From Natrinema salaciae (GTDB taxonomy: Archaea; Halobacteriota; Halobacteria; Halobacteriales; Natrialbaceae), in NCBI RefSeq assembly GCF_900110865.1, contig NZ_FOFD01000001.1, positions 372,001 through 436,000 of the forward strand: DNA of 64,000 nt. The letters are read 5' to 3'. Below the pieces are notes generated by a model. That model did no database searches and was not told where the DNA came from. It was given only the letters and a program-made list of their open reading frames with translations. Shown here piece by piece: positions 1 through 64,000 of this stretch. How positions within the stretch are numbered: position 1 is the first letter of the stretch; every line of letters starts with the position of its first letter. The translations under genes and the position numbers were made by a program.

Positions 1-2
1 GG

Positions 3-386
3 CGGATCGAAGGCGTCGCAGTCGATACGGCGACGGCGCGACGCCGCAGTGATGTGGACTTCCGCCTTCACGACGGCCCGATGGCCGTCGCGATCGACCC
101 CCACAGGCGGCTCGCCTGGCTCGACCGGCTCGTCGTCCCCTTCGCGTTCGACCGCTATCACGAGTTCCACCTCGAGCCGATCGACGATCGTGAGTCGAGT
201 GGACCGAAGCAATCGTCGAACGCACCCTCCGATGACAGTCAGCGGACGCGATTGCTCCAGCGGGAGACCGTTCGAGGCGCGTTTGTCCCGTTCGTGTTCG
301 ACGAACTCCGTGTCGAAAGAGCGTTCATCGAGATGAACGAGGCCATCGCGGCTCGGGCGGAACGACGGGCGAGCCCGATTTCCTGA
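3..386 (+). CDS. C-terminal part of an unrecognised protein, cut by the window edge
   Basis: The frame starting at base 3 is open from the window edge to a TGA at 384-386, about 127 residues. An internal GTG at 54 could be read as a start, but the open frame before it and the coding-like composition suggest the gene begins outside the window. The visible part has a hydrophobic/aromatic middle (AWLDRLVVPFAFDRYHEFHL) and a charged C-terminal half. There is no signal peptide, membrane segment or metal motif that I can name. It converges on the next gene, transcribed from the other strand, with a 39-base gap. Function unknown. Confidence 0.5.
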   Translation, partial: RIEGVAVDTATARRRSDVDFRLHDGPMAVAIDPHRRLAWLDRLVVPFAFDRYHEFHLEPIDDRESSGPKQSSNAPSDDSQRTRLLQRETVRGAFVPFVFDELRVERAFIEMNEAIAARAERRASPIS

Positions 387-425
387 CCGGGTCTCGCTTC
401 CGCTCGAGAAGCCTACACCGCGACG

Positions 426-1124
426 TCAGTTATCGAGGACGGAGAGAGCGTACAGCACCAACCGCAGGATGTGGATGAAGACGCCCATCACGGCGATGTA
501 GATACCGATGGCGTTCCGGATCGGACTCGCGTACCTGTTCTCCTTGACGGCCCAGATCTCGTACGTGAGATCCGTGACGAACCCGAGGAAGAACAGGACG
601 GACGCGAAGAGCATGAGCGAGGGATTGGTGAAGAACCCGACAGCACCCGCGGCGAATCCGGCGACGAACAGTCCCTTGGCGTAGGTCTGCCAGCCCGCGA
701 ACGATCGGTCGGTGCGGTAGACGACGACCACGATGCCAGCCGTGAGGAGTCCCGTAATGATCGTCGTGATAGCGAGCGCCGGAACTCGAAGCGCGGACGG
801 TGCAATCACGAGGATCGCGGAGCCGAGGAGCGTATACCCGAACTGAATCAGCGTGACGCCCGCGCCCGCGATCGGAATGTTCCCCGTTTCGATCCCCCTG
901 TTCGACACCCAGAAGCCGCCACCGATCGTGACGACGAAGGTACCGATTCCGACAAAGTAGTTCGAGAAGAGGATGAGTCCGAGGTCCGCAAGCGGCGTGT
1001 AACTCCCAACCAGCATCAACAGGATGTTTGCCGCGACGAGCGCGGTCGCGATCCCCGCAACTTTTGGGACGTTGACCGTTGACGCGTACTGGTCGGTCCG
1101 TGTACTGCTATGGACTGATGACAT
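426..1124 (-). CDS. Multi-pass membrane protein, Bax-inhibitor-1/YccA-like
   Basis: The protein of 232 residues has a short hydrophilic N-terminus followed by about seven hydrophobic helices, for example around LVAANILLMLVGSY and TIITGLLTAGIVVVVY. The last helix, NAIGIYIAVMGVFIHILRL, follows an RNA/RYASPIRN stretch and resembles the C-terminal region of BI-1 (TMBIM) proteins, which are proposed ion-leak channels. That assignment rests on pattern similarity only. An ATG at 1136 would add four residues, but a TATA box at 1153-1163 lies only about 21 bases from it and about 33 from the ATG at 1124, so 1124 fits better. Monocistronic. Confidence 0.6.
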   Translation of the reverse strand: MSSVHSSTRTDQYASTVNVPKVAGIATALVAANILLMLVGSYTPLADLGLILFSNYFVGIGTFVVTIGGGFWVSNRGIETGNIPIAGAGVTLIQFGYTLLGSAILVIAPSALRVPALAITTIITGLLTAGIVVVVYRTDRSFAGWQTYAKGLFVAGFAAGAVGFFTNPSLMLFASVLFFLGFVTDLTYEIWAVKENRYASPIRNAIGIYIAVMGVFIHILRLVLYALSVLDN

Positions 1125-1152
1125 GTTCGTACGCACAACGATAGAACATGGT

Positions 1153-1163
1153 GATAAATATTA
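1153..1163 (-). promoter_or_regulatory. Archaeal TATA box for the BI-1-like gene
   Basis: Reads TAATATTTATC on the minus strand, an AT-rich patch in otherwise GC-rich DNA. Its centre lies about 33 bases upstream of the ATG at 1124, so transcription would start a few bases before that codon. Confidence 0.5.
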
Positions 1164-1638
1164 CTGTCCGTACTGCGTAGAACAACGTCGTACGCGGCTG
1201 GCACGGGACCACAGCGGTCACGGGTCACGGTCCGTCGCGATCGGTGATCGGTGCCGAGACAGGACGGATGTGGTCGATGATAGTTCACTGAATGACCGCC
1301 TCGCCGTAACGGCGAGGGATTCTCTCCCCGACGCACGAGAGTGCGGTCGGCGGGCTTTCGGCGGTGCGTCCGCGCTCGCTCGAGTTCGCCGTCCGGATCG
1401 GTGACCGCTCGAGCACGGCACCGGCGTCCCGTCCCGATTTCTACGGCCGGAGTTCGGGAGACGGGTGAAAAGCCGTTGATCGTCGCCTCGATCCGGATCC
1501 TGCCGGCGATCGCTCCCGACGGGCGAGCCGTCCGCAGGTTGAAATACGGACGGGTGACCAGAGTCGCCGTGAGCTACGAGCTGATTCCGGAGACGTGTGT
1601 GGAGCGCACCGATTCCCGCCGTTTCGATCGGGTGGATC
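1164..1638 (+). other. Long intergenic region with no convincing gene
   Basis: No frame here has a haloarchaeal codon pattern, a plausible start and a recognisable product. The notable element is a perfect hairpin at 1299-1317, listed separately. The rest may be decayed sequence from a former gene or insertion element. Confidence 0.5.
1299..1317. repeat. Perfect 8-bp hairpin, possible remnant of an IS200/IS605 (TnpB) end
   Basis: CCTCGCCG, loop TAA, CGGCGAGG: an 8-bp stem with a 3-base loop, followed by GATTCTCTCCC. Subterminal hairpins of this kind occur at the ends of IS200/IS605-type elements, which are common in haloarchaea as TnpB-only copies. No tnpB frame is present, so this could be an orphan end or an unrelated terminator-like hairpin. 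Confidence 0.3.
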
Positions 1639-2241
1639 ATGGGACATAGGGCGCTGGTCGCCTATCGGCGACCGGATCGGCTCTACGACGTGCGGTACAG
1701 TCACTGGGGTGGCGAGGACCTCACGCTCGCGGACGCGATCACGGCCGCGACGCCGCTGGCCAACGGCGCGATCGACGGTTCGCTGCTGGCGGATTCGATC
1801 TCCCGGGACCGGATCTTGACGGACTATCTCGATCCCTGCGTTCACGAGGCGCTGTACCTCGTCAGCCCGGCAGCGGGCTACGCGGTCGACCCCTATTTGG
1901 TCTGCTGGCTCGAGTGGGGTGACGGCCGGGACGGCGGTCGGGGCGCGATCGTCGCGTCGCAGCCCGGCGACGGCACGACGAGGACCTGGTTTCGCGCCAC
2001 GAAGACCGTGCTGGCCGATATCGTCGAGATGGGAGTGCTCTCACGACGGGCCGCACAGGCGTATCTCGAGGCCCGCGTCTGCGAGGAGCGTGCGGGAATC
2101 CCCTACACGTACACGTCCGGCGATTCGGACGAGACGGCGGCCGACGACGCAACGTACACGCCGACGCCGGATTACTGGCCCGCCGACGAGCGACGGGACG
2201 GCGGTGATCGAACGGGATACGGCGACCGAACCGACGAGTGA
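1639..2241 (+). CDS. Haloarchaeal conserved protein, DUF6735-like
   Basis: The protein of 200 residues starts MGHRALVAYRRPDRLYDVRYSHWGG, which I recall as the N-terminal signature of the haloarchaeal DUF6735 family; its biochemical role is not known. It has no signal or membrane helix. The final 45 residues are a low-complexity acidic tail (ETAADDATYTPTPDYWPADE). A GTG at 1597 would extend the frame by 14 residues, but the conserved start at MGHRAL makes 1639 the better choice. It converges on the MutS-family gene with 49 bases between stop codons. Confidence 0.7.
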   Translation: MGHRALVAYRRPDRLYDVRYSHWGGEDLTLADAITAATPLANGAIDGSLLADSISRDRILTDYLDPCVHEALYLVSPAAGYAVDPYLVCWLEWGDGRDGGRGAIVASQPGDGTTRTWFRATKTVLADIVEMGVLSRRAAQAYLEARVCEERAGIPYTYTSGDSDETAADDATYTPTPDYWPADERRDGGDRTGYGDRTDE

Positions 2242-2290
2242 GAATCGGGTGGCCGAGCGGGCGAGCGAAAGGCGGGTTCTGGCTCACTCG

Positions 2291-4066
2291 TCACTCGTCG
2301 GTCGTCCAGCGCGCGTCGGCGAGCGTCCGCTGGACGACCTCGTTGCCGACGGCTTCCCCCAGCGTCTCGAACCCGGCGCGCTCGCTCCGGTCGCTCGCGT
2401 TCGCGACCAGCCGCGAGACGATGAACTCCGGCGTCGACCGACCCACGGTGCCAAAGCGGGGCTGGTAGTCGACCAGCAACTCGAGGTCGGGGTTCAGCCC
2501 CTCCGCGAAGATGCCGTCGACCCGCGCCTCGGGCGGCAGCGGCTCGAGGTCGTCCGCGAGGTGGGTGACGAACACGCCGAGCGCTTCGCGGTCGACGGAG
2601 AGCGTGACGAGGCCGTGGAGCAGGTCCGCCGCGCTGCCCGGTTCCGTGATCGCCTCGAACTCGTCGACCAGCATCAGCGTGCGCCCGCCCGAGGATAGCG
2701 GCGGGACGATCGACCGGAGGGTGGACTCGAGGACGCCGGCGTTGAAACTCGCGTGTCGGCGGTGGAAGACCAGCGAGTCGACGGGGGTCACCTCGGCCCG
2801 GTCCGCGGGGACCGGCAGCCCCATCGTCGCCAGCAGGACGACCTGACACAGCGTCTCGAGCAGGGTCGTCTTCCCGCCGCTGTTCGCGCCCGTCAGGACG
2901 GCGACGCGTTCCTCGCCGGGGACCGAGTCGACGCCGTCCGGAACGCTCGCGACGCCGTGTTCACCGAGCGCGTACGTGACCGGTTGCACCGACTCGTCGT
3001 CGCGCGCGGCGAGCGTGAGGTTGCGCGCGTTGACGACGGAGACGGCGTCGTCGTCGCCCTCGAGGAAGGCCGGTCGCGTGCAGTCGTACTCGAGCGCGAA
3101 CCGGGCCAGCGAGAGGTGCAAGGCGATGTCGTCGACCGCGTCGACGGCCCGATCGACGGCGTCGCGGTTCTCCGCGAGCGTTCCCTTGAGATCGCTGGCG
3201 ACCAACACCTCGCGTTCGTCGATCGCGGCGGTGAGATCGCTCCGGAGGGTTCGCAACGTGGTGCCGACGAAGTCCGTCGCGTCGGTCGCGTCGGCCGGCA
3301 TCGCACCCCGGACCTGATCGATCGTGACCTCGGTCTCGGTCAGCAGGCGGTCCTCGAAGGCGTCGCGGAACTGGTCGACGTCGCGGACGCCGTCCGAGCG
3401 CAGGTCCTCGATCAGCTCGAGGGCGTTGGCGTCCATATCCTCGATCGCCCCCAGCGTGTCCCGGAGCCGGTCGAGTTCCTCGTCGGCACCCTCGCGGACG
3501 CGGCCGCCGTCCAGCGCCGCCAGCGCCTCGGCGGCCTCCGCGAGTCGGTCGCGCTCGAGGCCGGCGATGGCGGCGAACGGGCCGGAGTCGACGCCGGCTT
3601 CGAGTAAGGCGAGCGCAGCCTCGACGGCCGCGTGTTCGCTCTCCTCGCGCTCGTCGTACCGCTCGTAGGCCTCGAGAACGGCCTCCCGATCGGCGTCCTC
3701 GAGCGCGGCCCAGGCGTCGCGGGCCGCGAGCACGTCGTCGAGCCGGTCCGTCATGGCCTCGCGGGACGTCAGCGGTGTGAGCACGCGGATCCGGTCGGCC
3801 GCACGCTGCGTGACTGCGTGCTCGACCGCCAGGTCGAGCAGGTCCTTGTACGCCGATCGCGCGTCGCCGGTCGCCAGCACGTCGATCCCGTCGCCGCCCG
3901 TCGCCCGGCGGAGGATGCGCGTCGCTCGCCCCCGCGCGAGGCCGGCGTCGGCGAGCGCGCGCACGTCACCGCTCTCGATGGCCTCGATCGCGCGCTCCCG
4001 CCCCAGCTCGTCGACCAGCGTCGCCCGCGTCTTCGGCCCGACGCCCCAGTACTCCTCGAGTCGCAT
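2291..4066 (-). CDS. MutS-family (domain V) ATPase with N-terminal helix-hairpin-helix
   Basis: The protein of 591 residues opens with a helix-hairpin-helix segment (EEYWGVGPKTRATLVDEL, about residues 4-21). A long, mainly helical acidic middle follows. The C-terminal MutS ATPase has Walker A GANSGGKTT near residue 393 and Walker B LMLVDEFEA near 465, followed by the FVTHLADDL region. It lacks the N-terminal mismatch-recognition domain and the C-terminal Smr nuclease of MutS2, so it is an archaeal MutS-like DNA-structure ATPase rather than a canonical mismatch-repair protein. The start MRLEEYWG at 4066 is preferred over the one at 4099 because the extra 11 residues look non-conserved. Confidence 0.85.
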   Translation of the reverse strand: MRLEEYWGVGPKTRATLVDELGRERAIEAIESGDVRALADAGLARGRATRILRRATGGDGIDVLATGDARSAYKDLLDLAVEHAVTQRAADRIRVLTPLTSREAMTDRLDDVLAARDAWAALEDADREAVLEAYERYDEREESEHAAVEAALALLEAGVDSGPFAAIAGLERDRLAEAAEALAALDGGRVREGADEELDRLRDTLGAIEDMDANALELIEDLRSDGVRDVDQFRDAFEDRLLTETEVTIDQVRGAMPADATDATDFVGTTLRTLRSDLTAAIDEREVLVASDLKGTLAENRDAVDRAVDAVDDIALHLSLARFALEYDCTRPAFLEGDDDAVSVVNARNLTLAARDDESVQPVTYALGEHGVASVPDGVDSVPGEERVAVLTGANSGGKTTLLETLCQVVLLATMGLPVPADRAEVTPVDSLVFHRRHASFNAGVLESTLRSIVPPLSSGGRTLMLVDEFEAITEPGSAADLLHGLVTLSVDREALGVFVTHLADDLEPLPPEARVDGIFAEGLNPDLELLVDYQPRFGTVGRSTPEFIVSRLVANASDRSERAGFETLGEAVGNEVVQRTLADARWTTDE

Positions 4067-4154
4067 ACTGATCGGATTCGAGTCGACTCTCTTGAACACT
4101 GTGCCTCGAGCGCCGGATCGCCGCGCTGGTACCCATTCGTGCGTTCCCCACGAT

Positions 4155-4522
4155 CTACGGCTTGGCCTCGAACACGGGGTTCAGGGGCGTCTCGGTCGCT
4201 CGGTAGACCACGTGAGGTTGCCGTCGGCGAGCGCGAGCGGACGTGCGCCGCTGCACCCACTGATCGTCCATGTCGCGGAAGGCGTCGAACGTGGCTACGA
4301 AGCCGTACGCAGCGCCGGCGACGCGGGTCGTCGATAGACACGTTCGTGGTTCGCGACCGCCGATCCGCGATTCGAACCGATCGGGATCGAACGCGTGCGC
4401 GACGAGCGCTGCCCCATGGATCGCTCGCTCGAGACCGCGGCTCGGCGGCGATCGCACTCCGGCACCGCCACTCCCTCGAGGTATGCACGAACGTGCACGA
4501 AATTCGCCGTCGGGGACTGCAT
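4155..4522 (-). pseudogene. Probable frameshifted small gene
   Basis: An ATG at 4522 sits about 25 bases from the AT-rich box at 4543-4550 and opens a frame reading MQSPTANFVHVRAYLEGVAV, with G/C-rich third positions. Near 4430-4440 coding character moves to another minus-strand frame, which runs LERAIHGAALVAHAF onward to EAKP and a stop at 4155. That frame also has G/C third positions and a coherent globular-looking sequence. A single frameshift near 4435 would join them into a protein of about 122 residues. It may be a true lesion or a sequencing error. I do not recognise the family. Confidence 0.4.
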
Positions 4523-4542
4523 TGAAAGCACAAACACGGGGA

Positions 4543-4550
4543 TTTTTATC
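4543..4550. promoter_or_regulatory. TATA box, apparently bidirectional (purF and the 4522 gene)
   Basis: TTTTTATC on the plus strand and GATAAAAA on the minus strand. Its centre is about 27 bases before the ATG at 4574 (purF) and about 24 bases before the minus-strand ATG at 4522, so one box fits both divergent genes. Confidence 0.45.
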
Positions 4551-4573
4551 GGCTGGGTGCCCTACTGACTTCC

Positions 4574-6085
4574 ATGACTGATGGGCGGGGCGAGACTCCC
4601 CGGCGAACAGGAATGACCGAGAAGTGCGGCGTCGTCGGCGTCTCACTCGACGGTCGAAACGCGGCGCGACCGTTGTACTACGCGCTCTACGCGCTCCAGC
4701 ATCGCGGTCAGGAGTCCGCGGGGATCGTCACCCACGACGGGTTTCAACAGCACAGCCACGTCGAGATGGGACTGGTGGGGGACGCCTTCGGTGAAGACGA
4801 TCTCGACACGCTCAACGGCGCTGCGGGGATTGGCCACGTCCGGTATCCGACGGCCGGTTCGGTCGACTCCTCCTGTGCACAGCCCTTCTCCGTCTCGTTC
4901 AAGAGCGGCTCACTCGGCCTGAGCCACAACGGCAACCTCGTCAACGCCGACGAGATCCGCGACGAACTCGCCGCCGCGGGTCACGCCTTCACCAGCGACG
5001 GCGACACCGAAGTCATCGCCCACGACCTCGCGCGCAACCTCCTGGAGGAAGACCTCGTTCGCGCCGTCAAACACACGATGGGGCGCATTCACGGCTCCTA
5101 CTCGCTGACGATCAGCCACGACGACACCATCCTCGGCGTGCGCGATCCGCAGGGGAACCGGCCGCTCTGTATCGGCGAACTCGAGGACGGCTACATCCTC
5201 GCCTCGGAATCGGCCGCGATCGACACCCTGGACGGGGAACTCGTCCGCGACGTCCGCCCGGGCGAACTGGTCGTCCTGCAGGACGACGGCGAGGGGTTTG
5301 ACTCCTACCAGCTCGTCGAGCAGGAGAACACCGCTCACTGCTTTTTCGAACACGTCTACTTCGCGCGACCCGACAGCGTCATCGACGACACGCTCGTCTA
5401 CGAGGCCCGGCGCTCGCTCGGCCGCAAGCTCTGGGAGGAGAGCGGCGTCGAGACCGACGTCGTGATGCCCGTCCCGGACTCCGGACGCGCGTTCGCCGCC
5501 GGCTACGCCGACGCCGCGAGCGAGACGACCGCCGACGGCGAGTCACGGGCCGCCGACGACGACGGCGTCGAGTTCGCCGAGGGGCTGATGAAGAACCGGT
5601 ACGTCGGCCGGACCTTCATCATGCCGACACAGGACGAGCGCGAACGCGCGGTGCGGCTCAAGCTCAACCCGATCAAGTCGACGATCGAGGGGAAGACCGT
5701 CACCGTCATCGACGACTCGATCGTCCGCGGGACGACCTCGACCCAGCTCGTCCAGCTGCTCAAAGACTGCGGGGCCGAGGAGGTCCACGTCCGCATCGGC
5801 GCGCCCGCGATCGTCGCCCCCTGTTACATGGGCATCGACATGGCCACCCGCGAGGAGCTGATCGCCGCGGGCAGATCGACCGACGAGATCCGCGACGCGA
5901 TCGACGCCGACAGCCTCGCCTACCTCTCGACCGACGCCGTCGCCGACGTGCTCGAGGAAGACCGCATCGACCTCTGCCTGGGCTGCGTGACAGGCGAGTA
6001 CCCGTACGACATCGAGGGCGAGGAGACCGACCGCGACGTGAGCCGGCCTGACGTGGGCGGGACGCGGCTTCCCGCGGACGACTAA
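4574..6085 (+). CDS. purF: Amidophosphoribosyltransferase (first step of purine synthesis)
   Basis: Converts PRPP and glutamine to phosphoribosylamine. The N-terminal Ntn glutaminase domain begins at the nucleophile Cys of KCGVVGV and includes YALQHRGQESAGI and LSHNGNLVN. The C-terminal phosphoribosyltransferase has the PRPP loop VTVIDDSIVRGTT. Cysteines in HCFFEHVYFARPDS, APCYMGID and CLGC match places where Bacillus-type enzymes hold a 4Fe-4S cluster. Two starts are possible: 4574, which fits the TATA box as a leaderless start and gives a 17-residue propeptide, or ATG 4613, giving the usual short propeptide MTEK before Cys. An acidic insert (about ASETTADGESRAADDDG) interrupts the transferase domain. 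Confidence 0.95.
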   Translation: MTDGRGETPRRTGMTEKCGVVGVSLDGRNAARPLYYALYALQHRGQESAGIVTHDGFQQHSHVEMGLVGDAFGEDDLDTLNGAAGIGHVRYPTAGSVDSSCAQPFSVSFKSGSLGLSHNGNLVNADEIRDELAAAGHAFTSDGDTEVIAHDLARNLLEEDLVRAVKHTMGRIHGSYSLTISHDDTILGVRDPQGNRPLCIGELEDGYILASESAAIDTLDGELVRDVRPGELVVLQDDGEGFDSYQLVEQENTAHCFFEHVYFARPDSVIDDTLVYEARRSLGRKLWEESGVETDVVMPVPDSGRAFAAGYADAASETTADGESRAADDDGVEFAEGLMKNRYVGRTFIMPTQDERERAVRLKLNPIKSTIEGKTVTVIDDSIVRGTTSTQLVQLLKDCGAEEVHVRIGAPAIVAPCYMGIDMATREELIAAGRSTDEIRDAIDADSLAYLSTDAVADVLEEDRIDLCLGCVTGEYPYDIEGEETDRDVSRPDVGGTRLPADD

Positions 6086-6386
6086 CTGTTGTTGGGAATA
6101 CGGCTTCTTTGGTCAGTCTCGAAAGAGAACAGAACTCGGTTGATGGAAGGAGAGAAATATAGGCTTCTTCGACATCGTTGACGGATCGTAACGGATGCGT
6201 TCGATAGTAAGTACTTCCATCCGGGAGTGTACAGTCCAAAGATATTACTATCGGAAATGGCCCATGTACAATTGGAATAGGGGTTATTAATAACCATGTA
6301 TGATAACAATTACTAACACAACGAACACTGAAAATCCGTCTGGGCGCGTCTCTGAGAGCCCACAACCGTAATACTGAGGAAAGAAC
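6086..6386 (+). other. AT-rich intergenic stretch
   Basis: Composition changes sharply after the purF stop, with AT-rich runs such as GGTTATTAATAACC (palindromic) around 6284-6297 and few of the CG-rich codons seen elsewhere. A minus-strand frame at 6082-6309 exists but has no support beyond length. With the following small gene it looks like foreign DNA. Confidence 0.5.
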
Positions 6387-6626
6387 ATGGACTCAGAACG
6401 ACCGAACGTGAGAGTCAGAGAGGATGAATCGCCAGGAGAAAATTATCTAGTAGAAATAGAATACAGCGACGAGCATGTCGAACAAATCGAAAAAGAAATC
6501 GAAAGACAACTAATCGACAGAGGCGTCGATACGAGGGGTGTGGACATCGCGGGAACACTCGGTGTAGGCGACACAGTGGAGTGCCATCACTTCAAAAACT
6601 GCCTAGTAGTGTGCACAAAATACTAA
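6387..6626 (+). CDS. Small unrecognised protein with foreign codon use
   Basis: A 79-residue acidic, probably soluble protein beginning MDSERPNVRV and ending HHFKNCLVVCTKY. The middle (HVEQIEKEIERQLIDRGVD) is predicted to be a charged helix. The codons include many AGA, ATA, CTA and AAA, which are rare in neighbouring genes. A purine-rich GAGGAAAG lies 5-10 bases before the ATG and could be a ribosome-binding site, also unlike the leaderless neighbours. It ends in front of two T-runs. Family unknown; a virus or plasmid origin is an inference from composition. Confidence 0.55.
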   Translation: MDSERPNVRVREDESPGENYLVEIEYSDEHVEQIEKEIERQLIDRGVDTRGVDIAGTLGVGDTVECHHFKNCLVVCTKY

Positions 6627-6646
6627 CCGTCTCATTCAGTAGGTGA

Positions 6647-6658
6647 TTTTTCGTTTTT
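6647..6658 (+). terminator. Oligo-T terminator after the small AT-rich gene
   Basis: Two runs of five T separated by CG, about 20 bases after the stop at 6626. This is typical of archaeal intrinsic termination. It lies between convergent genes. Confidence 0.5.
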
Positions 6659-6712
6659 GTATGGTATCCGGGTCCGCTCGCGGATACAAACGGCGTTCGC
6701 TGACCGCACAGG

Positions 6713-8536
6713 TCACCCGTGGAACGCCTCCGCGAACTCAGCCGGCAGCGTGCCGATGTCGATCCCCCACGCGATCGGCAGCCAGCCGACCGCCACGAGC
6801 GTGATCAACACGATGCCAATGACGTTGAGTCCGACGCCGATCTTGGCCATCTGCGGGAGCGTGATGTAACCGCTCCCGAAGACGATCGCGTTCGGCGGGG
6901 TTGCGACCGGCAGCATGAACGCGAACGAGGCGGCGGTCGCGCCCGCGATCATCAGCCCGAACGGGTGGACGCCGATCCCCACCGCCACGCCGGCGAGAAT
7001 GGGCATGAGCATCGCCGTCGTCGCCGTGTTCGACGTGACCTCCGTCAGGAAGATCGTCATCACGACCACCGCGAACAGGATCGCGATCATCGGCACGCCC
7101 TCGAGGAGTCCGAGCCCTTCGCCGATCCAGGCCGCGAGGCCGGTGTCGCCGAAGCCGCTGGCGATCGCGAGGCCGCCGCCGAACAGGAGGATGACGCCCC
7201 ACGGGATGTCGACGGCGTGGGTCCAGTCGAGCAGGAAGGTGCGGTCGCCGTCCGCGGTCGTCGTCGGCAGCGTGAACAGGACCATCGCGCCGCCGATCGC
7301 GACGATCGTGTCGGCGTCCTCCGGCGGGGCGACTCCGAGGAGCGGATCGATCAGGCTAGCTCCGATCCAGGCCGCGGCCATCCCGACGAAGACGACGGCG
7401 ACCCACCGCTCTTGTCTGTTCATCGGCCCGAGTCGCTCGAGTTCGCGGTCGATGGTGTCCGCCCCGGCGGGAAGCTCGTCGAACTGCGGCGACACCGCGC
7501 GAGTGACGTACACGTAGACGGCGACGAGGCCGATCGCCGAGATCGGGACGCCGTAGAGCATCCACTCGGCGAACGAGACCGACTGGCCGAAGAGCGCGTC
7601 GGCCTGGCCCGCGAAGAGGACGTTCGGCGGCGTGCCGATGAGCGTCGAGACGCCGCCGACGGACGCGCCGTAGGCGATACAGAGCATCAGCGCGATCCCG
7701 AAGGAGAAGTTCCCTTCGGTCGTCTCGACCGCGAGGTCGGTCTCGTCGATCAGGTCCGCGGTCTGGTAGATGACCGCCAGCGCGATCGGCACCATCATCA
7801 TCACGGTCGCGCTGTTGGAGACCCACATCGAGAGGAACGCGGTCGCGAGCATGAACCCGAGAATGAGTCTCGAGGGTTCGGTGCCGACCGCTTTGATCGT
7901 CCGGAGGGCGATCCGCCGGTGGAGCCCCCACCGCTGCATCGCCATCGCGAGGAAGAAGCCGCCCATGAACAGGAAGATCAGCGGGTGGCCGTACGACGGC
8001 GTCGTGTCCGCGACGGGAAGGGCGCCGGTCAGCGGGAATAGAACGATCGGCAGCAGCGACGTCGCCGGGATCGGGATCGCCTCGGACATCCACCAGACGG
8101 CGATCCACGCGGTGACGGCGGCGACCGCTTTCCCCGCGGCCGACAGTCCCTCCGGCGTCGGCGACAGGAAGATGAGCGCGAACAGGAGCGGCCCGAGGAC
8201 GAAGCCCACCCGCTGTCGGAGGCCGTACGTCCCGCCGACGTCGAACGGGGAGCCGTCGTCGCCGCGACTTCCGTCGCCGCCACCGGCCCCGCCGCCGGGG
8301 CCGTCAGCGGTTTCGGTTCCGGACTCGCGTCCGCCGCGTTCGTCGCCGTCGCGTCCGCCGTCGGGAAACGCCCGTCGCGCGAGGCGGCGTTCTTCGGCAG
8401 TCAACTCGTCCATATCGGCGATCATGGCCGGCGCATCGAGCGTGAGATACGCCTTCGTCCGGGCGTTGACGATCCACAGGTACCGCCACAGGCGCCGCGA
8501 AGCCGCTCGAGCGGCCCGCTCGCGTTCTGCCACCAT
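6713..8536 (-). CDS. DASS/SLC13-family anion (dicarboxylate or sulfate) transporter
   Basis: The protein of 607 residues has an N-terminal hydrophilic region of about 85 residues, including a glycine-rich linker, followed by about 11 membrane segments. Both SNT motifs that form the sodium and substrate sites in the VcINDY fold are present: SNSATVMMM in the first half and SNTATTAML in the second. They are followed by TPPNV and TPPNAIVFGSGY. It therefore belongs to the sodium-coupled dicarboxylate/anion symporter family; the substrate cannot be read. An upstream in-frame start at 8617 is unlikely because those 27 residues lack the coding pattern. Divergent from the tautomerase gene. Confidence 0.85.
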   Translation of the reverse strand: MVAERERAARAASRRLWRYLWIVNARTKAYLTLDAPAMIADMDELTAEERRLARRAFPDGGRDGDERGGRESGTETADGPGGGAGGGDGSRGDDGSPFDVGGTYGLRQRVGFVLGPLLFALIFLSPTPEGLSAAGKAVAAVTAWIAVWWMSEAIPIPATSLLPIVLFPLTGALPVADTTPSYGHPLIFLFMGGFFLAMAMQRWGLHRRIALRTIKAVGTEPSRLILGFMLATAFLSMWVSNSATVMMMVPIALAVIYQTADLIDETDLAVETTEGNFSFGIALMLCIAYGASVGGVSTLIGTPPNVLFAGQADALFGQSVSFAEWMLYGVPISAIGLVAVYVYVTRAVSPQFDELPAGADTIDRELERLGPMNRQERWVAVVFVGMAAAWIGASLIDPLLGVAPPEDADTIVAIGGAMVLFTLPTTTADGDRTFLLDWTHAVDIPWGVILLFGGGLAIASGFGDTGLAAWIGEGLGLLEGVPMIAILFAVVVMTIFLTEVTSNTATTAMLMPILAGVAVGIGVHPFGLMIAGATAASFAFMLPVATPPNAIVFGSGYITLPQMAKIGVGLNVIGIVLITLVAVGWLPIAWGIDIGTLPAEFAEAFHG

Positions 8537-8641
8537 GCTCACGGTCCCTCCCACGAGCACCCGCATTACTACTGGTCGCTTACACGGACCGGTCGCGTCG
8601 GTCGGCGAAACGCCCACGCCGGTGGCCGGACGAGTCGCGGT

Positions 8642-9031
8642 ATGCCGCCGTTGCAGTTCGACACGACGCTGTCGCTATCGGACGCGGAGAAGACGGCGCT
8701 CGCCGAGCGGGTAACGGAGCTGTACACGACCGAGATGGCGACGACGGCGGGCCACGTCGCCGTCACGATACGCGACCGCGGGGCGGCAGCCCTCCACTTC
8801 GGACGCGCCGTCGATGGGCCGTTGTTCTTTCTCGACGCCGAGATCCGTCGCGGCCGCTCGCTCGAGCGGAACCGAGCGTTCGCGCTCGCTACCGTGGAGT
8901 ATTCCGGGAATACGTTCGATATTCCGGACGAGCACACGAAGGCCGTCTTCACCGACCATCCCGACGAGGCGATGATGGGCGTCGACCGCGTCGGGGGCGA
9001 CTGGGACGGCGACCTCGACGAGTCGGCGTGA
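8642..9031 (+). CDS. Tautomerase-superfamily protein (MIF/4-OT fold)
   Basis: The protein of 129 residues begins Met-Pro-Pro. Removal of Met exposes the Pro used as the catalytic base in 4-oxalocrotonate tautomerase/MIF enzymes. LSLSDAEKTALAERVTELY is the helix that follows the first strand in this fold. The length is close to two 4-OT units. The substrate is not known. It is divergent from the transporter gene and followed by the universal stress protein after 97 bases. Confidence 0.75.
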   Translation: MPPLQFDTTLSLSDAEKTALAERVTELYTTEMATTAGHVAVTIRDRGAAALHFGRAVDGPLFFLDAEIRRGRSLERNRAFALATVEYSGNTFDIPDEHTKAVFTDHPDEAMMGVDRVGGDWDGDLDESA

Positions 9032-9128
9032 CGCTCGCGGCGGCCGGCACCGACCGTCACCGCGCGACCCCGCCGGAACTGCGCGCGACCGCTGAAACCA
9101 CTAACCGTCTCGCTCCCGTACGAGGCGT

Positions 9129-9590
9129 ATGTACCGCGTGTTGCTTCCGGTCGACGAGAACGAATCGCGAGCGCGGGCACAAGCGAGCGCCGTCCGCGAA
9201 CTCCCGAGCGCGGCGACGACCGTCTCGGTCGACGTGCTCCACGTCCGCGACGGCGGGACCGGAGCGGACGCCGAGTGGGCGGCGGGCGGATTCGCCGAGG
9301 AGTACGCCGACGAGATGGAGCGAGTAGCCGACGACGAGACCCTCCCCGCCTCGGTCGAAGCGGCGGCCGACGTGCTGGCTGCCGGCGACCTCGAGTGGAC
9401 GGTCCGCGCCGCGGCGGGCGACCCCGCGGAGACGATCCTCGAGGCGGCCGACGAGGACGACAGCGACCTGATCGTTCTCGGCGTGCGACGCCGGTCTCCG
9501 GTCGGAAAAGTACTGTTCGGCAGCGTCGCTCAGGCCGTGATCCTCGGCAGCGACCGGCCGGTGACGGTGGTCAGTGCGGACCGGGACTAG
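9129..9590 (+). CDS. Universal stress protein (UspA family)
   Basis: The protein of 153 residues has the Usp alpha/beta fold: an opening strand MYRVLLPVDE, the DLIVLGVRRRSPVGKVLFGS segment, and the closing strand RPVTVVSADRD. The ATP-loop pattern (G-x2-G-x9-G-S/T) is only partly kept, as GVRRRSPVG followed by FGS. Nucleotide binding is therefore possible but not certain. Single-domain and cytoplasmic. Confidence 0.9.
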   Translation: MYRVLLPVDENESRARAQASAVRELPSAATTVSVDVLHVRDGGTGADAEWAAGGFAEEYADEMERVADDETLPASVEAAADVLAAGDLEWTVRAAAGDPAETILEAADEDDSDLIVLGVRRRSPVGKVLFGSVAQAVILGSDRPVTVVSADRD

Positions 9591-9638
9591 CGACGAAGTC
9601 GAATCGGTGGTCCCCGTCCCCTCGAGAGCGGTCCGCGG

Positions 9639-10877
9639 CTACCGCAGACAGGCCGCGACGACCGCGAGCATCTCCTCCCCCCGGACCTCCTCGGCGAACA
9701 GCGGGACGCGCCGCACGTCGGTCCCCCGGAAGAGGTCCTGTGCCTCCGCGAGGGCGGTCTGCTGGACGTCCCAGCGCCGCTGACAGAACTCGCAGTCGTC
9801 GAGGTTCGGCTGCAGGAACTCGCCCTCCACGTCGTCGGTGACGTTCGAGAGCGGTTCCATCACGCGGTTGACGACAACGGTGCCGACGGGGATCTCGAAC
9901 TCGCGGAGCTGCTGGCGCAGCCGCTTCGATTCGAAGACGCTCATCTCTTCGGGGACCATGACGATCCGGAAGTCGGTGCGTGCGGGATCGCGCAGCGCAG
10001 CCCGCAGGCGCTCGATGCGCTCGCGCAGCACTTCCAGATCCTCGAGGTCGTCTTCGTCCGCGGACGGCTCCTCCCCTCCGAACATTCCCTTGACCCCGTC
10101 GAGCATGCCGCCGATGCGCTGGCGGAATTTGACGAGCCGCCCCATCATCGTGTCCATGATCTCGGGCAGCTGCAGCAGGCGGAGCGTGTGGCCCGTCGGG
10201 GCCGTGTCGACGACCACGCGCTCGAACCGCTCGTCGTCCATGTACTCGAGCAGGAGCTGCATCGCGGCGGCCTCGTCGGCCCCGGGCATCGCGCCGCCGA
10301 AGAGGGCGTCCATCGGCGAGTCGCCGCTGAGCAGATCGCCGAGACCGCCGAGGGGGCCGCCCTCCGTCCCCTCGCCGCCGGGAAACGGAGAGCCGTCCGC
10401 ATCGCCGGGGAACGGCGACTCGTCCGCTGCTCCCGCCTCCGTCCCCGCGCCGCCGAAGGGGGTGTCGCCCCGCTCGATCGCCGCCTCGGGGTCGATCTCG
10501 GCCGCGTAGAGGGGGATATCGTCGCGGATCCGACCGGGTTCGGACGGGATGTCGGTCTCGAAGGTGTCGGACAGTGAGTGGGCCGGATCGGTCGAGACGA
10601 TCAGCGTCGGGGTTCCGCCCCGAGCGCTGTCGAGGGCGGTCGCGGCCGCCATCGTCGTCTTTCCGACGCCGCCTTTCCCGCCGTAGAGGACGTAATCGGG
10701 GCCGTCGATCGGCTCGTCGGACGGCTCGACGTCGATCGTTTCGCGCTCGTCCGCCGCGCCGTCGACGGACTCGGTCGGCGTCACCTCGATGGAGTGTGCG
10801 CCGTCGTCGCTGTCCCTCGTCGCTTCCTCGTCCTCGCCCTCGCTCTCGTCGACCGGTTCGACGTCGATGCCGCTCAT
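9639..10877 (-). CDS. Get3/ArsA-family ATPase with a glycine-rich insert
   Basis: The protein of 412 residues starts with an acidic N-terminal extension of about 55 residues. It then has the deviant P-loop GGKGGVGKTT, switch I STDPAHSLSDTF and the A-loop region DTAPTGHTLRLLQLP. A CxxC (CEFCQRR) near the C-terminus matches the zinc-binding cysteines by which Get3 dimerises. Archaeal Get3 homologues are thought to escort membrane proteins; arsenite pumping is less likely with no arsB/arsD nearby. Between switch I and the helical client-binding region lies a Gly/Pro/Phe-rich low-complexity stretch of about 50 residues. Start MSGIDVEP at 10877 is chosen over 10901. Confidence 0.88.
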   Translation of the reverse strand: MSGIDVEPVDESEGEDEEATRDSDDGAHSIEVTPTESVDGAADERETIDVEPSDEPIDGPDYVLYGGKGGVGKTTMAAATALDSARGGTPTLIVSTDPAHSLSDTFETDIPSEPGRIRDDIPLYAAEIDPEAAIERGDTPFGGAGTEAGAADESPFPGDADGSPFPGGEGTEGGPLGGLGDLLSGDSPMDALFGGAMPGADEAAAMQLLLEYMDDERFERVVVDTAPTGHTLRLLQLPEIMDTMMGRLVKFRQRIGGMLDGVKGMFGGEEPSADEDDLEDLEVLRERIERLRAALRDPARTDFRIVMVPEEMSVFESKRLRQQLREFEIPVGTVVVNRVMEPLSNVTDDVEGEFLQPNLDDCEFCQRRWDVQQTALAEAQDLFRGTDVRRVPLFAEEVRGEEMLAVVAACLR

Positions 10878-10948
10878 ACACGCCGTTCCCGGTCCAAACA
10901 CGAGTATTCGTCGGTCCCTTCTCGGCTATCGCCCGCCGGCTCGGACCG

Positions 10949-12049
10949 TCAGTCGAAGTAGGTCGCCAGCCGCTCGGCCGCTTCCTCGACGCGCGGCGAC
11001 ACGAGCGCGAACCGGAGCCAGTCGGTCCGCGAGTCGCCGAAGGCCTCGCCGGGCATGCCGGCCACGCCGGCCTCGTCGATCAGTCGCTCGACGGTCTCGA
11101 GCGTCCCCGGGTAGCCGTCGAAGCGAGCCATCACGTAGAACGAGCCGCTTGGCGTGGTGTACTCCGCCCCCGCCGCGTCGAGCGCGTCGGTGAACGTGTC
11201 GACGCGGTCACGAAGGAGTTCGCGGTTGCGCTCGTAGTACTCCGGCCCCGTCTCGCGCAGCGCCTGCAGGACCGCGTACTGCCCCGGCCGAGTGGTGGCG
11301 ACGGTGACCAGCATGTGTCGACTCCTGGCGTTCGCGACGAGTTCTGGCGGGAAGATCGCGTAGCCGACGCGCACGCCGGTGATCGCCATCGACTTCGAAA
11401 ACGCGTTCGTGACGATCCGGTGGGTGGAGTCGGTCTCGAGCGCGCTGGCGAACCGCCCCGAGAGATCGTAGTGGTCGTAGACCTCGTCGCTGATCAGCAC
11501 GGCGTCGTACTCCTCGGCGACGGCGACGAGTTCCCGCATCGTCTCCGCGGGGTAGACCGCGCCGGTCGGATTGTTGGGCGTCGTCACCACGATCGCAGCC
11601 GTCTCCGCGCTCGCGGCCGCGCGGACGTCCTCGGGACGAAGCCGCCCCTCGTCGTCAGTCGCGACGGACGAGTGCGTGCCGCCGAGCATCGTCGCCTTCC
11701 CGGGGTAGTAGGGGTAGACGGGATCGGTCAGCAGGAATTCGCGTCCGCGCTCGCGCTCGAGGGCTCGCGCCATCGCGAGGTAGTTCGCCTCGCCAGCGCC
11801 GTTCGTCACGACGACCTGATCGGCGTCGACGCCGCGGCGCGCGGCGATCTCCTCCCGTAGTTCGCGGAGCCCGTCGCTGGGCGGGTACTGGAAGCGGTCG
11901 GACTCGAGATCGGCGTACTCCCGCAACCCCGATCGGAGTGCCGCAGGTGGCTCCCAGTCGGGGGTTCCGCTGACCATGTCGATGACGTCGCGGTCGGCCG
12001 CGTCCGCGTACGCCATCACCTGAAAGAACAGCGGCGTCTCGTAGTTCAT
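10949..12049 (-). CDS. PLP-dependent class I/II aminotransferase
   Basis: A 366-residue fold-type I aminotransferase. Visible motifs are TNGAGEANYL (cofactor phosphate region), TTPNNPTGAVYP, the SDEVYDHY aspartate/tyrosine pair that contacts the PLP pyridine ring, and NAFSKSMAITGVRVGY with the Schiff-base lysine. The family transfers amino groups between amino acids and 2-oxo acids; specificity cannot be read. Start MNYETPLFF at 12049 is chosen because the 39 residues upstream are arginine-rich and non-conserved. Divergent from the CinA-like gene, 155 bases apart. Confidence 0.9.
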   Translation of the reverse strand: MNYETPLFFQVMAYADAADRDVIDMVSGTPDWEPPAALRSGLREYADLESDRFQYPPSDGLRELREEIAARRGVDADQVVVTNGAGEANYLAMARALERERGREFLLTDPVYPYYPGKATMLGGTHSSVATDDEGRLRPEDVRAAASAETAAIVVTTPNNPTGAVYPAETMRELVAVAEEYDAVLISDEVYDHYDLSGRFASALETDSTHRIVTNAFSKSMAITGVRVGYAIFPPELVANARSRHMLVTVATTRPGQYAVLQALRETGPEYYERNRELLRDRVDTFTDALDAAGAEYTTPSGSFYVMARFDGYPGTLETVERLIDEAGVAGMPGEAFGDSRTDWLRFALVSPRVEEAAERLATYFD

Positions 12050-12204
12050 GCCGGGCTTTGGGGTTCGCAGTCGGATTGCTGTTCCGCTTCCGAGTCGACC
12101 GCGACGGACGGCGGCGTCTCGAGGTCGAGCGGTTCGCTCGAGTCGCGGGCGGGGCCGGGTCGGCAACCATCGCTTTCACAACGGAACCGCCCGTCGGTTC
12201 GGGT

Positions 12205-12717
12205 ATGAACGACGACATCGACCGCGAGCGCCCGATGGCGGTCGCGGATGCGCTTCGAGAGACGGAGGCGTCGCTGGCCGTCGCCGAGTCCTGTACCGGC
12301 GGCCTGATCGGCGCGGCGATCACCGCCGTGCCGGGCGCGAGCGACTACTTCGATTCGGGGCTGACGACCTACGCCTACGACGCCAAGCGTCGTCACCTCG
12401 GGGTCAGTCGCGAAGCGCTCGACGAGCACGGGGCCGTCTCCGAACCCGTGGCCCGCGAGATGGCACAGGGGATCCGAGACGTCACGGACGTGACGTGGGG
12501 TATCTCGACGACCGGGATCGCCGGTCCGACCGGCGGGACCGAAGAGAATCCGGTCGGCACGGTCTACATCGGAATCTCGTACGGGGCACCGTGGGGGAGC
12601 GAGGAGTCGTACACGACCGTCTCCCGGTACGTCTTCGACGGCGACCGCGCGGACGTCCGCGCGAAGACCGTCGATCGGGCGCTCGCGGACCTGCTCGCCG
12701 AACTCGAGGCGCGCTGA
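12205..12717 (+). CDS. CinA C-terminal-type nicotinamide-nucleotide amidohydrolase
   Basis: The protein of 170 residues is the stand-alone CinA_C domain. It carries the active-site region VAESCTGGLIGAAIT and the second motif STTGIAGPTGGT followed by ENPVGTVYIG. Enzymes of this type (PncC) deamidate nicotinamide mononucleotide to nicotinic acid mononucleotide in NAD recycling. The N-terminal competence/damage domain of full-length CinA is absent. Start ATG 12205 (MNDDIDRERP) lies just before the conserved domain; an earlier in-frame ATG at 12058 overlaps the divergent gene's 5' region. Confidence 0.88.
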   Translation: MNDDIDRERPMAVADALRETEASLAVAESCTGGLIGAAITAVPGASDYFDSGLTTYAYDAKRRHLGVSREALDEHGAVSEPVAREMAQGIRDVTDVTWGISTTGIAGPTGGTEENPVGTVYIGISYGAPWGSEESYTTVSRYVFDGDRADVRAKTVDRALADLLAELEAR

Positions 12718-12814
12718 AGGCGTCCCGTTCGGACGATGCCTCCCGGGATCGGTACGAACGGGTGACAGTCTCGAGAGAAAACTATTCCCCGCTCGACCCC
12801 CCAGACCCGGGTGG

Positions 12815-13300
12815 ATGAACAAGAAGGGGCACGTCCTGAACGCCGTTCTGCTGAGTATCGGACTGGGGTATCTGCTCGAGCCGTCGGGGAGTCTGGAGAC
12901 GTTCAGAACCATCGTGATGATCGGCGTTCCCGTGACGCTCGGGGCCCTCTTTCCGGACGTCGACACCGCCTTCGGCAAGCACCGGAAGACGCTGCACAAC
13001 CTGCCGATTCTGGTCGCCTTTCTCGCCTTTCCGTACGTCTTCGGAAACCTCGAGTACGTCTGGATCGGGGTGTTGACCCACTACGTCCTCGACGTCGCGG
13101 GGAGCAAGCGGGGGATCGCGCTGTTCTATCCGGTCTGGAAGAAGGAGTTCGGGCTCCCGATCGGCGTCGCGGTCAGCAGCAAACGTGCGGATCTGATGAT
13201 GCTGGTCGTCACCGTCGGCGAGTTACTCCTCGTCGCCCTGATCGTCTTCGAGGTGCCGCAGTGGGGGTTCGAACTGGGGCGGAAGACGCTCGGCATCTGA
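12815..13300 (+). CDS. YdjM/DUF457-type membrane-bound metal-dependent hydrolase
   Basis: The protein of 161 residues has about four hydrophobic helices. The family's conserved polar residues are present: KKGHVLNAV at the N-terminus, GALFPDVDTAFGKHRKTLHN between helices one and two, and THYVLDVAGSKRGIALFYP later on. These His/Asp residues are proposed metal ligands in the family known as LexA-binding inner-membrane putative hydrolase. The physiological substrate is unknown. A second, more distant member is at 62822-63418. Confidence 0.82.
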   Translation: MNKKGHVLNAVLLSIGLGYLLEPSGSLETFRTIVMIGVPVTLGALFPDVDTAFGKHRKTLHNLPILVAFLAFPYVFGNLEYVWIGVLTHYVLDVAGSKRGIALFYPVWKKEFGLPIGVAVSSKRADLMMLVVTVGELLLVALIVFEVPQWGFELGRKTLGI

Positions 13301-13376
13301 GTCTCCGGCCCAGTGCCGACCGCCGTCGCGTATTCGGTGTCGCACCCGGAACCCGAGTAGAAGCCGGCGGCGCTCG

Positions 13377-14348
13377 TCACCGATTCGGCGTCCACTCCTC
13401 GCAGGCGTCCATGTCGTCCATGGCCGTCTCGTGGCGGGCGCAGTAAGGGACCATCCCCTCCGACGACCGGACGTACTCGAAGTGTTTGCAGTTCCCACAG
13501 TAGCGATCCGTCGGCTCCGTCGGCGTCTCGGTCGACGACTCGACGATCTCCGCGTCGTGGCCGTCCCCGGTCTCGAGCGGCGACGAGATATCGGAGGCCA
13601 CGGAGCCGCCGTCGCTGGTCGCAGCGCCGACGGGCCGACCGGACGTGCGCGAGCGCTGGGATCGGCGGCTCCCGGTCGCGCCCTCGTCGTACGAAAGGGG
13701 CGTGCTCCCGGAGCCGTTCCCGCCCGCGTCGGCGTCCGCGTTGGTCTGTGTCTCGACTTCCCCGTCCGGCGTGCCGCCGAAGAAGCCGATGCCGCCCAGC
13801 CCGTCCGAGTCGGCCGACTCCTCGACCTCGAGGACGGTCTTGTTGTGCCGGGTGACGTTCATCTCGAGGTTTCCGCCGGGATCGTTGCGCCGCTTGAACG
13901 TGGCGACGGCGGCGAACAGACACCAGACCGACGGGAGGAGCCCGAGCAGGTAGATCGCGGAGACCTCGAGCGTCAGCTCCTGTCCGTAGCCGCGCCAGTG
14001 TTCGGGGTAGGCGTGCCAGAAGAGGACGACCCCGAGCAGACAGAGGCTCGCGCTGATCGCGGCGGCGGCTCGAACTCGACGGCCGGCGGGGAGGACGACG
14101 AAGACGCCGACGAGGGCGGTCGGGACGCTAAGACCGGCGAGCACCCCGCCGACGCGGATCGGCGCGAGGTCGTCGGCGACGGCGGGCGCGAGTTCGACGG
14201 CGAACCTGCCGAAGAAGTCGGTCGTCGCCACGAGTACGGCCACGACGGCCAGGACCGCGCCGAGTCCCACGAGCGCCGTTCCCGCGACCAGTCGGCGACT
14301 CGTCACCCCCGATGCGGTCCCGTCGTAGGCCTCCGTCAGGCTTGTCAT
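13377..14348 (-). CDS. Membrane protein with a C-terminal cysteine cluster (DUF7139-like?)
   Basis: The protein of 323 residues has four or so hydrophobic helices in the first 165 residues. A conserved-looking soluble segment follows (KRRNDPGGNLEMNVTRHNKTVLEVEE), then a long Ser/Gly/Glu-rich disordered linker. It ends in a putative zinc-binding module containing CGNCKHF, PYCARH and DACEEW. Haloarchaeal proteins of this layout are listed as DUF7139, an assignment I make from memory. The linker plus zinc module suggests a cytoplasmic interaction site, but no function can be stated. Confidence 0.65.
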   Translation of the reverse strand: MTSLTEAYDGTASGVTSRRLVAGTALVGLGAVLAVVAVLVATTDFFGRFAVELAPAVADDLAPIRVGGVLAGLSVPTALVGVFVVLPAGRRVRAAAAISASLCLLGVVLFWHAYPEHWRGYGQELTLEVSAIYLLGLLPSVWCLFAAVATFKRRNDPGGNLEMNVTRHNKTVLEVEESADSDGLGGIGFFGGTPDGEVETQTNADADAGGNGSGSTPLSYDEGATGSRRSQRSRTSGRPVGAATSDGGSVASDISSPLETGDGHDAEIVESSTETPTEPTDRYCGNCKHFEYVRSSEGMVPYCARHETAMDDMDACEEWTPNR

Positions 14349-14487
14349 ACCCGCCTGTTTGGCGTCCCATCACAAAACGATACGTCAGACACATCTCGGT
14401 TCGTAGAGGTGTCCAGTCGCGGACGCCCGGCTCGGCGTGACTCGCCGAAGCGAAAGCTTGAATCGCCGCCCTCGCAAACGGCCGTCC

Positions 14488-14775
14488 ATGAGCGACGAGG
14501 ACGAGGAAGCGGAGCCGGCAGTTTCGCTCGGAGACCACACCCCCGTCGAAGGTGCGCCGCTCGCCCGCGTGAGTTCGCGGCTGACCTGGCCCAAAGAGAA
14601 GAGCGAGGTCGACCGACTCGAGGGCGAGAGCGTCATCCGAACGCCCGAGGGTCCCCGGGAGCTGTCGGCCGTGCTCGAGGAAGTCGACGAGACGTACTTC
14701 CAGCGACACCAGGAGTTCGAGACCAACGTTCGGGACGTCATCGGAACCGGCCCGATCCCGACCGCGGACGAGTAG
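14488..14775 (+). CDS. Small acidic haloarchaeal protein, function unknown
   Basis: A 95-residue soluble protein with an acidic N-terminus and the segments LARVSSRLTWPKEKSEVDRL and TPEGPRELSAVLEEVDETYF. It resembles the small conserved haloarchaeal DUF5789-type proteins, but that is uncertain. ATG 14488 is used; the 17 residues of open frame before it are not conserved-looking. The stop is one base before the GTG of the next gene, so the two are likely co-transcribed. Confidence 0.65.
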   Translation: MSDEDEEAEPAVSLGDHTPVEGAPLARVSSRLTWPKEKSEVDRLEGESVIRTPEGPRELSAVLEEVDETYFQRHQEFETNVRDVIGTGPIPTADE

Positions 14776-14776
14776 C

Positions 14777-15472
14777 GTGGCGTCCGAGTCGGGTCGAGGC
14801 GACGATCACTGGTTCAGCGATCGCATGCGACTCTCCTGGGTCCAGAAGTCGTTGCTGGTCGGCGCCGTGCTGACGGTGCTGTGGATGCGGTTCGTTCCCA
14901 GCGACCTGACCCAGCGGGTCCTCGTAGACGGCGTCCTCCTCGTCGCGGGACCGCTCGCCCTCGGGCTCTCACACGGGAACCGTCTCGGCTGGCGCGTCGA
15001 TCGCATCGCGATTCGGAACACGGTCTTGCTCGCGCTGTTCGTCCTCCCGTTCTACGTCGTCGGGTCGACGCTGCCGTCGATCCGCGCGTTCTACCCGATC
15101 TGGGAGACGTCGGCCGCGCCGGGAGCGTTCGTCCCGCACGCGATCAAGCTCTTTGCGCTCGCGCTGGCCGCCGAGACCTACTACCGCGGCTTGCTCTGCG
15201 TGGGCGTCAAGGAGATCGGCTTCGGTGCGGTGTTCATCAGCCCCGTGGTCTACATGCTCCACCACACGTCGAAGCCGCCGATCGAGTTCCTGCTGTCGGG
15301 TCCGACCGACGTCCTGTTCGGCGCCGTCGATTACCAGTCCAACTCCCTTCTGCCCTCCGTCGTCGCACACGGCGGCGGACTGGTCCTGCTCGACTGGCTC
15401 GTCCTGCACGACCCGTTGTTCGATCCGACCCTGATGATACGGCTGCTCGAGTGGCTGCCGATCCCGCTCTAA
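14777..15472 (+). CDS. CPBP-family (Abi/CAAX-protease-like) intramembrane protein
   Basis: The protein of 231 residues has about seven hydrophobic helices. The CPBP motifs are AAETYYRGLL (motif 1, normally EExxxRG, so the first Glu is replaced by Ala), the His pair in VYMLHHTS, and SVVAHGGGLVLLDW. The family includes Rce1-like glutamic proteases. The missing first Glu leaves it open whether this member is catalytic. The GTG start at 14777 follows the previous stop by one base, so translation is probably coupled. Confidence 0.75.
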   Translation: MASESGRGDDHWFSDRMRLSWVQKSLLVGAVLTVLWMRFVPSDLTQRVLVDGVLLVAGPLALGLSHGNRLGWRVDRIAIRNTVLLALFVLPFYVVGSTLPSIRAFYPIWETSAAPGAFVPHAIKLFALALAAETYYRGLLCVGVKEIGFGAVFISPVVYMLHHTSKPPIEFLLSGPTDVLFGAVDYQSNSLLPSVVAHGGGLVLLDWLVLHDPLFDPTLMIRLLEWLPIPL

Positions 15473-15561
15473 CCGGGTCCGGAACTACCGCGTCGCGCCG
15501 TTCGGCCGCGGGATCGGCCGTTCAGCGACCAATTGAGGGCGGGGACGACCAACGGTCGTGC

Positions 15562-15999
15562 ATGTCGCTTCCGATCGACCCGACGGAGATCGACCCGGAC
15601 GACTACGGCGAGCACCACGCGACCCTCGAGATGGACCACGAGGACGCGATCGAACACGCTCGCGAGGTCTTCACCGACGCGGGCTTCGGCGTGCCAGCCG
15701 AGTTCTCGCCGTCGGAACTCCTCAACGAGAAGGTCGACGCGGACCGCGATCCCTACTACGTACTCGGGGCCTGTAATCCCGCGATGGCCGACCGGGTGCT
15801 GGACGTGACCGAACAGATGGGGGCGCTGTTCCCGTGTAACGTCGTCGTCTGGGAGGAAGAACCGGGCCGTCAGGTCGTCTACCACGTTTCGATCATGAAG
15901 ATCGCACGCTTGCTCGGCATCGCACCGGACGACGAGAACTGGCAGGAAATCGTCGACGAGACCAGCGAGATGGTCGACGAGGCGTACGCGAACCTCTGA
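15562..15999 (+). CDS. DUF302 family protein
   Basis: A 145-residue soluble protein. The region HEDAIEHAREVFTDAGFGV, the glycine turn YVLGACNPAMADRVL and the strand LFPCNVVVWEEEPGRQVVYH are the typical DUF302 arrangement of a beta-alpha sandwich. The role of DUF302 proteins is not established. A short acidic C-terminal helix ends in MVDEAYANL. Monocistronic, with the next gene having its own promoter. Confidence 0.85.
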   Translation: MSLPIDPTEIDPDDYGEHHATLEMDHEDAIEHAREVFTDAGFGVPAEFSPSELLNEKVDADRDPYYVLGACNPAMADRVLDVTEQMGALFPCNVVVWEEEPGRQVVYHVSIMKIARLLGIAPDDENWQEIVDETSEMVDEAYANL

Positions 16000-16098
16000 G
16001 ACCGTCGACGCGCCCGTCGCGGGATCGGTTTCCGACGCGCGCCCGACTGCGGTGGACGCCGCTCCTTTCGCTGCCGAACACAGTACAGAATACCAACA

Positions 16099-16106
16099 CT
16101 TATAGT
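16099..16106 (+). promoter_or_regulatory. TATA box for the AI-2E-type permease
   Basis: ACTTATAG, centred about 26 bases before the ATG at 16128, so the transcript would be leaderless. Confidence 0.5.
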
Positions 16107-16127
16107 TTCCATCGGCAAGGGTGAAAT

Positions 16128-17204
16128 ATGAACGCCCGAACGGCGTTTCTCGCCCTCCTGGTGAGCGCTCTCTGCGCGCTCGCCGCAATGATGGTGTTGC
16201 CGCTCCTGGAGTACGTCCTCGCGGCGTGCCTGCTCGCGGTCGTCCTCCGTCCGGCCTACGAGCGACTCGAGCCCCGCGTCGGCCCGCGGGTCGCCGGGCT
16301 CACGTGCACCGGCCTCGCCGTCGTCGGCGGTATCGTTCCGCTACTTCTCATCTCGATCGTCGTGGCTCGCACCGCCGCGTCGGTCCTCGAGTCGTTCGAC
16401 GCCGATCGGATCGTCGCGACCGGTCGCGACGTGGCGCGGAACGACCTGGGGATGGCCGACGAGACGGTCACGGCGCTCGAGACCGCCGTGCGTTCCGAAC
16501 TCGTGGGATCGATCCCGGGCGCGGCGGAGTTGACGCTGACCCGTACTGTCGGCGTCGTGGCGACGGGGATGGAGGTGGCCGTCGGCGTGTTCGTCGTCGT
16601 CTTTCTGGTGTACTATCTGCTGATCGACGGCCCGGCCGCCCTGGGCTGGATCCGAGAGGTCGCTCCGCTCGACGCGACGGTGCTCGACGAACTGTTCGAG
16701 GAAGTCCACGCGGTCACCGTGGCGGTCCTCCGCAGTCACGTGTTCGTCGCGCTCGTTCAGGGTGTCCTCGGCGGACTGGGACTTGCATTGCTCGGCGTGC
16801 CGTACGCGACTACGCTGGCCATCGTTCTCGTCTTCGCCTCGTTCCTGCCGACGATCGGCGTCTGGCTCGTCTGGGGGCCGGTGACGATCGCCCACGCGAC
16901 CTCGAGCAATCCCATACGCGCCGCAATCTTGCTCGGATACGGTATCGCGGTTCTCGCCGTCGCCGACAGCTACCTGCGGGCGATCCTCGTCGACCGGGGG
17001 TCCAGTCTCCATCCGGCGACCGCGCTGGTGGGCGTCGTCGGCGGGATCTCCCTGTTCGGAATCGTGGGGCTGTTCGTCGGGCCCGTCGTCATCGCGGCGT
17101 TCAAAGCCTGCGTCACGGTCGTCGATCGAATCGATCGGGCCGATCGGGACGAACCCGAACCCGGAATCGAGCGGGAGCGCCCGGTCGTGAAAACGGAGCG
17201 GTAG
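16128..17204 (+). CDS. AI-2E-family (PerM/TqsA-like) membrane transporter
   Basis: The protein of 358 residues shows the family layout: a hydrophobic pair at the N-terminus, a central soluble region of about 100 residues (about LESFDADRIVATGR to AAELTLTR), then five or more membrane helices with the conserved PTIGVWLVWGPV and LFGIVGLFVGPVVIAAFKA segments. Some bacterial members export autoinducer-2 or act as sodium/proton antiporters; the archaeal substrate is unknown. It converges on nhaC. Confidence 0.88.
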   Translation: MNARTAFLALLVSALCALAAMMVLPLLEYVLAACLLAVVLRPAYERLEPRVGPRVAGLTCTGLAVVGGIVPLLLISIVVARTAASVLESFDADRIVATGRDVARNDLGMADETVTALETAVRSELVGSIPGAAELTLTRTVGVVATGMEVAVGVFVVVFLVYYLLIDGPAALGWIREVAPLDATVLDELFEEVHAVTVAVLRSHVFVALVQGVLGGLGLALLGVPYATTLAIVLVFASFLPTIGVWLVWGPVTIAHATSSNPIRAAILLGYGIAVLAVADSYLRAILVDRGSSLHPATALVGVVGGISLFGIVGLFVGPVVIAAFKACVTVVDRIDRADRDEPEPGIERERPVVKTER

Positions 17205-17226
17205 CCGTCGGGTGGTCGGCTCTCGG

Positions 17227-18666
17227 TTAGTCGGCGGTCTGTACTCGGTCCGTGCGCTCGGTCGTCGGCACGCCGCGCCCGCTCAGCGCCATCGCGAACA
17301 GTACGAGCGGCGACAGGAACCCGAACAGGTAGAACGGCGCGTACTCGAGGGTGGGAACGCCGGTCGCCGAGGCCATGAAGACGCCGCCGGCGTGCCACGG
17401 AATCAGCGCGCCGGTGGGCGTCCCGGCGGCTTCGACGGCGCGAGAGAGTTCGTCGCTGTCGAGGCCGAACTCCTCGTAGAGGTTTCGCAGCGTCAGTCCC
17501 GGCAGGACGATGCTCATGTACTGCTGGGCGGTGAGCGCGTTGATCAGGATCGCGGACGCACCGGTGCCGGCGATCAGGCTGCCCGAACGTCGGACGCCCT
17601 GGGAGAGGTGGTGAGCGAGCACCGCCAGCACGCCGGTTCGCTCGAGGAGGCCACCGAGCGAGAGCGCGGCGACGACGACGGTGATCGTCCAGGCGGAGCC
17701 CGTGAGCCCGCCGGTCGCGAGGAGTTCGTTCACCAGGTCGGCACCGGTCTCGGGGGCGGTCCCGCCCATAAAGGCCTCCCAGGCGGCGACGAACCCGGTT
17801 CCCTGAATCAGGATCGAGGTGAGCACGCCGGCGAAGACGCCGGCCACGAGCGTTGGGAGCGCGGGGTAGCCGTAGAGCGCGAGGCCGAAGGTGACGACCA
17901 GCGGCAGGAACACGAGCACGGAGAGATCGTACGTGCCCGCGAGCGCGGTCTGAATCTCGGCGACCCGGCCAACCGGAATCTCGCCGCCTGCGCGGAGCCC
18001 GAGGCCGGCGAACCCGGCCACCGCGAGGCCGAACGCGACGGCCGTTCCCGTCCGCATCCGGCGAATGTGATCGTACAGCGACGTGTTCGTGACGCCGGCC
18101 GCGAGGTTCGTCGTGTCCGACAGCGGCGACTGCTTGTCCCCCGCGTAGGCGCCCGAGATGACCGCACCGACGGTCATCGGCGCCGAGACGCCGAGCCCCG
18201 CACCGATCCCGACGAACGCGACGCCCAGCGTCCCGACCGTCGTCCACGAGGACCCGATCGAGAACGCGACGACGGCGGCCAGAATCGCCGTGATGGGGAG
18301 GAACACCGTCGGCGTCAGCAACTCGAGGCCGTAGTACATCATCGCCGGGATCGTGCCGGCGTCGACCCAGGTCGCGATCAGCGCGTAGATAGTAAAGATG
18401 ATCAACAGCGCCTGCAGCCCCATCAGGAGGCCGTTGGCGATCCCGTCGGAGAGTTCGGGCCAGCCGTAGCCGAGGAAGCGGCCGAACGCGCCGACGAAGA
18501 CGATACTCCAGAGCAGCGGCACGTGCGGATCGAGCCCGAGGACGGCCGAGCCGATGCCGAGGAACGTAACGACGGCGAGCACGGGAACGAGCGCGAGAGC
18601 GAACGACGGTCGCCGCTCGGGCTCGAGATCGTCGATCGTCGTCGGTGTGAAGTCGAACGTCATCAC
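17227..18666 (-). CDS. nhaC: NhaC-family sodium/proton antiporter
   Basis: A 479-residue, 11-12-helix protein. Family hallmarks include IGSSWTTVGTLGVAFVGIG, the acidic SGAYAGDKQSPLSDTTNLAAG loop, and a second-half repeat with GTPTGALIPWHAGGVFMA. NhaC antiporters expel sodium in exchange for protons, consistent with a halophile. ATG 18666 and ATG 18663 are adjacent; either may be used. A promoter-like AT-rich stretch (ATAAAAATTG region, 18686-18700) lies upstream. Confidence 0.88.
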   Translation of the reverse strand: MMTFDFTPTTIDDLEPERRPSFALALVPVLAVVTFLGIGSAVLGLDPHVPLLWSIVFVGAFGRFLGYGWPELSDGIANGLLMGLQALLIIFTIYALIATWVDAGTIPAMMYYGLELLTPTVFLPITAILAAVVAFSIGSSWTTVGTLGVAFVGIGAGLGVSAPMTVGAVISGAYAGDKQSPLSDTTNLAAGVTNTSLYDHIRRMRTGTAVAFGLAVAGFAGLGLRAGGEIPVGRVAEIQTALAGTYDLSVLVFLPLVVTFGLALYGYPALPTLVAGVFAGVLTSILIQGTGFVAAWEAFMGGTAPETGADLVNELLATGGLTGSAWTITVVVAALSLGGLLERTGVLAVLAHHLSQGVRRSGSLIAGTGASAILINALTAQQYMSIVLPGLTLRNLYEEFGLDSDELSRAVEAAGTPTGALIPWHAGGVFMASATGVPTLEYAPFYLFGFLSPLVLFAMALSGRGVPTTERTDRVQTAD

Positions 18667-18903
18667 CTGCGTTATTCCTTTGGAGCATAAAAATTGAGCG
18701 ATTTATTACTTCAGTGTATGTCTCACGGTAGCAGCGCACATATCCGACCTCGATGGACTGGTCGTCTCTCCGTCACTCCGTCGTTCCCGGTCGCCGGGCG
18801 AACCCTCGGCAGCCGGTCCCGACCGCCGGCGAACGTACTCGGCGGCCGCACGGCTCGTCACCGGTCACCGTTTCCCGGTCGAGGGCTCGAACGCGTTCGA
18901 GAC

Positions 18904-20205
18904 TCAGTCCGAGTTCGAGAAGGCGCTCAGGTTCGACTGCAACCCGGCCGCGAGTTCGGATTTGCGGCGCAATCGCGCGTAGGACACCGGCAACCGGTTC
19001 GCGACCGCCGACACCGCGTCGTGGAACGTCTCCGCCTCGCCGTACTCCCCGTCGAAGGCGTTGCGGACGCTCTCGCGGACCTGCCAGACGCCGACCGGTG
19101 CCCAGTAGTCGTCCGACACTTCCCGCAGGACGAGACACTTCGCCTGCCGGCCGACCGACTCGAGGTACTCGAGTACGCCGAGCCGAGCGGCGTAGTAGGC
19201 GCCCGCGGTCTCCTCGACGTAGCTCGAGCGGCCCTCGTATCCCTCGTTGGCGCTGGCCAGCCAGATATCGTCGTGCGGATCGGGGTTCCAGATGCTGCCG
19301 GGCGCTTTCATCTCGACGAGTTCGAACTCCCAGTTGCCGGGCGCGAGCACGATCCAGTACCGGTTTCCGACGTACTCGTTGGCCCAGACCTGCACCTCGT
19401 CGATGCTCGGCGCGTTCCGGATGCGCCCGCGCAGGAACTTCCCGACGGTGTCGTCGACGGCCGTGATCGACCACCGCGTCGGGACCAGCCGGCGCTGTTT
19501 CGTCTGCCCGAGTGCGCCCGCCGAGAGGATGGAGTTGATCTCGTAGACGTCGAACCCGCGCCGGTAGAGGTACGTCATCGCCCCCTCGGCCTGCCAGTCG
19601 TCGTCCTCGAGGGTCTTCTTGACCGGCCGCGGGACGTGTGGATTCTCCCGGAGATCGGCGTTACGGGCGTTGGCGCGGGGACCGCGCGGCGTCGCCACGT
19701 CCGTTCCCGCGTCCAGTCCGAGGTCCGGCTTGTCGTCCAACCCGATCTCGAGGTCGACCGGCCGATCGGCGATGGCGACCTCGCGCTGGACGCCGACGAA
19801 GCCGTCCCACGTGTCGTGAACGGAGGGGGTCAGGCGGCTCGCGATGCTCGGCGAGTCGACGTTCGCGCGCTTGCTCGAGTTCAGGAGCCCGGTCCGGCGC
19901 TGGAGCACGTCGTCGATCGCGTACCCCTGCCGGTACCAGTCGCCGTCGGTGACGTACTCCTCGGCCGCGTTCTCGTCGCCGACCGGCGAGAGCAGCCCGA
20001 CGGGAATGTCCGGGTAGTTCGACCGGCCGACGAAGATCGACGGGGCGGTCGAGCCGACGAGGGTATCGCCGCTCAGCGCGTCGTCGAACCGCCGTTCGAA
20101 CTCCTCGAGGTGGTCCGTGATCGCGTAGGACTTCTCCTTGGCGAGTCGGCGGCGCTCGGCCTCCTCGTCGGGCTCTAGATCCTCGATGTAGTCGTCGAGG
20201 CGCAT
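18904..20205 (-). CDS. nreA: Nre-family DNA repair protein with a PCNA-binding tail
   Basis: A 433-residue archaeal Nre protein. The N-terminal domain includes STAPSIFVGRSNYPDIPVG and the C-terminal domain includes VWANEYVGNRYWIVLAPG and VGVWQVRESVRNAF. The last residues contain QSNLSAF (about 423-429), a PIP-box-like motif (Q-x2-L-x2-F) with only one of the two usual aromatics. In Haloferax and Archaeoglobus, Nre proteins contribute to repair of DNA damage, and the PIP box contacts the sliding clamp. The start at 20205 (MRLDDYIEDL) is well placed. Confidence 0.85.
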   Translation of the reverse strand: MRLDDYIEDLEPDEEAERRRLAKEKSYAITDHLEEFERRFDDALSGDTLVGSTAPSIFVGRSNYPDIPVGLLSPVGDENAAEEYVTDGDWYRQGYAIDDVLQRRTGLLNSSKRANVDSPSIASRLTPSVHDTWDGFVGVQREVAIADRPVDLEIGLDDKPDLGLDAGTDVATPRGPRANARNADLRENPHVPRPVKKTLEDDDWQAEGAMTYLYRRGFDVYEINSILSAGALGQTKQRRLVPTRWSITAVDDTVGKFLRGRIRNAPSIDEVQVWANEYVGNRYWIVLAPGNWEFELVEMKAPGSIWNPDPHDDIWLASANEGYEGRSSYVEETAGAYYAARLGVLEYLESVGRQAKCLVLREVSDDYWAPVGVWQVRESVRNAFDGEYGEAETFHDAVSAVANRLPVSYARLRRKSELAAGLQSNLSAFSNSD

Positions 20206-20433
20206 TCACCGACGCTACGGACGGGACGGCTTTGAATGTTGAGTTCCGGACGAGCGACTCGCTGTCGGTCCGGAACTCGCGAAGTGTCAGAGGCAGAGGT
20301 TCGGGCAGAGTCGGACCACCGAACCTCATCCAGTTATTCGGACGGGGGTGTAAAGTACCCGTCAGTGCGTTTTCAGGGTCGGAAAACGCGGCCCGGCGGG
20401 CCCGGCCGCTCGCGGAATTCTGCTATCGAGTAG

Positions 20434-20440
20434 TTTAAAA
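20434..20440 (+). promoter_or_regulatory. TATA box of the zinc micro-protein/aEF1-beta operon
   Basis: TTTAAAA centred 27 bases before the ATG at 20464, exact spacing for a leaderless transcript. Confidence 0.6.
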
Positions 20441-20463
20441 ACGGCGGGCGGGAAGGAAGGGGT

Positions 20464-20643
20464 ATGAGTACGACCGACGACCGAGAGACGCGCTCCTGCG
20501 TCTCCTGCGGGCTCAACATCGCGGGCACGAACGCCGCCGCGTTCAAGTGTCCCGACTGCGGCCAGCAGATCTACCGCTGTGCCAAGTGTCGCAAACAGAG
20601 CAACCTCTACGAGTGCCCCGACTGCGGGTTCACTGGACCATAA
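20464..20643 (+). CDS. 59-residue zinc-finger micro-protein (HVO_2753 type)
   Basis: Short but clear gene with four CxxC-type knuckles: CVSCG, CPDCG, CAKCR and CPDCG, ending in [10 protein letters not shown]. The length of 59 residues and the motif order match the archaeal zinc-ribbon protein studied as HVO_2753 in Haloferax, which has two zinc pockets and affects swarming and biofilm formation. Its stop is 2 bases before the EF1-beta ATG, so the two form an operon, an arrangement that is conserved and hints at a translation-linked role. Confidence 0.92.
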
Positions 20644-20645
20644 CA

Positions 20646-20912
20646 ATGGGAAAAGTCGCTGCCAAAATCAAGGTCATGCCGGACAGCCCCGATATCGACC
20701 TCGACGCGCTCCAGGAGCGCCTCGAGAGTGCCCTCCCCGAGGGCGCGAAGATCAACGGCGTCGAACGTGACGAAGTCGCGTTCGGGCTCGTCGCGCTCTA
20801 TCCGACCGTGATCGTTCCGGACGGCGCAGGCGGCACGGAGACCGTCGAGGAGAACTTCGCTGCCGTCGAGGGCGTCGAGAGCGTCGGCGTCGAGAACGTC
20901 GGTCGTATCTAA
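20646..20912 (+). CDS. ef1b: Translation elongation factor 1-beta
   Basis: The protein of 88 residues is the archaeal aEF1B guanine-nucleotide exchange factor for EF1A. It has the ferredoxin-like pattern [38 protein letters not shown] and a C-terminal [15 protein letters not shown]. It is the second gene of the operon with the zinc micro-protein. A T-run (ACTTTTCACC) about 20 bases after the stop may end the transcript. Confidence 0.95.
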
Positions 20913-21066
20913 CGCGGCTTCCGGCGTTCACTTTTCACCCGTTTCGAATCCACACCGATCGTGAGCGGTAGCCGTCTGTCCGGATTCGAACCGTCGATCG
21001 TCGAGTCCGTCGCTCGAGTCGATCACCGAGCACTGGGCTCCGGGCCAGTCGCGCGGAGCGGTGGCC

Positions 21067-21495
21067 TTACTGGTCGCGATTCGCGCCGAGATCGGCCTGC
21101 GAGACGATCTTCGCACCGATCTCGGAGAGATCGACGGTCACGTCGTCGGTGACGGCCTTGCTGATCTCGTCGAGGTTCCCCGCGAGGACGGTCAGGACGT
21201 CGTCGGGGTTGGTGTAGACCAGCATGTTTCCGTCCTGGCCTTCCGCGACGAGTTGCGTGTCGTTCAGGACGACCTGGTTGTTCTGGATCGTCGCCGAGAC
21301 GACCGGGAGCGCGGCCGGCTTCCCCGGTTCGTCGTCCTTGACCTTGCGGATGTGGACGGCGTCGAGGTCGATGACCTCCTTGTGCGCTTTGATCTGCTCG
21401 GCGCAGTCGACCATGTCGTTGAGGAGTGCCGTCCGACGCTCGTTGCCGTGATCGCCGTCGAGACAGTGCTGACAGACGCGGAGTTCGAGTCGCAT
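21067..21495 (-). CDS. Conserved haloarchaeal protein, function unknown
   Basis: A 142-residue soluble protein with an N-terminal CQHCLDGDHGNE element that could bind a metal. It then has segments that look like a beta-rich domain (ATIQNNQVVLNDTQLVAEG and GNMLVYTNPDDVLTVLAGNL), with a helical acidic end. Start MRLELRVCQHC at 21495 is chosen over one eight residues upstream. It converges on the EF1-beta operon. Family not recognised. Confidence 0.6.
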   Translation of the reverse strand: MRLELRVCQHCLDGDHGNERRTALLNDMVDCAEQIKAHKEVIDLDAVHIRKVKDDEPGKPAALPVVSATIQNNQVVLNDTQLVAEGQDGNMLVYTNPDDVLTVLAGNLDEISKAVTDDVTVDLSEIGAKIVSQADLGANRDQ

Positions 21496-21602
21496 TGCGC
21501 GTCGATTAGTGACGGACACCGATGAGAATTCCGCTTCGATCGGTTCCGTTCCGCTCGCGCTCGCGCAGCGACCCGTCGGAGCACCGCCCGCCGGAGCGAG
21601 CG

Positions 21603-22295
21603 CTATTCCCGTAGCTGATCGTACCGCTCTCGAATCAGGTCGGGTCCGTGGTTCACGTACCCGCCGTGATAGCAGACCGTGTGGTCGACCGCGAGCGCCG
21701 CCAGGGTTCCGACCGACTCGAGCGCGCGATCCATCTCCGGCGTGAACCGCGGTTTCGGGCCGTCGAGCGGGGCGTCACCGTCGGCGACGAGCGCGTCGCC
21801 GGCGATGAGCAACTTCCCGTCCGGGAGATACAGCGATACGTGCCCGGGCGCGTGGCCGGGCGTCGCGACGACCGTCATCGGCCCCGCGAGCGTCGGGAAC
21901 CGGACCCCGTCCGCCAGTTCGATATCTACGTGGACGGGCGGATACCGATCGCCGTCGCCTTTGATCGGCTCGCGCTCACCCGATACGTACGGCGCTTCCT
22001 CGCGGTGTGTCGCGACGGCGGCATCGACCCGCTCGAGCAACTCGGCGAGACCGCCCGCGTGATCCCCGTCGTGGTGGGTGAGGATCACGAGCCAGAGGTC
22101 GGTGAGTTCGTACCCCAGCGATCGGAGGTGGGTGCGAAGCCCGTCGAGGGACCCTCTCGGACCAGTGTCGATCAGAATCGGGCCGCGATCGGTTTCGACG
22201 AGCGTGGGGGTGATCGTGAGCTCTCGTCCGCCGTACTCGACCGTGATCGGGAGCGCGTGGACGCCCGCCTCGCGTTCGTCGTCGTTCGTCGACAT
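21603..22295 (-). CDS. MBL-fold metallo-hydrolase
   Basis: The protein of 230 residues has the metallo-beta-lactamase fold motifs PILIDTGPRGS, the metal site THHDGDHAGG, ATPGHAPGHVSLYL with the third histidine, and IAGDALVAD with the bridging Asp, plus a final His region (CYHGGY). It is a single-domain, cytoplasmic, glyoxalase-II-like hydrolase of unknown substrate. It is divergent from the terpene-synthase-like gene; the 143 bases between them hold the latter's promoter. Confidence 0.87.
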   Translation of the reverse strand: MSTNDDEREAGVHALPITVEYGGRELTITPTLVETDRGPILIDTGPRGSLDGLRTHLRSLGYELTDLWLVILTHHDGDHAGGLAELLERVDAAVATHREEAPYVSGEREPIKGDGDRYPPVHVDIELADGVRFPTLAGPMTVVATPGHAPGHVSLYLPDGKLLIAGDALVADGDAPLDGPKPRFTPEMDRALESVGTLAALAVDHTVCYHGGYVNHGPDLIRERYDQLRE

Positions 22296-22409
22296 ACCCG
22301 ATCGTTCGCACGCATCACGAAAGGAGTATTCGACTGCAGTCGCCGCCCCTCCTGCCGAGCGTTGCCCACCGCACGTTGGAACGGCACAGAATATGTGGCT
22401 AACAAAGGA

Positions 22410-22417
22410 CTTTTAGT
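22410..22417 (+). promoter_or_regulatory. TATA-like box of the terpene-synthase-like gene
   Basis: CTTTTAGT, centred about 26 bases before the ATG at 22439, in an AT-rich leader. An out-of-frame ATG at 22432 opens a four-codon frame that overlaps the start. Confidence 0.45.
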
Positions 22418-22438
22418 TTCCAACTCTAATTATGAATA

Positions 22439-23434
22439 ATGAATAGTAATACGAAGTTTCGTTCGCTGGACGCGGGAACGGATCCGTTTTCGGACGCACA
22501 GGAACGAACGCTCTCGGAAACCGTTCGGCCGATCGCCGACGCCTACGACGAACTGATCGGGGACAGGGATCGATCGACCTGGCGGTGGTTAGACGCGGTC
22601 GAGCCGGAATTCAGACTGTCCTGTGTCGACGACGAGTACGGACGGCGCGTTCGCGACGCGAAGATACTTGCCACGATGTTCATCACCGTCGTCGACGACG
22701 TCGCGGAACGACACGGCGACCGGGCGACGCTCGAGGAGTTGCTGTTGGTTCCGTTCGACTCTCAGCCTGCCGACCCGACTCGAGCGGGCGTGGACGCCAC
22801 GTACGTTCGGTTCCAGCAGGAGCTGTGGGACGCACTGTTGACGTGTTACGCGGCGAGCCCGCGCGCGGACGAGTTCGCGAATCTGTTCCGATTCGACGTC
22901 AGGCAGGCGTTGCAGTCGGTCGACTACTCCGCACTGCTGGCCCAGTATCCCGGGCTCGCGAGCGAGCGCGAGCTCCGGACGTACGACGTCTACAACATGA
23001 TGCTCTTTCCGTTCGCCGACATCGACCTCGCGAACGCTCCCGCGTTCGATCGACGCGCGCTCGCGACGGTTCGAGACGTGGTCGCTCACAGCCAGCGAAT
23101 GGCACGTATCGGCAACTGGATCGCCACCTGGGAGCGGGAACTCGCCGAGGGCGATTACAGCTCCGGCGTCGTGATTCGTGCCCTCGAGACGGGCGTCGTC
23201 TCGCACGACGCGCTTCGGGCGATCCGGTCCGATCCGTCCGACGAGGCCGTCGATCCGGTAGTCGAACGGATCCGCGAGGCCGACATCGAAGCCGAGTTCG
23301 TCGACCAGTGGCGACGGGAGTACGACGCGGCGACCGCCTACTGCGACCGGATCGACGCCGTCGACGTTCGCGACTACCTCGAGGGGTTCGAGCCGATCTT
23401 CCGCTCGCAACTCGCGCGGCGACCGTCGCGGTAA
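22439..23434 (+). CDS. Class I terpene-synthase-like protein
   Basis: The all-helical protein of 331 residues matches the motif set of bacterial type I terpene synthases. The Asp-rich motif DDVAE is at 86-90. The NSE triad is N226-WIA-T230-WER-E234, followed by LAEGD. R180 lies exactly 46 residues before N226 and is followed by D183, the spacing of the diphosphate-sensor Arg and its linker Asp in such enzymes. Length is typical for a single alpha domain. It lacks the second DDxxD of prenyl diphosphate synthases and the squalene/phytoene synthase DxxxD pair. The likely reaction is ionisation and cyclisation of a prenyl diphosphate; the product is unknown. Its own promoter sits between it and a divergent MBL gene. 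Confidence 0.6.
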   Translation: MNSNTKFRSLDAGTDPFSDAQERTLSETVRPIADAYDELIGDRDRSTWRWLDAVEPEFRLSCVDDEYGRRVRDAKILATMFITVVDDVAERHGDRATLEELLLVPFDSQPADPTRAGVDATYVRFQQELWDALLTCYAASPRADEFANLFRFDVRQALQSVDYSALLAQYPGLASERELRTYDVYNMMLFPFADIDLANAPAFDRRALATVRDVVAHSQRMARIGNWIATWERELAEGDYSSGVVIRALETGVVSHDALRAIRSDPSDEAVDPVVERIREADIEAEFVDQWRREYDAATAYCDRIDAVDVRDYLEGFEPIFRSQLARRPSR

Positions 23435-23437
23435 GCG

Positions 23438-24640
23438 TTACGTACTGCCGCTCGGCGACGCCAGCGCCGAGTCGATCGCCTCGTCGAGGTCCGCGATCAG
23501 ATCGTCGACGTGCTCGATGCCGACGCTGACGCGGATCAGACTGTCCGAGAGGCCCGCCTCGAGCCGCTCCTCGCGCGGGATCGCGGCGTGTGTCATCGGC
23601 GCGGGCTGTTCGATCAGACTCTCCACGCCCCCGAGGCTCTCCGCGAGGGTGAAGATCTCGGTGTTCGAGACGACGGCGCTGGCCTCCTCGAGACTCGCGT
23701 CGAGTTCGAAGCTCAGCATGCCGCCGAAGTCGTCCATCTGTTCGGCAGCGATCTCGTGGCCGGGATGGGACTCGAGGCCGGGGTAGTAGACCCGATCGAC
23801 GTCGGGGTGATCCGCGAGCCACTCGGCGATGACGCGGGCGTTTTCGCAGTGGCGTTCCATCCGAACGGGCAGGGTCTTGGTGCCCCGAAGGACGAGAAAG
23901 GCGTCGAAGGGGCCGGGCGTCGCGCCGACGGCGTTCTGGTAGAAGCCGAGTCGCTCGTCGAGTTCGCCGTCGTTCGTCAGCAGCGCCCCACCGACGACGT
24001 CGGAGTGGCCGCCGAGGTACTTCGTCAGCGAGTGCGAGACGATGTCCGCGCCGAGGTCCAGCGGCCGTTGCAGGTACGGCGTCGCGAACGTGTTGTCGAT
24101 CGCACAGAGCGCGTCGTTCTCGTGAGCGATCGCGGCCGCCCCCTCGACGTCCACGATCGACATGAGCGGGTTCGTCGGTGTCTCGAGCCACAGCAGCGCC
24201 GTCTCGTCGCGAAACGCCGCCTCGATCTCGTCGAGGTCGGTCATATCGACGAACGAGAACTCGAGGTCGTAGTCCTCGTACACCTGCGTGAAGATTCGGT
24301 GGGTGCCGCCGTAGACGTCGTTGCCGGTGACGACGTGATCGCCAGTCTCGAGCAGGTTCAACACGGTGTTGATCGAGGCCATCCCGCTGGCGAAGGCGCG
24401 ACCGTAGTCGGCGTTCTCGAGGCTCGCGAGGTTCGCCTCGAGATCGGTTCGGGTCGGATTCCCGGTGCGGGAGTACTCGTAGCCGCGGTGATCGCCGGGA
24501 GCGTCCTGCTCGTAGGTGGAGTTGGCGTGGATCGGCGTCATCAGCGCGCCCGTCTCCGGGTTCGGGTCCTGTCCAGCGTGGATCGACCGCGTTTCGATCC
24601 GGAACTCGTCGTCGCTGCGGCTGTCGGAGTCGTCGTCCAT
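23438..24640 (-). CDS. Cystathionine gamma-synthase/lyase-type PLP enzyme
   Basis: A 400-residue member of the Cys/Met-metabolism PLP family. Motifs are [18 protein letters not shown] (tetramer contact and PLP phosphate), [20 protein letters not shown], the AIDNTF aspartate, and [15 protein letters not shown] with the Schiff-base Lys. [17 protein letters not shown] near the end is the conserved substrate-carboxylate loop. It acts in trans-sulfuration (cystathionine formation or cleavage); which direction cannot be read. The ATG at 24640 is used; upstream residues are arginine-rich. It converges on the terpene-synthase-like gene with three bases between the stops. Confidence 0.88.
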
Positions 24641-24927
24641 ACCGGCCCAACGGACTCGAGCGGGGTCACTCTTGCTGTCTCCGGGGCCGAACCGAGACCG
24701 GAGCCGCCACCCGGTCGGACCCCGGCAGCGGTCGTCTCGCGGTAGGGGCCGATTGTTCGGCCTCTCGGGGTCGCGCTCGACGGGCACGGATGCGATCGGG
24801 TCTCAGGCGTTCGTGGCCCGCTGCCGGACCGGCTCAGCACGCGCTCTGCGGCCGGGCCCCTCGAAATGACCACCTAGTCGACAGTCAACGGTGCATAACT
24901 TTCCTCCCCCGTCGCACGTCCGTGGGT

Positions 24928-25695
24928 ATGGTTGGCTCGCTATCACAAAACGCACAGACGGAGCTCGCAAGCGCGCAGGACGAGCGGTCGATTCGGTTCA
25001 CGTACGACACGTACGAGGACCTCCTCGTCCAGCTCCGGTCGCAGGGATACGAGTTCGCGTCGTACGGCGGCGGCGTCGAGGACGGCGACGTCCTGTTACG
25101 GCACGACGTGGACTGGTCGCCTCGCAGGGCGGCGCGGATGGCGCAGATCGAGGCCGACAACGACGTCTCCGCGACGTACTTCTTCTTGCTCTCGTCGCCG
25201 TTCTACAACGCGCTGTACGGGGAGACGCGCGAGGCCATCGAGCGGATCAGGTCGCTGGGCCACGACGTCGGACTGCACTTCAGTTCCCACCAGTACTGGT
25301 CGTCGGAACCCGCAGACGAGGACCTCGTGGCGGAAGTCGCTCGAGAGCGCGAGATACTCGCGTCGGTGGTCGGCGAACCGATCGACACGGTCTCGTTTCA
25401 CATCCCACCCGACTGGGTGCTCAAACGGAGCTACGACGGGTTCGTGAGCACGTACGAGGAGCGATTCTTCACGTCGATCGCGTACCGTGGGGACTCGAAC
25501 CAGCGGTGGCGACGGTCGCCGCCGTTCGACGACGGATTCCCCGAGCGACTGCAGATACTCGTCCACCCGGGCCTGTGGGCCGAAACCGATCAGACGTTCG
25601 CCGAGCGGTTGTACCGCGAGCGCGACGATCGGTTCGGCGCGATCAGCGAGTTCCTCAACTATCAGTTCATCGACGACAACGTGAGTCGAACGTGA
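24928..25695 (+). CDS. Polysaccharide deacetylase (NodB-like) family protein
   Basis: The protein of 255 residues carries the NodB motif-1 aspartates in RHDVDWSPRRA and the metal-type histidine pair in GLHFSSHQYW. FHIPPDW and LVHPGLW are candidates for the later motifs. There is no signal peptide, so it would act in the cytoplasm, probably on nucleotide- or lipid-linked sugars. The family removes N- or O-acetyl groups from glycans. It is followed 46 bases later by a formyltransferase, which suggests sequential change of an amino sugar. An AT-rich box (GCATAACT, about 24892-24899) lies some 31 bases before the ATG. Confidence 0.75.
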   Translation: MVGSLSQNAQTELASAQDERSIRFTYDTYEDLLVQLRSQGYEFASYGGGVEDGDVLLRHDVDWSPRRAARMAQIEADNDVSATYFFLLSSPFYNALYGETREAIERIRSLGHDVGLHFSSHQYWSSEPADEDLVAEVAREREILASVVGEPIDTVSFHIPPDWVLKRSYDGFVSTYEERFFTSIAYRGDSNQRWRRSPPFDDGFPERLQILVHPGLWAETDQTFAERLYRERDDRFGAISEFLNYQFIDDNVSRT

Positions 25696-25741
25696 GCCGG
25701 CGATCCGCCCGACGACCAATTCGCGATCTAGTCAGGACACC

Positions 25742-26773
25742 ATGACATCGACGCCAATCGAAACCGACGACGAACCGATCCAGAACCCGACGGTGGCGTT
25801 CGCGAGCTGTACGGACGCCGGATTCGATCTCTTCCGGTACGTCCACGAGGAACTCGTGCCGATCGACGAACTCGTCTCGCTCACGCCCGCCCAGGGCGAG
25901 CGCCACGACGTCTGTAGCTACTACGACCACGCCGAGTACGCCGCCGAACACGACGTTCAGGTCTACTACCCCGAGACGTACGGGATGGACGACGGCGACG
26001 TCGACCACTTCGTCGACCTCGACGCCGACCTGTTGCTCGTCCACGGCTGGCAGCGACTCATCCCGGGAGACGTCCTCGAGACGTTCACGCGCGGGGCGCT
26101 CGGACTGCACGGCTCGGCGTTCGGACTGCCGAAGGGCAGGGGTCGATCGCCGATGAACTGGTCGCTCATCGAGGGGCTCGACAGGTTCCTCCTGTCGGTG
26201 ATGCACCTGGACGAGGGTGCGGACTCCGGCGACGTCGTCGCCACGAAGAAGTTCGACATCAACCGCCACGATACCATCCAGTCGCTGTATCACAAGCTCG
26301 TGATGACTGGCGAGCAACTGTTCGACGAGATCCTCTTCGACGTGCTGGCCGGCACCGCCGAGTTCGATACCCAGCGGGCCGAACCGACCTACTACCCGAA
26401 GCGGAACCCGGAGGACGGCGCGATTCACTGGGACGACCCGACCGAAACCGTCTACAACCTCGTTCGAGCGGTCGCCCGTCCCTATCCCGGCGCGTTCACC
26501 GAGCACGACGGAACGCGAGTCACGATCTGGGAGGCCCAGCCGTTCTCGTCGGATCTGCTGCTCGACGAGCGGCCCGGCACGATCGTTCAGGTCTTCCGCG
26601 CGAGCGAGCAGTTCGTCGTCAAGACCTGCGACGGCACCCTGCTCGTCACCGACTGGGAGGCCGAGGGCTGGGAGCCCGAGCGGGGACTGGTCCTCGAGTC
26701 GCTACCGAACGAGTCCATCGACAGCCCGAACCGCGTCGACAGACCCGACCAGGAGGATTCGCTGACGGGATAA
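25742..26773 (+). CDS. Formyltransferase (ArnA/sugar N-formyltransferase-like)
   Basis: The protein of 343 residues has the N10-formyl-THF transferase core (about 15-200): GLHGSAFGLPKGRGRSPMNW at 121-140 and EGADSGDVV near 158-166. A C-terminal FMT-type domain follows (IHWDDPTETVYNLVRAVARPYPGAF). In the usual Asn-His-Asp triad (NxHxS...D), His123 and Asp161 are kept but Asn is replaced by Gly121. The context next to a sugar deacetylase favours N-formylation of an amino sugar over initiator tRNA, which archaea do not formylate. A disordered acidic tail ends the protein. Confidence 0.78.
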   Translation: MTSTPIETDDEPIQNPTVAFASCTDAGFDLFRYVHEELVPIDELVSLTPAQGERHDVCSYYDHAEYAAEHDVQVYYPETYGMDDGDVDHFVDLDADLLLVHGWQRLIPGDVLETFTRGALGLHGSAFGLPKGRGRSPMNWSLIEGLDRFLLSVMHLDEGADSGDVVATKKFDINRHDTIQSLYHKLVMTGEQLFDEILFDVLAGTAEFDTQRAEPTYYPKRNPEDGAIHWDDPTETVYNLVRAVARPYPGAFTEHDGTRVTIWEAQPFSSDLLLDERPGTIVQVFRASEQFVVKTCDGTLLVTDWEAEGWEPERGLVLESLPNESIDSPNRVDRPDQEDSLTG

Positions 26774-26903
26774 GAACGAGTCGAGGCGTGATAGGTGGTG
26801 TGAGAGTGGTCACCGAACCCGTCGCGACCGGTCGGTCCCAGCGCGAGCGCGCCAAGCATCGCCGCCCGAAGCGCCCGCGTACCACGGTGGGCGTAATACG
26901 TGT

Positions 26904-26912
26904 GTTTTATAA
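26904..26912 (+). promoter_or_regulatory. TATA box of rpl21e-rpoF
   Basis: GTTTTATAA, centred about 34 bases upstream of the rpl21e ATG at 26942, giving a 5' leader of only a few bases. Confidence 0.55.
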
Positions 26913-26941
26913 CCGTCACCGGACAAAGCGGTCGTACGACT

Positions 26942-27250
26942 ATGCCGAAATCTAATGGCCCTCGTCAGGGAACCCGGAAAAAGCTCGCGAACGATCCTCG
27001 AGACCGCGGCGCGTCGCCGCCACAGCGTGCGATTCAGGAGTACGACGTCGGTGAGAAAGTCCACCTGAAGATCGACCCGAGCGTCCCGAACGGTCGCTAC
27101 CACCCGCGGTTCGACGGTCGCACCGGCGAGGTCGTCGGGAAACAGGGCAGCGCTTTCAAGGTCCAGATCAACGACGGCGGCAAGGACAAGACGCTGCTCG
27201 TCACCGCGGCTCACCTGCGCGCACAGAACCAGGAAAAGAGCCGGATCTAA
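26942..27250 (+). CDS. rpl21e: 50S ribosomal protein L21e
   Basis: The protein of 102 residues is the archaeal/eukaryotic-type large-subunit protein L21e. It has the basic start [20 protein letters not shown], the SH3-like core [24 protein letters not shown] and [19 protein letters not shown]. It is the first gene of a conserved archaeal order (rpl21e-rpoF-DUF655-ksgA). Seven bases separate its stop from rpoF. Confidence 0.97.
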
Positions 27251-27257
27251 CCGCAGG

Positions 27258-27614
27258 ATGACGATCTTCAAAGAGATCGTCGACGAGGAGTTCCTGACGG
27301 TCTCGGAGACGAAGGAGCTGCTCGCCGACATCGAAGCCGAACGCGCGATGGACGAGGATCGCGAGCTTCGCTACGAGCTCGCGCGAGCGATCGAACACGC
27401 GAACCGGTTCGCCGTCTTGGAGCCTCCGGAGGCCCAGTCGCTCGTCGACGACCTGCAGGAGCTCGAGAAAGTCGACGAACCGACGGCCTACAAGATCGCC
27501 AATCTTCTCCCGCGGGACCGGGACGAGCTCCGGTCGGTGTACGCACAGCAGCGGTACTCGCTGTCGGGGGACGAGCTCGACGAGATTCTCAACGTCGTCG
27601 CACAGTACGCCTGA
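27258..27614 (+). CDS. rpoF: RNA polymerase subunit F (Rpb4 homologue)
   Basis: The protein of 118 residues is the archaeal Rpb4/RpoF subunit, which pairs with RpoE (Rpb7) to form the polymerase stalk. The N-terminal MTIFKEIVDEEFLTVSETKELL and the C-terminal HRDC-like helices (TAYKIANLLPRDRDELRSVY and LDEILNVVAQY) are typical. Co-transcribed with rpl21e. Confidence 0.95.
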   Translation: MTIFKEIVDEEFLTVSETKELLADIEAERAMDEDRELRYELARAIEHANRFAVLEPPEAQSLVDDLQELEKVDEPTAYKIANLLPRDRDELRSVYAQQRYSLSGDELDEILNVVAQYA

Positions 27615-27700
27615 GACGCCTGGTCGTCCGGAGACCGTGTCGCGACGGAACGGACGCCGCACCTTCGATGACGCCGTCCGGTCGCCTGAAAGTGAGCCGA

Positions 27701-27709
27701 TTCTTTAAG
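27701..27709 (+). promoter_or_regulatory. TATA box of the DUF655 gene
   Basis: TTCTTTAAG centred about 30 bases before the ATG at 27735, separating DUF655 from the rpl21e-rpoF transcript. Confidence 0.5.
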
Positions 27710-27734
27710 TACGCCGTCGCCGTAGCGTAAACCA

Positions 27735-28331
27735 ATGAGCGAAGCTGATGGCGACGAGACGGACGTTCGGCGCGCGGTCGTGTTGGATTACCTCGCCCAC
27801 GGGCTGTCGGACGATGGCCGCCCGCAGTACGCGAAGTCACCGGCAGGGTACGCTGTCGGAATCGAGGACTTTCAGCTCTACCAGGTCGCGTTCGACGAGG
27901 AGGAGCGACTCACGATCGGGAGCGAGGTCGTCGTCGAGCCGCCGGCCGAGCGGGAGATCGTTACCGAGTGTCACCGCGTCGAGTATCAGGACCTCTCGTC
28001 GGGTGCGCAGTCGGAACTCGAGTACGTCGTCCAGGACCTCGTCGAGGAGAACGAAGAGCGGTTCGTCGACTTCTACAACGACGCCCAGCCGATCACGCTG
28101 CGGCTCCACCAGTTGAACCTGCTGCCGGGGATCGGGAAGAAACTCCGGAACAGCATCCTCGACGAACGAAAGCGCAAGCCCTTCGAGAGCTTCGAGGAGC
28201 TGTCCGAGCGGGTCTCCGGTCTGCACGACCCCGATCAGATCCTCGTCGACCGGATCCTCGAGGAACTGCGCGACGACGACCTCAAATACCAGACGTTCGT
28301 GGGTCGGCGCGAGCAGGAACAGAACCAGTAA
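27735..28331 (+). CDS. DUF655 family protein (OB-fold plus HhH)
   Basis: A 198-residue archaeal DUF655 protein. An N-terminal beta-rich segment (DYLAHGLSDDGRPQYAKSP onward, ending VEPPAEREI) is followed by a helical linker. The helix-hairpin-helix region LNLLPGIGKKLRNSILDER suggests nucleic-acid binding, and EELSERVSGLHDPDQIL continues it. The family is universal in archaea next to rpoF and ksgA and is presumed to act in rRNA or translation functions, but no mechanism is established. Confidence 0.93.
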   Translation: MSEADGDETDVRRAVVLDYLAHGLSDDGRPQYAKSPAGYAVGIEDFQLYQVAFDEEERLTIGSEVVVEPPAEREIVTECHRVEYQDLSSGAQSELEYVVQDLVEENEERFVDFYNDAQPITLRLHQLNLLPGIGKKLRNSILDERKRKPFESFEELSERVSGLHDPDQILVDRILEELRDDDLKYQTFVGRREQEQNQ

Positions 28332-28346
28332 CGAGCGACGATCTCG

Positions 28347-28817
28347 TTGTCGCGCTGTAGACGTCAGATCGAAACCAGTATCGGTTCCGAATCCGCCGTC
28401 TGCCGTCTGGAGATCCGCGAGGTAGTCGAGCGGGACGCGCGACGCGAAGCGGTCCCGATTCTGCGACAGCTGTGGAGTGATGCCGATCCGGACGAGATAC
28501 TCGCGTGGACCGGCGAGGACGACTACCACCTGTTCGGTGGGTTCGTCGACGGCGACCTCGTGGCCGTCGCGGGCGTGCTCGTTCGACGCGTTCTCCACCA
28601 CGCCCGCCACGCCTGGCTCTACGATCTCGTCGTCGACGAGTCGCGGCGGAGCGAGGGTTACGGTACCGAACTCGTCGAATTCGTCGAGGCGTGGGCTCGA
28701 GAGCGCGACTGCGAATCCGTCGCGCTCGCATCGCCACTGGCGAAGACGGATGTCCACGAGTACTACGAGGGACTGGAGTTCGATCAGTGGGGATACGTCA
28801 TCGAAAAGGGACTCTAA
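28347..28817 (+). CDS. GNAT-family N-acetyltransferase, only a TTG start available
   Basis: The protein of 156 residues has the GNAT core: AWLYDLVVDESRRSEGYGTELVEF with the acetyl-CoA pyrophosphate loop R-x-x-G-x-G, then DCESVALASPLAKTDVHEYYEGL. In this frame no ATG or GTG exists between the DUF655 stop (28329-28331, same frame) and the conserved domain, so TTG 28347, 15 bases after that stop, is the apparent start. It sits inside the rpoF-DUF655-ksgA order, so the target may be a translation protein; that is inference. Confidence 0.75.
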   Translation: MSRCRRQIETSIGSESAVCRLEIREVVERDARREAVPILRQLWSDADPDEILAWTGEDDYHLFGGFVDGDLVAVAGVLVRRVLHHARHAWLYDLVVDESRRSEGYGTELVEFVEAWARERDCESVALASPLAKTDVHEYYEGLEFDQWGYVIEKGL

Positions 28818-28899
28818 AGCGCGTTAGCAGCTGTCCCGGCGAACGGGACCGAGACCGCGAGACGGTGCGTTTACACGCACCCCAGCCGAAGCGTCGGCA

Positions 28900-29736
28900 A
28901 TGAGAGATCCAGACGGACTGATCGCCCGGGCGGGGGTCCGCGGCGATCCGGACCGCGACCAGCACTTCCTCGTCGACGATCGGGTGCTGGACCGGCTGCC
29001 GACCTACCTCGAGGAGATCGACGCCGACACGAGCCACCTGCTCGAGATCGGCGGCGGAACGGGCGCGCTGACGGACCGACTGCTCGCGGTCGGCGACGCG
29101 GTCACCGTCGTCGAGCGGGATCGCGAACTCGCTGGCTTCCTTCGCGAGGAGTTCGCCGACGAGATCGACGCCGGCGATCTGACCGTCGTCGAGGGCGACG
29201 CCCTGCAGGTCGACCTGCCCGAGTTCACCGCGTCGGTCTCGAACCTTCCCTACGGCGTCTCGAGCGAGATTGCGTTTCGGCTCTTTCCCGAGAAGCGGCC
29301 CCTGGTCCTGATGTTCCAGCAGGAGTTCGCCGAGCGGATGGTCGCCGGACCCGGGACGGGCGAGTACAGTCGGCTCTCGGTTTCGAGCCAGCACTACGCG
29401 GACGTCGAACTCGTGGAGTCGATCCCGAAGGAGGCGTTTTCGCCGCCGCCCGCGGTCCAGAGTGCGGTGATCCGGGCGGTTCCACGCGATCCGGCGTACG
29501 AGGTCGACGACGAGGCGTTCTTCCTGCGATTCGTCAAGGCACTGTTCACCCAGCGGCGAAAGACGATCCGCAACGCGATCCGAAACACGGCGCACATTTC
29601 GGGGCTCGAGGAACCGGAAGCGGTCGTCGATGCGGCCGACGAGGACGTGCTCAAGAAGCGAGCCGGCGCGATGGCACCGGCGGAGTTCGCCGCGCTGGCC
29701 CAGCTCGCGATGTCGGTCGGCGAGCCCGCCGACTGA
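28900..29736 (+). CDS. ksgA: 16S rRNA (adenine N6,N6) dimethyltransferase
   Basis: The 278-residue KsgA/Dim1 enzyme dimethylates two adjacent adenines in the small-subunit 3' hairpin using SAM. Motifs: DQHFLVDDRVLDRL, SAM loop LLEIGGGTGALTDRLL, acidic loop VVERDREL, and catalytic NLPYGVSS. The C-terminal helical domain contains FTQRRKTIRNAIRN. It lies in the conserved archaeal order after DUF655, here separated from it by the GNAT gene. Confidence 0.95.
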   Translation: MRDPDGLIARAGVRGDPDRDQHFLVDDRVLDRLPTYLEEIDADTSHLLEIGGGTGALTDRLLAVGDAVTVVERDRELAGFLREEFADEIDAGDLTVVEGDALQVDLPEFTASVSNLPYGVSSEIAFRLFPEKRPLVLMFQQEFAERMVAGPGTGEYSRLSVSSQHYADVELVESIPKEAFSPPPAVQSAVIRAVPRDPAYEVDDEAFFLRFVKALFTQRRKTIRNAIRNTAHISGLEEPEAVVDAADEDVLKKRAGAMAPAEFAALAQLAMSVGEPAD

Positions 29737-29840
29737 TCCCGCTCGCGAGCCGGGTCGTTCGGCACGCTTGAGGCACGCGGAACCGGCTTAACCAACGGAT
29801 ACTCAAAGCTGCGCGGACGACAGGTGCTGCATACGAACGT

Positions 29841-31004
29841 ATGTCCGGACTACTGACGGGGTTCGACTGGTTGTCGGAGCTGTTTCCGACGACGACCCTC
29901 AAACTCGCGGTGTCGGTCGCGGCGGTCGGACTCGTCGTCGCCGTGTTACTCACCTACCGGCGGCTCCACGCGTGGCTGAGCGATCGGGCGAGACCGCTGT
30001 ACGCGGATATCGTCTCGATGACGGTGCTCATCGGCGCGTGTGCGGCGAGCGCCGCCATCGTGACGGGCGTCTGGGGGCGGACGGACGAGATCCAGGGGGT
30101 CTACGAGAGTCTCGATCCGGGCGGAAACACCGTCCCACAGGCGGTTTTCTCGTTCATTCTGGTCGTACTGACGGTCATCGTCACGCGGTTCGTTCGACGG
30201 GTGATCGACGAGGTGCTGGACTCGACGGCGGCCGTCACCGAACACCAGCAGCAGATCACCCACCGACTCTCGCAGGTGATCATCTGGACTGTCTCGCTCG
30301 TCGTCGTGCTGGGGATCTGGATCGACGATCTCGGGAGTCTGCTCGTCGGGGCCGGGTTCCTCGGGATCATCGTCGGGATGGCCGCGCGCCAGACGCTGGG
30401 GACGATGCTCGCCGGTTTCGTGCTGATGTTCGCCCGCCCCTTCGAGATCGGCGACTGGATCGAAGTCGAGGACGACGAGGGGATCGTCACCGACATCTCG
30501 ATCGTCAACACCCGCCTTCGGTCGTTCGACGGCGAGTACGTCATGATCCCCAACGACGCCATCGCCTCGAGCACGGTAACGAACCGCTCGAAGCGGGGCC
30601 GCCTGCGACTCGAGGTCGAGGTCGGCGTCGATTACGAGACCGACGTCGACCGGGCCGCGGAGCTCGCGGAGAACGCGGTCGAGGAGGTCGACGAGGCGCT
30701 GTCCGCGCCGTCACCGCAGGTCGTCGGGAAGTCGTTCGGCGACTCCGCGGTCCTGCTGGGGGTGCGGTTCTGGATCGACAAGCCGAGCGCTAGACGTCAC
30801 TGGAAGGCACGTACCGCGGCGATCAGCGCCATCAAAGGGGCGTTCGAGGCCGAGGGAATCAAGATCCCGTACCCGCAGCGCGAACTGTCGGGGCGGGCCG
30901 AGACCGGCGGCTTTCGAATCGCCGACGAGGGCCAGCGCACGCCGTCGGACGACGGGGACGCGACGGGGACGGAACACCGCATGACCACACCGGAGGATGG
31001 ATAA
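29841..31004 (+). CDS. MscS-family mechanosensitive channel
   Basis: The protein of 387 residues has an N-terminal helix (LKLAVSVAAVGLVVAVLLTY) and two further helices, then the MscS pore helix region DLGSLLVGAGFLGIIVGMAARQ. The beta domain follows, with FEIGDWIEVEDDEGIVTDISIVNTRL and MIPNDAIASSTVTN. A cytoplasmic cage domain and a disordered acidic tail end the protein. Such channels release solutes on hypo-osmotic shock. Its TAA stop is directly followed by the ATG of the next gene. Confidence 0.92.
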   Translation: MSGLLTGFDWLSELFPTTTLKLAVSVAAVGLVVAVLLTYRRLHAWLSDRARPLYADIVSMTVLIGACAASAAIVTGVWGRTDEIQGVYESLDPGGNTVPQAVFSFILVVLTVIVTRFVRRVIDEVLDSTAAVTEHQQQITHRLSQVIIWTVSLVVVLGIWIDDLGSLLVGAGFLGIIVGMAARQTLGTMLAGFVLMFARPFEIGDWIEVEDDEGIVTDISIVNTRLRSFDGEYVMIPNDAIASSTVTNRSKRGRLRLEVEVGVDYETDVDRAAELAENAVEEVDEALSAPSPQVVGKSFGDSAVLLGVRFWIDKPSARRHWKARTAAISAIKGAFEAEGIKIPYPQRELSGRAETGGFRIADEGQRTPSDDGDATGTEHRMTTPEDG

Positions 31005-31577
31005 ATGGGACTCGAGGACCGACGCGACGAGGTACCGGACGTCTACCAACCCGCCGAGGACTCCCGGCTGCTGGCCGACGCGGCGTGCGAGCGGGTCGGG
31101 GCCGACGAACTCGTCCTCGAGGTGGGGACCGGCTCGGGCTACGTCGCCGGGCGGATCGCCGACGAGACGGCCGCTCGCGTGGTCGCCTCGGACCTGAACC
31201 CGCACGCCGTTCGCCAGGCCCGGACGGCGGGCGTCGAGACGGTGCGAGCGGATCTCGTCTCGCCGTTCCGGGACGGCGCGTTCGACGCGGTCGCGTTCAA
31301 TCCGCCGTACCTGCCGACCGATCCCGAAAACGAGTGGGACGACTGGATGGAACGTGCGCTGTCGGGTGGCGAGGACGGTCGGGCCGTCATCGATCCCTTC
31401 CTCGAGCGCGTCGGCCGCGTGCTTTCCCCCGACGGCGTCGTCTACCTGCTCGTCAGCAGCCTCACCGGCGTCGACGAGGTCGTCGAGCGGGCCGGCGAGG
31501 AGGGGTTCAGCGCGGTGGCCGTCGCCGACGAGTCGTTCCCATTCGAGACACTGACGGTGCTCGAGTTACTCCGGTAG
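31005..31577 (+). CDS. HemK2/PrmC-like protein methyltransferase
   Basis: A 190-residue class I SAM methyltransferase. Motifs are VYQPAEDSRLLAD at the N-terminus, LEVGTGSGYVAGRIAD (SAM loop), ASDLNPHAVRQA and the catalytic FNPPYLPTD (NPPY). This is the archaeal/eukaryotic Mtq2/HemK2 type, which methylates the glutamine of the GGQ motif in release factor aRF1. Its position after ksgA and mscS is widely conserved. It starts directly after the mscS stop. Confidence 0.9.
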   Translation: MGLEDRRDEVPDVYQPAEDSRLLADAACERVGADELVLEVGTGSGYVAGRIADETAARVVASDLNPHAVRQARTAGVETVRADLVSPFRDGAFDAVAFNPPYLPTDPENEWDDWMERALSGGEDGRAVIDPFLERVGRVLSPDGVVYLLVSSLTGVDEVVERAGEEGFSAVAVADESFPFETLTVLELLR

Positions 31578-31645
31578 CGCCCGAGATGCGGTGATGGGAA
31601 CGCGTCATCAGAAAAGCCTTTTCGGTCGAGTGAACAGTTCGGATA

Positions 31646-32863
31646 GTGCCTCCCGCCCGACGATCCCTGCTGACGACCGTCGCTGCGACCGGCTCGAGCG
31701 TCGCCCTCGCGGGTTGTTCCGCGCTCTCGAGCTTCAGAGATCCGGACCCGGACGAGCCGCCGCCGGCGGGCGGTGGTACGCTGTCGAATCCCGAGAACAG
31801 CGCCACCGGGGCGAACGGCGAGTGGTCGACGTTCGGTTGCAATGCGGCCAACACGCGGGCGGTCGGTGACGCCGCTGCACCGGTCGACGGCCTTTCCGAG
31901 CGGTGGCGCGTCGAGATCGCACAGTCCGCCTCTCGGGCACCGGTCGTCGCCAGTGGACGCGTCTACCAGCCCGATGTGGATACCCTTCGGGTCCTCACTG
32001 CTGACGACGGCTCGGAACTGTGGACGCTCGAGGACGTCAGAGAGGTGCCGTTGGTCTGGAACGACGTCGCCTACGTCTCGACCGGCGACGCGATTCGCGC
32101 GCTCGAGGCCGACACGGGCGACCAACTGTGGGAACGGAAGTTCGAGATGCCCGGCCGGGTGACGACGCCGGCGACTCACGGGGGAGAGCGACTGGTCTGT
32201 GGGGCGGGAGAACGCGTCGTCGCCCTCGATACCGACGACGGGACGGTACGGTGGGATCGCGAGGTGTTCGGACAGGTGCTCGATCACCCTGCCGTTTTCA
32301 TGGGACACTGGTTCGTCGTTACCACTCGAGCTGGGATGGTGTATTTGCTGAACGGGGACGGAATGGGTGGGAAGCGGTGGCAACTACCCGTCAAGCCGAC
32401 AGCTCCGCCCAGCGCGGATACCAGCTCGGTCTACGTCAACTGCCGAAATGGGACCACGTACGCGCTGATGGACGACGGTATTTCGGACCCGACACGCAAC
32501 TGGACGGCTGATATCGGCTGGGCAGAACGCGGTATCGCCGTGGCCGACGGACTCGTTCTCGTCGCGAACAATCGGGGACTTCACGCCGTCGGTACCGAAT
32601 CGGGTGATCACTACTGGGAACACGACGTCGGCGACGGGCGACACACTGCACCTGCGTACGGTCGTGACACTGTCTTCGTCGGCGGCGACCGTCTCCACGC
32701 GCTGGACCCGACGCCCGGGGACAGTCCGGAGGGCGGCCCTGCGGTCCGATTCGAGCGCGAGTTCGCGGGCCGGGTGGGACCGGGGCCGGTCCTCGACGAC
32801 GGGACGATCTACGTCGTCGCACAGGTCGACGACGAGACCGACGCCCTGCTGGCACTGGACTGA
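31646..32863 (+). CDS. PQQ-propeller lipoprotein
   Basis: The protein of 405 residues has a twin-arginine-type N-terminus (PPARRSLLTTVAATGSSVALAGC) whose LAGC lipobox predicts lipid anchoring. After a proline/glycine linker come PQQ-like blades with repeated W-containing units (GSELWTLEDV, GDQLWERKFEM, GTVRWDREVF, GDHYWEHDV), a beta-propeller like that of BamB. It probably acts at the outer surface as a scaffold or enzyme; function unknown. The start codon is GTG at 31646. Confidence 0.8.
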   Translation: MPPARRSLLTTVAATGSSVALAGCSALSSFRDPDPDEPPPAGGGTLSNPENSATGANGEWSTFGCNAANTRAVGDAAAPVDGLSERWRVEIAQSASRAPVVASGRVYQPDVDTLRVLTADDGSELWTLEDVREVPLVWNDVAYVSTGDAIRALEADTGDQLWERKFEMPGRVTTPATHGGERLVCGAGERVVALDTDDGTVRWDREVFGQVLDHPAVFMGHWFVVTTRAGMVYLLNGDGMGGKRWQLPVKPTAPPSADTSSVYVNCRNGTTYALMDDGISDPTRNWTADIGWAERGIAVADGLVLVANNRGLHAVGTESGDHYWEHDVGDGRHTAPAYGRDTVFVGGDRLHALDPTPGDSPEGGPAVRFEREFAGRVGPGPVLDDGTIYVVAQVDDETDALLALD

Positions 32864-33053
32864 TTCCGTAGAGCGCTCTCGTCCAGTCTCGAGACGGCTC
32901 GAGTCGCTGATCGATAGCGAGTCGTCCCGGGTTCGCGCCGGCGGCTATCCGTCGCGTAGCCGCGCTGTGGGTGGCGTTCGCACGCACATCGGAACCGAAT
33001 CCCGGAATCGGCGAAAACCCGCAAAAATTACTGTAGTGTATTAACACGGATGG

Positions 33054-33063
33054 AAAATATTAA
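33054..33063 (+). promoter_or_regulatory. TATA box of the split methionine synthase operon
   Basis: AAAATATTAA centred about 33 bases before the ATG at 33092. It lies in an AT-rich block running from about 33020. Confidence 0.5.
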
Positions 33064-33091
33064 GCGTCGGTATAGCCTAGCCGGGGACACG

Positions 33092-34096
33092 ATGACTGAG
33101 TACGTTTCGACCACGCCGGGGCTGTATCCGCTCCCGGACTGGGCGAAAGACGACCTCTCGGACCTGAAAGGGCACCAGAAACACGACCTCATCAGCGGCG
33201 ACGAGAGCGACGAGATCGCCGCGGCCTACGAGGCGGCGCGCGAAGAAGTGGTCGGCGTCCAGCAGGACGCCGGTCTCGACCGCGTCGTCGAGGGCCAGCT
33301 GCGCTGGGACGACATGCTCGCCCACCCGCTGGCGGTCGCCGACGCCGTCGAAACGCGCGGTATCGTCCGCTACTACGACAACAACAACTTCTACCGAGAG
33401 CCGGTCGTTCAGGACGATCTCGAGCCCTCCGGCGACGTCGCGTCGGAACTCGAGGCGGCCGCCGAACTGGCCGGCGGCGACGATCTGCAGGCCGTCCTCC
33501 CCGGTCCGTACTCCCTCGCCGATCTCGCGACCGACGAACACTACGGCGACGACGCCGACTTCCTCGCGGCGATCGCCGACTTCCTCGCGGGCGAGGCGGA
33601 CGCCTTCCCGGACCACGAGACCCTGTTCCTGCTCGAGCCGTCGCTGGTCGAGAACGCGCCCGAGGACGGCGAGGACGAGCGCGCGAGCGAGGCGATCGAT
33701 CGGGTCGCGAGCGCGACCGACGCCGACGTCGTCGTCCAGCCCTACTGGGGCGCGCTCGAGGAGAAGGTCTACGCGCACCTGCTCGACGCCGATATCGACG
33801 CGGTCGGCTTCGACTTCGTCGCGAATCAGGACGACAACCTCTACAACATTCAGGAGTACGGCGCGACCGACGACGTCGCGCTCGGCCTCGCCGACGGGCA
33901 GAACACCCTCGTCGAGGACCCCGAGGCGATTCGCGACCGGACCGAGTGGGTCGAGGGCCAGCTCGGCGTCACCGAGTTCGAGACGGTCTACCTGACGACG
34001 AACACCGAGACGTTCTACCTGCCGTACGGCAAGTACGTAGAGAAACTCGAGGTCCTTGCCGAAGCCGCGGACCTCGCGGAGGTGAAAGCAGCATGA
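33092..34096 (+). CDS. MetE N-terminal-type protein (first half of split methionine synthase)
   Basis: A 334-residue TIM-barrel protein resembling MetE/UROD. It begins MTEYVSTTPGLYPLPDWAKD and has LDRVVEGQLRWDDMLAHPLAV, VLPGPYSLADLA and a C-terminal VYLTTNTETFYLPYGKYVEK. It lacks the zinc ligand set, which is in the next gene. The two genes overlap by four bases (ATGA), so the products are probably made together and may form one enzyme. The family transfers a methyl group to homocysteine. Confidence 0.85.
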   Translation: MTEYVSTTPGLYPLPDWAKDDLSDLKGHQKHDLISGDESDEIAAAYEAAREEVVGVQQDAGLDRVVEGQLRWDDMLAHPLAVADAVETRGIVRYYDNNNFYREPVVQDDLEPSGDVASELEAAAELAGGDDLQAVLPGPYSLADLATDEHYGDDADFLAAIADFLAGEADAFPDHETLFLLEPSLVENAPEDGEDERASEAIDRVASATDADVVVQPYWGALEEKVYAHLLDADIDAVGFDFVANQDDNLYNIQEYGATDDVALGLADGQNTLVEDPEAIRDRTEWVEGQLGVTEFETVYLTTNTETFYLPYGKYVEKLEVLAEAADLAEVKAA

Positions 34097-35175
34097 GCAC
34101 GAACACGAACGAGAACAAGGATCAGTTCCGACAGCCCGACCACGAGCACGACCACTTCCTGCTGACGACCGTCGTCGGCTCCTACCCCAAACCCAAGTGG
34201 CTCAACCGCGCGAAGGATCTCTACGAGGACGAGGAGAGCGACTTCGACGACGAGAACTGGCGGGAAGCGAAGGACGACGCCGCGCGCGTGATCACCGACG
34301 AGCACGAGCGGGCCGGCCTCGACGTCGTCGTCGACGGCGAGATGCGGCGCAACGAGATGGTCGAGTTCTTCGCCCACCGCATCGAGGGCTACGAGTTCAA
34401 CGGCCCGGTCAAGGTCTGGGGTCACAACTACTTCGACAAGCCCAGCGTCGTCAGCGAGGTCGAGTACGACGACTCCTGGCTGGTCGACGAGTACGAGTTC
34501 ACCGCGGCCGCCAGCGACCGGCCGGTCAAGGTCCCGATCACGGGCCCCTACACCCTCGCGAACTGGTCGTTCAACGAGGCCTACGAGGACGACGACGAGC
34601 TCACCCTGGAGCTCGCCGACCTCGTCAACGAGGAGATCGAGAAGCTCGTCGACGCCGGCGCACGGTACATCCAGATCGACGAGCCCGCGCTCGCGACCAC
34701 GCCCGACGACCACGCCATCGTCGGCGAGGCGCTCGAGCACATCGTCGCGGACATTCCCGACGACGTCCGCATCGGGCTCCACGTCTGTTACGGCGACTAC
34801 TCCCGGATCTACCCCGAGATCCTCGAGTTCCCGGTCGACGAGTTCGATCTCGAACTCGCGAACGGCGACTACGAGCAGCTCGACGTCTTCAAGGACCCCG
34901 AGTTCACCAAGGACCTCGCGCTCGGCGTCTGCGACGCCCACGTCGCCGACGTCGAGTCCGTCGAGCAGATCGAGGAGAACATCAAGAAGGGCCTGGAGGT
35001 CGTCCCGCCGGAACAGCTCGTCGTCTCGCCTGACTGCGGCGTGAAGCTGCTGCCCCGGGAGGTCGCGTACGGGAAGATGGCGAACATGGTACAGGCGGCC
35101 CGCAACGTCGAGGCCGACCTCGATGCGGGTGAGATCGATATCGAGCACGGTGCGCCGACGCCGGCCGACGACTGA
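34093..35175 (+). CDS. metE: MetE C-terminal-type catalytic subunit (cobalamin-independent methionine synthase)
   Basis: The protein of 360 residues starts with a His-rich acidic leader (PDHEHDHF) and then TTVVGSYPKPKWL. It has the zinc site of cobalamin-independent methionine synthase: the H and C of GLHVCYGDYSR, a Glu 24 residues after that His, and the Cys of SPDCGVKLLPR 85 residues after it, the spacing known from E. coli MetE. YIQIDEPALATTP is the substrate-binding strand. It is translationally coupled to the previous gene. The methyl donor in haloarchaea is not visible. Confidence 0.9.
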   Translation: MSTNTNENKDQFRQPDHEHDHFLLTTVVGSYPKPKWLNRAKDLYEDEESDFDDENWREAKDDAARVITDEHERAGLDVVVDGEMRRNEMVEFFAHRIEGYEFNGPVKVWGHNYFDKPSVVSEVEYDDSWLVDEYEFTAAASDRPVKVPITGPYTLANWSFNEAYEDDDELTLELADLVNEEIEKLVDAGARYIQIDEPALATTPDDHAIVGEALEHIVADIPDDVRIGLHVCYGDYSRIYPEILEFPVDEFDLELANGDYEQLDVFKDPEFTKDLALGVCDAHVADVESVEQIEENIKKGLEVVPPEQLVVSPDCGVKLLPREVAYGKMANMVQAARNVEADLDAGEIDIEHGAPTPADD

Positions 35176-35368
35176 CCGCGGGCCCCGCAGTGGGACGATC
35201 GTCGCCGATTCGGCCGTCGCCGGCGATTCTGTCCGCCATTCTCCGCCGCGTTCCGTTTCGACGATCGGGTCCAACGACGATCCATGCGTGACTTTCGCAC
35301 ACAAATTTCGGCTCTCGGAGCGGTTGGATCAAGAGACACGAGTGTTACCTGGTGACCTTCGCGTCCAA

Positions 35369-35377
35369 TAATATATA
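35369..35377 (+). promoter_or_regulatory. TATA box of the nitroreductase gene; decides the start
   Basis: TAATATATA, centred about 32 bases before ATG 35405 but only about 12 before the upstream in-frame ATG at 35384. The longer start would lie upstream of the expected transcript start, so 35405 is favoured. Confidence 0.6.
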
Positions 35378-35404
35378 CATAGTATGCACTCGAATAAACG
35401 AGCG

Positions 35405-36022
35405 ATGAAAGACGCCCTCGAGACGGAACGCGAACTTCGCGACGACGCCGCCGAGTATCGCGAGCCCGCCTACGACATCGATCCCCTGTTCGTCAACCGC
35501 TGGTCGCCCCGCGCGATGACCGGCGAACCGCTCGACGAAGACGAGTACCTCCCGCTGTTCGAGGCCGCCCGCTGGGCGCCCTCGGCGTTCAACAACCAGC
35601 ACTGGCGGTTCGTGATCGCCGACCGCGAGGACGAGGAGTGGGAGCGCTTCGTCGACTTGCTCGTGGAGACGAATCGGGCCTGGGCGACCGACGCCGCCGT
35701 CCTCGCCGTCATCGTCTCGAAGACGACGTTCGATCACAACGGCGAACCGGCGCCGACCCACTCCTTCGATACCGGTGCGGCGTGGCAGAACCTCGCCCTC
35801 GAGGGTGCCCGTCGCGAGCTGGTCGTCCACGCGATGGCCGGCTTCGACTACGAGCGCGCGGCTGACGAACTGGACGTTGCTGACGAATTCGACGTCCAGG
35901 CGATGGTCGCGATCGGCGAGCGCGCCCCGCCGGAGACGCTCCCCGAGGAGCTGCGAGAGCGCGAACAGCCCAGCGACCGGAAGCCAGTCGACGAAATCGT
36001 CCACCGCGGCGGCTTCGAGTAA
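35405..36022 (+). CDS. Nitroreductase-family flavoprotein
   Basis: The protein of 205 residues has the FMN-dependent nitroreductase layout: FVNRWSPRAMTGEPL at the N-terminus (the RRSxR-type FMN-phosphate region), ARWAPSAFNNQHWRFV, and later SFDTGAAWQNLALEGARRELVVHAMAGF and VQAMVAIGERAPPE. Such enzymes reduce quinones or nitro groups with NAD(P)H. The ATG at 35405 is chosen from promoter position. Monocistronic. Confidence 0.87.
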   Translation: MKDALETERELRDDAAEYREPAYDIDPLFVNRWSPRAMTGEPLDEDEYLPLFEAARWAPSAFNNQHWRFVIADREDEEWERFVDLLVETNRAWATDAAVLAVIVSKTTFDHNGEPAPTHSFDTGAAWQNLALEGARRELVVHAMAGFDYERAADELDVADEFDVQAMVAIGERAPPETLPEELREREQPSDRKPVDEIVHRGGFE

Positions 36023-36424
36023 GCGGTCGTCGCGCGATTTCGCGCAGTCGACGGCCCGCGATCCCGCCCGCCGACCGCGTTCTACTGCGGCTCTGGTGGC
36101 GGCTCAACCACGTTTCGTTCGGCACCCGAGTGCAGCGCACGATCGATCCGCTGTCGGGTGAGACGGTAGAAGGCGAACCGGTGAGAGCCGGCTCACACTG
36201 GCTCCTGCTCGCTGCAGATGGATGGCTGTTGGCGGGAGTGCCGTCCGCCGTGACCGTCGCGACGCTCGTCGGACTCGGAACCCCTTTCCTTCGCCGCTTT
36301 GCGGGCCATGAAACGTGTACTGCGTCCGTCGACACCCTGCTCGTTCTTCGTCGTCACTCGTCATACCGCGTACCGATTCTCATAGGAAATATTTATTTTA
36401 ATCCGAGTTGTAATGTGTTGTCGC
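36023..36424 (+). other. Intergenic region before the GH3 gene
   Basis: No convincing gene. A plus-strand GTG frame from 36130 (QRTIDPLSGETVEGEPVRAG then a hydrophobic stretch) has partly G/C-rich third positions but fades out and runs into the GH3 start, so it is at best a decayed fragment. The last 40 bases hold the GH3 promoter. Confidence 0.4.
36390..36401 (+). promoter_or_regulatory. TATA box of the GH3 gene
   Basis: TATTTATTTTAA-type AT run (36390-36401) with its centre about 29 bases before ATG 36425; an in-frame ATG at 36413 would be too close. Leaderless start inferred. Confidence 0.55.
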
Positions 36425-39037
36425 ATGTCGAGAAATAACCAATCGGAACACGGATCGGAATCGATCGACGAATCGCGACGGACGTTCATGAAAGCGACCG
36501 GTGCGGTGACGGCCGCGTCCGCGGTCGGCGTCGGGACGAACACCGCCGCTGCCGGGGCGAACGAGGACGACATCACCGAGCTGATCGAGGAGCTATCCCT
36601 CGAGCAGAAGGTCGGACAGATGACGCAGGTAGCGATCGACGACCTCGGCGAGGGGTTCGGCCCCGAGACTGCGTTCGACGATCACGACGACGTAGACACG
36701 CTCGGGCAGCTGCTCGCGGAGCACCACGTCGGATCGGTCCTCAACGGCGGCGCCACGGGGCCGACGTTCGACGGCGAGGAGTTCGTCGCGGGGCTCAACG
36801 ACCTTCAGCGATACACCGTCGAGAACACCGACCACGGGATCCCGTTTCTCTGGGGTGGCGACGCCCTCCACGGGAACACGCTGCTCGACGGCTGTACGAG
36901 CTTTCCCCAGCGGCTGAACATGGGCGCGACCCGCGACGTCGAACTGGTCGAGGCGGCGGCGACCCACACCGGGAACGAAATCGCGGCGATGGGCGGCCAC
37001 TGGATCTTCGGACCGACGGTGGACGTCCTCCGCGATATGCGCTGGGGGCGGTACTTCGAGGGCCACAGCGAGGATTCGATGCTGCTCGGCGAACTGGGGA
37101 GGGCGCGAGCGCGGGGGTTCCAGCGGAACGGTCGCGTCGCCGCGACGGTCAAACACTTCGCCGGCTACGGGACGCCGAACACGGGCAAGGACCGGGCACA
37201 CGCCCGAACGTCGATGCGCGATCTCCGCACCAGACAGCTGCCGGCCTACAGACGAGCGCTCGAGGAGGCCGAGACGGTGATGGTCAACAGCGGGGCGGTC
37301 AACGGCAAACCAGCCCACGTCTCGCAGTGGCTGCTGACGCAGGTGCTGCGGGAGCGATACGGGTTCGACGGCGTCGTCCTCACGGACTGGGACGACTTCG
37401 AACGACTGCAGTCCAACCATCAGTACCTGCCCGATACGCCGGACGGGTGGCGACGGGCCGTCAAGCAGGGTCTCGAAGCGGGTATCGACATGCACATGTG
37501 CGGCGGCGAGACGCCGCCGACGGCGTTCATCGAGACGACGATCGACCTCGTCGAGAGCGGCGACGTCTCGGAGGAGCGAATCGACGAGTCGGTCCGGCGA
37601 ATCCTCGAGCTCAAGCGACGCCTCGGTCTGTTCGATCAGCCCTGCGTCGACGAGGACGAGATCGGCGACCTGGTCGGCGGTGCGCGGGACGTCTCCGAGC
37701 GACTCGCCAAGGAGTCGCTGGTCCTGCTGGCGAACGAGGACGACGTCCTCCCGCTCGAGGGCACCGAGGACGTGTTGCTGACCGGCCCCGGGATCGAGGG
37801 TGAAACGCCGAACCGATTCCTGATGCAACACGGCGGCTGGACGCTCGGTTGGCAGGGGATCGAGGACGGCGACCTGACCGAGGACGGGCCGCGGCCGCGT
37901 CAGAACACGATCGCTGGCGAGCTGGCCGACCGGCTCGGCGACCGGCTCACCCACGTTCCGACGGAGTTCGAGGCCGCGCCCTACGGGAGTATCTACGAGA
38001 ACTTCGACAACGGCTTCTTCGACGTCACCGACGAGCAGGAAGCGGCGGTCGTCGACGCCGCCGAGACGGCCGACACCGTCGTCGTCGTGCTCGGCGAAGG
38101 CCCACACAACGAGGGTTTCGGCGACCGCGACAAGATGCGCTTCCCCGAGGCGCAGCGGGACCTCGTGGCGCTGCTCGACGCGGAGACCGACGACGACGTT
38201 CCGCTCGTCGGCGTGATCGTCGCTGGCAGCCCGCGCGGGACCGACGAGACGTTCGACCGCCTCGACGCGGTCCTGTTCGCCGGACAGCCCGGCAGCGATA
38301 CCGGCGTCGCGGTCACCGACGCGCTGTTCGGCGACTACAACCCCTCGGGGCGGCTCCCGTTCACCTGGGAGGCGAACGTCGGCCACGTCCCCCTCTTCTA
38401 CGACGACTATCCGCCGCGCCAGTCCGTCGGTGCGGCGGACGGGATGGTCCAGTTCGAGTTCGGACACGGACTCTCGTACACCGACTGGGAGTACGCGGGG
38501 CTCTCGCTGTCGACGCCCGCGGTCGAGGACCCTGCGTCGACATCGACGGTCACGGCGCGGGTGGGTGTCGAGAACACCGGCGACCGGGCCGGCGAGCACA
38601 TCGTCGAGGTGTACAACACCGAATTCTACGGATCGGTACTGCAGCCCCAGCGCCGGTTGATGGGATTCGAGCGAGTGGCCCTGCAACCCGGTGAGTCCGC
38701 GACCGTCGACGTCGAACTCGACCTCGCGACGCTCGAGGTCGTCCCCGGCGACGTCCCTGGCGACCAGGCGGCGGTGGTCGAGGCCGGCGAGTACGAGCTC
38801 TCGGTCGGCGACGAGACGACGACGCTGACCGTCGAAAACGAGGCCTCGATCACGGATCCCGAGCCGGCACCCGGCCGATACGACATCGACGGCGACGGCA
38901 GCGAGGACTTCGAGGACGTGATGGCGCTCTACCGCCGACTCAAGCGGCGGAAACGAGGCGAAAGTGGCCGACACGAAAGCGGTCACGGACGTGGGAACGA
39001 TCGCGGCGGCGAGCGCGGACACGAGTGGGATCGGTAA
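36425..39037 (+). CDS. Secreted glycoside hydrolase family 3 beta-glucosidase
   Basis: The protein of 870 residues opens with a Tat signal (SRRTFMKATGAVTAASAVG). The GH3 TIM barrel includes GGDALHGN, ATVKHFAGYG and VVLTDWDDF, with nucleophile Asp about 321. The second domain holds GEGPHNEGFGDRDKM, and a fibronectin-III-like domain follows (EHIVEVYNTEFYGSV). Near the C-terminus a single dockerin/EF-hand-like loop (DIDGDGSEDFED, about 820-831) precedes an Arg/Gly/His-rich tail. It should act outside the cell on beta-glucosides or related oligosaccharides, feeding the TrmB-controlled uptake locus about 2 kb downstream. Confidence 0.92.
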   Translation: MSRNNQSEHGSESIDESRRTFMKATGAVTAASAVGVGTNTAAAGANEDDITELIEELSLEQKVGQMTQVAIDDLGEGFGPETAFDDHDDVDTLGQLLAEHHVGSVLNGGATGPTFDGEEFVAGLNDLQRYTVENTDHGIPFLWGGDALHGNTLLDGCTSFPQRLNMGATRDVELVEAAATHTGNEIAAMGGHWIFGPTVDVLRDMRWGRYFEGHSEDSMLLGELGRARARGFQRNGRVAATVKHFAGYGTPNTGKDRAHARTSMRDLRTRQLPAYRRALEEAETVMVNSGAVNGKPAHVSQWLLTQVLRERYGFDGVVLTDWDDFERLQSNHQYLPDTPDGWRRAVKQGLEAGIDMHMCGGETPPTAFIETTIDLVESGDVSEERIDESVRRILELKRRLGLFDQPCVDEDEIGDLVGGARDVSERLAKESLVLLANEDDVLPLEGTEDVLLTGPGIEGETPNRFLMQHGGWTLGWQGIEDGDLTEDGPRPRQNTIAGELADRLGDRLTHVPTEFEAAPYGSIYENFDNGFFDVTDEQEAAVVDAAETADTVVVVLGEGPHNEGFGDRDKMRFPEAQRDLVALLDAETDDDVPLVGVIVAGSPRGTDETFDRLDAVLFAGQPGSDTGVAVTDALFGDYNPSGRLPFTWEANVGHVPLFYDDYPPRQSVGAADGMVQFEFGHGLSYTDWEYAGLSLSTPAVEDPASTSTVTARVGVENTGDRAGEHIVEVYNTEFYGSVLQPQRRLMGFERVALQPGESATVDVELDLATLEVVPGDVPGDQAAVVEAGEYELSVGDETTTLTVENEASITDPEPAPGRYDIDGDGSEDFEDVMALYRRLKRRKRGESGRHESGHGRGNDRGGERGHEWDR

Positions 39038-39088
39038 CGGCCACCCCGAGCGGTCGCTGTCGCCCCCGAGAGCCACGACGGATCCGTG

Positions 39089-39703
39089 TCAGGAATCGAT
39101 CCCCTCGTCTCGAGGGTCGATTCCGGCCGCCCTGCCGCCGGTACCGATGGTGATCGTCCCATCCCGACGAACGACGATTCCGTAGCCGAACAGCGCCAGT
39201 TCGAAGATGACCTCGGTTCCCGGCCCGCCGTCACTCCGAATCGACTCACCGACGGCGAACGTGACCGTCTCGAGCGTCGGTTCGTCGTCCCCGATGGCCG
39301 CGAGCGTCTCCGGCGGGACGTCTCGGATCGCGCCGTCGACGGTAAACGCGATCACGCTCGGCGGCGAATCGGTCGAACCGGCATCCTCGTCCGTCGACGG
39401 GGGGATCGACCGGAACTCGTCCGCGATATCCGCGCCGTCCGGTGTCGCGACGCCGACGTCGACGTTCTCGAGGCGGAGCGACGCCGGCCCCGTCAGATCG
39501 ATCGCGACGGGATTCGCGTCCGCAGCGGATATCGTGACGCGAACGGGGTTCAGCGTCGCCCCCTCGAACTCGGCGAGCAGGGCGGAGACCACCGTCAGAT
39601 TCCCATCGGTCGCGAACTCGAGCCGGTCTGGCGGCCGTTTCCGGACGTCGGTGTCGGTCAGTTCGACGCTCTCGTGTTCGTCGAGATCGATTCGTACTGT
39701 CAT
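39089..39703 (-). CDS. Unrecognised acidic beta-rich protein
   Basis: A 204-residue acidic protein without signal or membrane segments. Alternating strand-like stretches (VRVTISAADANPVAIDLTG, SLRLENVDVGVA, VIFELALFGYGIVVRRDGTITIG) suggest a beta-sandwich. Convergent with the GH3 gene, with 51 bases between the stops. Third positions are G/C rich, so it is very likely a gene, but I cannot name the family. Confidence 0.55.
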   Translation of the reverse strand: MTVRIDLDEHESVELTDTDVRKRPPDRLEFATDGNLTVVSALLAEFEGATLNPVRVTISAADANPVAIDLTGPASLRLENVDVGVATPDGADIADEFRSIPPSTDEDAGSTDSPPSVIAFTVDGAIRDVPPETLAAIGDDEPTLETVTFAVGESIRSDGGPGTEVIFELALFGYGIVVRRDGTITIGTGGRAAGIDPRDEGIDS

Positions 39704-39869
39704 CGTCCCCCGATACGGCGTAGGATCCCGACGGGTGAAACGCTATCGCACGACACAGCCGGCATCGCTGCCAGCGGTCCGAACCGCGTCGCCGTGAACC
39801 GCTTTCGGGCCGATACCGACCCGTACCGCGACGCGAGACCGGTGTTCTCCCGGCGGCCCGATGGACGAC

Positions 39870-40706
39870 CTAGTCGTACGTGAACAGTCGGACGTCGCAG
39901 TCGGGACAGCGCAACTTCTCCGCGGGCGTCGATCCGATCGGCGTCACCTCGCCGCAGCAGGTCGACTGCGAGACGGTCAGTTCGCGGTCACAGCGGGGAC
40001 ACCGCTCGAGGAGCGACCGGAGCGGTCGGCCGGCGGCGAGGCGGACGCGCTCGTCGTCGATCCGGGGCTCCAGAGCGCGGGCGGCGGCGAGTTCGGCGAC
40101 CGCGACGACCGCGTCGAGCGAGACGCCGCGACTGCCGTCCCCGACCAGGCGGACCGTCGACGGCCGGCCGCGCCAGTCCCGGCCGACCCGCGCGTCGATC
40201 GACGAGTCGGTCAGCGCGTCCGCCTCGGCGGCGAGCTCCTCGAGCTCACGACCACGGAGGTGGTCCATCTCCCGACGCCACTCGGTCCGAAACGACTCCT
40301 CGAGCCGGAGTTCCTCACCCGCCGGAACGACGACGCCAGCCTCGAGCAGCGCGGTGACGACCGTCTCGCCGCTCGGTGGTGCCGCGTCGGCTTCCTCGTC
40401 GGCGATGTCGGCGTCGGACAACGATCCGGCGTCGCGCTCGCGAGCGTCGTCGTGAACGCCGACATCGACGGGGAGCGCGGCGACCAGTCGTGGCGCGAAC
40501 CGTGGCGTGTACGGAACGAGGTAGCCGCGCAGCCAGATCGCGACGGCACCGACGACGGCGACCGCCGCGGCGACGGTCCGGCGTCCGGTAACCGTCAGGA
40601 TGCCGACCCCGACCGTTAGCAGGATGCCGTTCGCGATCGTACACGGCCAACACCGGTCGTCACCGGTGTACGCCGGCCGCCGGATCAGTTCTTTCGTGTT
40701 TCCCAT
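39870..40706 (-). CDS. Membrane protein with a C-terminal zinc-ribbon
   Basis: The protein of 278 residues starts MGNTKELIRRPAYTGDDRCWPCTIAN, a CxxC that may sit at the membrane face, followed by two helices (ILLTVGVGILTVTG and VAAAVAVVGAVAIWLRGYL). A soluble region of about 190 residues ends in a zinc-ribbon: CPRCD, TCCG, CPDCD. Haloarchaea have many such proteins of unknown role. It is divergent from the TrmB gene and shares its upstream region, including an inverted repeat at 40772-40799. Confidence 0.65.
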   Translation of the reverse strand: MGNTKELIRRPAYTGDDRCWPCTIANGILLTVGVGILTVTGRRTVAAAVAVVGAVAIWLRGYLVPYTPRFAPRLVAALPVDVGVHDDARERDAGSLSDADIADEEADAAPPSGETVVTALLEAGVVVPAGEELRLEESFRTEWRREMDHLRGRELEELAAEADALTDSSIDARVGRDWRGRPSTVRLVGDGSRGVSLDAVVAVAELAAARALEPRIDDERVRLAAGRPLRSLLERCPRCDRELTVSQSTCCGEVTPIGSTPAEKLRCPDCDVRLFTYD

Positions 40707-40771
40707 TGACAGTCGGTTTTCGTTCGAACCACCTTGAATATGGCCTCCACAGACACATTTTTTTCCAGCGA

Positions 40772-40799
40772 GTGTAATAATCAACTGGGATGATTACAC
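40772..40799. promoter_or_regulatory. Inverted repeat, candidate operator upstream of trmB-like gene
   Basis: GTGTAAT at 40772-40778 and ATTACAC at 40793-40799, perfect 7-base arms whose centres are 21 bases apart, two turns of the helix. It lies in the divergent promoter region and could be an autoregulatory site. It differs from the TACTNNNAGTA motif known for Halobacterium TrmB. Confidence 0.4.
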
Positions 40800-40835
40800 G
40801 CAGTACAGCGAATCGACCGGGTACGATGCTCGACG

Positions 40836-41912
40836 ATGGACGGTGACGAACTAACCGAGATCCTCGAGGACGCGGGGCTCTCGCCGTATCAGTCGGATGC
40901 GTACGTCACGCTGCTCGGTCTCGGGTCCGCGTCGGCGACCGACATCGCACAGGCCAGCGACGTCCCGGATCCGCGAATCTACGACGTGTTGCGCGGCCTC
41001 GAGGAGGCGGGATACATCGAGACCTACGAGCAGGACAGTCTCCACGCTCGCGCACACGACCCGGCGAACGTGCTGGCCGACCTCCGCTCGCGGGCGACTC
41101 GCTTCGAGACGGCGGCCAACGAGATCGAGGATCGGTGGAGTCGACCGGACCTCGAGGAGCACAAGGTGAGCATCGTCAAGCGCCTCGACACGGTCCTGGC
41201 GCGGGCCGACGAGTTGATTCGCTCGGCGACGAATCAGGTCCAGATCGGCCTCACCCCCGCGCAGTTCGACGAGCTGTCGGACGCGCTGACGGCTGCCCAC
41301 GAATCGGGGGTCGACGTCAAGATCTGTCTGTTTCCGTTGACCACCACGGAGACGGACGTTCCGTCGAGGGAGTCGTTGGCCGATGCCTGTACCGAGGCGC
41401 GGTACCGGAACCTCCCCTCGCCGTTCGTGGCGCTCGTCGACCGATCGTGGACCTGTTTCTCCCCGCACGGCCAATCGACCAACGAGTACGGGGTCATCGT
41501 CAACGATCGAACGCACACGTACGTCTTCCACTGGTACTTCCTCACCTGTCTCTGGGAGATCCACGACACGATCTACTCGGCGCGAGGCGACGACCCGCCG
41601 ATCACGTACGTCGACCTCCGGCAGTGTCTCCGCGACGTCGAACCGTTGCTCGAGGACGGGGCCACGATCGAGGCCACCGTCTACGGGTTCGAGACGGACA
41701 CGGGCCGCGAAGTAACGCGACGGGGAACGATCACCGACCTCACGTACACGGGCCACTCGACGGTGGACGGGCAACAGACGGCGCTGTTCCATCTCGCGGG
41801 CAAGGCCTCGCTGACGCTCGCGACCGACGACGGGACGTACACCGTCGGGGGGTGGGGAGCGATGCTCGAGGATTACGAGGCGACGCGGATCACGATCGAG
41901 TCGATCGACTGA
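40836..41912 (+). CDS. TrmB-family sugar-responsive transcription regulator
   Basis: The protein of 358 residues has an N-terminal winged helix (LSPYQSDAYVTLLGLGSASATDIAQASDVPDPRIYDVLRGL, about 16-56). A coiled region and a PLD-like middle domain follow (TNQVQIGLTPAQFDEL to CFSPHGQSTNEYG), then a C-terminal beta domain that binds the sugar effector in TrmB proteins (GTITDLTYTGHSTVDGQQTALFHL). It directly precedes the sugar ABC operon on the same strand and probably controls it. Confidence 0.9.
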   Translation: MDGDELTEILEDAGLSPYQSDAYVTLLGLGSASATDIAQASDVPDPRIYDVLRGLEEAGYIETYEQDSLHARAHDPANVLADLRSRATRFETAANEIEDRWSRPDLEEHKVSIVKRLDTVLARADELIRSATNQVQIGLTPAQFDELSDALTAAHESGVDVKICLFPLTTTETDVPSRESLADACTEARYRNLPSPFVALVDRSWTCFSPHGQSTNEYGVIVNDRTHTYVFHWYFLTCLWEIHDTIYSARGDDPPITYVDLRQCLRDVEPLLEDGATIEATVYGFETDTGREVTRRGTITDLTYTGHSTVDGQQTALFHLAGKASLTLATDDGTYTVGGWGAMLEDYEATRITIESID

Positions 41913-41943
41913 GGCGGCCGGACCACTCTCCGCCGTTCGTGTT

Positions 41944-41952
41944 ATTTTTCTC
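41944..41952 (+). terminator. T-rich terminator after the TrmB gene
   Basis: TTATTTTTC about 32 bases after the stop at 41912 and before the ABC operon promoter, so regulator and transporter are probably separate transcripts. Confidence 0.45.
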
Positions 41953-42078
41953 CACTTGTAGTCCGATTGGGGTACAGATAGCGACTGAAACGGGAGAACA
42001 GTGAACGAATATGTTCCGCTAGCCGGACGATTCCGATGGTGCTGCCAATTAACAACGGCCGTTGTACTCAGTCCATTA

Positions 42079-42088
42079 ACTATATACC
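42079..42088 (+). promoter_or_regulatory. TATA box of the sugar ABC operon
   Basis: ACTATATACC, centred about 28 bases before ATG 42112. It rules against the in-frame ATG at 42091 and the upstream GTG at 42001. Confidence 0.6.
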
Positions 42089-42111
42089 GAATGAATATCA
42101 TAGAGCAGTAT

Positions 42112-43578
42112 ATGAGTGATAAACACTCTCACGGAAAGGGGAAGAACGACTCGAGCGTCTCGCGGCGGACGTTCGTCAAAGCGGCGGGTGCGAGCGGGGC
42201 GACGGTCAGTCTGGCCGGCTGTATCTACGGCGGCGAGTCGTCGTCGGACGCCGTCACCGTGGGGATGGATCCGAACCTCATCGACGCGGTCGGCGAAGAG
42301 GTCGTCCAGCTGCTCGCGGACAGTGGCGCGGACGGGATCGACATCGAGTTGCAAGCCGGGGACGAAGACACGGGCGACCGACGGGACACGTACACGAATC
42401 TGCTTCAGGCCGGCGAATCGCAACCGGACCTGCTCCTGATGGACAACGGGTGGGTGAACGTCTTCATCCAGCGCGGTCACATCGCCAACCTCAGCGACGA
42501 ACTCGACGACGACGACCTCTCTACGGTACAGGACGAGTACTTCGAGTCGTTCACCGCGACGGCTCGCCACCCCGACTCGGACGATCTGTACGGCGTCCCG
42601 ATATTCCCGGACTACCCGACGATGCAGTACCGAAAGGACTACGCTCGGGAGGCCGGCTACGGCGAGTCCGACTTCGATGAGTGGGCCACGGAGCCGATGA
42701 CCTGGCAGGAGTGGGCCGAGGTCACCGAGGAGATCGTCGCAGCCTCCGACGCGAGCTACGGGCTCGCAACCCAGTGGGACGCTTACGAGGGAACGTCCTG
42801 CTGTACGTGGAACGAGGTCATGTCCTCGTTCGGCGGCGCGTACTTCGGCGGACGCGACAACCTGTTCGGCACGGTCGGGGACCGTCCCGTGACAGTCGAC
42901 GAACCCGAGTTCATCGAGGGACTCCGCATGATGCGGACGTTCGTCGCAGACGAACACGGCGAGGACACCCTCGACGAGTATCCGACCGGGATCGCCACGC
43001 CGGATATCACTTCCTGGCAGGAGGAAGACGCACGCGAAGCCATCCTCGGAGGCGAAGCGGTCATGCAGCGAAACTGGCCGTACGCGATCAATCAGAACAC
43101 CGAGGTCGCCAAAGACCCGATTCCGGTCGAGGACTACGGCGCGATGCCGATCCCGTACGGCGTGACCAAGGACGAGGCGGCCCAGCCCGGAACCGGCGGC
43201 TCCACGGCCGCGCTGGGCGGCTGGCACATGACGCTGAATCCGAACTCGCAGCACACGGAGGACGCGATCGAGGTCATCCGCGCGATGATGACCGACGACT
43301 TCAATCTCGGCATGTTCGACCTCTACGGGTGGATCCCGCCGAAGCCGAACCTGTTCGACACCCAGGAGGCCGCGGAGATCGAACCGATGGGGAACTACCT
43401 CGATACGCTCCGGGTCGCCGGCGAAAACGCGATGCCCCGTCCCGTGACTCTCGTCTGGCCGAACGAGTCGACCCGCATCGCCGAGGAAGTGAACGCGGCG
43501 GTCGCCGGCGACAAGCGTCCCGAAGACGCGGCCGCGGATCTCCAGGGTGGACTCGAAGAGATCGAAGCGGACGGATAA
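42112..43578 (+). CDS. Sugar ABC transporter substrate-binding lipoprotein
   Basis: The protein of 488 residues has a Tat signal SVSRRTFVKAAGASGATVSLAGC with lipobox LAGC, so it is folded before export and lipid-anchored outside. The mature part is a family 1 (CUT1) solute-binding protein: QPDLLLMDNGWVNVFIQRGHI, YGVPIFPDYPTMQYRKDY, GTGGSTAALGGWHMTLNPN and a C-terminal PNESTRIAEEVNAAVAG helix. It is the first gene of the operon; one base separates its stop from the first permease. Ligand unknown. Confidence 0.92.
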   Translation: MSDKHSHGKGKNDSSVSRRTFVKAAGASGATVSLAGCIYGGESSSDAVTVGMDPNLIDAVGEEVVQLLADSGADGIDIELQAGDEDTGDRRDTYTNLLQAGESQPDLLLMDNGWVNVFIQRGHIANLSDELDDDDLSTVQDEYFESFTATARHPDSDDLYGVPIFPDYPTMQYRKDYAREAGYGESDFDEWATEPMTWQEWAEVTEEIVAASDASYGLATQWDAYEGTSCCTWNEVMSSFGGAYFGGRDNLFGTVGDRPVTVDEPEFIEGLRMMRTFVADEHGEDTLDEYPTGIATPDITSWQEEDAREAILGGEAVMQRNWPYAINQNTEVAKDPIPVEDYGAMPIPYGVTKDEAAQPGTGGSTAALGGWHMTLNPNSQHTEDAIEVIRAMMTDDFNLGMFDLYGWIPPKPNLFDTQEAAEIEPMGNYLDTLRVAGENAMPRPVTLVWPNESTRIAEEVNAAVAGDKRPEDAAADLQGGLEEIEADG

Positions 43579-43579
43579 G

Positions 43580-44593
43580 ATGAGCACCGAAGATAGAACG
43601 CCCGGCCCCACGCGGCAATCGAACCGGTCGGGTCCGCTCGTCGCGATCACACGCTGGCTGGAGAACCTCGGCGAGACCGGGTTCGCCTACCTGCTGTTGA
43701 CGCCGGTGTTCCTCCTGCTGGTGTCGATCGCGCTCTACCCGCTGTTGCGGACGTTCGAGCTGTCGATGTACCAGAACGTCCTGTCCGATCCGGAGTTCGT
43801 CGGCGTCGAGAACTACGTCGAACTGTTCACCGGGGGGGCAGATCCCAAACTCCCGGGATCGACGACGTTCCTCCCCGACATCAGCGTCGACGGGACCTTC
43901 CCGTTCGTCCACGTCGGCGGCGTCCTGCGGAGCGCACTGGCGGTGACGATCATCTTCACCGTCGTGACCGTCTTCTTCGAGACGCTCATCGGGTTCGGAC
44001 AGGCGCTGGTCCTCGACCAGGATTTCCGCGGTCGCCGGTGGGTTCGCGCAGCCATCATCATCCCGTGGGCCATCCCGATCGTCATCCAGGGGATGATCTT
44101 CTACCTGATGTTCCACCCGAGCGCCGGGTTCCTGACGGAACCGCTGTCCAGACTGGGGCTCGTCCAACTGAACAACACGTTCAACGATACGGCAAGCTCG
44201 CTGCTGATACTCTCGGTCGCGGACATCTGGAAGACGTCGGCGTTCATGGCGTTGCTCATCCTCGCGGGCCTCCAGAGCATCGATCGGAGTCTCTACGACG
44301 TCGCGGAAGTCGCCGGCGCCAACAAGTGGCAGCAGTTCAAGATGATCACGCTCCCGCTCGTGTTACCGTCGCTCGGCATCGCGATCCTGTTCCGGACCAT
44401 CGCCGCGATGCGGATCTACGGCCTCATCGACTCGGTGTCGGGTTGCTCGACCGTCCCATCGTTATCGTGCATGGTCGTCACGACGTTCGGTACGAACCGC
44501 GGTCTCGCGGCCGCGGTCGCGTTCGTCACCGCCGGCATCATCGCCGTCGCGGTGTTGGGCGTGATCTACCAGCAGTACAAGGAGGGGTTCTGA
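43580..44593 (+). CDS. Sugar ABC transporter permease, MalF/UgpA type
   Basis: The protein of 337 residues has six helices, the first near FAYLLLTPVFLLLVSIALYP. The EAA loop that docks to the ATPase is EVAGANKWQQFKMITLPLVLPS. Between helix 1 and helix 2 there is an extracellular insertion (about FTGGADPKLPGSTTFLPDISVDG). The ATG at 43580 follows the binding-protein stop by one base. Confidence 0.92.
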   Translation: MSTEDRTPGPTRQSNRSGPLVAITRWLENLGETGFAYLLLTPVFLLLVSIALYPLLRTFELSMYQNVLSDPEFVGVENYVELFTGGADPKLPGSTTFLPDISVDGTFPFVHVGGVLRSALAVTIIFTVVTVFFETLIGFGQALVLDQDFRGRRWVRAAIIIPWAIPIVIQGMIFYLMFHPSAGFLTEPLSRLGLVQLNNTFNDTASSLLILSVADIWKTSAFMALLILAGLQSIDRSLYDVAEVAGANKWQQFKMITLPLVLPSLGIAILFRTIAAMRIYGLIDSVSGCSTVPSLSCMVVTTFGTNRGLAAAVAFVTAGIIAVAVLGVIYQQYKEGF

Positions 44594-44594
44594 G

Positions 44595-45605
44595 ATGGCA
44601 GCGCAAGCTGATACTGCGTCCAAATCGGCCGAGGACGAAAACAAGGGGCCGCTCGAGCGGTGGGCCCACGGCGTCGTCACCGAACCCGACAAACGCAAAC
44701 GGCACTACAGAGCGTTGTTCTACGTCGTCACCGGGTTCTTCCTCGTGACGACGCTGTTCCCGTTCTACTGGCTTCTCGTGCTCGCACTGACGCCGAGTGG
44801 CCAGATCAGGCAAGGCGACTGGAACGTGTCCGTTCCCCTCCTGGGCGACGTGCCGTTCCCGACGCCGCAGGGATTCAACGTCACCGCCTTCGTGGAGGTG
44901 TTCCAGCAGGTACCGTTCCACCTCTACATGTTCAACAGCTTCGTGCTCGCGACGGCGACGACGCTCATCGTCATCGTCCTCGCGAGCCTTGCGGGGTACG
45001 TTTTCGGCCGCCTCGAGTTCCCCGGACGCAGCGTGATGATGCTCGCCATCCTGGCGGTCTCGTATTTCCCGCCGGCGGCGTTCCTGATCCCGCTGTACGA
45101 TGCGTTCCTCGGCAATCCGGTGACGGTGCCGTTCCTGAGCATCGAATTGTTCTCGCCGCCGCGGCTCGTCAACACGCCGGGCTCGATGATCATGCCCTTC
45201 AGCGCGCTGTTCCTGCCGCTCGCAATCTTCATCCTCACGACGTTTTACGGGCAGATTCCGGACGGGCTCGAGGACGCGGCGCGCGTCGAGGGAACGACCC
45301 GGCTGGGCGCGCTGTTTCGCGTGATTATGCCGCTGTCGGCGCCCGGCGTCGTGACGGCGGCCGTGCTGACGTTCATCTCGGTCTACAACGAGTACTTCTT
45401 CAGCTCGATCATGGCGATACAGAACGAGCCCAACCAGTGGTCGCCGCTGGTCGGCGGCATCCTCAGCTACCAGACCCAGTACACGACGGACTTCAACCTC
45501 ATGGCGGCCGCCAGCATCGTCGGCGTGTTGCCCATGCTGATCATCGTCGTCGTCGCACAGGAAAAGATCGTCAGCGGACTGACCGACGGAGCACTCAAAG
45601 AATAA
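44595..45605 (+). CDS. Sugar ABC transporter permease, MalG type
   Basis: The protein of 336 residues has six helices starting at YVVTGFFLVTTLFPFYWLLVLAL. The EAA loop is EDAARVEGTTRLGALFRVIMPLSAPG. A long periplasm-side loop after helix 1 includes NVSVPLLGDVPFPTPQG. It follows the MalF-type gene by one base and forms the heterodimeric pore with it. Confidence 0.92.
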   Translation: MAAQADTASKSAEDENKGPLERWAHGVVTEPDKRKRHYRALFYVVTGFFLVTTLFPFYWLLVLALTPSGQIRQGDWNVSVPLLGDVPFPTPQGFNVTAFVEVFQQVPFHLYMFNSFVLATATTLIVIVLASLAGYVFGRLEFPGRSVMMLAILAVSYFPPAAFLIPLYDAFLGNPVTVPFLSIELFSPPRLVNTPGSMIMPFSALFLPLAIFILTTFYGQIPDGLEDAARVEGTTRLGALFRVIMPLSAPGVVTAAVLTFISVYNEYFFSSIMAIQNEPNQWSPLVGGILSYQTQYTTDFNLMAAASIVGVLPMLIIVVVAQEKIVSGLTDGALKE

Positions 45606-45607
45606 CA

Positions 45608-46828
45608 ATGGCACGAGTACGACTCGACAACGTTACGAAACGCTACGAAGACATCGTCGCCGTCGACGAGATGGATCTGGAGATCGAGGACGGCGAGTTC
45701 GTCTGCCTCGTCGGCCCCTCGGGCTGCGGGAAGTCGACGACCATGGAGACCATCGCCGGCCTCACCAAACCGACCGAGGGGACGATCACGATCGGTGAGA
45801 CCGACGTCACCAAGCTCCCCCCGAAGGACCGGGGCGTCGCGATGGTCTTCCAGAACATCGCGCTGTTCCCGCACATGGACGTCTACGACAACATCTCGTT
45901 CGGACTGCGCCTCCGGAAGTACGACCAGGAGGTGATCGACCGCCGCGTCGAGCGCGCCTCCGACGTCGTCCAGCTCGAGGGGATGCTCGATCGGATGCCC
46001 GACGAACTCTCGGGCGGCCAACAACAGCGGGTGGCGATCGCCCGCGCGATCGTCCGCGAGCCGGACGTCTTCCTGATGGACGAGCCGCTGGCAAACCTGG
46101 ACGCGAAGCTGCGCGTCCACATGCGGACGGAGCTCCAGCGGCTGCACAAGCAACTCGATACGACGATCATCTACGTCACCCACGATCAGGCCGAGGCGAT
46201 GACCATGTCCGACCGGATCGCGGTCATCAACGCCGGCGAACTCCAGCAGATCGATCCGCCGCTGGTCTGCTACAACGAGCCGGCGAACCGGTTCGTCGCC
46301 GGCTTCATCGGCTCACCGTCGATGAACTTCGTCGAGGGTGAACTGACCGAAACCGGCCTCGAGACGGACCACTTCGACGTCGAGTTCGACGTCGACGGCC
46401 TCGAGGTCGCCCCCGGCGACGCCGTCACGATGGGCATCCGTCCCGAGGACATCTACCCCGTGGATACCGCCGACTCGCCGGCCAGTTCGTCGGCGGTCAT
46501 CGACGCGACCACCGACGTTTTGGAGCCGATGGGCGACGAGATCTTCGTCTACCTCACACTCGACGGCTCGGGTGGGGGGATGATGACGAGCGAGGAGGCC
46601 TCGAACGCGTCGAACCAGCTGCTGATGAGCGTCGATCCCGACTCGGCGATCACGGAGGACGACGAGGTCCGCGTCGAACTCGATCGGTCGAAGATTCACC
46701 TGTTCGAGGCAGCGTCGGGCGACGCGATCGCCCACGGGGTCGCAGCGCTGTCGGACTCGGCCGACTCGGCGGGTCCGGCGACAGAGGGCGCGCGAGCCGA
46801 GGCCGACTCGGGAGGAGCCCATGAGTGA
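45608..46828 (+). CDS. Sugar ABC transporter ATP-binding protein, MalK/UgpC type
   Basis: A 406-residue CUT1 ATPase: Walker A GPSGCGKSTT, Q-loop VFQNIALFPHM, signature LSGGQQQRVAIARA, Walker B VFLMDEPLANLDAKL and H-loop YVTHDQAEAM. The C-terminal OB-type regulatory domain contains MGIRPEDIYPVD. It ends with an acidic Ala/Ser-rich tail. Its last eight bases overlap the start of the small membrane gene that follows. Confidence 0.94.
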   Translation: MARVRLDNVTKRYEDIVAVDEMDLEIEDGEFVCLVGPSGCGKSTTMETIAGLTKPTEGTITIGETDVTKLPPKDRGVAMVFQNIALFPHMDVYDNISFGLRLRKYDQEVIDRRVERASDVVQLEGMLDRMPDELSGGQQQRVAIARAIVREPDVFLMDEPLANLDAKLRVHMRTELQRLHKQLDTTIIYVTHDQAEAMTMSDRIAVINAGELQQIDPPLVCYNEPANRFVAGFIGSPSMNFVEGELTETGLETDHFDVEFDVDGLEVAPGDAVTMGIRPEDIYPVDTADSPASSSAVIDATTDVLEPMGDEIFVYLTLDGSGGGMMTSEEASNASNQLLMSVDPDSAITEDDEVRVELDRSKIHLFEAASGDAIAHGVAALSDSADSAGPATEGARAEADSGGAHE

Positions 46829-47024
46829 TCTCGTCCCGGTCGTCTACTACGGCGGCCTGCTCGCGCTCTACTTCTTCTGGATCTACGGGATCGTCTCGTT
46901 CGGTCTCGACCTGAAGAACAAGATCGTTCCGGGACTCAAGCAGTATCGCCGCGGCCGAACGCAACGCGACGAACGACGAACGCAAGATGACGAACGTGCT
47001 ACCAACGAAGAGCAGCTGTACTGA
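46821..47024 (+). CDS. Small single-pass membrane protein of the sugar ABC operon
   Basis: The protein of 67 residues has one membrane helix (VPVVYYGGLLALYFFWIYGIV, about 5-25). A basic then mixed-charge cytoplasmic tail follows (RRGRTQRDERRTQDDERATNEEQ). A GGAGG lies six bases before the ATG, inside the ATPase gene, and the two genes overlap by eight bases in different frames. The coupling to the transporter suggests an accessory subunit or regulator of the permease complex. I know no characterised homologue. Confidence 0.7.
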   Translation: MSDLVPVVYYGGLLALYFFWIYGIVSFGLDLKNKIVPGLKQYRRGRTQRDERRTQDDERATNEEQLY

Positions 47025-47075
47025 TCGCAGACGACTCCCGACCGCCCCGGGTAGCGCCGGACCGGAGGGCGAACG

Positions 47076-48152
47076 ATGACCGGCGAGTACGCGGACGTTC
47101 GAACCGGTATCGTCGGTCTCGGGAACATCGGCCACCACCACGCCGACCGGCTCGTCGAGCTCGGCGTGCCGCTGGTCGGCGGGATGGACATCGCCCCCGA
47201 CGCGCGCTCCCGGTTCGCCGACCGGTACGACGTCCCGGTCTACGACGACTGCCACGACCTCTACGACGAGGTCGACGCCGTCGTCATTACGACGCCGAAC
47301 AAGTATCACGAGGAGTACACCGTCGCCGCCCTCGAGCGCGGCTGTCACGTGCTCCTCGAGAAGCCGCTGGCGAACACGCTCGAGAGCGCGGAGCGGATCG
47401 CCGACGCGGCGGCGACCGCCGAGGGAACGGTCAAGATCGGGTTCAACAACCGGTTCCTGAACGCCGTCCAGCTCGTCCGCAACCGGATCGATCGCGGCAA
47501 GTTCGGGGAGGTCACCCACGTCGAGGCCAACTACGTCCGACGGCGCGGTATCCCGGGTCGCGGTTCGTGGTTTACGCGCCGGGAGATCTCCGGCGGCGGC
47601 GCGCTCATCGACCTCGGCGTCCACGCGATCGACCTCTCGATGTACCTGCTCGGCTATCCGGCCGTCGAGGAGGTCTCCGGGGTCACCCGGTCCGAGTTCG
47701 GCGACCGAGACGACTACGCCTACCTCGAGATGTGGGGCGACGACAGCGGCCCCGAGGCGTTCGACGTCGACGACTCGGCCAGCGCCTTCGTCCGCTGTGC
47801 GGGGAACCGAACGGTCTCGCTCGAGGTGGCGTGGGCGACCAACCGGCCGGCGACCCACGAGTTCGTCGTCCGCGGCACCGAAGCCGCCGCTCGGTTCGAT
47901 CTCCTCGAGGGCGATCTCACCATCCACTCGGCGAGCGCGGACGGTCCCGATCACCTGCTCGATACGACCGTCGAAACGTCGGAGAACGATACCCACGCGG
48001 ACGAACAGCGGGCGTTTTTCGACGCCGTCACGACCAGTCGCGATATCGGCGGCGACATCGAGGACGCGCTGACCGTCCAGCGGATCATCGACGGCATCTA
48101 CCGCTCGAGCGAGGGCGGCCACACCGTCGATCCGGCCGACGCGGAGCCCTGA
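47076..48152 (+). CDS. Gfo/Idh/MocA-family sugar dehydrogenase (first copy)
   Basis: The protein of 358 residues has an N-terminal NAD(P)-binding Rossmann fold (TGIVGLGNIGHHHADRL), DAVVITTPNKYHEEYTVAAL and the catalytic EKPLAN lysine motif. The C-terminal substrate domain includes GGGALIDLGVHAIDLSMYLLG with the Asp and His typical of the family. It oxidises a sugar, cyclitol or glycoside hydroxyl; exact substrate unknown. GGAGG is nine bases before the ATG. It probably belongs to the ABC operon. Confidence 0.92.
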   Translation: MTGEYADVRTGIVGLGNIGHHHADRLVELGVPLVGGMDIAPDARSRFADRYDVPVYDDCHDLYDEVDAVVITTPNKYHEEYTVAALERGCHVLLEKPLANTLESAERIADAAATAEGTVKIGFNNRFLNAVQLVRNRIDRGKFGEVTHVEANYVRRRGIPGRGSWFTRREISGGGALIDLGVHAIDLSMYLLGYPAVEEVSGVTRSEFGDRDDYAYLEMWGDDSGPEAFDVDDSASAFVRCAGNRTVSLEVAWATNRPATHEFVVRGTEAAARFDLLEGDLTIHSASADGPDHLLDTTVETSENDTHADEQRAFFDAVTTSRDIGGDIEDALTVQRIIDGIYRSSEGGHTVDPADAEP

Positions 48153-48237
48153 CTGCGGCTCCGGCGTGACCCGCCGGAATCGCGCCGTCGGCGTTCCTCG
48201 AGAACGCGGCCCGAATCGACCCGATTAGACCACTCTG

Positions 48238-48250
48238 TGTTTATTTTCTT
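48238..48250 (+). terminator. T-rich terminator after the first dehydrogenase
   Basis: TGTTTATTTTCTT about 86 bases after the stop at 48152 and before the promoter of the isomerase-like gene. Confidence 0.4.
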
Positions 48251-48264
48251 CATCTAATTCCGTG

Positions 48265-48275
48265 AAATTTATATC
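48265..48275 (+). promoter_or_regulatory. TATA box of the isomerase-like gene
   Basis: AAATTTATATC, centred about 30 bases before ATG 48300. Confidence 0.55.
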
Positions 48276-48299
48276 CGCAGAACGGTTCCGACGAACCGT

Positions 48300-49262
48300 A
48301 TGGATATCGGTGTACACACGCCACCGCTCGCGGACGAATCGCTCGAGGACGCGCTCGCGTATCTCGCCGATGTCGGCGTCGACGCGATCGAACCCGGCGT
48401 CGGCGGCTACCCCGGCGACGACCACCTCGATCGTCGGGCGTCTCTCGACGACGAGGACGCACAGACCGAGTTACGGGGACTGCTCGAGGAGCACGGGATG
48501 CGGATCAGCGCGCTCGCGACGCACAACAACCCGCTCCATCCGGACGACGAGCAGGCCGCGGCGGCGGACACCGAACTGCGCGAGGCGATCCGGCTGGCCG
48601 CCCAGCTCGAGGTCGGGACCGTCACCTGTTTCTCGGGACTGCCCGCCGGGAGTCCCTCCGACGAGACGCCCAACTGGATCACCGCGCCGTGGCCGTCCGA
48701 GCACGCCGAGGCTCACGAGTACCAGTGGGACGTCGCCGTCGACTACTGGGGTGACCTCGCCGCGTACGCGGACGACCACGGGGTCGACCTGGCCATCGAG
48801 ATGCACCCGAACATGCTGGTGTACGAGCCCCACGGCATGGCGCGCCTGCGCGAGGAGACGAACGATCGCGTGGGAGCGAACTTCGACCCCTCCCACCTCT
48901 ACTGGCAGGGGATCTCCGTCACCGACGCCGTCCGCTTCCTCGACGACGCGATCCACCACGTCCACGCCAAGGACACCAGGATCTACGAGGAACAGGCCCG
49001 CGAGAAGGGCGTCCTCGACACCACGGCCTACGACGAGGCGGCCGACCGGTCGTGGCTCTTCCGCTCCGTCGGCTACGGCCACGACGAGTCCCACTGGAAG
49101 GACCTCGTCTCGACGCTCCGGATGGTCGGCTACGACGGCGCGCTGAGCATCGAGCACGAGGACTCGCTGACCAGTTCCCGCGAGGGACTCGAGAAAGCGA
49201 TCGACCTGCTCGAGCGGGCCGTCTTCCGGGACCAGCCGGGCGAGGCCTACTGGGCGGAGTGA
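48300..49262 (+). CDS. Sugar phosphate isomerase/epimerase-family (AP-endonuclease-2 fold) TIM barrel
   Basis: The protein of 320 residues begins MDIGVHTPPLADESLEDALAYLADVGVDAIEPGVGG. The usual metal-ligand positions are visible: the Glu of DLAIEMHPNML, the Asp/His of NFDPSHLYWQG, the HHVHAKDTRIY region and the final Glu of LSIEHEDSL. Members isomerise or epimerise sugars, or act on 3-keto sugars made by Gfo/Idh/MocA enzymes. It lies between two such dehydrogenases with its own promoter. Confidence 0.9.
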   Translation: MDIGVHTPPLADESLEDALAYLADVGVDAIEPGVGGYPGDDHLDRRASLDDEDAQTELRGLLEEHGMRISALATHNNPLHPDDEQAAAADTELREAIRLAAQLEVGTVTCFSGLPAGSPSDETPNWITAPWPSEHAEAHEYQWDVAVDYWGDLAAYADDHGVDLAIEMHPNMLVYEPHGMARLREETNDRVGANFDPSHLYWQGISVTDAVRFLDDAIHHVHAKDTRIYEEQAREKGVLDTTAYDEAADRSWLFRSVGYGHDESHWKDLVSTLRMVGYDGALSIEHEDSLTSSREGLEKAIDLLERAVFRDQPGEAYWAE

Positions 49263-49361
49263 TCGCCGCTCGACGGTAATTCGGCGTCGAACCGCCGCGT
49301 GTCGGCCGGTGCGAACGCCGTGACGGAAAGTTCTAACAACACCTATTGTGAATGAATAGCC

Positions 49362-50489
49362 ATGACACTGGAAGTCGGCGTTCTCGGCTATCGGTTCATG
49401 GGCAAAGCGCACGCGAACGCGATGGCGCGGCTCCCGATGTTCTTCCCGGACGCGCCCGAGATCGAACGCAGCGTGCTCGTCGGTCGCGACGAGGAGGCGC
49501 TCGCGGACGCCGCCGATCGACTCGGGTTCGCGTCGGTATCGACGGACTGGGGCGAGGTCGTCGACGACGTCGACGTCTTCTACAACCTCGGTCCGAACCA
49601 CGTCCACGCCGAGCCGTCGATCGCCGCCCTCGAGGCCGGCACGCCGGTCTTCTGCGAGAAGCCGCTCGCGCCGACGCTCGAAGCGGCCGACGCGATGGCC
49701 GAGGCGGCGCGCGACGCCGGCGACGACGTTCCCGCGGGCTGTGCGTTCAACTACCGGTTCGTGCCGGCGATCCGGTACGCGAAGCGACTGCTCGAGGCCG
49801 GCGAACTCGGCGAGATCCACCACGTCCGCGGGCGCTACCTGCAGGACTGGCTGGTCGATCCCGACGCACCGTGGTCGTGGCGCAACGACGAAGAGCTGGC
49901 GGGGTCGGGCGCGCTGGGCGACCTCGGCGCACACACCGTCGACCTCGTCCGGTTCCTCGTCGGCGACGACGACCTCGCCGGCGAGATGGAACGCGTCAGC
50001 GGACATCTGCAGACGTTCGTCGACGAGCGGCCGGTCGACGGCGAGGACGAGACCCGGCCCGTCACCGTCGACGACGCCTACTCCGCACAACTCGCGTTCG
50101 AGAACGGCGCGATGGGGACCCTCGAGGCCTCCCGGTTCGCGACGGGCCACAAGAACGACCACACCGTCGAGATCCACGGCTCCGAGGGGAGCCTGCGGTT
50201 CTCCCTCGAGCGGCTGAACGAGCTCGAGGTGCTCCGAGCGGACGAGAATCGCGGCTACGAGACGATCCTCGTCACCGACGAGGACGACCCCTACGTCGAC
50301 CACTGGTGGCCGCCGGGCCACGTGCTGGGCTGGGAGCACACGTTCGTCCACGAGAACTACGAGTTCCTGAGCGCGGTCGAGCGCGGCGGCGAGTTCGCAC
50401 CGAACTTCGAGGACGGCCTGGCCGCACAGCGAGTGCTCGCCGCGATCGAGGAGAGCGACGACCGCGGCGAGTGGGTATCCATCTCGTAA
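49362..50489 (+). CDS. Gfo/Idh/MocA-family dehydrogenase (second copy)
   Basis: A 375-residue dehydrogenase with LGYRFMGKAHANAMAR (nucleotide-binding loop; one Gly is replaced relative to GxGxxG), FYNLGPNHVHAEPSIAALEAG and the EKPLAPTLEAAD lysine motif. The C-terminal domain includes GSGALGDLGAHTVDLVRFLVG. It differs clearly from the first copy in sequence, which suggests a different substrate or step. It converges on the next operon (68 bases between stops). Confidence 0.92.
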   Translation: MTLEVGVLGYRFMGKAHANAMARLPMFFPDAPEIERSVLVGRDEEALADAADRLGFASVSTDWGEVVDDVDVFYNLGPNHVHAEPSIAALEAGTPVFCEKPLAPTLEAADAMAEAARDAGDDVPAGCAFNYRFVPAIRYAKRLLEAGELGEIHHVRGRYLQDWLVDPDAPWSWRNDEELAGSGALGDLGAHTVDLVRFLVGDDDLAGEMERVSGHLQTFVDERPVDGEDETRPVTVDDAYSAQLAFENGAMGTLEASRFATGHKNDHTVEIHGSEGSLRFSLERLNELEVLRADENRGYETILVTDEDDPYVDHWWPPGHVLGWEHTFVHENYEFLSAVERGGEFAPNFEDGLAAQRVLAAIEESDDRGEWVSIS

Positions 50490-50556
50490 CCGACCGACAA
50501 CAGACTCGTCGAACCGTCGATCGCCCGGATGCACGAGGTGGATGCCGCATCGACCA

Positions 50557-52104
50557 CTACTCCGATTCGAGTTCGATCGACTCGAGCCCGTACCGGTTCT
50601 CCGTCGGGTGGGGCCGATACCCGCCGAGCTCGGATGCCGTCGCGACGACGTTCGTGTAGTTCGTGAGGAAAGCGACCGGGGCCTCCTCGAGAACGATCGA
50701 CTGAATCTCGTCGTACCGCTCCCGTCGCTCTTCACGGTCGGTACGTTCTCGTGCCTCCTCGAGGAGTGAATCGACCCTCCCGTTCTCGTAGCCGTGATGA
50801 AGCGTCGTCTCCCTCGAGTGGACCAACTCGGCGAGCCGGTCGGGATCCGGATACCAGAGCATCCCCCAGGACGTGAGATAGCCGTCGAACGGCTCCTGAG
50901 TGACCTCGTCGAGCATCGCGTTGTACTCCATCGTCGTGACGTCGACGTCGAACCCGACCCGACCGAGCTGGGTCTGGACCGCCTCGGCGATCAGTGGCAG
51001 ACTCCGGGCGTCGAACGTCGTGAACTCGATCGACAGGGACCCTCCGTCACGTGTTCGGACGTCGTCGTTCGACCCGACCGTCCAGCCGGCAGCCGACAGC
51101 AGGGAGCGGGCCCGGTCTGGATCGTGGGTGTACCCCTCGAGATCCGGGTTCGCCCACTCCGTGACGGACGCTGGGAAGGGCCCGACCGCGGGTTCGTCGA
51201 CGCCCTCGAGGAGCGAATCGCAGATCACCGCCCGGTCGATGGCGTAGTTGACAGCCCGACGAACGCGTTCGTCGTCGAACGGTACCGACTTCGTATCGAA
51301 CGTGAGGAACCTGATCCGGGGGATTTCGGGCGTATACACGTCGATATCGGCCGCCGATTCGAGCGAGCCGACCATCTCCGCCGGGAGGATCCTGGCCATC
51401 TCGAGCGCTCCACTCTCGAGTTTCATGCGACGGGTCTGGTCGTCTTCGACGATTTCGTAACGTACCGACTCAATCTCCGGGAGCCGTCCGTAGTACTCGT
51501 CGTTTCGGACGGCCCGAAGTTTGGACCCGGTGTGGAACGAATCGAAGACGAACGGACCGGTACTGATCGGCTCCGTGATGGTCCCGTCGCCGTCTGCGAC
51601 GGCGTCCGGACTCAGGATGACCGCTTCGTTTCGCGAGAGATGTGCCGGGAGCGGCGCGAACGGGATGCCGGTTTCGACGGCGACTGTCATCTCGTCTGTC
51701 GCCTCGACGGTTTCGATCGGTACGTCCGCGAACGCCGTCGATTCGATCGTTCGGCGGAGCGACTCGACGACGGCTGCCCCATCGAGCGACGCACCGTCGT
51801 GGAACGTCACACCCTCGCGGAGCGAAAACCGCCAGTTGTGGTCGTCCAGGCGCTCCCACCCGGTCGCGAGACCGGGTGCCGGGTTGGCCTCGTAATCGAC
51901 GCCGACGAGCGCCTCGGTGATACCGAGTCGCCGGAGGGTATGGCCACCGTCGAGGGGGTCCCTGTTCGCGTCCCACGGAGAACCGATGCGAACGTCGGCA
52001 TCACCGTCGCCGCCCGAGAGACACCCCGCGAGCGCGAGTGTGCTGGCGCCGATCGTTTTGAGTGCGGTACGTCGATTCGTCGCGAGTCGGTCGTCGTCGT
52101 TCAT
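50557..52104 (-). CDS. Opp/Dpp/Nik-family ABC substrate-binding lipoprotein
   Basis: The protein of 515 residues has a Tat-like lipoprotein signal (NRRTALKTIGASTLALAGC, lipobox LAGC). The family 5 solute-binding domain contains ITEALVGVDYEANPAPGLATGWERLD, NWRFSLREGVTFHDGASLDG and WYPDPDRLAELV. The end (TNYTNVVATASELGGYRPHP) resembles NikA as well as peptide-binding members, so nickel or peptides are both possible. It is the last gene of its operon, 14 bases after the ATPase. Confidence 0.88.
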   Translation of the reverse strand: MNDDDRLATNRRTALKTIGASTLALAGCLSGGDGDADVRIGSPWDANRDPLDGGHTLRRLGITEALVGVDYEANPAPGLATGWERLDDHNWRFSLREGVTFHDGASLDGAAVVESLRRTIESTAFADVPIETVEATDEMTVAVETGIPFAPLPAHLSRNEAVILSPDAVADGDGTITEPISTGPFVFDSFHTGSKLRAVRNDEYYGRLPEIESVRYEIVEDDQTRRMKLESGALEMARILPAEMVGSLESAADIDVYTPEIPRIRFLTFDTKSVPFDDERVRRAVNYAIDRAVICDSLLEGVDEPAVGPFPASVTEWANPDLEGYTHDPDRARSLLSAAGWTVGSNDDVRTRDGGSLSIEFTTFDARSLPLIAEAVQTQLGRVGFDVDVTTMEYNAMLDEVTQEPFDGYLTSWGMLWYPDPDRLAELVHSRETTLHHGYENGRVDSLLEEARERTDREERRERYDEIQSIVLEEAPVAFLTNYTNVVATASELGGYRPHPTENRYGLESIELESE

Positions 52105-52118
52105 AGTACAGTCGTTCG

Positions 52119-54371
52119 TCAGTCGGTGGTGGTGTTCTCGGACTCCGCCGCTCTCCGGCCGTCGATCCCGTCCTCGCCACCCCACTCGCCGGCGTATAGG
52201 CATCGCACTCGAGCCTCGCCGACGGTCTCGACAGTCGGTTCGACACGCGAACAATCCGCCTCGGAGACCGGGCAGCGGGGGTGGAACGAACAGCCCTCAG
52301 GCGGTGATGTGGGACTCGGCGGGTCCGCGGCGAGGGTATCGATACCGGTCCGATCGGTCCCGCGGTCACCCGGTATCGCGTCCAGCAACGACTGGGTGTA
52401 CGGATGCGCCGGTCGCGAGAGCACCTGTCGGGCCGGGCCGATCTCGACGAGCTGACCGAGATACATCACTGCGACGCGATCGGCGACGTGGCGAACGACC
52501 TCGAGATCGTGGGAGACGAACAGGGCGGCGAACCCCAAGGCGTCTTGAAGGTCGGCGAGGAGGTTGAGTACCGTCGCCTGGGTCGACACGTCGAGCGCGG
52601 CCGTCGGTTCGTCGAGGATCAGTACGGACGGTTCCAGCGCGAGCGCGCGTGCGATCGCGACGCGCTGTTGCTGGCCACCGGACAGCTGGCGGGGGTACCG
52701 ATCGACGTACTCGGACGGGAGGCCGACGAGCGAGAGCAGTTCGTCGATGCGGTCGCGCCGGCGGGATCGGGTCCAGCCGGCTTCGATCAGCGGTTCGGCG
52801 ACCGACTGGCCGACCGTCCGCTTCGGATCGAGGCTCCGGCCCGGGTGCTGGAAAACGACGCCGAACTCGGCGAGCTGGACGTCCGTCCGGGTATCGACGC
52901 CGCCGACCTGATCCCCGCGGAGTCGGATGGTGCCGTTCGCCGGCTCCTCGAGCCCCGCGACCAACCGTGCGAGCGTCGACTTCCCACAGCCGCTCTCACC
53001 GACGAGTCCGACCGTCTCGTCGGCCCACAGTGCCAGGCTGAGGTTCCTGACCGCCGTCTCTCCCTCGTCGTCCCCGCGACCGAGGATTCGATCCAGCAGC
53101 GTATCGGTTCCCGCGTAGGATTTCGTGACGCTCTCGAGTTCGACGAGTGGTCGATCGGCCGTCGCCGCCGTCACCGCTTCGGCGTCGTCGCTCGCTCGCT
53201 CGTCGAACCGGGACCGAGCGGGCCCCGTGCCGTCCTGCGAGGGAGTCGTGGGTCCGCACTGTCCGTCGGCGGACGTCGCCTGCACCGGTTCCGATCCGGG
53301 CCTCGAGTCGACGCCGGTTCCGTGCATCGATTCCGGGGAGGCGTCCCGGGCCGCCCGAACGCCACATCGGGCGGTGTGGCCAGCCGTTACCTGAACGGCC
53401 GGTTGCGAGGTGTCGAGACAGTTCTCCGTCGCAAACGGACAGCGGTCGGCGAACCGACAGCCGGTCGAGGGTGGAGCATCGTCCGACGGCGTCCCTGCTA
53501 CCGTCGGGAGCCGCGACTGGGGGTCGGATCGACGTGGGAGCGATCCGAGCAACGCTTTCGTGTACGGGTGGGCAGGATTCGAGCGAAGTTCGTCGGTCGG
53601 CCCTCGTTCGACGACGGCTCCGTCGTACATGACGACGATCCGGTCGCAAAGCGCCGAGACGACCCCGAGATCGTGGCTGATCAGTAGCATTCCCATCCCC
53701 GCTTCCGTATTGAGAGTGGCGAGCCGATCGAGAATCGCGGCCTGGGTCGTCGTGTCTAGCGCCGTCGTCGGTTCGTCGGCGATCAGCACCGACGGTCGGC
53801 GAGCGAGCGCGAGCGCGAGCGCGAGCATCGCTCGCTGGCGCATGCCGCCGCTGAACTCGTGCGGATAGGCGTCGATTCGCTCTGCTGGCTGGCGAATACC
53901 GACCGTCTCCATCAACTCGAGGACCCTCTGTCGCGTCGTTCGCGACCGGAGCCGCGAACTCGAGCCGGCCACAAGCTCCCGGAGAAACGGCTGGCGGTCC
54001 GGGTTCCGACGAATCCGTAGCGCCTCGGCGATCTGTTCCCCGACAGGATACGCCGGGTTGAGGGCCGTCGACGGGTCCTGGAAGGCCATCGCGAGCTCCC
54101 GACCGCGGAGTCGTCGCAGCGTCCGGTCGTCGGCCGTCGTCAGCTCCCGACCGTCGAACCGAATACTGCCGCCGACGATCTCGCCGGGCGCCTCGAGCCT
54201 GACGATCGATCTCGCGGTCACGGACTTTCCGCAGCCACTTTCGCCGACGAGACCGACGATTTCGCCGGGATCGACTTCGAACGACGCGCCGGTGACCGCG
54301 TGGACCGTTTCCGATCCGGTCTGGAACCGAACGCGAAGGTCGTCGACGGTGAGGGGTCCGCTCACGATCAC
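52119..54371 (-). CDS. Fused double ATPase of an Opp/Dpp/Nik ABC transporter
   Basis: The 750-residue protein combines the D- and F-type subunits. Half 1: Walker A GESGCGKSVTA, signature SGGMRQRAML, Walker B VLIADEPTTALD, then the four-Cys oligo_HPY tail (CRFADRCPFATENC and the Cys of ARCGV). A Ser/Gly/Thr-rich linker of about 70 residues follows. Half 2: GESGCGKSTLARLVAG, SGGQQQRVAIARAL, LILDEPTAALD and a second cysteine tail (CSFHPRCPVSEADC and RCLY). Such tails can hold iron-sulfur clusters in Dpp ATPases. The GTG start at 54371 overlaps the permease stop as GTGA, so translation is coupled. Confidence 0.9.
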   Translation of the reverse strand: MIVSGPLTVDDLRVRFQTGSETVHAVTGASFEVDPGEIVGLVGESGCGKSVTARSIVRLEAPGEIVGGSIRFDGRELTTADDRTLRRLRGRELAMAFQDPSTALNPAYPVGEQIAEALRIRRNPDRQPFLRELVAGSSSRLRSRTTRQRVLELMETVGIRQPAERIDAYPHEFSGGMRQRAMLALALALARRPSVLIADEPTTALDTTTQAAILDRLATLNTEAGMGMLLISHDLGVVSALCDRIVVMYDGAVVERGPTDELRSNPAHPYTKALLGSLPRRSDPQSRLPTVAGTPSDDAPPSTGCRFADRCPFATENCLDTSQPAVQVTAGHTARCGVRAARDASPESMHGTGVDSRPGSEPVQATSADGQCGPTTPSQDGTGPARSRFDERASDDAEAVTAATADRPLVELESVTKSYAGTDTLLDRILGRGDDEGETAVRNLSLALWADETVGLVGESGCGKSTLARLVAGLEEPANGTIRLRGDQVGGVDTRTDVQLAEFGVVFQHPGRSLDPKRTVGQSVAEPLIEAGWTRSRRRDRIDELLSLVGLPSEYVDRYPRQLSGGQQQRVAIARALALEPSVLILDEPTAALDVSTQATVLNLLADLQDALGFAALFVSHDLEVVRHVADRVAVMYLGQLVEIGPARQVLSRPAHPYTQSLLDAIPGDRGTDRTGIDTLAADPPSPTSPPEGCSFHPRCPVSEADCSRVEPTVETVGEARVRCLYAGEWGGEDGIDGRRAAESENTTTD

Positions 54372-55309
54372 GATCGCCTCCGCTGTCGGTCGTCGAGATG
54401 ATCCGGATCGAGGGCGTCCCGCAGGCCGTCGCCGACGAGGGAGAACCCGAAGACGGTGAGCGCGATGGCGGTACCGGGTGCGGTGACGAGCCACGGTGCC
54501 GAGCGGAAGTAGTTCCGTCCGTCGGCGATCATCGTGCCCCACTCGGCCGTCGGCGGCTGTGCGCCGAGTCCGAGAAAGGAGAGGCCAGCCGCCGAGAGGA
54601 CCACGGTTCCGAGGTCAAGCGTAGCGAGGACGAGCGCCGGGTTCACGACGTTGGGAACCAGGTGGCGTCTCGCGATCCGCCGCCATGGCGTTCCGTAGAG
54701 CCTGGCGGACTGGACGAACGGACGATCGTTCACGGCGAGAACGCTCGCGCGAACGACGCGGGCGTACGAGGCCCAGCCCACGATCGAGAGAGCGATGACG
54801 ACGTTTCGCAGACTCGGGCCGAGGGCCCCGGCGACCACGAGTGCCAGCACGAGCCCGGGGAACGCGAGCTGGATATCGACGAGTCGCATCAGAACGCCGT
54901 CGACGAGGGGACCACGAGTGGCAGCGACCAGACCGATCGTCGTCCCGATCGTGAGACGAACGACCGTCGCGAGCACACCCAGCGCGAGCGACACGCGGGC
55001 ACCGTAAACGAGTCGCGTTGCGACGTCGCGACCGAGCGCGTCCGTTCCGAGCGGATGTGAGAGCGACGGCCGCTGCAGACGCGCCTCGAGCGCTTGCGTC
55101 GTCGGATCGGTGGGAACGAGCACCGGTCCGACGACGGCGACGACGGCGAGGAAGCAGACGATCACGCCGCCCACACGGAGTCGATAGTTCGCGTGGAACG
55201 CCCGACCGACGCAGGAACGACGGAGTTCGCGCACAGCTTCGTAGATTCCATCGCGGAGGACGCGTGGACGCAATACCGAACGGAGGCGACGGGATCGACC
55301 ATCACTCAC
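54368..55309 (-). CDS. ABC permease, DppC/OppC/NikC type
   Basis: The protein of 313 residues has a hydrophilic N-terminal segment, then helix 1 (VIVCFLAVVAVVGPVLVPTDP). The HPLGTDALGRDVATRLVYGARVSL motif is conserved in C-type permeases. The EAA loop is SARLYGTPWRRIARRHLVPNV. Its start codon overlaps the stop of the B-type permease by four bases, and its own stop overlaps the ATPase start. Confidence 0.92.
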   Translation of the reverse strand: MSDGRSRRLRSVLRPRVLRDGIYEAVRELRRSCVGRAFHANYRLRVGGVIVCFLAVVAVVGPVLVPTDPTTQALEARLQRPSLSHPLGTDALGRDVATRLVYGARVSLALGVLATVVRLTIGTTIGLVAATRGPLVDGVLMRLVDIQLAFPGLVLALVVAGALGPSLRNVVIALSIVGWASYARVVRASVLAVNDRPFVQSARLYGTPWRRIARRHLVPNVVNPALVLATLDLGTVVLSAAGLSFLGLGAQPPTAEWGTMIADGRNYFRSAPWLVTAPGTAIALTVFGFSLVGDGLRDALDPDHLDDRQRRRS

Positions 55310-56253
55310 GGGTGGTCACCCCGTCCCTGTCCGACGCGCGGATCGAGCACAACGTAGGCGAGGTCGACGAGCTGGTTCGTCACGACGAAGGCGACCGCGG
55401 TCACCAGGACGACCCCCTGAACGATCGGATAGTCGCGAGCGAAGACCGCATCGACGAGCAGCGTTCCGAGACCGGGCCGCTGGAAGACGATCTCGACGAC
55501 GACCGCGCCGTTGAGGACGAACCCGAACTGCAGGCCGACGACCGTCACGACCGGAACGAGGGCGTTTCGGAGCGCGTGCTTGTACACCACGAGCCGTTCG
55601 CGGACGCCTTTCGAGCGTGCCACGTCGACGTACTCCGCGTCGAGGACGTCGAGCAGGGAGGTTCGGACGAGACGGGAGACGATCGCGGCCATGCTGGTTC
55701 CGAGCGTGATCGCCGGGAGCACGAGATGGTCGATGGTCCCGGCACCCGAGACGGGCGTTAACCCGAGCCAGAGCGAACTGATCAGGATCAACACGTACCC
55801 GAGCCAGAAGTTCGGAATCGAAACGCCGAGCAACGCGACGATCTGGCTCGTACGATCGATCCACGTGTCCCGATGAACGGCGCTGAGAACGCCAGTTGGA
55901 ACGGCCAAAAGCAGTGAGACGACCATCGCCGCGAGTGCGAGTTCGAGCGTGTTCGGGAGATACTCGAGCAACAACGCCGTGACGGGCTCGGAACGATAGT
56001 ACGAGGTGCCGAGATCGCCCTGTAGAGCGTCGGTGAGCCAGGAGAGGTACTGTACCACGAACGGTTCGTCCAGGCCGTGTTCGCCGCGAAACGCAGCGAC
56101 TTGTGCGTCCGACGGCGGACGTCCCTGTTGCTCCCGGAGGATCGTATACGCCGGATCGCCGGGCGTGAGAAAGACGATGCCGTACGTGACGACGGAGACG
56201 CCGGCCAGGACGACTCCGAGCGATCCGAGCCGAGCGAGGAACGCGCGGAGCAT
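55306..56253 (-). CDS. ABC permease, DppB/OppB/NikB type
   Basis: The protein of 315 residues has six helices. The first (GVVLAGVSVVTYGIVFLTPGDPAY) carries the typical TPGDP signature, followed by the long extracytoplasmic loop QVAAFRGEHGLDEPFVVQYLSWL. The EAA loop is DVARSKGVRERLVVYKHALRNALVPV. It is the first gene of the minus-strand operon (B, C, fused D/F, binding protein). Confidence 0.92.
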   Translation of the reverse strand: MLRAFLARLGSLGVVLAGVSVVTYGIVFLTPGDPAYTILREQQGRPPSDAQVAAFRGEHGLDEPFVVQYLSWLTDALQGDLGTSYYRSEPVTALLLEYLPNTLELALAAMVVSLLLAVPTGVLSAVHRDTWIDRTSQIVALLGVSIPNFWLGYVLILISSLWLGLTPVSGAGTIDHLVLPAITLGTSMAAIVSRLVRTSLLDVLDAEYVDVARSKGVRERLVVYKHALRNALVPVVTVVGLQFGFVLNGAVVVEIVFQRPGLGTLLVDAVFARDYPIVQGVVLVTAVAFVVTNQLVDLAYVVLDPRVGQGRGDHP

Positions 56254-56485
56254 GACTAGCCACGGGAGCGCCTCGAGTTCGTTCGGGCGCGATACGGCGT
56301 CGGTCGGCCGTCACGTTTCACGGTGGTCCACGTGACTGCTGTCGGTACAGCGTGGCTGCTGAGTGGCCATCGAACTCGAATCGGAACTGGCGTCACGATC
56401 CAGCGTCTGCGACCGTCGATCGCGTTCTCGGGACGAGCGCTGTCGGCCGCGTTCGGACCACCGTCGAACAGGGCAGTCATCCAAG

Positions 56486-56499
56486 TCAGGTTTACCTAC
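56486..56499. promoter_or_regulatory. Inverted repeat AGGT-N2-ACCT upstream of the Dpp/Nik operon
   Basis: GTCAGGTTTACCTA, a small dyad about 235 bases upstream of the first permease. It resembles half-sites of DtxR-family metal regulators only loosely. The AT-rich stretch following it (GTAAAACTTTGG) is a candidate promoter element. Tentative. Confidence 0.25.
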
Positions 56500-56605
56500 T
56501 GAAAGTGCAGTTGTAAAACTTTGGTTTCCCGATGCTCCGGTCGGGTCGGACACGCGAGTCATCTGAACGCGATGGATTCGGAAATCGAACGTGCTCGCAG
56601 AGCTA

Positions 56606-56690
56606 TCAGAGCTGGGAAAAGTCGTCCCAATAGAGGTCCACAAGATGGGTGAGGGCGGTGTTCACGCGCGGGATCGAGCCTGACCCGTGG
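56606..56690 (-). pseudogene. Short coding-like tail, possible transposase remnant
   Basis: A minus-strand frame ends ALTHLVDLYWDDFSQL followed by TGA at 56606-56608 and is coding-like for about 28 residues, but no upstream continuation or start is found. It resembles the C-terminal end of a truncated gene, perhaps a transposase or recombinase. It lies in the 466-base space before the Dpp/Nik operon, which otherwise holds no gene. Confidence 0.25.
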
Positions 56691-56719
56691 ACTGTCGCTC
56701 ACCGGCTCTCGTCGCTCCG

Positions 56720-56968
56720 TCACTCGGACGTGATCCGGGCGATGGTGTGAATCTGGTCGTATCGGACACTTCCCTCCTCGAGCGATTGGCCGTCGATCTC
56801 GAGATAGCCCGGTTCGAAGCCCGTCAGCTCGCCGACGACGTCCGTCTGGTGGTCCTCCGTCCGGTCCTCGCTGCGAACTTCGACGGTGTCGCCGATCTCG
56901 AGGTGTTCCCGAACGAGCGCTTTGGTCCGATCCACGTCGGCGTCCGGTGGAATCGTCAGGTCGGTCAT
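56720..56968 (-). CDS. Small acidic conserved protein, function unknown
   Basis: The protein of 82 residues begins MTDLTIPPDADVDRTKAL. It then has strand-rich segments (GDTVEVRSEDRTEDHQTDVVGELTGFEPGYLEIDG) that suggest a small beta-barrel (Sm-like or SH3-like). There is no signal or metal motif. ATG 56968 is chosen; an extension to 56992 adds eight residues. Divergent from the HD-domain gene. Confidence 0.6.
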   Translation of the reverse strand: MTDLTIPPDADVDRTKALVREHLEIGDTVEVRSEDRTEDHQTDVVGELTGFEPGYLEIDGQSLEEGSVRYDQIHTIARITSE

Positions 56969-57077
56969 CGTACGCGAGCCTCCCACGGCCACGCGGGTAG
57001 TAGTTCAGCCGGTATTCGCAACTCGAGCTCCGCGGTCGGACCACCGTTTTTGTACGAACGGGCCGAACGACGGCCCA

Positions 57078-58310
57078 ATGAAGGTTATCAAGGACAGCGT
57101 TCACGACCACATTCAGGTCGACGGCGTCGCCCGCGATCTGCTGGACACGCCGGCGCTCCAGCGACTCCGGAACATCAGACAACTCGGGACCGTCTCCCTG
57201 GTCTACCCGTCGGCCAACCACACCCGATTCGAACACAGCCTCGGGGTCTACCACCTCGCCTGCGAGGGCCTCGAGCATCTCAACGTCGAGGGTCGGCAGG
57301 CGGAGCGCGTTCACGCCGCGGCCCTGCTCCACGACGTCGGTCACGGACCGTTCAGCCACAACATCGAGTCGCTGACCCACCGCCGAACGGGGCGCTACCA
57401 CGACGAGGTCCACGGCCTGCTCGCGGAGGGTTCGGTCGGGGACGTGCTCCGAGATCACGACCTGGAGCCGGCGGCGGTCGCGGATCTGGTCGCCGGCGAG
57501 GGCCGGTTCGGCCAGCTGGTCTCGGGCGAACTCGACGTCGACCGGATGGACTACCTCGTTCGCGACGCCCACCACACGGGCGTTCCCTACGGGACGATCG
57601 ATCACGGCCGGCTCGTCCGGGAGCTGACGTTCGCCGACGGTGAACTCGTCCTCGACGAGGGCAACGTCCAGACCGCCGAGAGCCTGCTGGTCGCCCGGGC
57701 GCTGATGAACCCGACCGTCTACAGCCACAGCGTCGCCCGGATCAGCAAGGCGATGCTCCGCCGGGCGGCCGAACGGCTGCTCGAGTCCCCCGACGCCGAC
57801 GTCGACGCGGAGACCCTCCAGTGGATGGACGACCACGACCTGATCGCGGCGCTGCGGTCGTGTGACGCGACGAGCGACTTCTCCCGTCGACTGGATCACC
57901 GGGACCTGTTCAAGCGGGCGGTGTGGGCCGAACTGGACGACGTACCGGGCGGGATCATCGAGGCCGACCACGGGGCGATTCGCGAGTTCGAGCGCGAAAT
58001 CAGCGCTCGAGCGGATGTCGATCGATCCCGCGTCATTCTCGACGTGCCGAGTCGGCCGTCGATGACGGAGTCGACGACGCGCGTGATGGTCAACGGGGAG
58101 ATCCGCCCGCTGGGCCAGCAGTCGCCGCTCGTCGAGGCGCTGCGTGCGGCCCAGTACTCGCAGTGGCGACTCGGCGTCTACTCGCCGCCCGACCTGCGCG
58201 ACCGGGTGGGCAGGGCCGCCGTCGAGGTGCTCGGGCTGGATATCGACGGGGCGCTGGTTAGCGAGGTCCGGGACGGGCTGGACGCGACGCTGGATCAGTT
58301 CGTCGAATAG
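57078..58310 (+). CDS. HD-domain metal-dependent phosphohydrolase (SAMHD1/dGTPase-like)
   Basis: A 410-residue HD hydrolase with the ordered motifs TRFEHSLGVYHLACEGL (first His), AALLHDVGHGPFSHNIE (HD pair) and SGELDVDRMDYLVRDAHHTGVPYG (last Asp). This matches the dNTP triphosphohydrolase/SAMHD1-like group found in archaea. It likely cleaves nucleotides such as dGTP or cyclic or triphosphate nucleotides. The C-terminal 150 residues form an accessory domain. A weak TATA (GTTTTTGTA) is about 27 bases before the ATG. Confidence 0.9.
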   Translation: MKVIKDSVHDHIQVDGVARDLLDTPALQRLRNIRQLGTVSLVYPSANHTRFEHSLGVYHLACEGLEHLNVEGRQAERVHAAALLHDVGHGPFSHNIESLTHRRTGRYHDEVHGLLAEGSVGDVLRDHDLEPAAVADLVAGEGRFGQLVSGELDVDRMDYLVRDAHHTGVPYGTIDHGRLVRELTFADGELVLDEGNVQTAESLLVARALMNPTVYSHSVARISKAMLRRAAERLLESPDADVDAETLQWMDDHDLIAALRSCDATSDFSRRLDHRDLFKRAVWAELDDVPGGIIEADHGAIREFEREISARADVDRSRVILDVPSRPSMTESTTRVMVNGEIRPLGQQSPLVEALRAAQYSQWRLGVYSPPDLRDRVGRAAVEVLGLDIDGALVSEVRDGLDATLDQFVE

Positions 58311-58411
58311 CGCCATCAGGAGTGCTCGCGGCCGATTTAGCCGGAGAGGGTCGCACGAGGTAGCCACTTCAGGCTCGCGCCTTATTCCTGCTGGGTGGGG
58401 AGAACTATGCG

Positions 58412-58621
58412 ATGAGTGCATTTGTGAGTCGACTCTCGGTTCTGCTCGTCGCAGCGACTGCAGTCGCCGTGGCGCTGGTCGGCTGGGCGGGCGGATTCCT
58501 CACGGTCGAACCGCTCAGCTGGACCAATTCGGCCGTCGTCGCCGGCCTCTCGGTCCTCGTCCTCTCCAGTTTGATCGTCCTCCTGTACGAACCGCTCGAG
58601 ATCGACGACGATTCGAATTGA
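58412..58621 (+). CDS. Small two-helix membrane protein
   Basis: The protein of 69 residues has two hydrophobic helices (LLVAATAVAVALVGWAGGFL and AVVAGLSVLVLSSLIVLLY) separated by TVEPLSWTNS, with a short acidic C-terminal tail. It resembles small haloarchaeal membrane proteins of unknown role. ATG 58412 is well placed, and third positions are mostly G/C. Confidence 0.6.
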   Translation: MSAFVSRLSVLLVAATAVAVALVGWAGGFLTVEPLSWTNSAVVAGLSVLVLSSLIVLLYEPLEIDDDSN

Positions 58622-58682
58622 ACCCACGCCGGCGTCGATCCGGCCCCGAACCGTTGAAGGCACTGACCGCGAACTGCCCCGT

Positions 58683-59729
58683 ATGGAACGAACGGGAACG
58701 ATCCTCCGCGGCCGCGAGTTCGAACCCGTCGAGGGACGGGTCGTGATCGACGACGACGGTCGCATCGAGGCCATCGAAGAAACGGCGGTCGACGGCGACG
58801 ACGTCATCCTGCCGGCGTTCGTCAACGCCCACACCCACATCGGCGATTCGATCGCCAAGGAGGCCGGCGGCGGCCTCTCGCTCGAGGAACTGGTCGCGCC
58901 GCCGGACGGCCTGAAACACCGACTGCTCCGGGCGGCCTCTCGCGACGAGCTGGTGAGCGGGATGAAACGATCGCTGCAGTACATGCGGGAAGCGGGGACG
59001 GCCGCCTGTCTCGACTTCCGCGAGGGCGGCGTCGAGGGCGTTCGGATGCTCGAGGACGCGGCGGACGGGCTCCCGATCGACGCGCTCTCGTTCGCTCGCG
59101 GCTCCGTCGACGCGATGCACGCGGGCGACGGGTTCGGCGCGAGCGGGGCGAACGACGCGTCCTTCGACCGGGAACGGCGGGCGACCAGCGAGGCGGACAA
59201 ACCGTTCGGGATCCACGCGGGTGAGGTCGACGATAGCGACATCAACCCGGCGCTGGACCTCGACCCCGATTTCCTCGTGCACATGGTTCATCCCGAACGG
59301 GTTCACCTGGAGCGGATCGCGGACAGCGAGATCCCGATCGTCGTCTGCCCGCGCTCGAACCTCGTCACGGACGTGGGACTGTCGCCGTACGATGAACTCA
59401 GCGAACGGACGACGCTCGCGCTCGGGACGGACAACGTGATGCTCAACTCGCCGTCGATGTTCCGCGAGATGGAGTTCCTCGCGAAACTCTCCGACCTGCC
59501 GGCCGCCGAGATCCTCCGGATGGCGACGATCAACGGGGCCGAGATCGCCGACCTCGAGTACGGGCTGGTCGAACCCGGACGCGAGGCCCGCCTGCTGGTG
59601 CTCGACGGCGACTCGAACAACCTCGTCGGCGCGCGCGACCCGGTTCGGGCCGTGGTTCGACGCGCCGGCGTCGACGATATTCGCGAGGTCGTCACCGGGG
59701 CAGACGCCGAGGGCGAGCGAACGGAATAG
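58683..59729 (+). CDS. Amidohydrolase-family (chlorohydrolase/cytosine-deaminase-like) enzyme
   Basis: The protein of 348 residues begins with the small composite beta domain. It has the metal-binding VNAHTHIGDS, GIHAGEVDDS, HMVHPERVH and the catalytic Asp in LALGTDNVMLNSPSMF. This is the amidohydrolase TIM-barrel set for one metal (mononuclear deaminase/chlorohydrolase type). The substrate is likely an amino heterocycle, such as cytosine, guanine or a modified nucleobase, but specificity cannot be read. It ends five bases before the convergent gene's stop. Confidence 0.85.
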   Translation: MERTGTILRGREFEPVEGRVVIDDDGRIEAIEETAVDGDDVILPAFVNAHTHIGDSIAKEAGGGLSLEELVAPPDGLKHRLLRAASRDELVSGMKRSLQYMREAGTAACLDFREGGVEGVRMLEDAADGLPIDALSFARGSVDAMHAGDGFGASGANDASFDRERRATSEADKPFGIHAGEVDDSDINPALDLDPDFLVHMVHPERVHLERIADSEIPIVVCPRSNLVTDVGLSPYDELSERTTLALGTDNVMLNSPSMFREMEFLAKLSDLPAAEILRMATINGAEIADLEYGLVEPGREARLLVLDGDSNNLVGARDPVRAVVRRAGVDDIREVVTGADAEGERTE

Positions 59730-59734
59730 GCCGG

Positions 59735-60235
59735 TCAGTCGAGCCGTTCGGACGTTTCCGCGTGCTCTTTGGCGAGTTCGACGTACCGATCGGCCGTCGC
59801 CTCGAGCGCCGGATCGTCGATCTCCGTTTTCGGTTCGGCCGGCGTGCCGGCGACGAGCGTCGACGCGGGAATCTCGGTGCCTTCGGTGACGACGCTGCCG
59901 GCGGCGACGACCGCACCCTCACCGACGTGTGCCCCGTCGAGGACGACCGCGTTCATCCCGACCAGCGCGCGCTCGGCGACGGTGGCGTTGTGGACGATAG
60001 CACTGTGGCCCACGGTCGAGTAGGGCTCGAGTTCCGCGTCCTCGTGGAGGACGGCGTTGTCCTGGACGTTCGCCCCTTCGCCGACGACGATGCGACCGTG
60101 ATCGCCGCGGAGCGTGGTGTTCGGCCAGACGCTCGCCTCGGCTTCGATGACGACGTCGCCGATGACGACGGCGGCGTCGTCGACGTACGCGGAGTCGGCG
60201 ACCTGCGGTTCCGTCCCGTCGAACGATCGTAACAT
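59735..60235 (-). CDS. Gamma-carbonic-anhydrase-like hexapeptide-repeat protein
   Basis: The protein of 166 residues is a left-handed beta-helix with hexapeptide repeats. LRGDHGRIVVGEGANVQDNAVLHED and VGHSAIVHNATV show the three zinc-ligand histidines at the positions of the gamma-class. The family includes Cam-like carbonic anhydrases and CaiE/PaaY-type proteins, so activity is probable but untested. Start MLRSFDGTEP at 60235 is used. Confidence 0.85.
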   Translation of the reverse strand: MLRSFDGTEPQVADSAYVDDAAVVIGDVVIEAEASVWPNTTLRGDHGRIVVGEGANVQDNAVLHEDAELEPYSTVGHSAIVHNATVAERALVGMNAVVLDGAHVGEGAVVAAGSVVTEGTEIPASTLVAGTPAEPKTEIDDPALEATADRYVELAKEHAETSERLD

Positions 60236-60538
60236 GGCCGTTCCTGTCTCGAGAATCGTCTTGAAGCTGACTATCGGCATCGCGGTGATTGGGTCGGGAC
60301 CGCTCACTCGCTCCCCGATACGTCTATCGACGCGAACGAGATACTGGCGTCCATCTATTTCCAAAACCAATACACTTTGGCACCACGGCTAATGCGCGCT
60401 CCGTAAAACACGGTATCGGCGGCACGCTGCAGTCCAGACGGACGGCACCCTGCCGCCGTGTCATCCCCCCCCGACCGAGCCTTCAGCGGTTCGGTCTCCC
60501 CCCCCACCCCTTTCGTTCCCACCTTTCGCGTCGTCCCG
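60236..60538 (+). other. Intergenic region with two runs of eight C
   Basis: No gene recognised. C-runs at 60465-60472 and 60498-60505 flank a GC-rich segment downstream of DUF3006. The middle part has AT-rich patches (TATTTCCAAAACCAATACAC) that could hold a promoter for the gamma-carbonic-anhydrase gene. Confidence 0.4.
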
Positions 60539-60826
60539 TTAGTCCTCGTCTCGCTCCTCGCTGGACAGGCGCTCGGAGAGTCGGTCGAACCGTTCCCGCG
60601 TCGATTCCCGCCGCTCCTGTTCGGCCGCCTCGCGATAGGTCGCCTCGAGCACCGCCTCCTCGTCGACGGTCAGCTCGAAGACGGCACCCTCGTGGCGGCC
60701 GTCCTCGGGCAGCGTCTCGACGTCGACGATCCGTTCGTCGATCACGTCGCCGTCGGCCTCGAGCAGGAGGACCGCCGTCCCGCCGTCGACGATGCGGTCG
60801 AGGACCGCAGTATAGGGCTCACTCAT
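60539..60826 (-). CDS. DUF3006 domain protein
   Basis: The protein of 95 residues has MSEPYTAVLDRIVDGGTAVLLLEADG and DVETLPEDGRHEGAVFELT, the DUF3006 pattern, followed by a charged helix. DUF3006 proteins are commonly encoded next to ComEC-like MBL proteins in other prokaryotes; here the ATG lies three bases after the stop of such a gene, so they form an operon. Function unknown. Confidence 0.82.
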   Translation of the reverse strand: MSEPYTAVLDRIVDGGTAVLLLEADGDVIDERIVDVETLPEDGRHEGAVFELTVDEEAVLEATYREAAEQERRESTRERFDRLSERLSSEERDED

Positions 60827-60829
60827 CGG

Positions 60830-61879
60830 TCATCGACTCGAGGTACGGGCGGGAGGGCCATCAATCGGTTGTCGATCGGCGACGGCCGATCGGGCCGGTC
60901 CGTCTATCGGGCGTCCCGCGAGCGACGACTGGGCCTCCCCTTTCAGTTCGAGCAGTTCCGTCGGGTCGGTCGTCGCGTCGCGCTCCGTCGTCACCGAGAC
61001 GTCGGTTCCGTCGGTCTCGAGGACGACGTCGCCGTGGACGCCAGTCCAGTAGGTCTCGATTCCGCGGTCGTCCAGCGCCCGAAGAACCTCGTCGTGCGGG
61101 TGGCCGTACTGGGAGTCGCGAGCGCTCGAGACGATTGCAACGTCGGGATCGACCGCGTCGAGGAACGGGTCGCTCGAGGAGGTCGAGGAGCCGTGGTGGC
61201 CCGCCTGATAGGCGTCGGCGGTGAGGGAATTGCCGTCCCCGTCGACCAGTCGTCGCTCCGTCTCCGCGTCGATATCGCCGGTCGTCAGGTACGAGAACTC
61301 GCCGAACGAGAGCGCGAGCACGACGCCGTTGGCGTCGATATCGTCGCCTCGCTCGCCCTCGGGCGGATTCAGGACGGCGGCCTCCAGATCGTCGTCCTCG
61401 AGCGGCAGCCTATCGCCCGCGGCGACTTCGTAGAGCTGGACGTCGTACGCCTCGACCGCGTCGAGATAGTTCTCGTAGGTCGCCGTCGTGTGGGGCACGC
61501 CGGGGTCGTAGGCCGCGCCGACGCCGTTGCCCTCCTCCTCGAGGTACTCGATGACGGCGGGGTGACCGCCGATGTGGTCGGCGTGGCCGTGGGTCGTGAC
61601 GAGGTGGTCGATGCGGTCGATATCGCGGGCCTCGAGGTAGTCGATGACCGCCTGCCCGTCGTCCCGGTAGTCGCCCGTATCGATCAGTATCGTCTCGTCG
61701 CTCGGGGTGACGACGAGCGTCGAATCGGCTTGCCCGACGTCGATGTGGTGGACCTCGAGTTCGCCGTCGGTGTCGGGAGTCGCAGCGCCGCCGTCGCCGT
61801 AGATATCGCTGAAGCCCCCGCTACAGCCGGCGAGGACGAGCAGCCCTGCAATCGCGACGACGAGAACGCCGCGTCGCAT
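60830..61879 (-). CDS. ComEC/Rec2-like MBL-fold lipoprotein
   Basis: The protein of 349 residues has a lipoprotein signal (VLVVAIAGLLVLAGC). Its MBL domain is like the extracellular domain of ComEC: VHHIDVGQADSTLVV, THGHADHIGG, LTTGDIDAETERRL and AGHHGSSTSSS. A low-complexity C-terminal tail ends it. It is predicted to be a metal-dependent hydrolase, perhaps a nuclease, anchored at the outer face; competence genes are not nearby. First gene of the operon with DUF3006. Confidence 0.85.
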   Translation of the reverse strand: MRRGVLVVAIAGLLVLAGCSGGFSDIYGDGGAATPDTDGELEVHHIDVGQADSTLVVTPSDETILIDTGDYRDDGQAVIDYLEARDIDRIDHLVTTHGHADHIGGHPAVIEYLEEEGNGVGAAYDPGVPHTTATYENYLDAVEAYDVQLYEVAAGDRLPLEDDDLEAAVLNPPEGERGDDIDANGVVLALSFGEFSYLTTGDIDAETERRLVDGDGNSLTADAYQAGHHGSSTSSSDPFLDAVDPDVAIVSSARDSQYGHPHDEVLRALDDRGIETYWTGVHGDVVLETDGTDVSVTTERDATTDPTELLELKGEAQSSLAGRPIDGPARSAVADRQPIDGPPARTSSR

Positions 61880-62082
61880 CGTATCCGTTCGACGTGCTCG
61901 CCGAATATGGACGTTCGGGTCGGTACGACCACCTGAACGCCTTCACGTATGACGTGTCGGTACTGTGGTCTCTCGGTCGCCGGTGACGAGAATCCGCTGT
62001 CCGACTCCGCGACGGAGCGACCCCGTGAAACCGAAGAGAGACGCGGTCGGTCGCCGTCGATCGTCCGGCGCAGCGGTCGCCC

Positions 62083-62478
62083 TCAGAACGCGCCGCCCTC
62101 GAAACTCGCGTCCGCGTGCAGGCTGTCCTTCAGCGCGTCGTGGACCTTGCAGAGTTCGAAGGCACGCTCGAGGATCTCGTCGCCGGTGTCGTCGTCCACG
62201 TCGGCCTCGACGCGGATGTCGAACCCGACCGACTCGAGTTTGTCGTCGTCGTTGAGTTCGCCCTCGATGTCGATCTCGATCCGCCCGAGGTCGTCGGCCC
62301 CGCGCTGCTGGCCGCCGACGCGCAGCGCCGGGACGTAACAGGAGCCGTAGGCCGCGAGCAGGGCCTCGAGCGTGTCGGGGGCCGCCTCGCCGTTGGCGTC
62401 GATCGTCGTCTCGAAGTCGCGAATCTCGTTCGTCGCGCTATACCCCTCGTCGGAGACGGTGGTGACCTGCTTCGCCAT
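62083..62478 (-). CDS. OsmC-family peroxiredoxin-like protein
   Basis: The protein of 131 residues has both redox Cys positions of OsmC/Ohr proteins: AAYGSCYVPALRVGG and RAFELCKVHDALKDSL. The N-terminal strand-rich region is TVSDEGYSATNEIRDFETTID. Such enzymes reduce organic hydroperoxides with thiols. A single-gene transcription unit is likely. Confidence 0.87.
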   Translation of the reverse strand: MAKQVTTVSDEGYSATNEIRDFETTIDANGEAAPDTLEALLAAYGSCYVPALRVGGQQRGADDLGRIEIDIEGELNDDDKLESVGFDIRVEADVDDDTGDEILERAFELCKVHDALKDSLHADASFEGGAF

Positions 62479-62614
62479 AGCAGTCGAGACGACTACGGGC
62501 GGTGCTGTAAACGTTTGGTGGCAGCCGCCGTCTGCGGGAGACCACGGGTTTCGGACCCTGCGTTTGCAGCGCGATCCGATTTATCGGTCCCGACGGAACC
62601 ATCGTGGACGAACC

Positions 62615-62809
62615 ATGGCGACTCTCAACAGACAGTCGGCGAACAAGATCAGCATGCTTTCGACGGTGATAGACAGCGCGATGGAGTTCCGACGCGGCCG
62701 CCGGAAGAGCGGGCTCTTGCTCCTCGGCGCGGCCGCGCTCTCGTCCCGAATTCCCGGCATCGGGACCGCCGTGTCGCTACTCCTTCGACTGATTCGGCGA
62801 CTCCGATAG
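62615..62809 (+). CDS. Small basic protein with a hydrophobic segment
   Basis: The protein of 64 residues begins MATLNRQSANKISMLSTVID. It has a central FRRGRRKSGLLLLGAAALSSRIPG segment and ends in TAVSLLLRLIRRLR. It is unusually basic for a haloarchaeal protein and may be a membrane-associated peptide. ATG 62615 has no good alternative nearby. It is 12 bases before the YdjM-like gene and probably co-transcribed. Confidence 0.55.
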   Translation: MATLNRQSANKISMLSTVIDSAMEFRRGRRKSGLLLLGAAALSSRIPGIGTAVSLLLRLIRRLR

Positions 62810-62821
62810 CGCGAGTGGCCA

Positions 62822-63418
62822 ATGGTCGACGTCACTGGCCACCTCGGGATGGCACTGCTGTTCGCCGCGCCGGCGTGGCTGGTCTGGGGCCGACGCGGTG
62901 CGCTCGGGTTCACGGCGTTCGCGATAGCGACGGCGATGCTGCCCGATACTGACCTCGTCCTTCGACACGTACTCCCGGTAACCCATCACGGAATCACTCA
63001 CACCGTGGTATTCGTCGTCCTGGCGAGCATCCTCGCGGGGACGGTCGCCGCCCGCTATCTCACCGACTGGTTCAACGCCAATCGGCGAATTCGGAGCACC
63101 GAAATCGCCAGCGAGACGGTCTTCGTCTTCGCGACGGCCGGCCTGACCGTCGGCGGCGTCAGCCATCTGTTCGCCGACCTCCTCTCCGCGCCCGATATCG
63201 CCGCCCCGCTCGCGCCGTTCTGGCCCCTCTATTCCGAACCGGTGATCATCGACGTCATCTACTACGACTCGCCGATCTGGAACTTTGGACTGCTCGTCGT
63301 CGCTATCGGACTGCATCTCGTGCTCGCCCGCGACGAGCGCTCCCCGCTCGAGACGCGCTATCGGATCGGAAGCCGCGACGTGAGCGACGATTCGTCTCCC
63401 GCGAGCGGTAACGACTGA
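62822..63418 (+). CDS. YdjM-like membrane metal-dependent hydrolase (second copy)
   Basis: The protein of 198 residues has about five helices and the family's polar signature: VDVTGHLGMALLF, AMLPDTDLVLRHVLPVTHHGITHTVVF and GGVSHLFADLL with the second His/Asp pair. It lacks the tight GKHRKTLHN form of the first copy at 12815 and is longer. Substrate unknown. Confidence 0.82.
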   Translation: MVDVTGHLGMALLFAAPAWLVWGRRGALGFTAFAIATAMLPDTDLVLRHVLPVTHHGITHTVVFVVLASILAGTVAARYLTDWFNANRRIRSTEIASETVFVFATAGLTVGGVSHLFADLLSAPDIAAPLAPFWPLYSEPVIIDVIYYDSPIWNFGLLVVAIGLHLVLARDERSPLETRYRIGSRDVSDDSSPASGND

Positions 63419-63493
63419 GTGCTCGCGTCGACGGCAACAGCGAGAAAATCGTCCGACGATCGATGCGCTCGCGCCGTTCGACACGCCGTCCGC

Positions 63494-64000
63494 TCAGGCG
63501 TCGAGTTCGAACGGTTCGTCGGCCTCGAGGACGTGGACCTCGGCGTCGCTGCCGGTGCCGCGCACCTCGCTGGCGAACTCCTCGGGGTCCTGTTCGATCG
63601 GCGGGAAGGTGTCGTAGTGCTGCGGGAACGCGTGGTCCACGTCGAGCCAGTCGACGGCGATGGCCGCCTGCTGGGGGCCCATCGTGAAGTGGTCGCCGAT
63701 GGGGACGATGGCCGCGTCGGGCTCGAGGTACGGGCCGATGACCTCCCGCATTTCGGTCATGAGGCTGGTGTCGCCGGCGTGGTAGACCGTCGTCGACTCC
63801 TCGTCGCCGACCTGCGTCGGTTTCGTATCGGAGACGACGAAGCCGGCGGGCATCCCGCCGCTCGCGTCGTTTTCGGTCATGATTCCGTTCGTGTGGTCGG
63901 CACGCGTCATGGTGACGTACGCGTCGCCGCACTCGACGGTGCCGCCGAGGTTCATCCCCATGCCACCGACGGCGTCCTCGAAGCCGAACTCGTCCTCGCA
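63494..64000 (-). CDS. UPF0173-type MBL-fold metal-dependent hydrolase, 5' end outside window
   Basis: The frame is open through 64000 on the minus strand, so the N-terminal part with the HxHxDH site is missing. The visible 168 residues include [49 protein letters not shown] (the bridging Asp) and [18 protein letters not shown], diagnostic of the UPF0173 group. Substrate unknown. The stop at 63494 leaves 75 bases to the convergent YdjM-like gene. Confidence 0.9.

Follow-up and report, generated by a model that had tools for sequence, protein, structure and literature searches.

A predicted class I terpene synthase in the haloarchaeon Natrinema salaciae belongs to an archaeal family with a candidate helix-H diphosphate sensor

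The window, a 64,000-nucleotide stretch of the Natrinema salaciae genome, contains at 22439-23434 on the forward strand an open reading frame that starts with ATG, encodes 331 amino acids followed by a stop codon and has no internal stops. Upstream, a 143-bp intergenic region (22296-22438) separates it from a divergent gene encoding a metallo-beta-lactamase-fold protein, and its downstream neighbor is a convergent gene for a PLP enzyme of Cys/Met metabolism. The features of the locus are as follows.

22410..22419, forward strand: TATA-like element CTTTTAGTTT, a putative promoter element; similar AT-rich elements lie at about equal distance upstream of many orthologues (by eye)
22439..23434, forward strand: predicted class I terpene synthase coding sequence (open reading frame, PF19086 match over the cut-off, predicted model and fold matches)
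22565..22573, forward strand: R43-D44-R45, candidate diphosphate-binding Arg; R43 in 148/150 homologues (two gaps), role putative
22694..22708, forward strand: Asp-rich metal-binding motif D86-D-V-A-E90; D87 wherever a letter is present, D86 in 144/150, E or D at position 90 in 147/150
22976..22978, forward strand: R180, the sensor first proposed; Arg in 24/150 homologues, the others including E, W, T, L and K
22994..22996, forward strand: N186, candidate linker residue of the effector triad; Asn in 134/150 homologues, like the Sat1646 linker Asn182 by sequence
23105..23107, forward strand: R223, likely helix-H diphosphate sensor three residues before N226; Arg in 143/150, at the same offset as Sat1646 Arg220/Asn223
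23114..23140, forward strand: metal-binding triad N226, T230 and E234 in NWIATWERE, with R233 before E234; N in 149, T or S in 150, E in 149 and R in 147 of 150

The 150 homologues behind these counts are mutually related and some of their genomes were entered twice; the DD, N, T and E residues were also seen in a 78-sequence set. As the original prediction held, transcription of the gene probably starts at a dedicated promoter, a reading made plausible by the divergent gap and by the TATA-like element that recurs upstream of many orthologues. The gene is under purifying selection, with dN/dS values of 0.17-0.32 against four orthologues. Within the window no tailoring or prenyl synthase gene adjoins it, and a search of the host genome with PF19086 gave no second match. 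Nearby, at 21070-21519 on the reverse strand, the window encodes a 150-amino acid protein without a Pfam match, which is kept near the terpene synthase gene in many Natrinema-type loci.

The original prediction described the product as a haloarchaeal class I terpene synthase and named a profile search and a structural comparison as its checks, and both came out in its favor. Against Pfam Terpene_syn_C_2 (PF19086) the protein scores 29.8 bits, over the curated cut-off of 23.7, and of 60 homologues in the alignment, 42 hit this model independently (E<0.01). The AlphaFold2 model, for which the input was the 60-sequence alignment, is confident (pLDDT 93.5, pTM 0.91) and has the alpha-helical fold of class I terpenoid synthases. 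Among the VIA-align matches listed, 50 of 50 are terpene synthases (Z 20.1-22.2), including taxadiene synthase (Z 22.2), bornyl diphosphate synthase (Z 21.7) and Sat1646 (Z 21.4, 2.8 A over 252 residues at 14% identity); helical bundles may score about Z 13 through their arrangement alone, so values of 20-22 over most of the chain are well above that effect. The best Foldseek matches are VenA and T-muurolol synthase. By sequence, a single-sequence search of the PDB gave nothing up to E 10 and a search of NCBIfam was empty as well, and the family profile reached only the Sat1646 and Stt4548 sequences in the PDB, both at sub-significant values (E 0.13 and 1.6). With templates of one or two sequences each, hhalign of the family gave a probability of 5% against Sat1646-like sequences and no useful match to one Streptomyces terpene synthase. 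Together with the conserved metal-binding motifs, the Pfam match and the fold model support the core of the prediction, and we regard the protein as very probably a soluble class I terpene synthase that depends on Mg2+.

The motifs named in that prediction, D86-D87-V-A-E90, R180, D183, N226, T230 and E234, are all present, with R180 exactly 46 residues before N226. The triad follows the DDxx(D/E) motif at about 140 residues and carries a basic residue, R233, before its last acid. Chance agreement had been judged unlikely, and a sample of 620 other haloarchaeal proteins of 250-450 amino acids points the same way: a loose combination of DDxx(D/E) and (N/D)xxx(S/T)xxx(D/E) at similar spacing occurs in 13 of them (2%) and the strict two-motif form in one, and in none of the 620 are the motifs accompanied by Arg at N-46 or N-3. 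Judged by the fold match, the DDxxE and N/T/E residues would face one cavity, where three Mg2+ ions, coordinated by D86, D87 and E90 together with N226, T230 and E234, may surround the diphosphate group of a prenyl diphosphate, which R223, R233 and probably R43 would grip. In plant class I enzymes an Arg precedes the triad by three residues and there is an upstream RxR motif, of which we take R43-D44-R45 to be reminiscent.

The same wider fold is shared by isoprenyl diphosphate synthases and by condensing enzymes of the squalene/phytoene type, and isoprenyl and farnesyl diphosphate synthases do appear in the Foldseek list for the window model. That the protein is itself such an enzyme is nonetheless extremely improbable, as it has no PF00348 or squalene/phytoene synthase Pfam match up to E 10, the family conserves a single Asp-rich motif, DDxxE, next to its N/T/E triad and not two Asp-rich motifs, and the VIA-align matches listed are terpene synthases throughout.

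The residue that would sense the diphosphate appears to be another than the one first proposed. The original prediction placed a helix-G sensor and linker at R180 and D183, as in the canonical bacterial subtype with an Arg 46 residues before the triad Asn and an Asp three residues on; both residues are in the window protein, but Asp occupies position 183 in 77 of 150 homologues and the low conservation of Arg at position 180 speaks against R180 as the sensor. The C-terminal Arg-Tyr pair of canonical bacterial enzymes is also not a family feature: Arg is found at position 322 in 39/150 and Tyr at position 323 in 74/150, counts that depend on the alignment of the C terminus, and the window protein has R322-S323. 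On the other hand, two class I isopimaradiene synthases of actinomycetes, Sat1646 (PDB 7e4n/7e4o) and Stt4548 (PDB 7e4m), are known from crystal structures in which an Arg of helix H serves as the diphosphate sensor. In Sat1646 it is Arg220, three residues before Asn223, and the linker residue of Sat1646 is Asn182 (PMC9814573). Given the conservation and the Sat1646 offset, R180/D183 would be replaced by R223, the likely helix-H sensor, and, less surely, by N186. In six Methanosarcina-type homologues position 223 is Met and not Arg, so the sensor there must differ.

Setting the archaeal family beside characterized enzymes brings out a mixture of features. It shares with Sat1646 and Stt4548 the fold, the Asp-rich and N-S/T-E/D motifs and the helix-H Arg offset, but has its own motif forms, DDxxE and N-W-x-x-T-W-x-R-E. 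Plant class I terpene synthases (taxadiene, bornyl diphosphate and 5-epi-aristolochene synthases) are the best structural matches (Z 20-22) and have comparable Asp-rich and N/D-S/T-E motifs, whereas identity to them is 9-11% and they carry extra N-terminal domains. Canonical bacterial type I enzymes (selinadiene, epi-isozizaene, VenA and T-muurolol synthases) have the fold, the D-rich motif and the triad at similar spacing, but differ in the helix-G Arg at -46 and the C-terminal Arg-Tyr pair, neither of which is conserved in the archaeal family. Class ID terpene synthases such as PeuTPS also combine the class I fold with the lack of a canonical helix-G effector triad and an orphan gene outside a terpene cluster; in these enzymes D(N/D), ND and RXXKD motifs replace DDxxD and NSE (PMC11234867), whereas the archaeal family keeps DDxxE and N/T/E.

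The substrate would be a linear prenyl diphosphate, most likely GGPP because archaea make GGPP for their lipids, with FPP or GFPP also possible; three other genes of the host genome score over the PF00348 prenyl synthase cut-off and are a possible source of supply. A bicyclic diphosphate such as CPP, the substrate of Sat1646, would be the alternative for a class I diterpene synthase, and the shared position of the Arg sensor in helix H, as well as the fact that the Sat1646 and Stt4548 sequences are the only ones in the PDB that the family profile reaches, however weakly, speaks for it. However, no class II cyclase domain was found in the Natrinema salaciae genome in a search by the PF13243 model only, so that CPP would have no obvious source in the host, and we consider its use quite improbable. 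With a linear substrate, loss of diphosphate would give an allyl cation that may be cyclized or quenched inside the cavity of the helical bundle. The motifs define ionization and not cyclization, and the product is not predicted by the sequence, which gives some weight to a synthase that releases only a linear alcohol or alkene; most characterized enzymes of the terpene synthase fold do cyclize their substrates, and a purely linear product is therefore the less likely outcome, if one with an appreciable chance.

The original prediction presented the gene as an oddity among archaea, a view that does not hold for its distribution. Of 391 haloarchaeal genomes sampled, 119 (about 30%) carry a homologue, some of them two or three copies, and homologues are also present in several further taxonomic families of the phylum, methanogens included; among viral contigs no relatives were found. 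Two family copies stand in tandem in one Natrialba-like genome (L043:7825-10208). In Methanosarcina-type genomes (L207-L212) a divergent homologue lies downstream of a PAS kinase gene, and the one tested has no Pfam match of its own. The family has largely escaped annotation: the six haloarchaeal plasmid records that contain one of its genes all label it 'hypothetical protein'. To our knowledge, few terpenes beyond lipids and carotenoids have been described from archaea. In the literature searched, no characterized archaeal terpene synthase was found. A preprint claims terpenoid biosynthesis in archaea by its title, which stands in the reference list of PMC12797696; given that title, an archaeal terpenoid claim is not a first and the family of the window gene is a variant. 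The two references behind a MARTS-DB remark on viruses and archaea concern a giant-virus terpene synthase and an archaeal prenyltransferase.

Outside the window, relatives of the gene recurrently lie next to signal-transduction genes. A sensory or regulatory gene stands within two positions of the terpene synthase gene in 49 of 77 named family loci, by neighbor classes assigned by BLAST to Pfam-typed seeds on simple gene calls: a PAS-GAF-BAT-HTH_10 protein in 32 (usually with a small HalOD1 protein), a PAS/histidine-kinase protein in 13, a KaiC-family ATPase in three and a FIST protein in one. Across 132 loci, genes of these kinds make up 66 of the 261 that adjoin the terpene synthase gene vs 19 of 1178 at four or more positions, an odds ratio of about 20 that is descriptive, its P value being unusable because the loci are related and some genomes are present twice. 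Annotated records give examples: in Halobaculum halobium the neighbors are a PAS S-box protein and then a HalOD1 protein, and in Salinigranum marinum a PAS sensor histidine kinase. BAT domains are common: the genome that contains the window has 34 matches, and three others have 10 to 17 each. One adjacent pair in one genome would therefore mean little, and it is the recurrence that counts as evidence. In quick family trees, made without bootstrap, the BAT-linked genes fall together (two changes over 38 rows), nine changes are required for the kinase label, of which at least five are forced by well-supported branches, and the clade of the window gene has none of these neighbors except one HalOD1. 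BAT partners taken from loci with three different gene orders form one group, into which two non-partner proteins also fall; this agrees with a single ancient pair of BAT protein and terpene synthase that would have stayed adjacent through rearrangements. A comparable arrangement is known from the bop gene cluster of Halobacterium, in which Bat, a GAF/PAS/HTH regulator, is encoded near crtB1 (phytoene synthase) (PMC2253796); the likeness, a regulator of this kind near an isoprenoid synthase gene, applies to the BAT-linked relatives and not to the window gene, and phytoene synthase belongs to another enzyme family and Bat there serves bacteriorhodopsin production (PMC2253796). In Methanosarcina-type genomes a PAS-kinase gene lies directly upstream of the homologue, and the one that was Pfam-typed is PAS-PAS-HisKA_2.

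Other surroundings also occur. Halobellus homologues (L153, L161, L165, L166 and L169) have a gene resembling type II/IV secretion ATPases on one side and a group of ParA-like genes on the other, in place of sensory genes. On a metagenome contig labeled Lysobacteraceae (L168:195-2834), a methyltransferase gene, a family homologue and a 7TM-histidine-kinase-type gene stand in a row; several of the named loci are, like this one, metagenome bins, whose labels may be binning errors. A methyltransferase gene also adjoins the family homologue in L207 and L213.

In a few relatives the sensory partner is part of the same protein. In isolate SHRA6 (L138), a 505-amino acid protein matches a receiver domain (8.3e-17), HalX (8.1e-7) and, just under the cut-off, Terpene_syn_C_2 (2.3e-4); its model has an overall pLDDT of 84.6, weaker in the receiver part, and its portion from about residue 171 onward aligns with terpene synthases at Z up to 22. 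A Halodesulfurarchaeum metagenome-assembled genome (L118) encodes a 481-amino acid protein with a receiver domain (3.4e-18) and a terpene synthase part recognized by the family profile, and its gene adjoins a PAS kinase gene. The two fusions sit in different parts of the quick tree. Such receiver fusions are rare, with one full-length match in 391 haloarchaeal genomes. Further fusions were considered from long frames of GC-rich homologues and set aside, as only L118 and the gene seen in L138, L071 and L186 (one genome) match a receiver. In L129, a protein cut by the contig end, the segment before the terpene part possibly resembles the end of a receiver domain by eye; the receiver profile gave no match to it.

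Two neighborhoods may represent a regulated terpenoid cluster. In L138:9401-15001 the gene for the receiver-HalX-fused terpene synthase is followed by genes for an FAD-dependent oxidoreductase, an alpha/beta hydrolase and a receiver-PAS-histidine kinase, and in L114:9866-13923 FAD-dependent oxidoreductase and receiver-PAS-histidine kinase genes follow a terpene synthase gene. The oxidoreductase in both bears a weak, sub-cut-off resemblance to geranylgeranyl reductases, and this enzyme and the kinase, with the hydrolase in L138, would suit a terpenoid that is tailored and regulated.

The recurrent neighbors and the few fusion partners are signal-transduction proteins, and obvious biosynthetic neighbors are few, so the fold might in principle serve to bind a prenyl diphosphate as a signaling sensor or scaffold without terpene synthesis. 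We consider this very unlikely, since the metal-binding residues and the Arg sensor are near-invariant, receiver fusions included, and the protein of the window's clade stands without signaling neighbors. For the BAT-linked, kinase-linked or receiver-fused relatives, terpene synthesis is probably under signal control, and the receiver fusions favor sensors driving terpene synthesis over feedback on the sensors. This reading applies to these relatives; the clade of the window gene, one HalOD1 aside, lacks an adjacent sensory partner. More tentatively, and with some doubt on our part, terpene synthases across Halobacteriota may be outputs of signal transduction through PAS/GAF-BAT regulators, PAS histidine kinases and receiver domains, their terpenoid perhaps itself a signal within or between cells, with the window gene a stand-alone member that lost its sensor or never had one.

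If active, these proteins would make up a widespread and largely unannotated family of archaeal terpene synthases. Linkage to sensory proteins that is conserved, and in rare cases goes as far as fusion, would be unusual, in that terpene synthesis would be a direct output of signal transduction. If this is true, small-molecule signals in haloarchaea would become testable, as the species Natrinema gari has a homologue (L093) and genome editing is published for N. gari J7-2 (PMC10433800).
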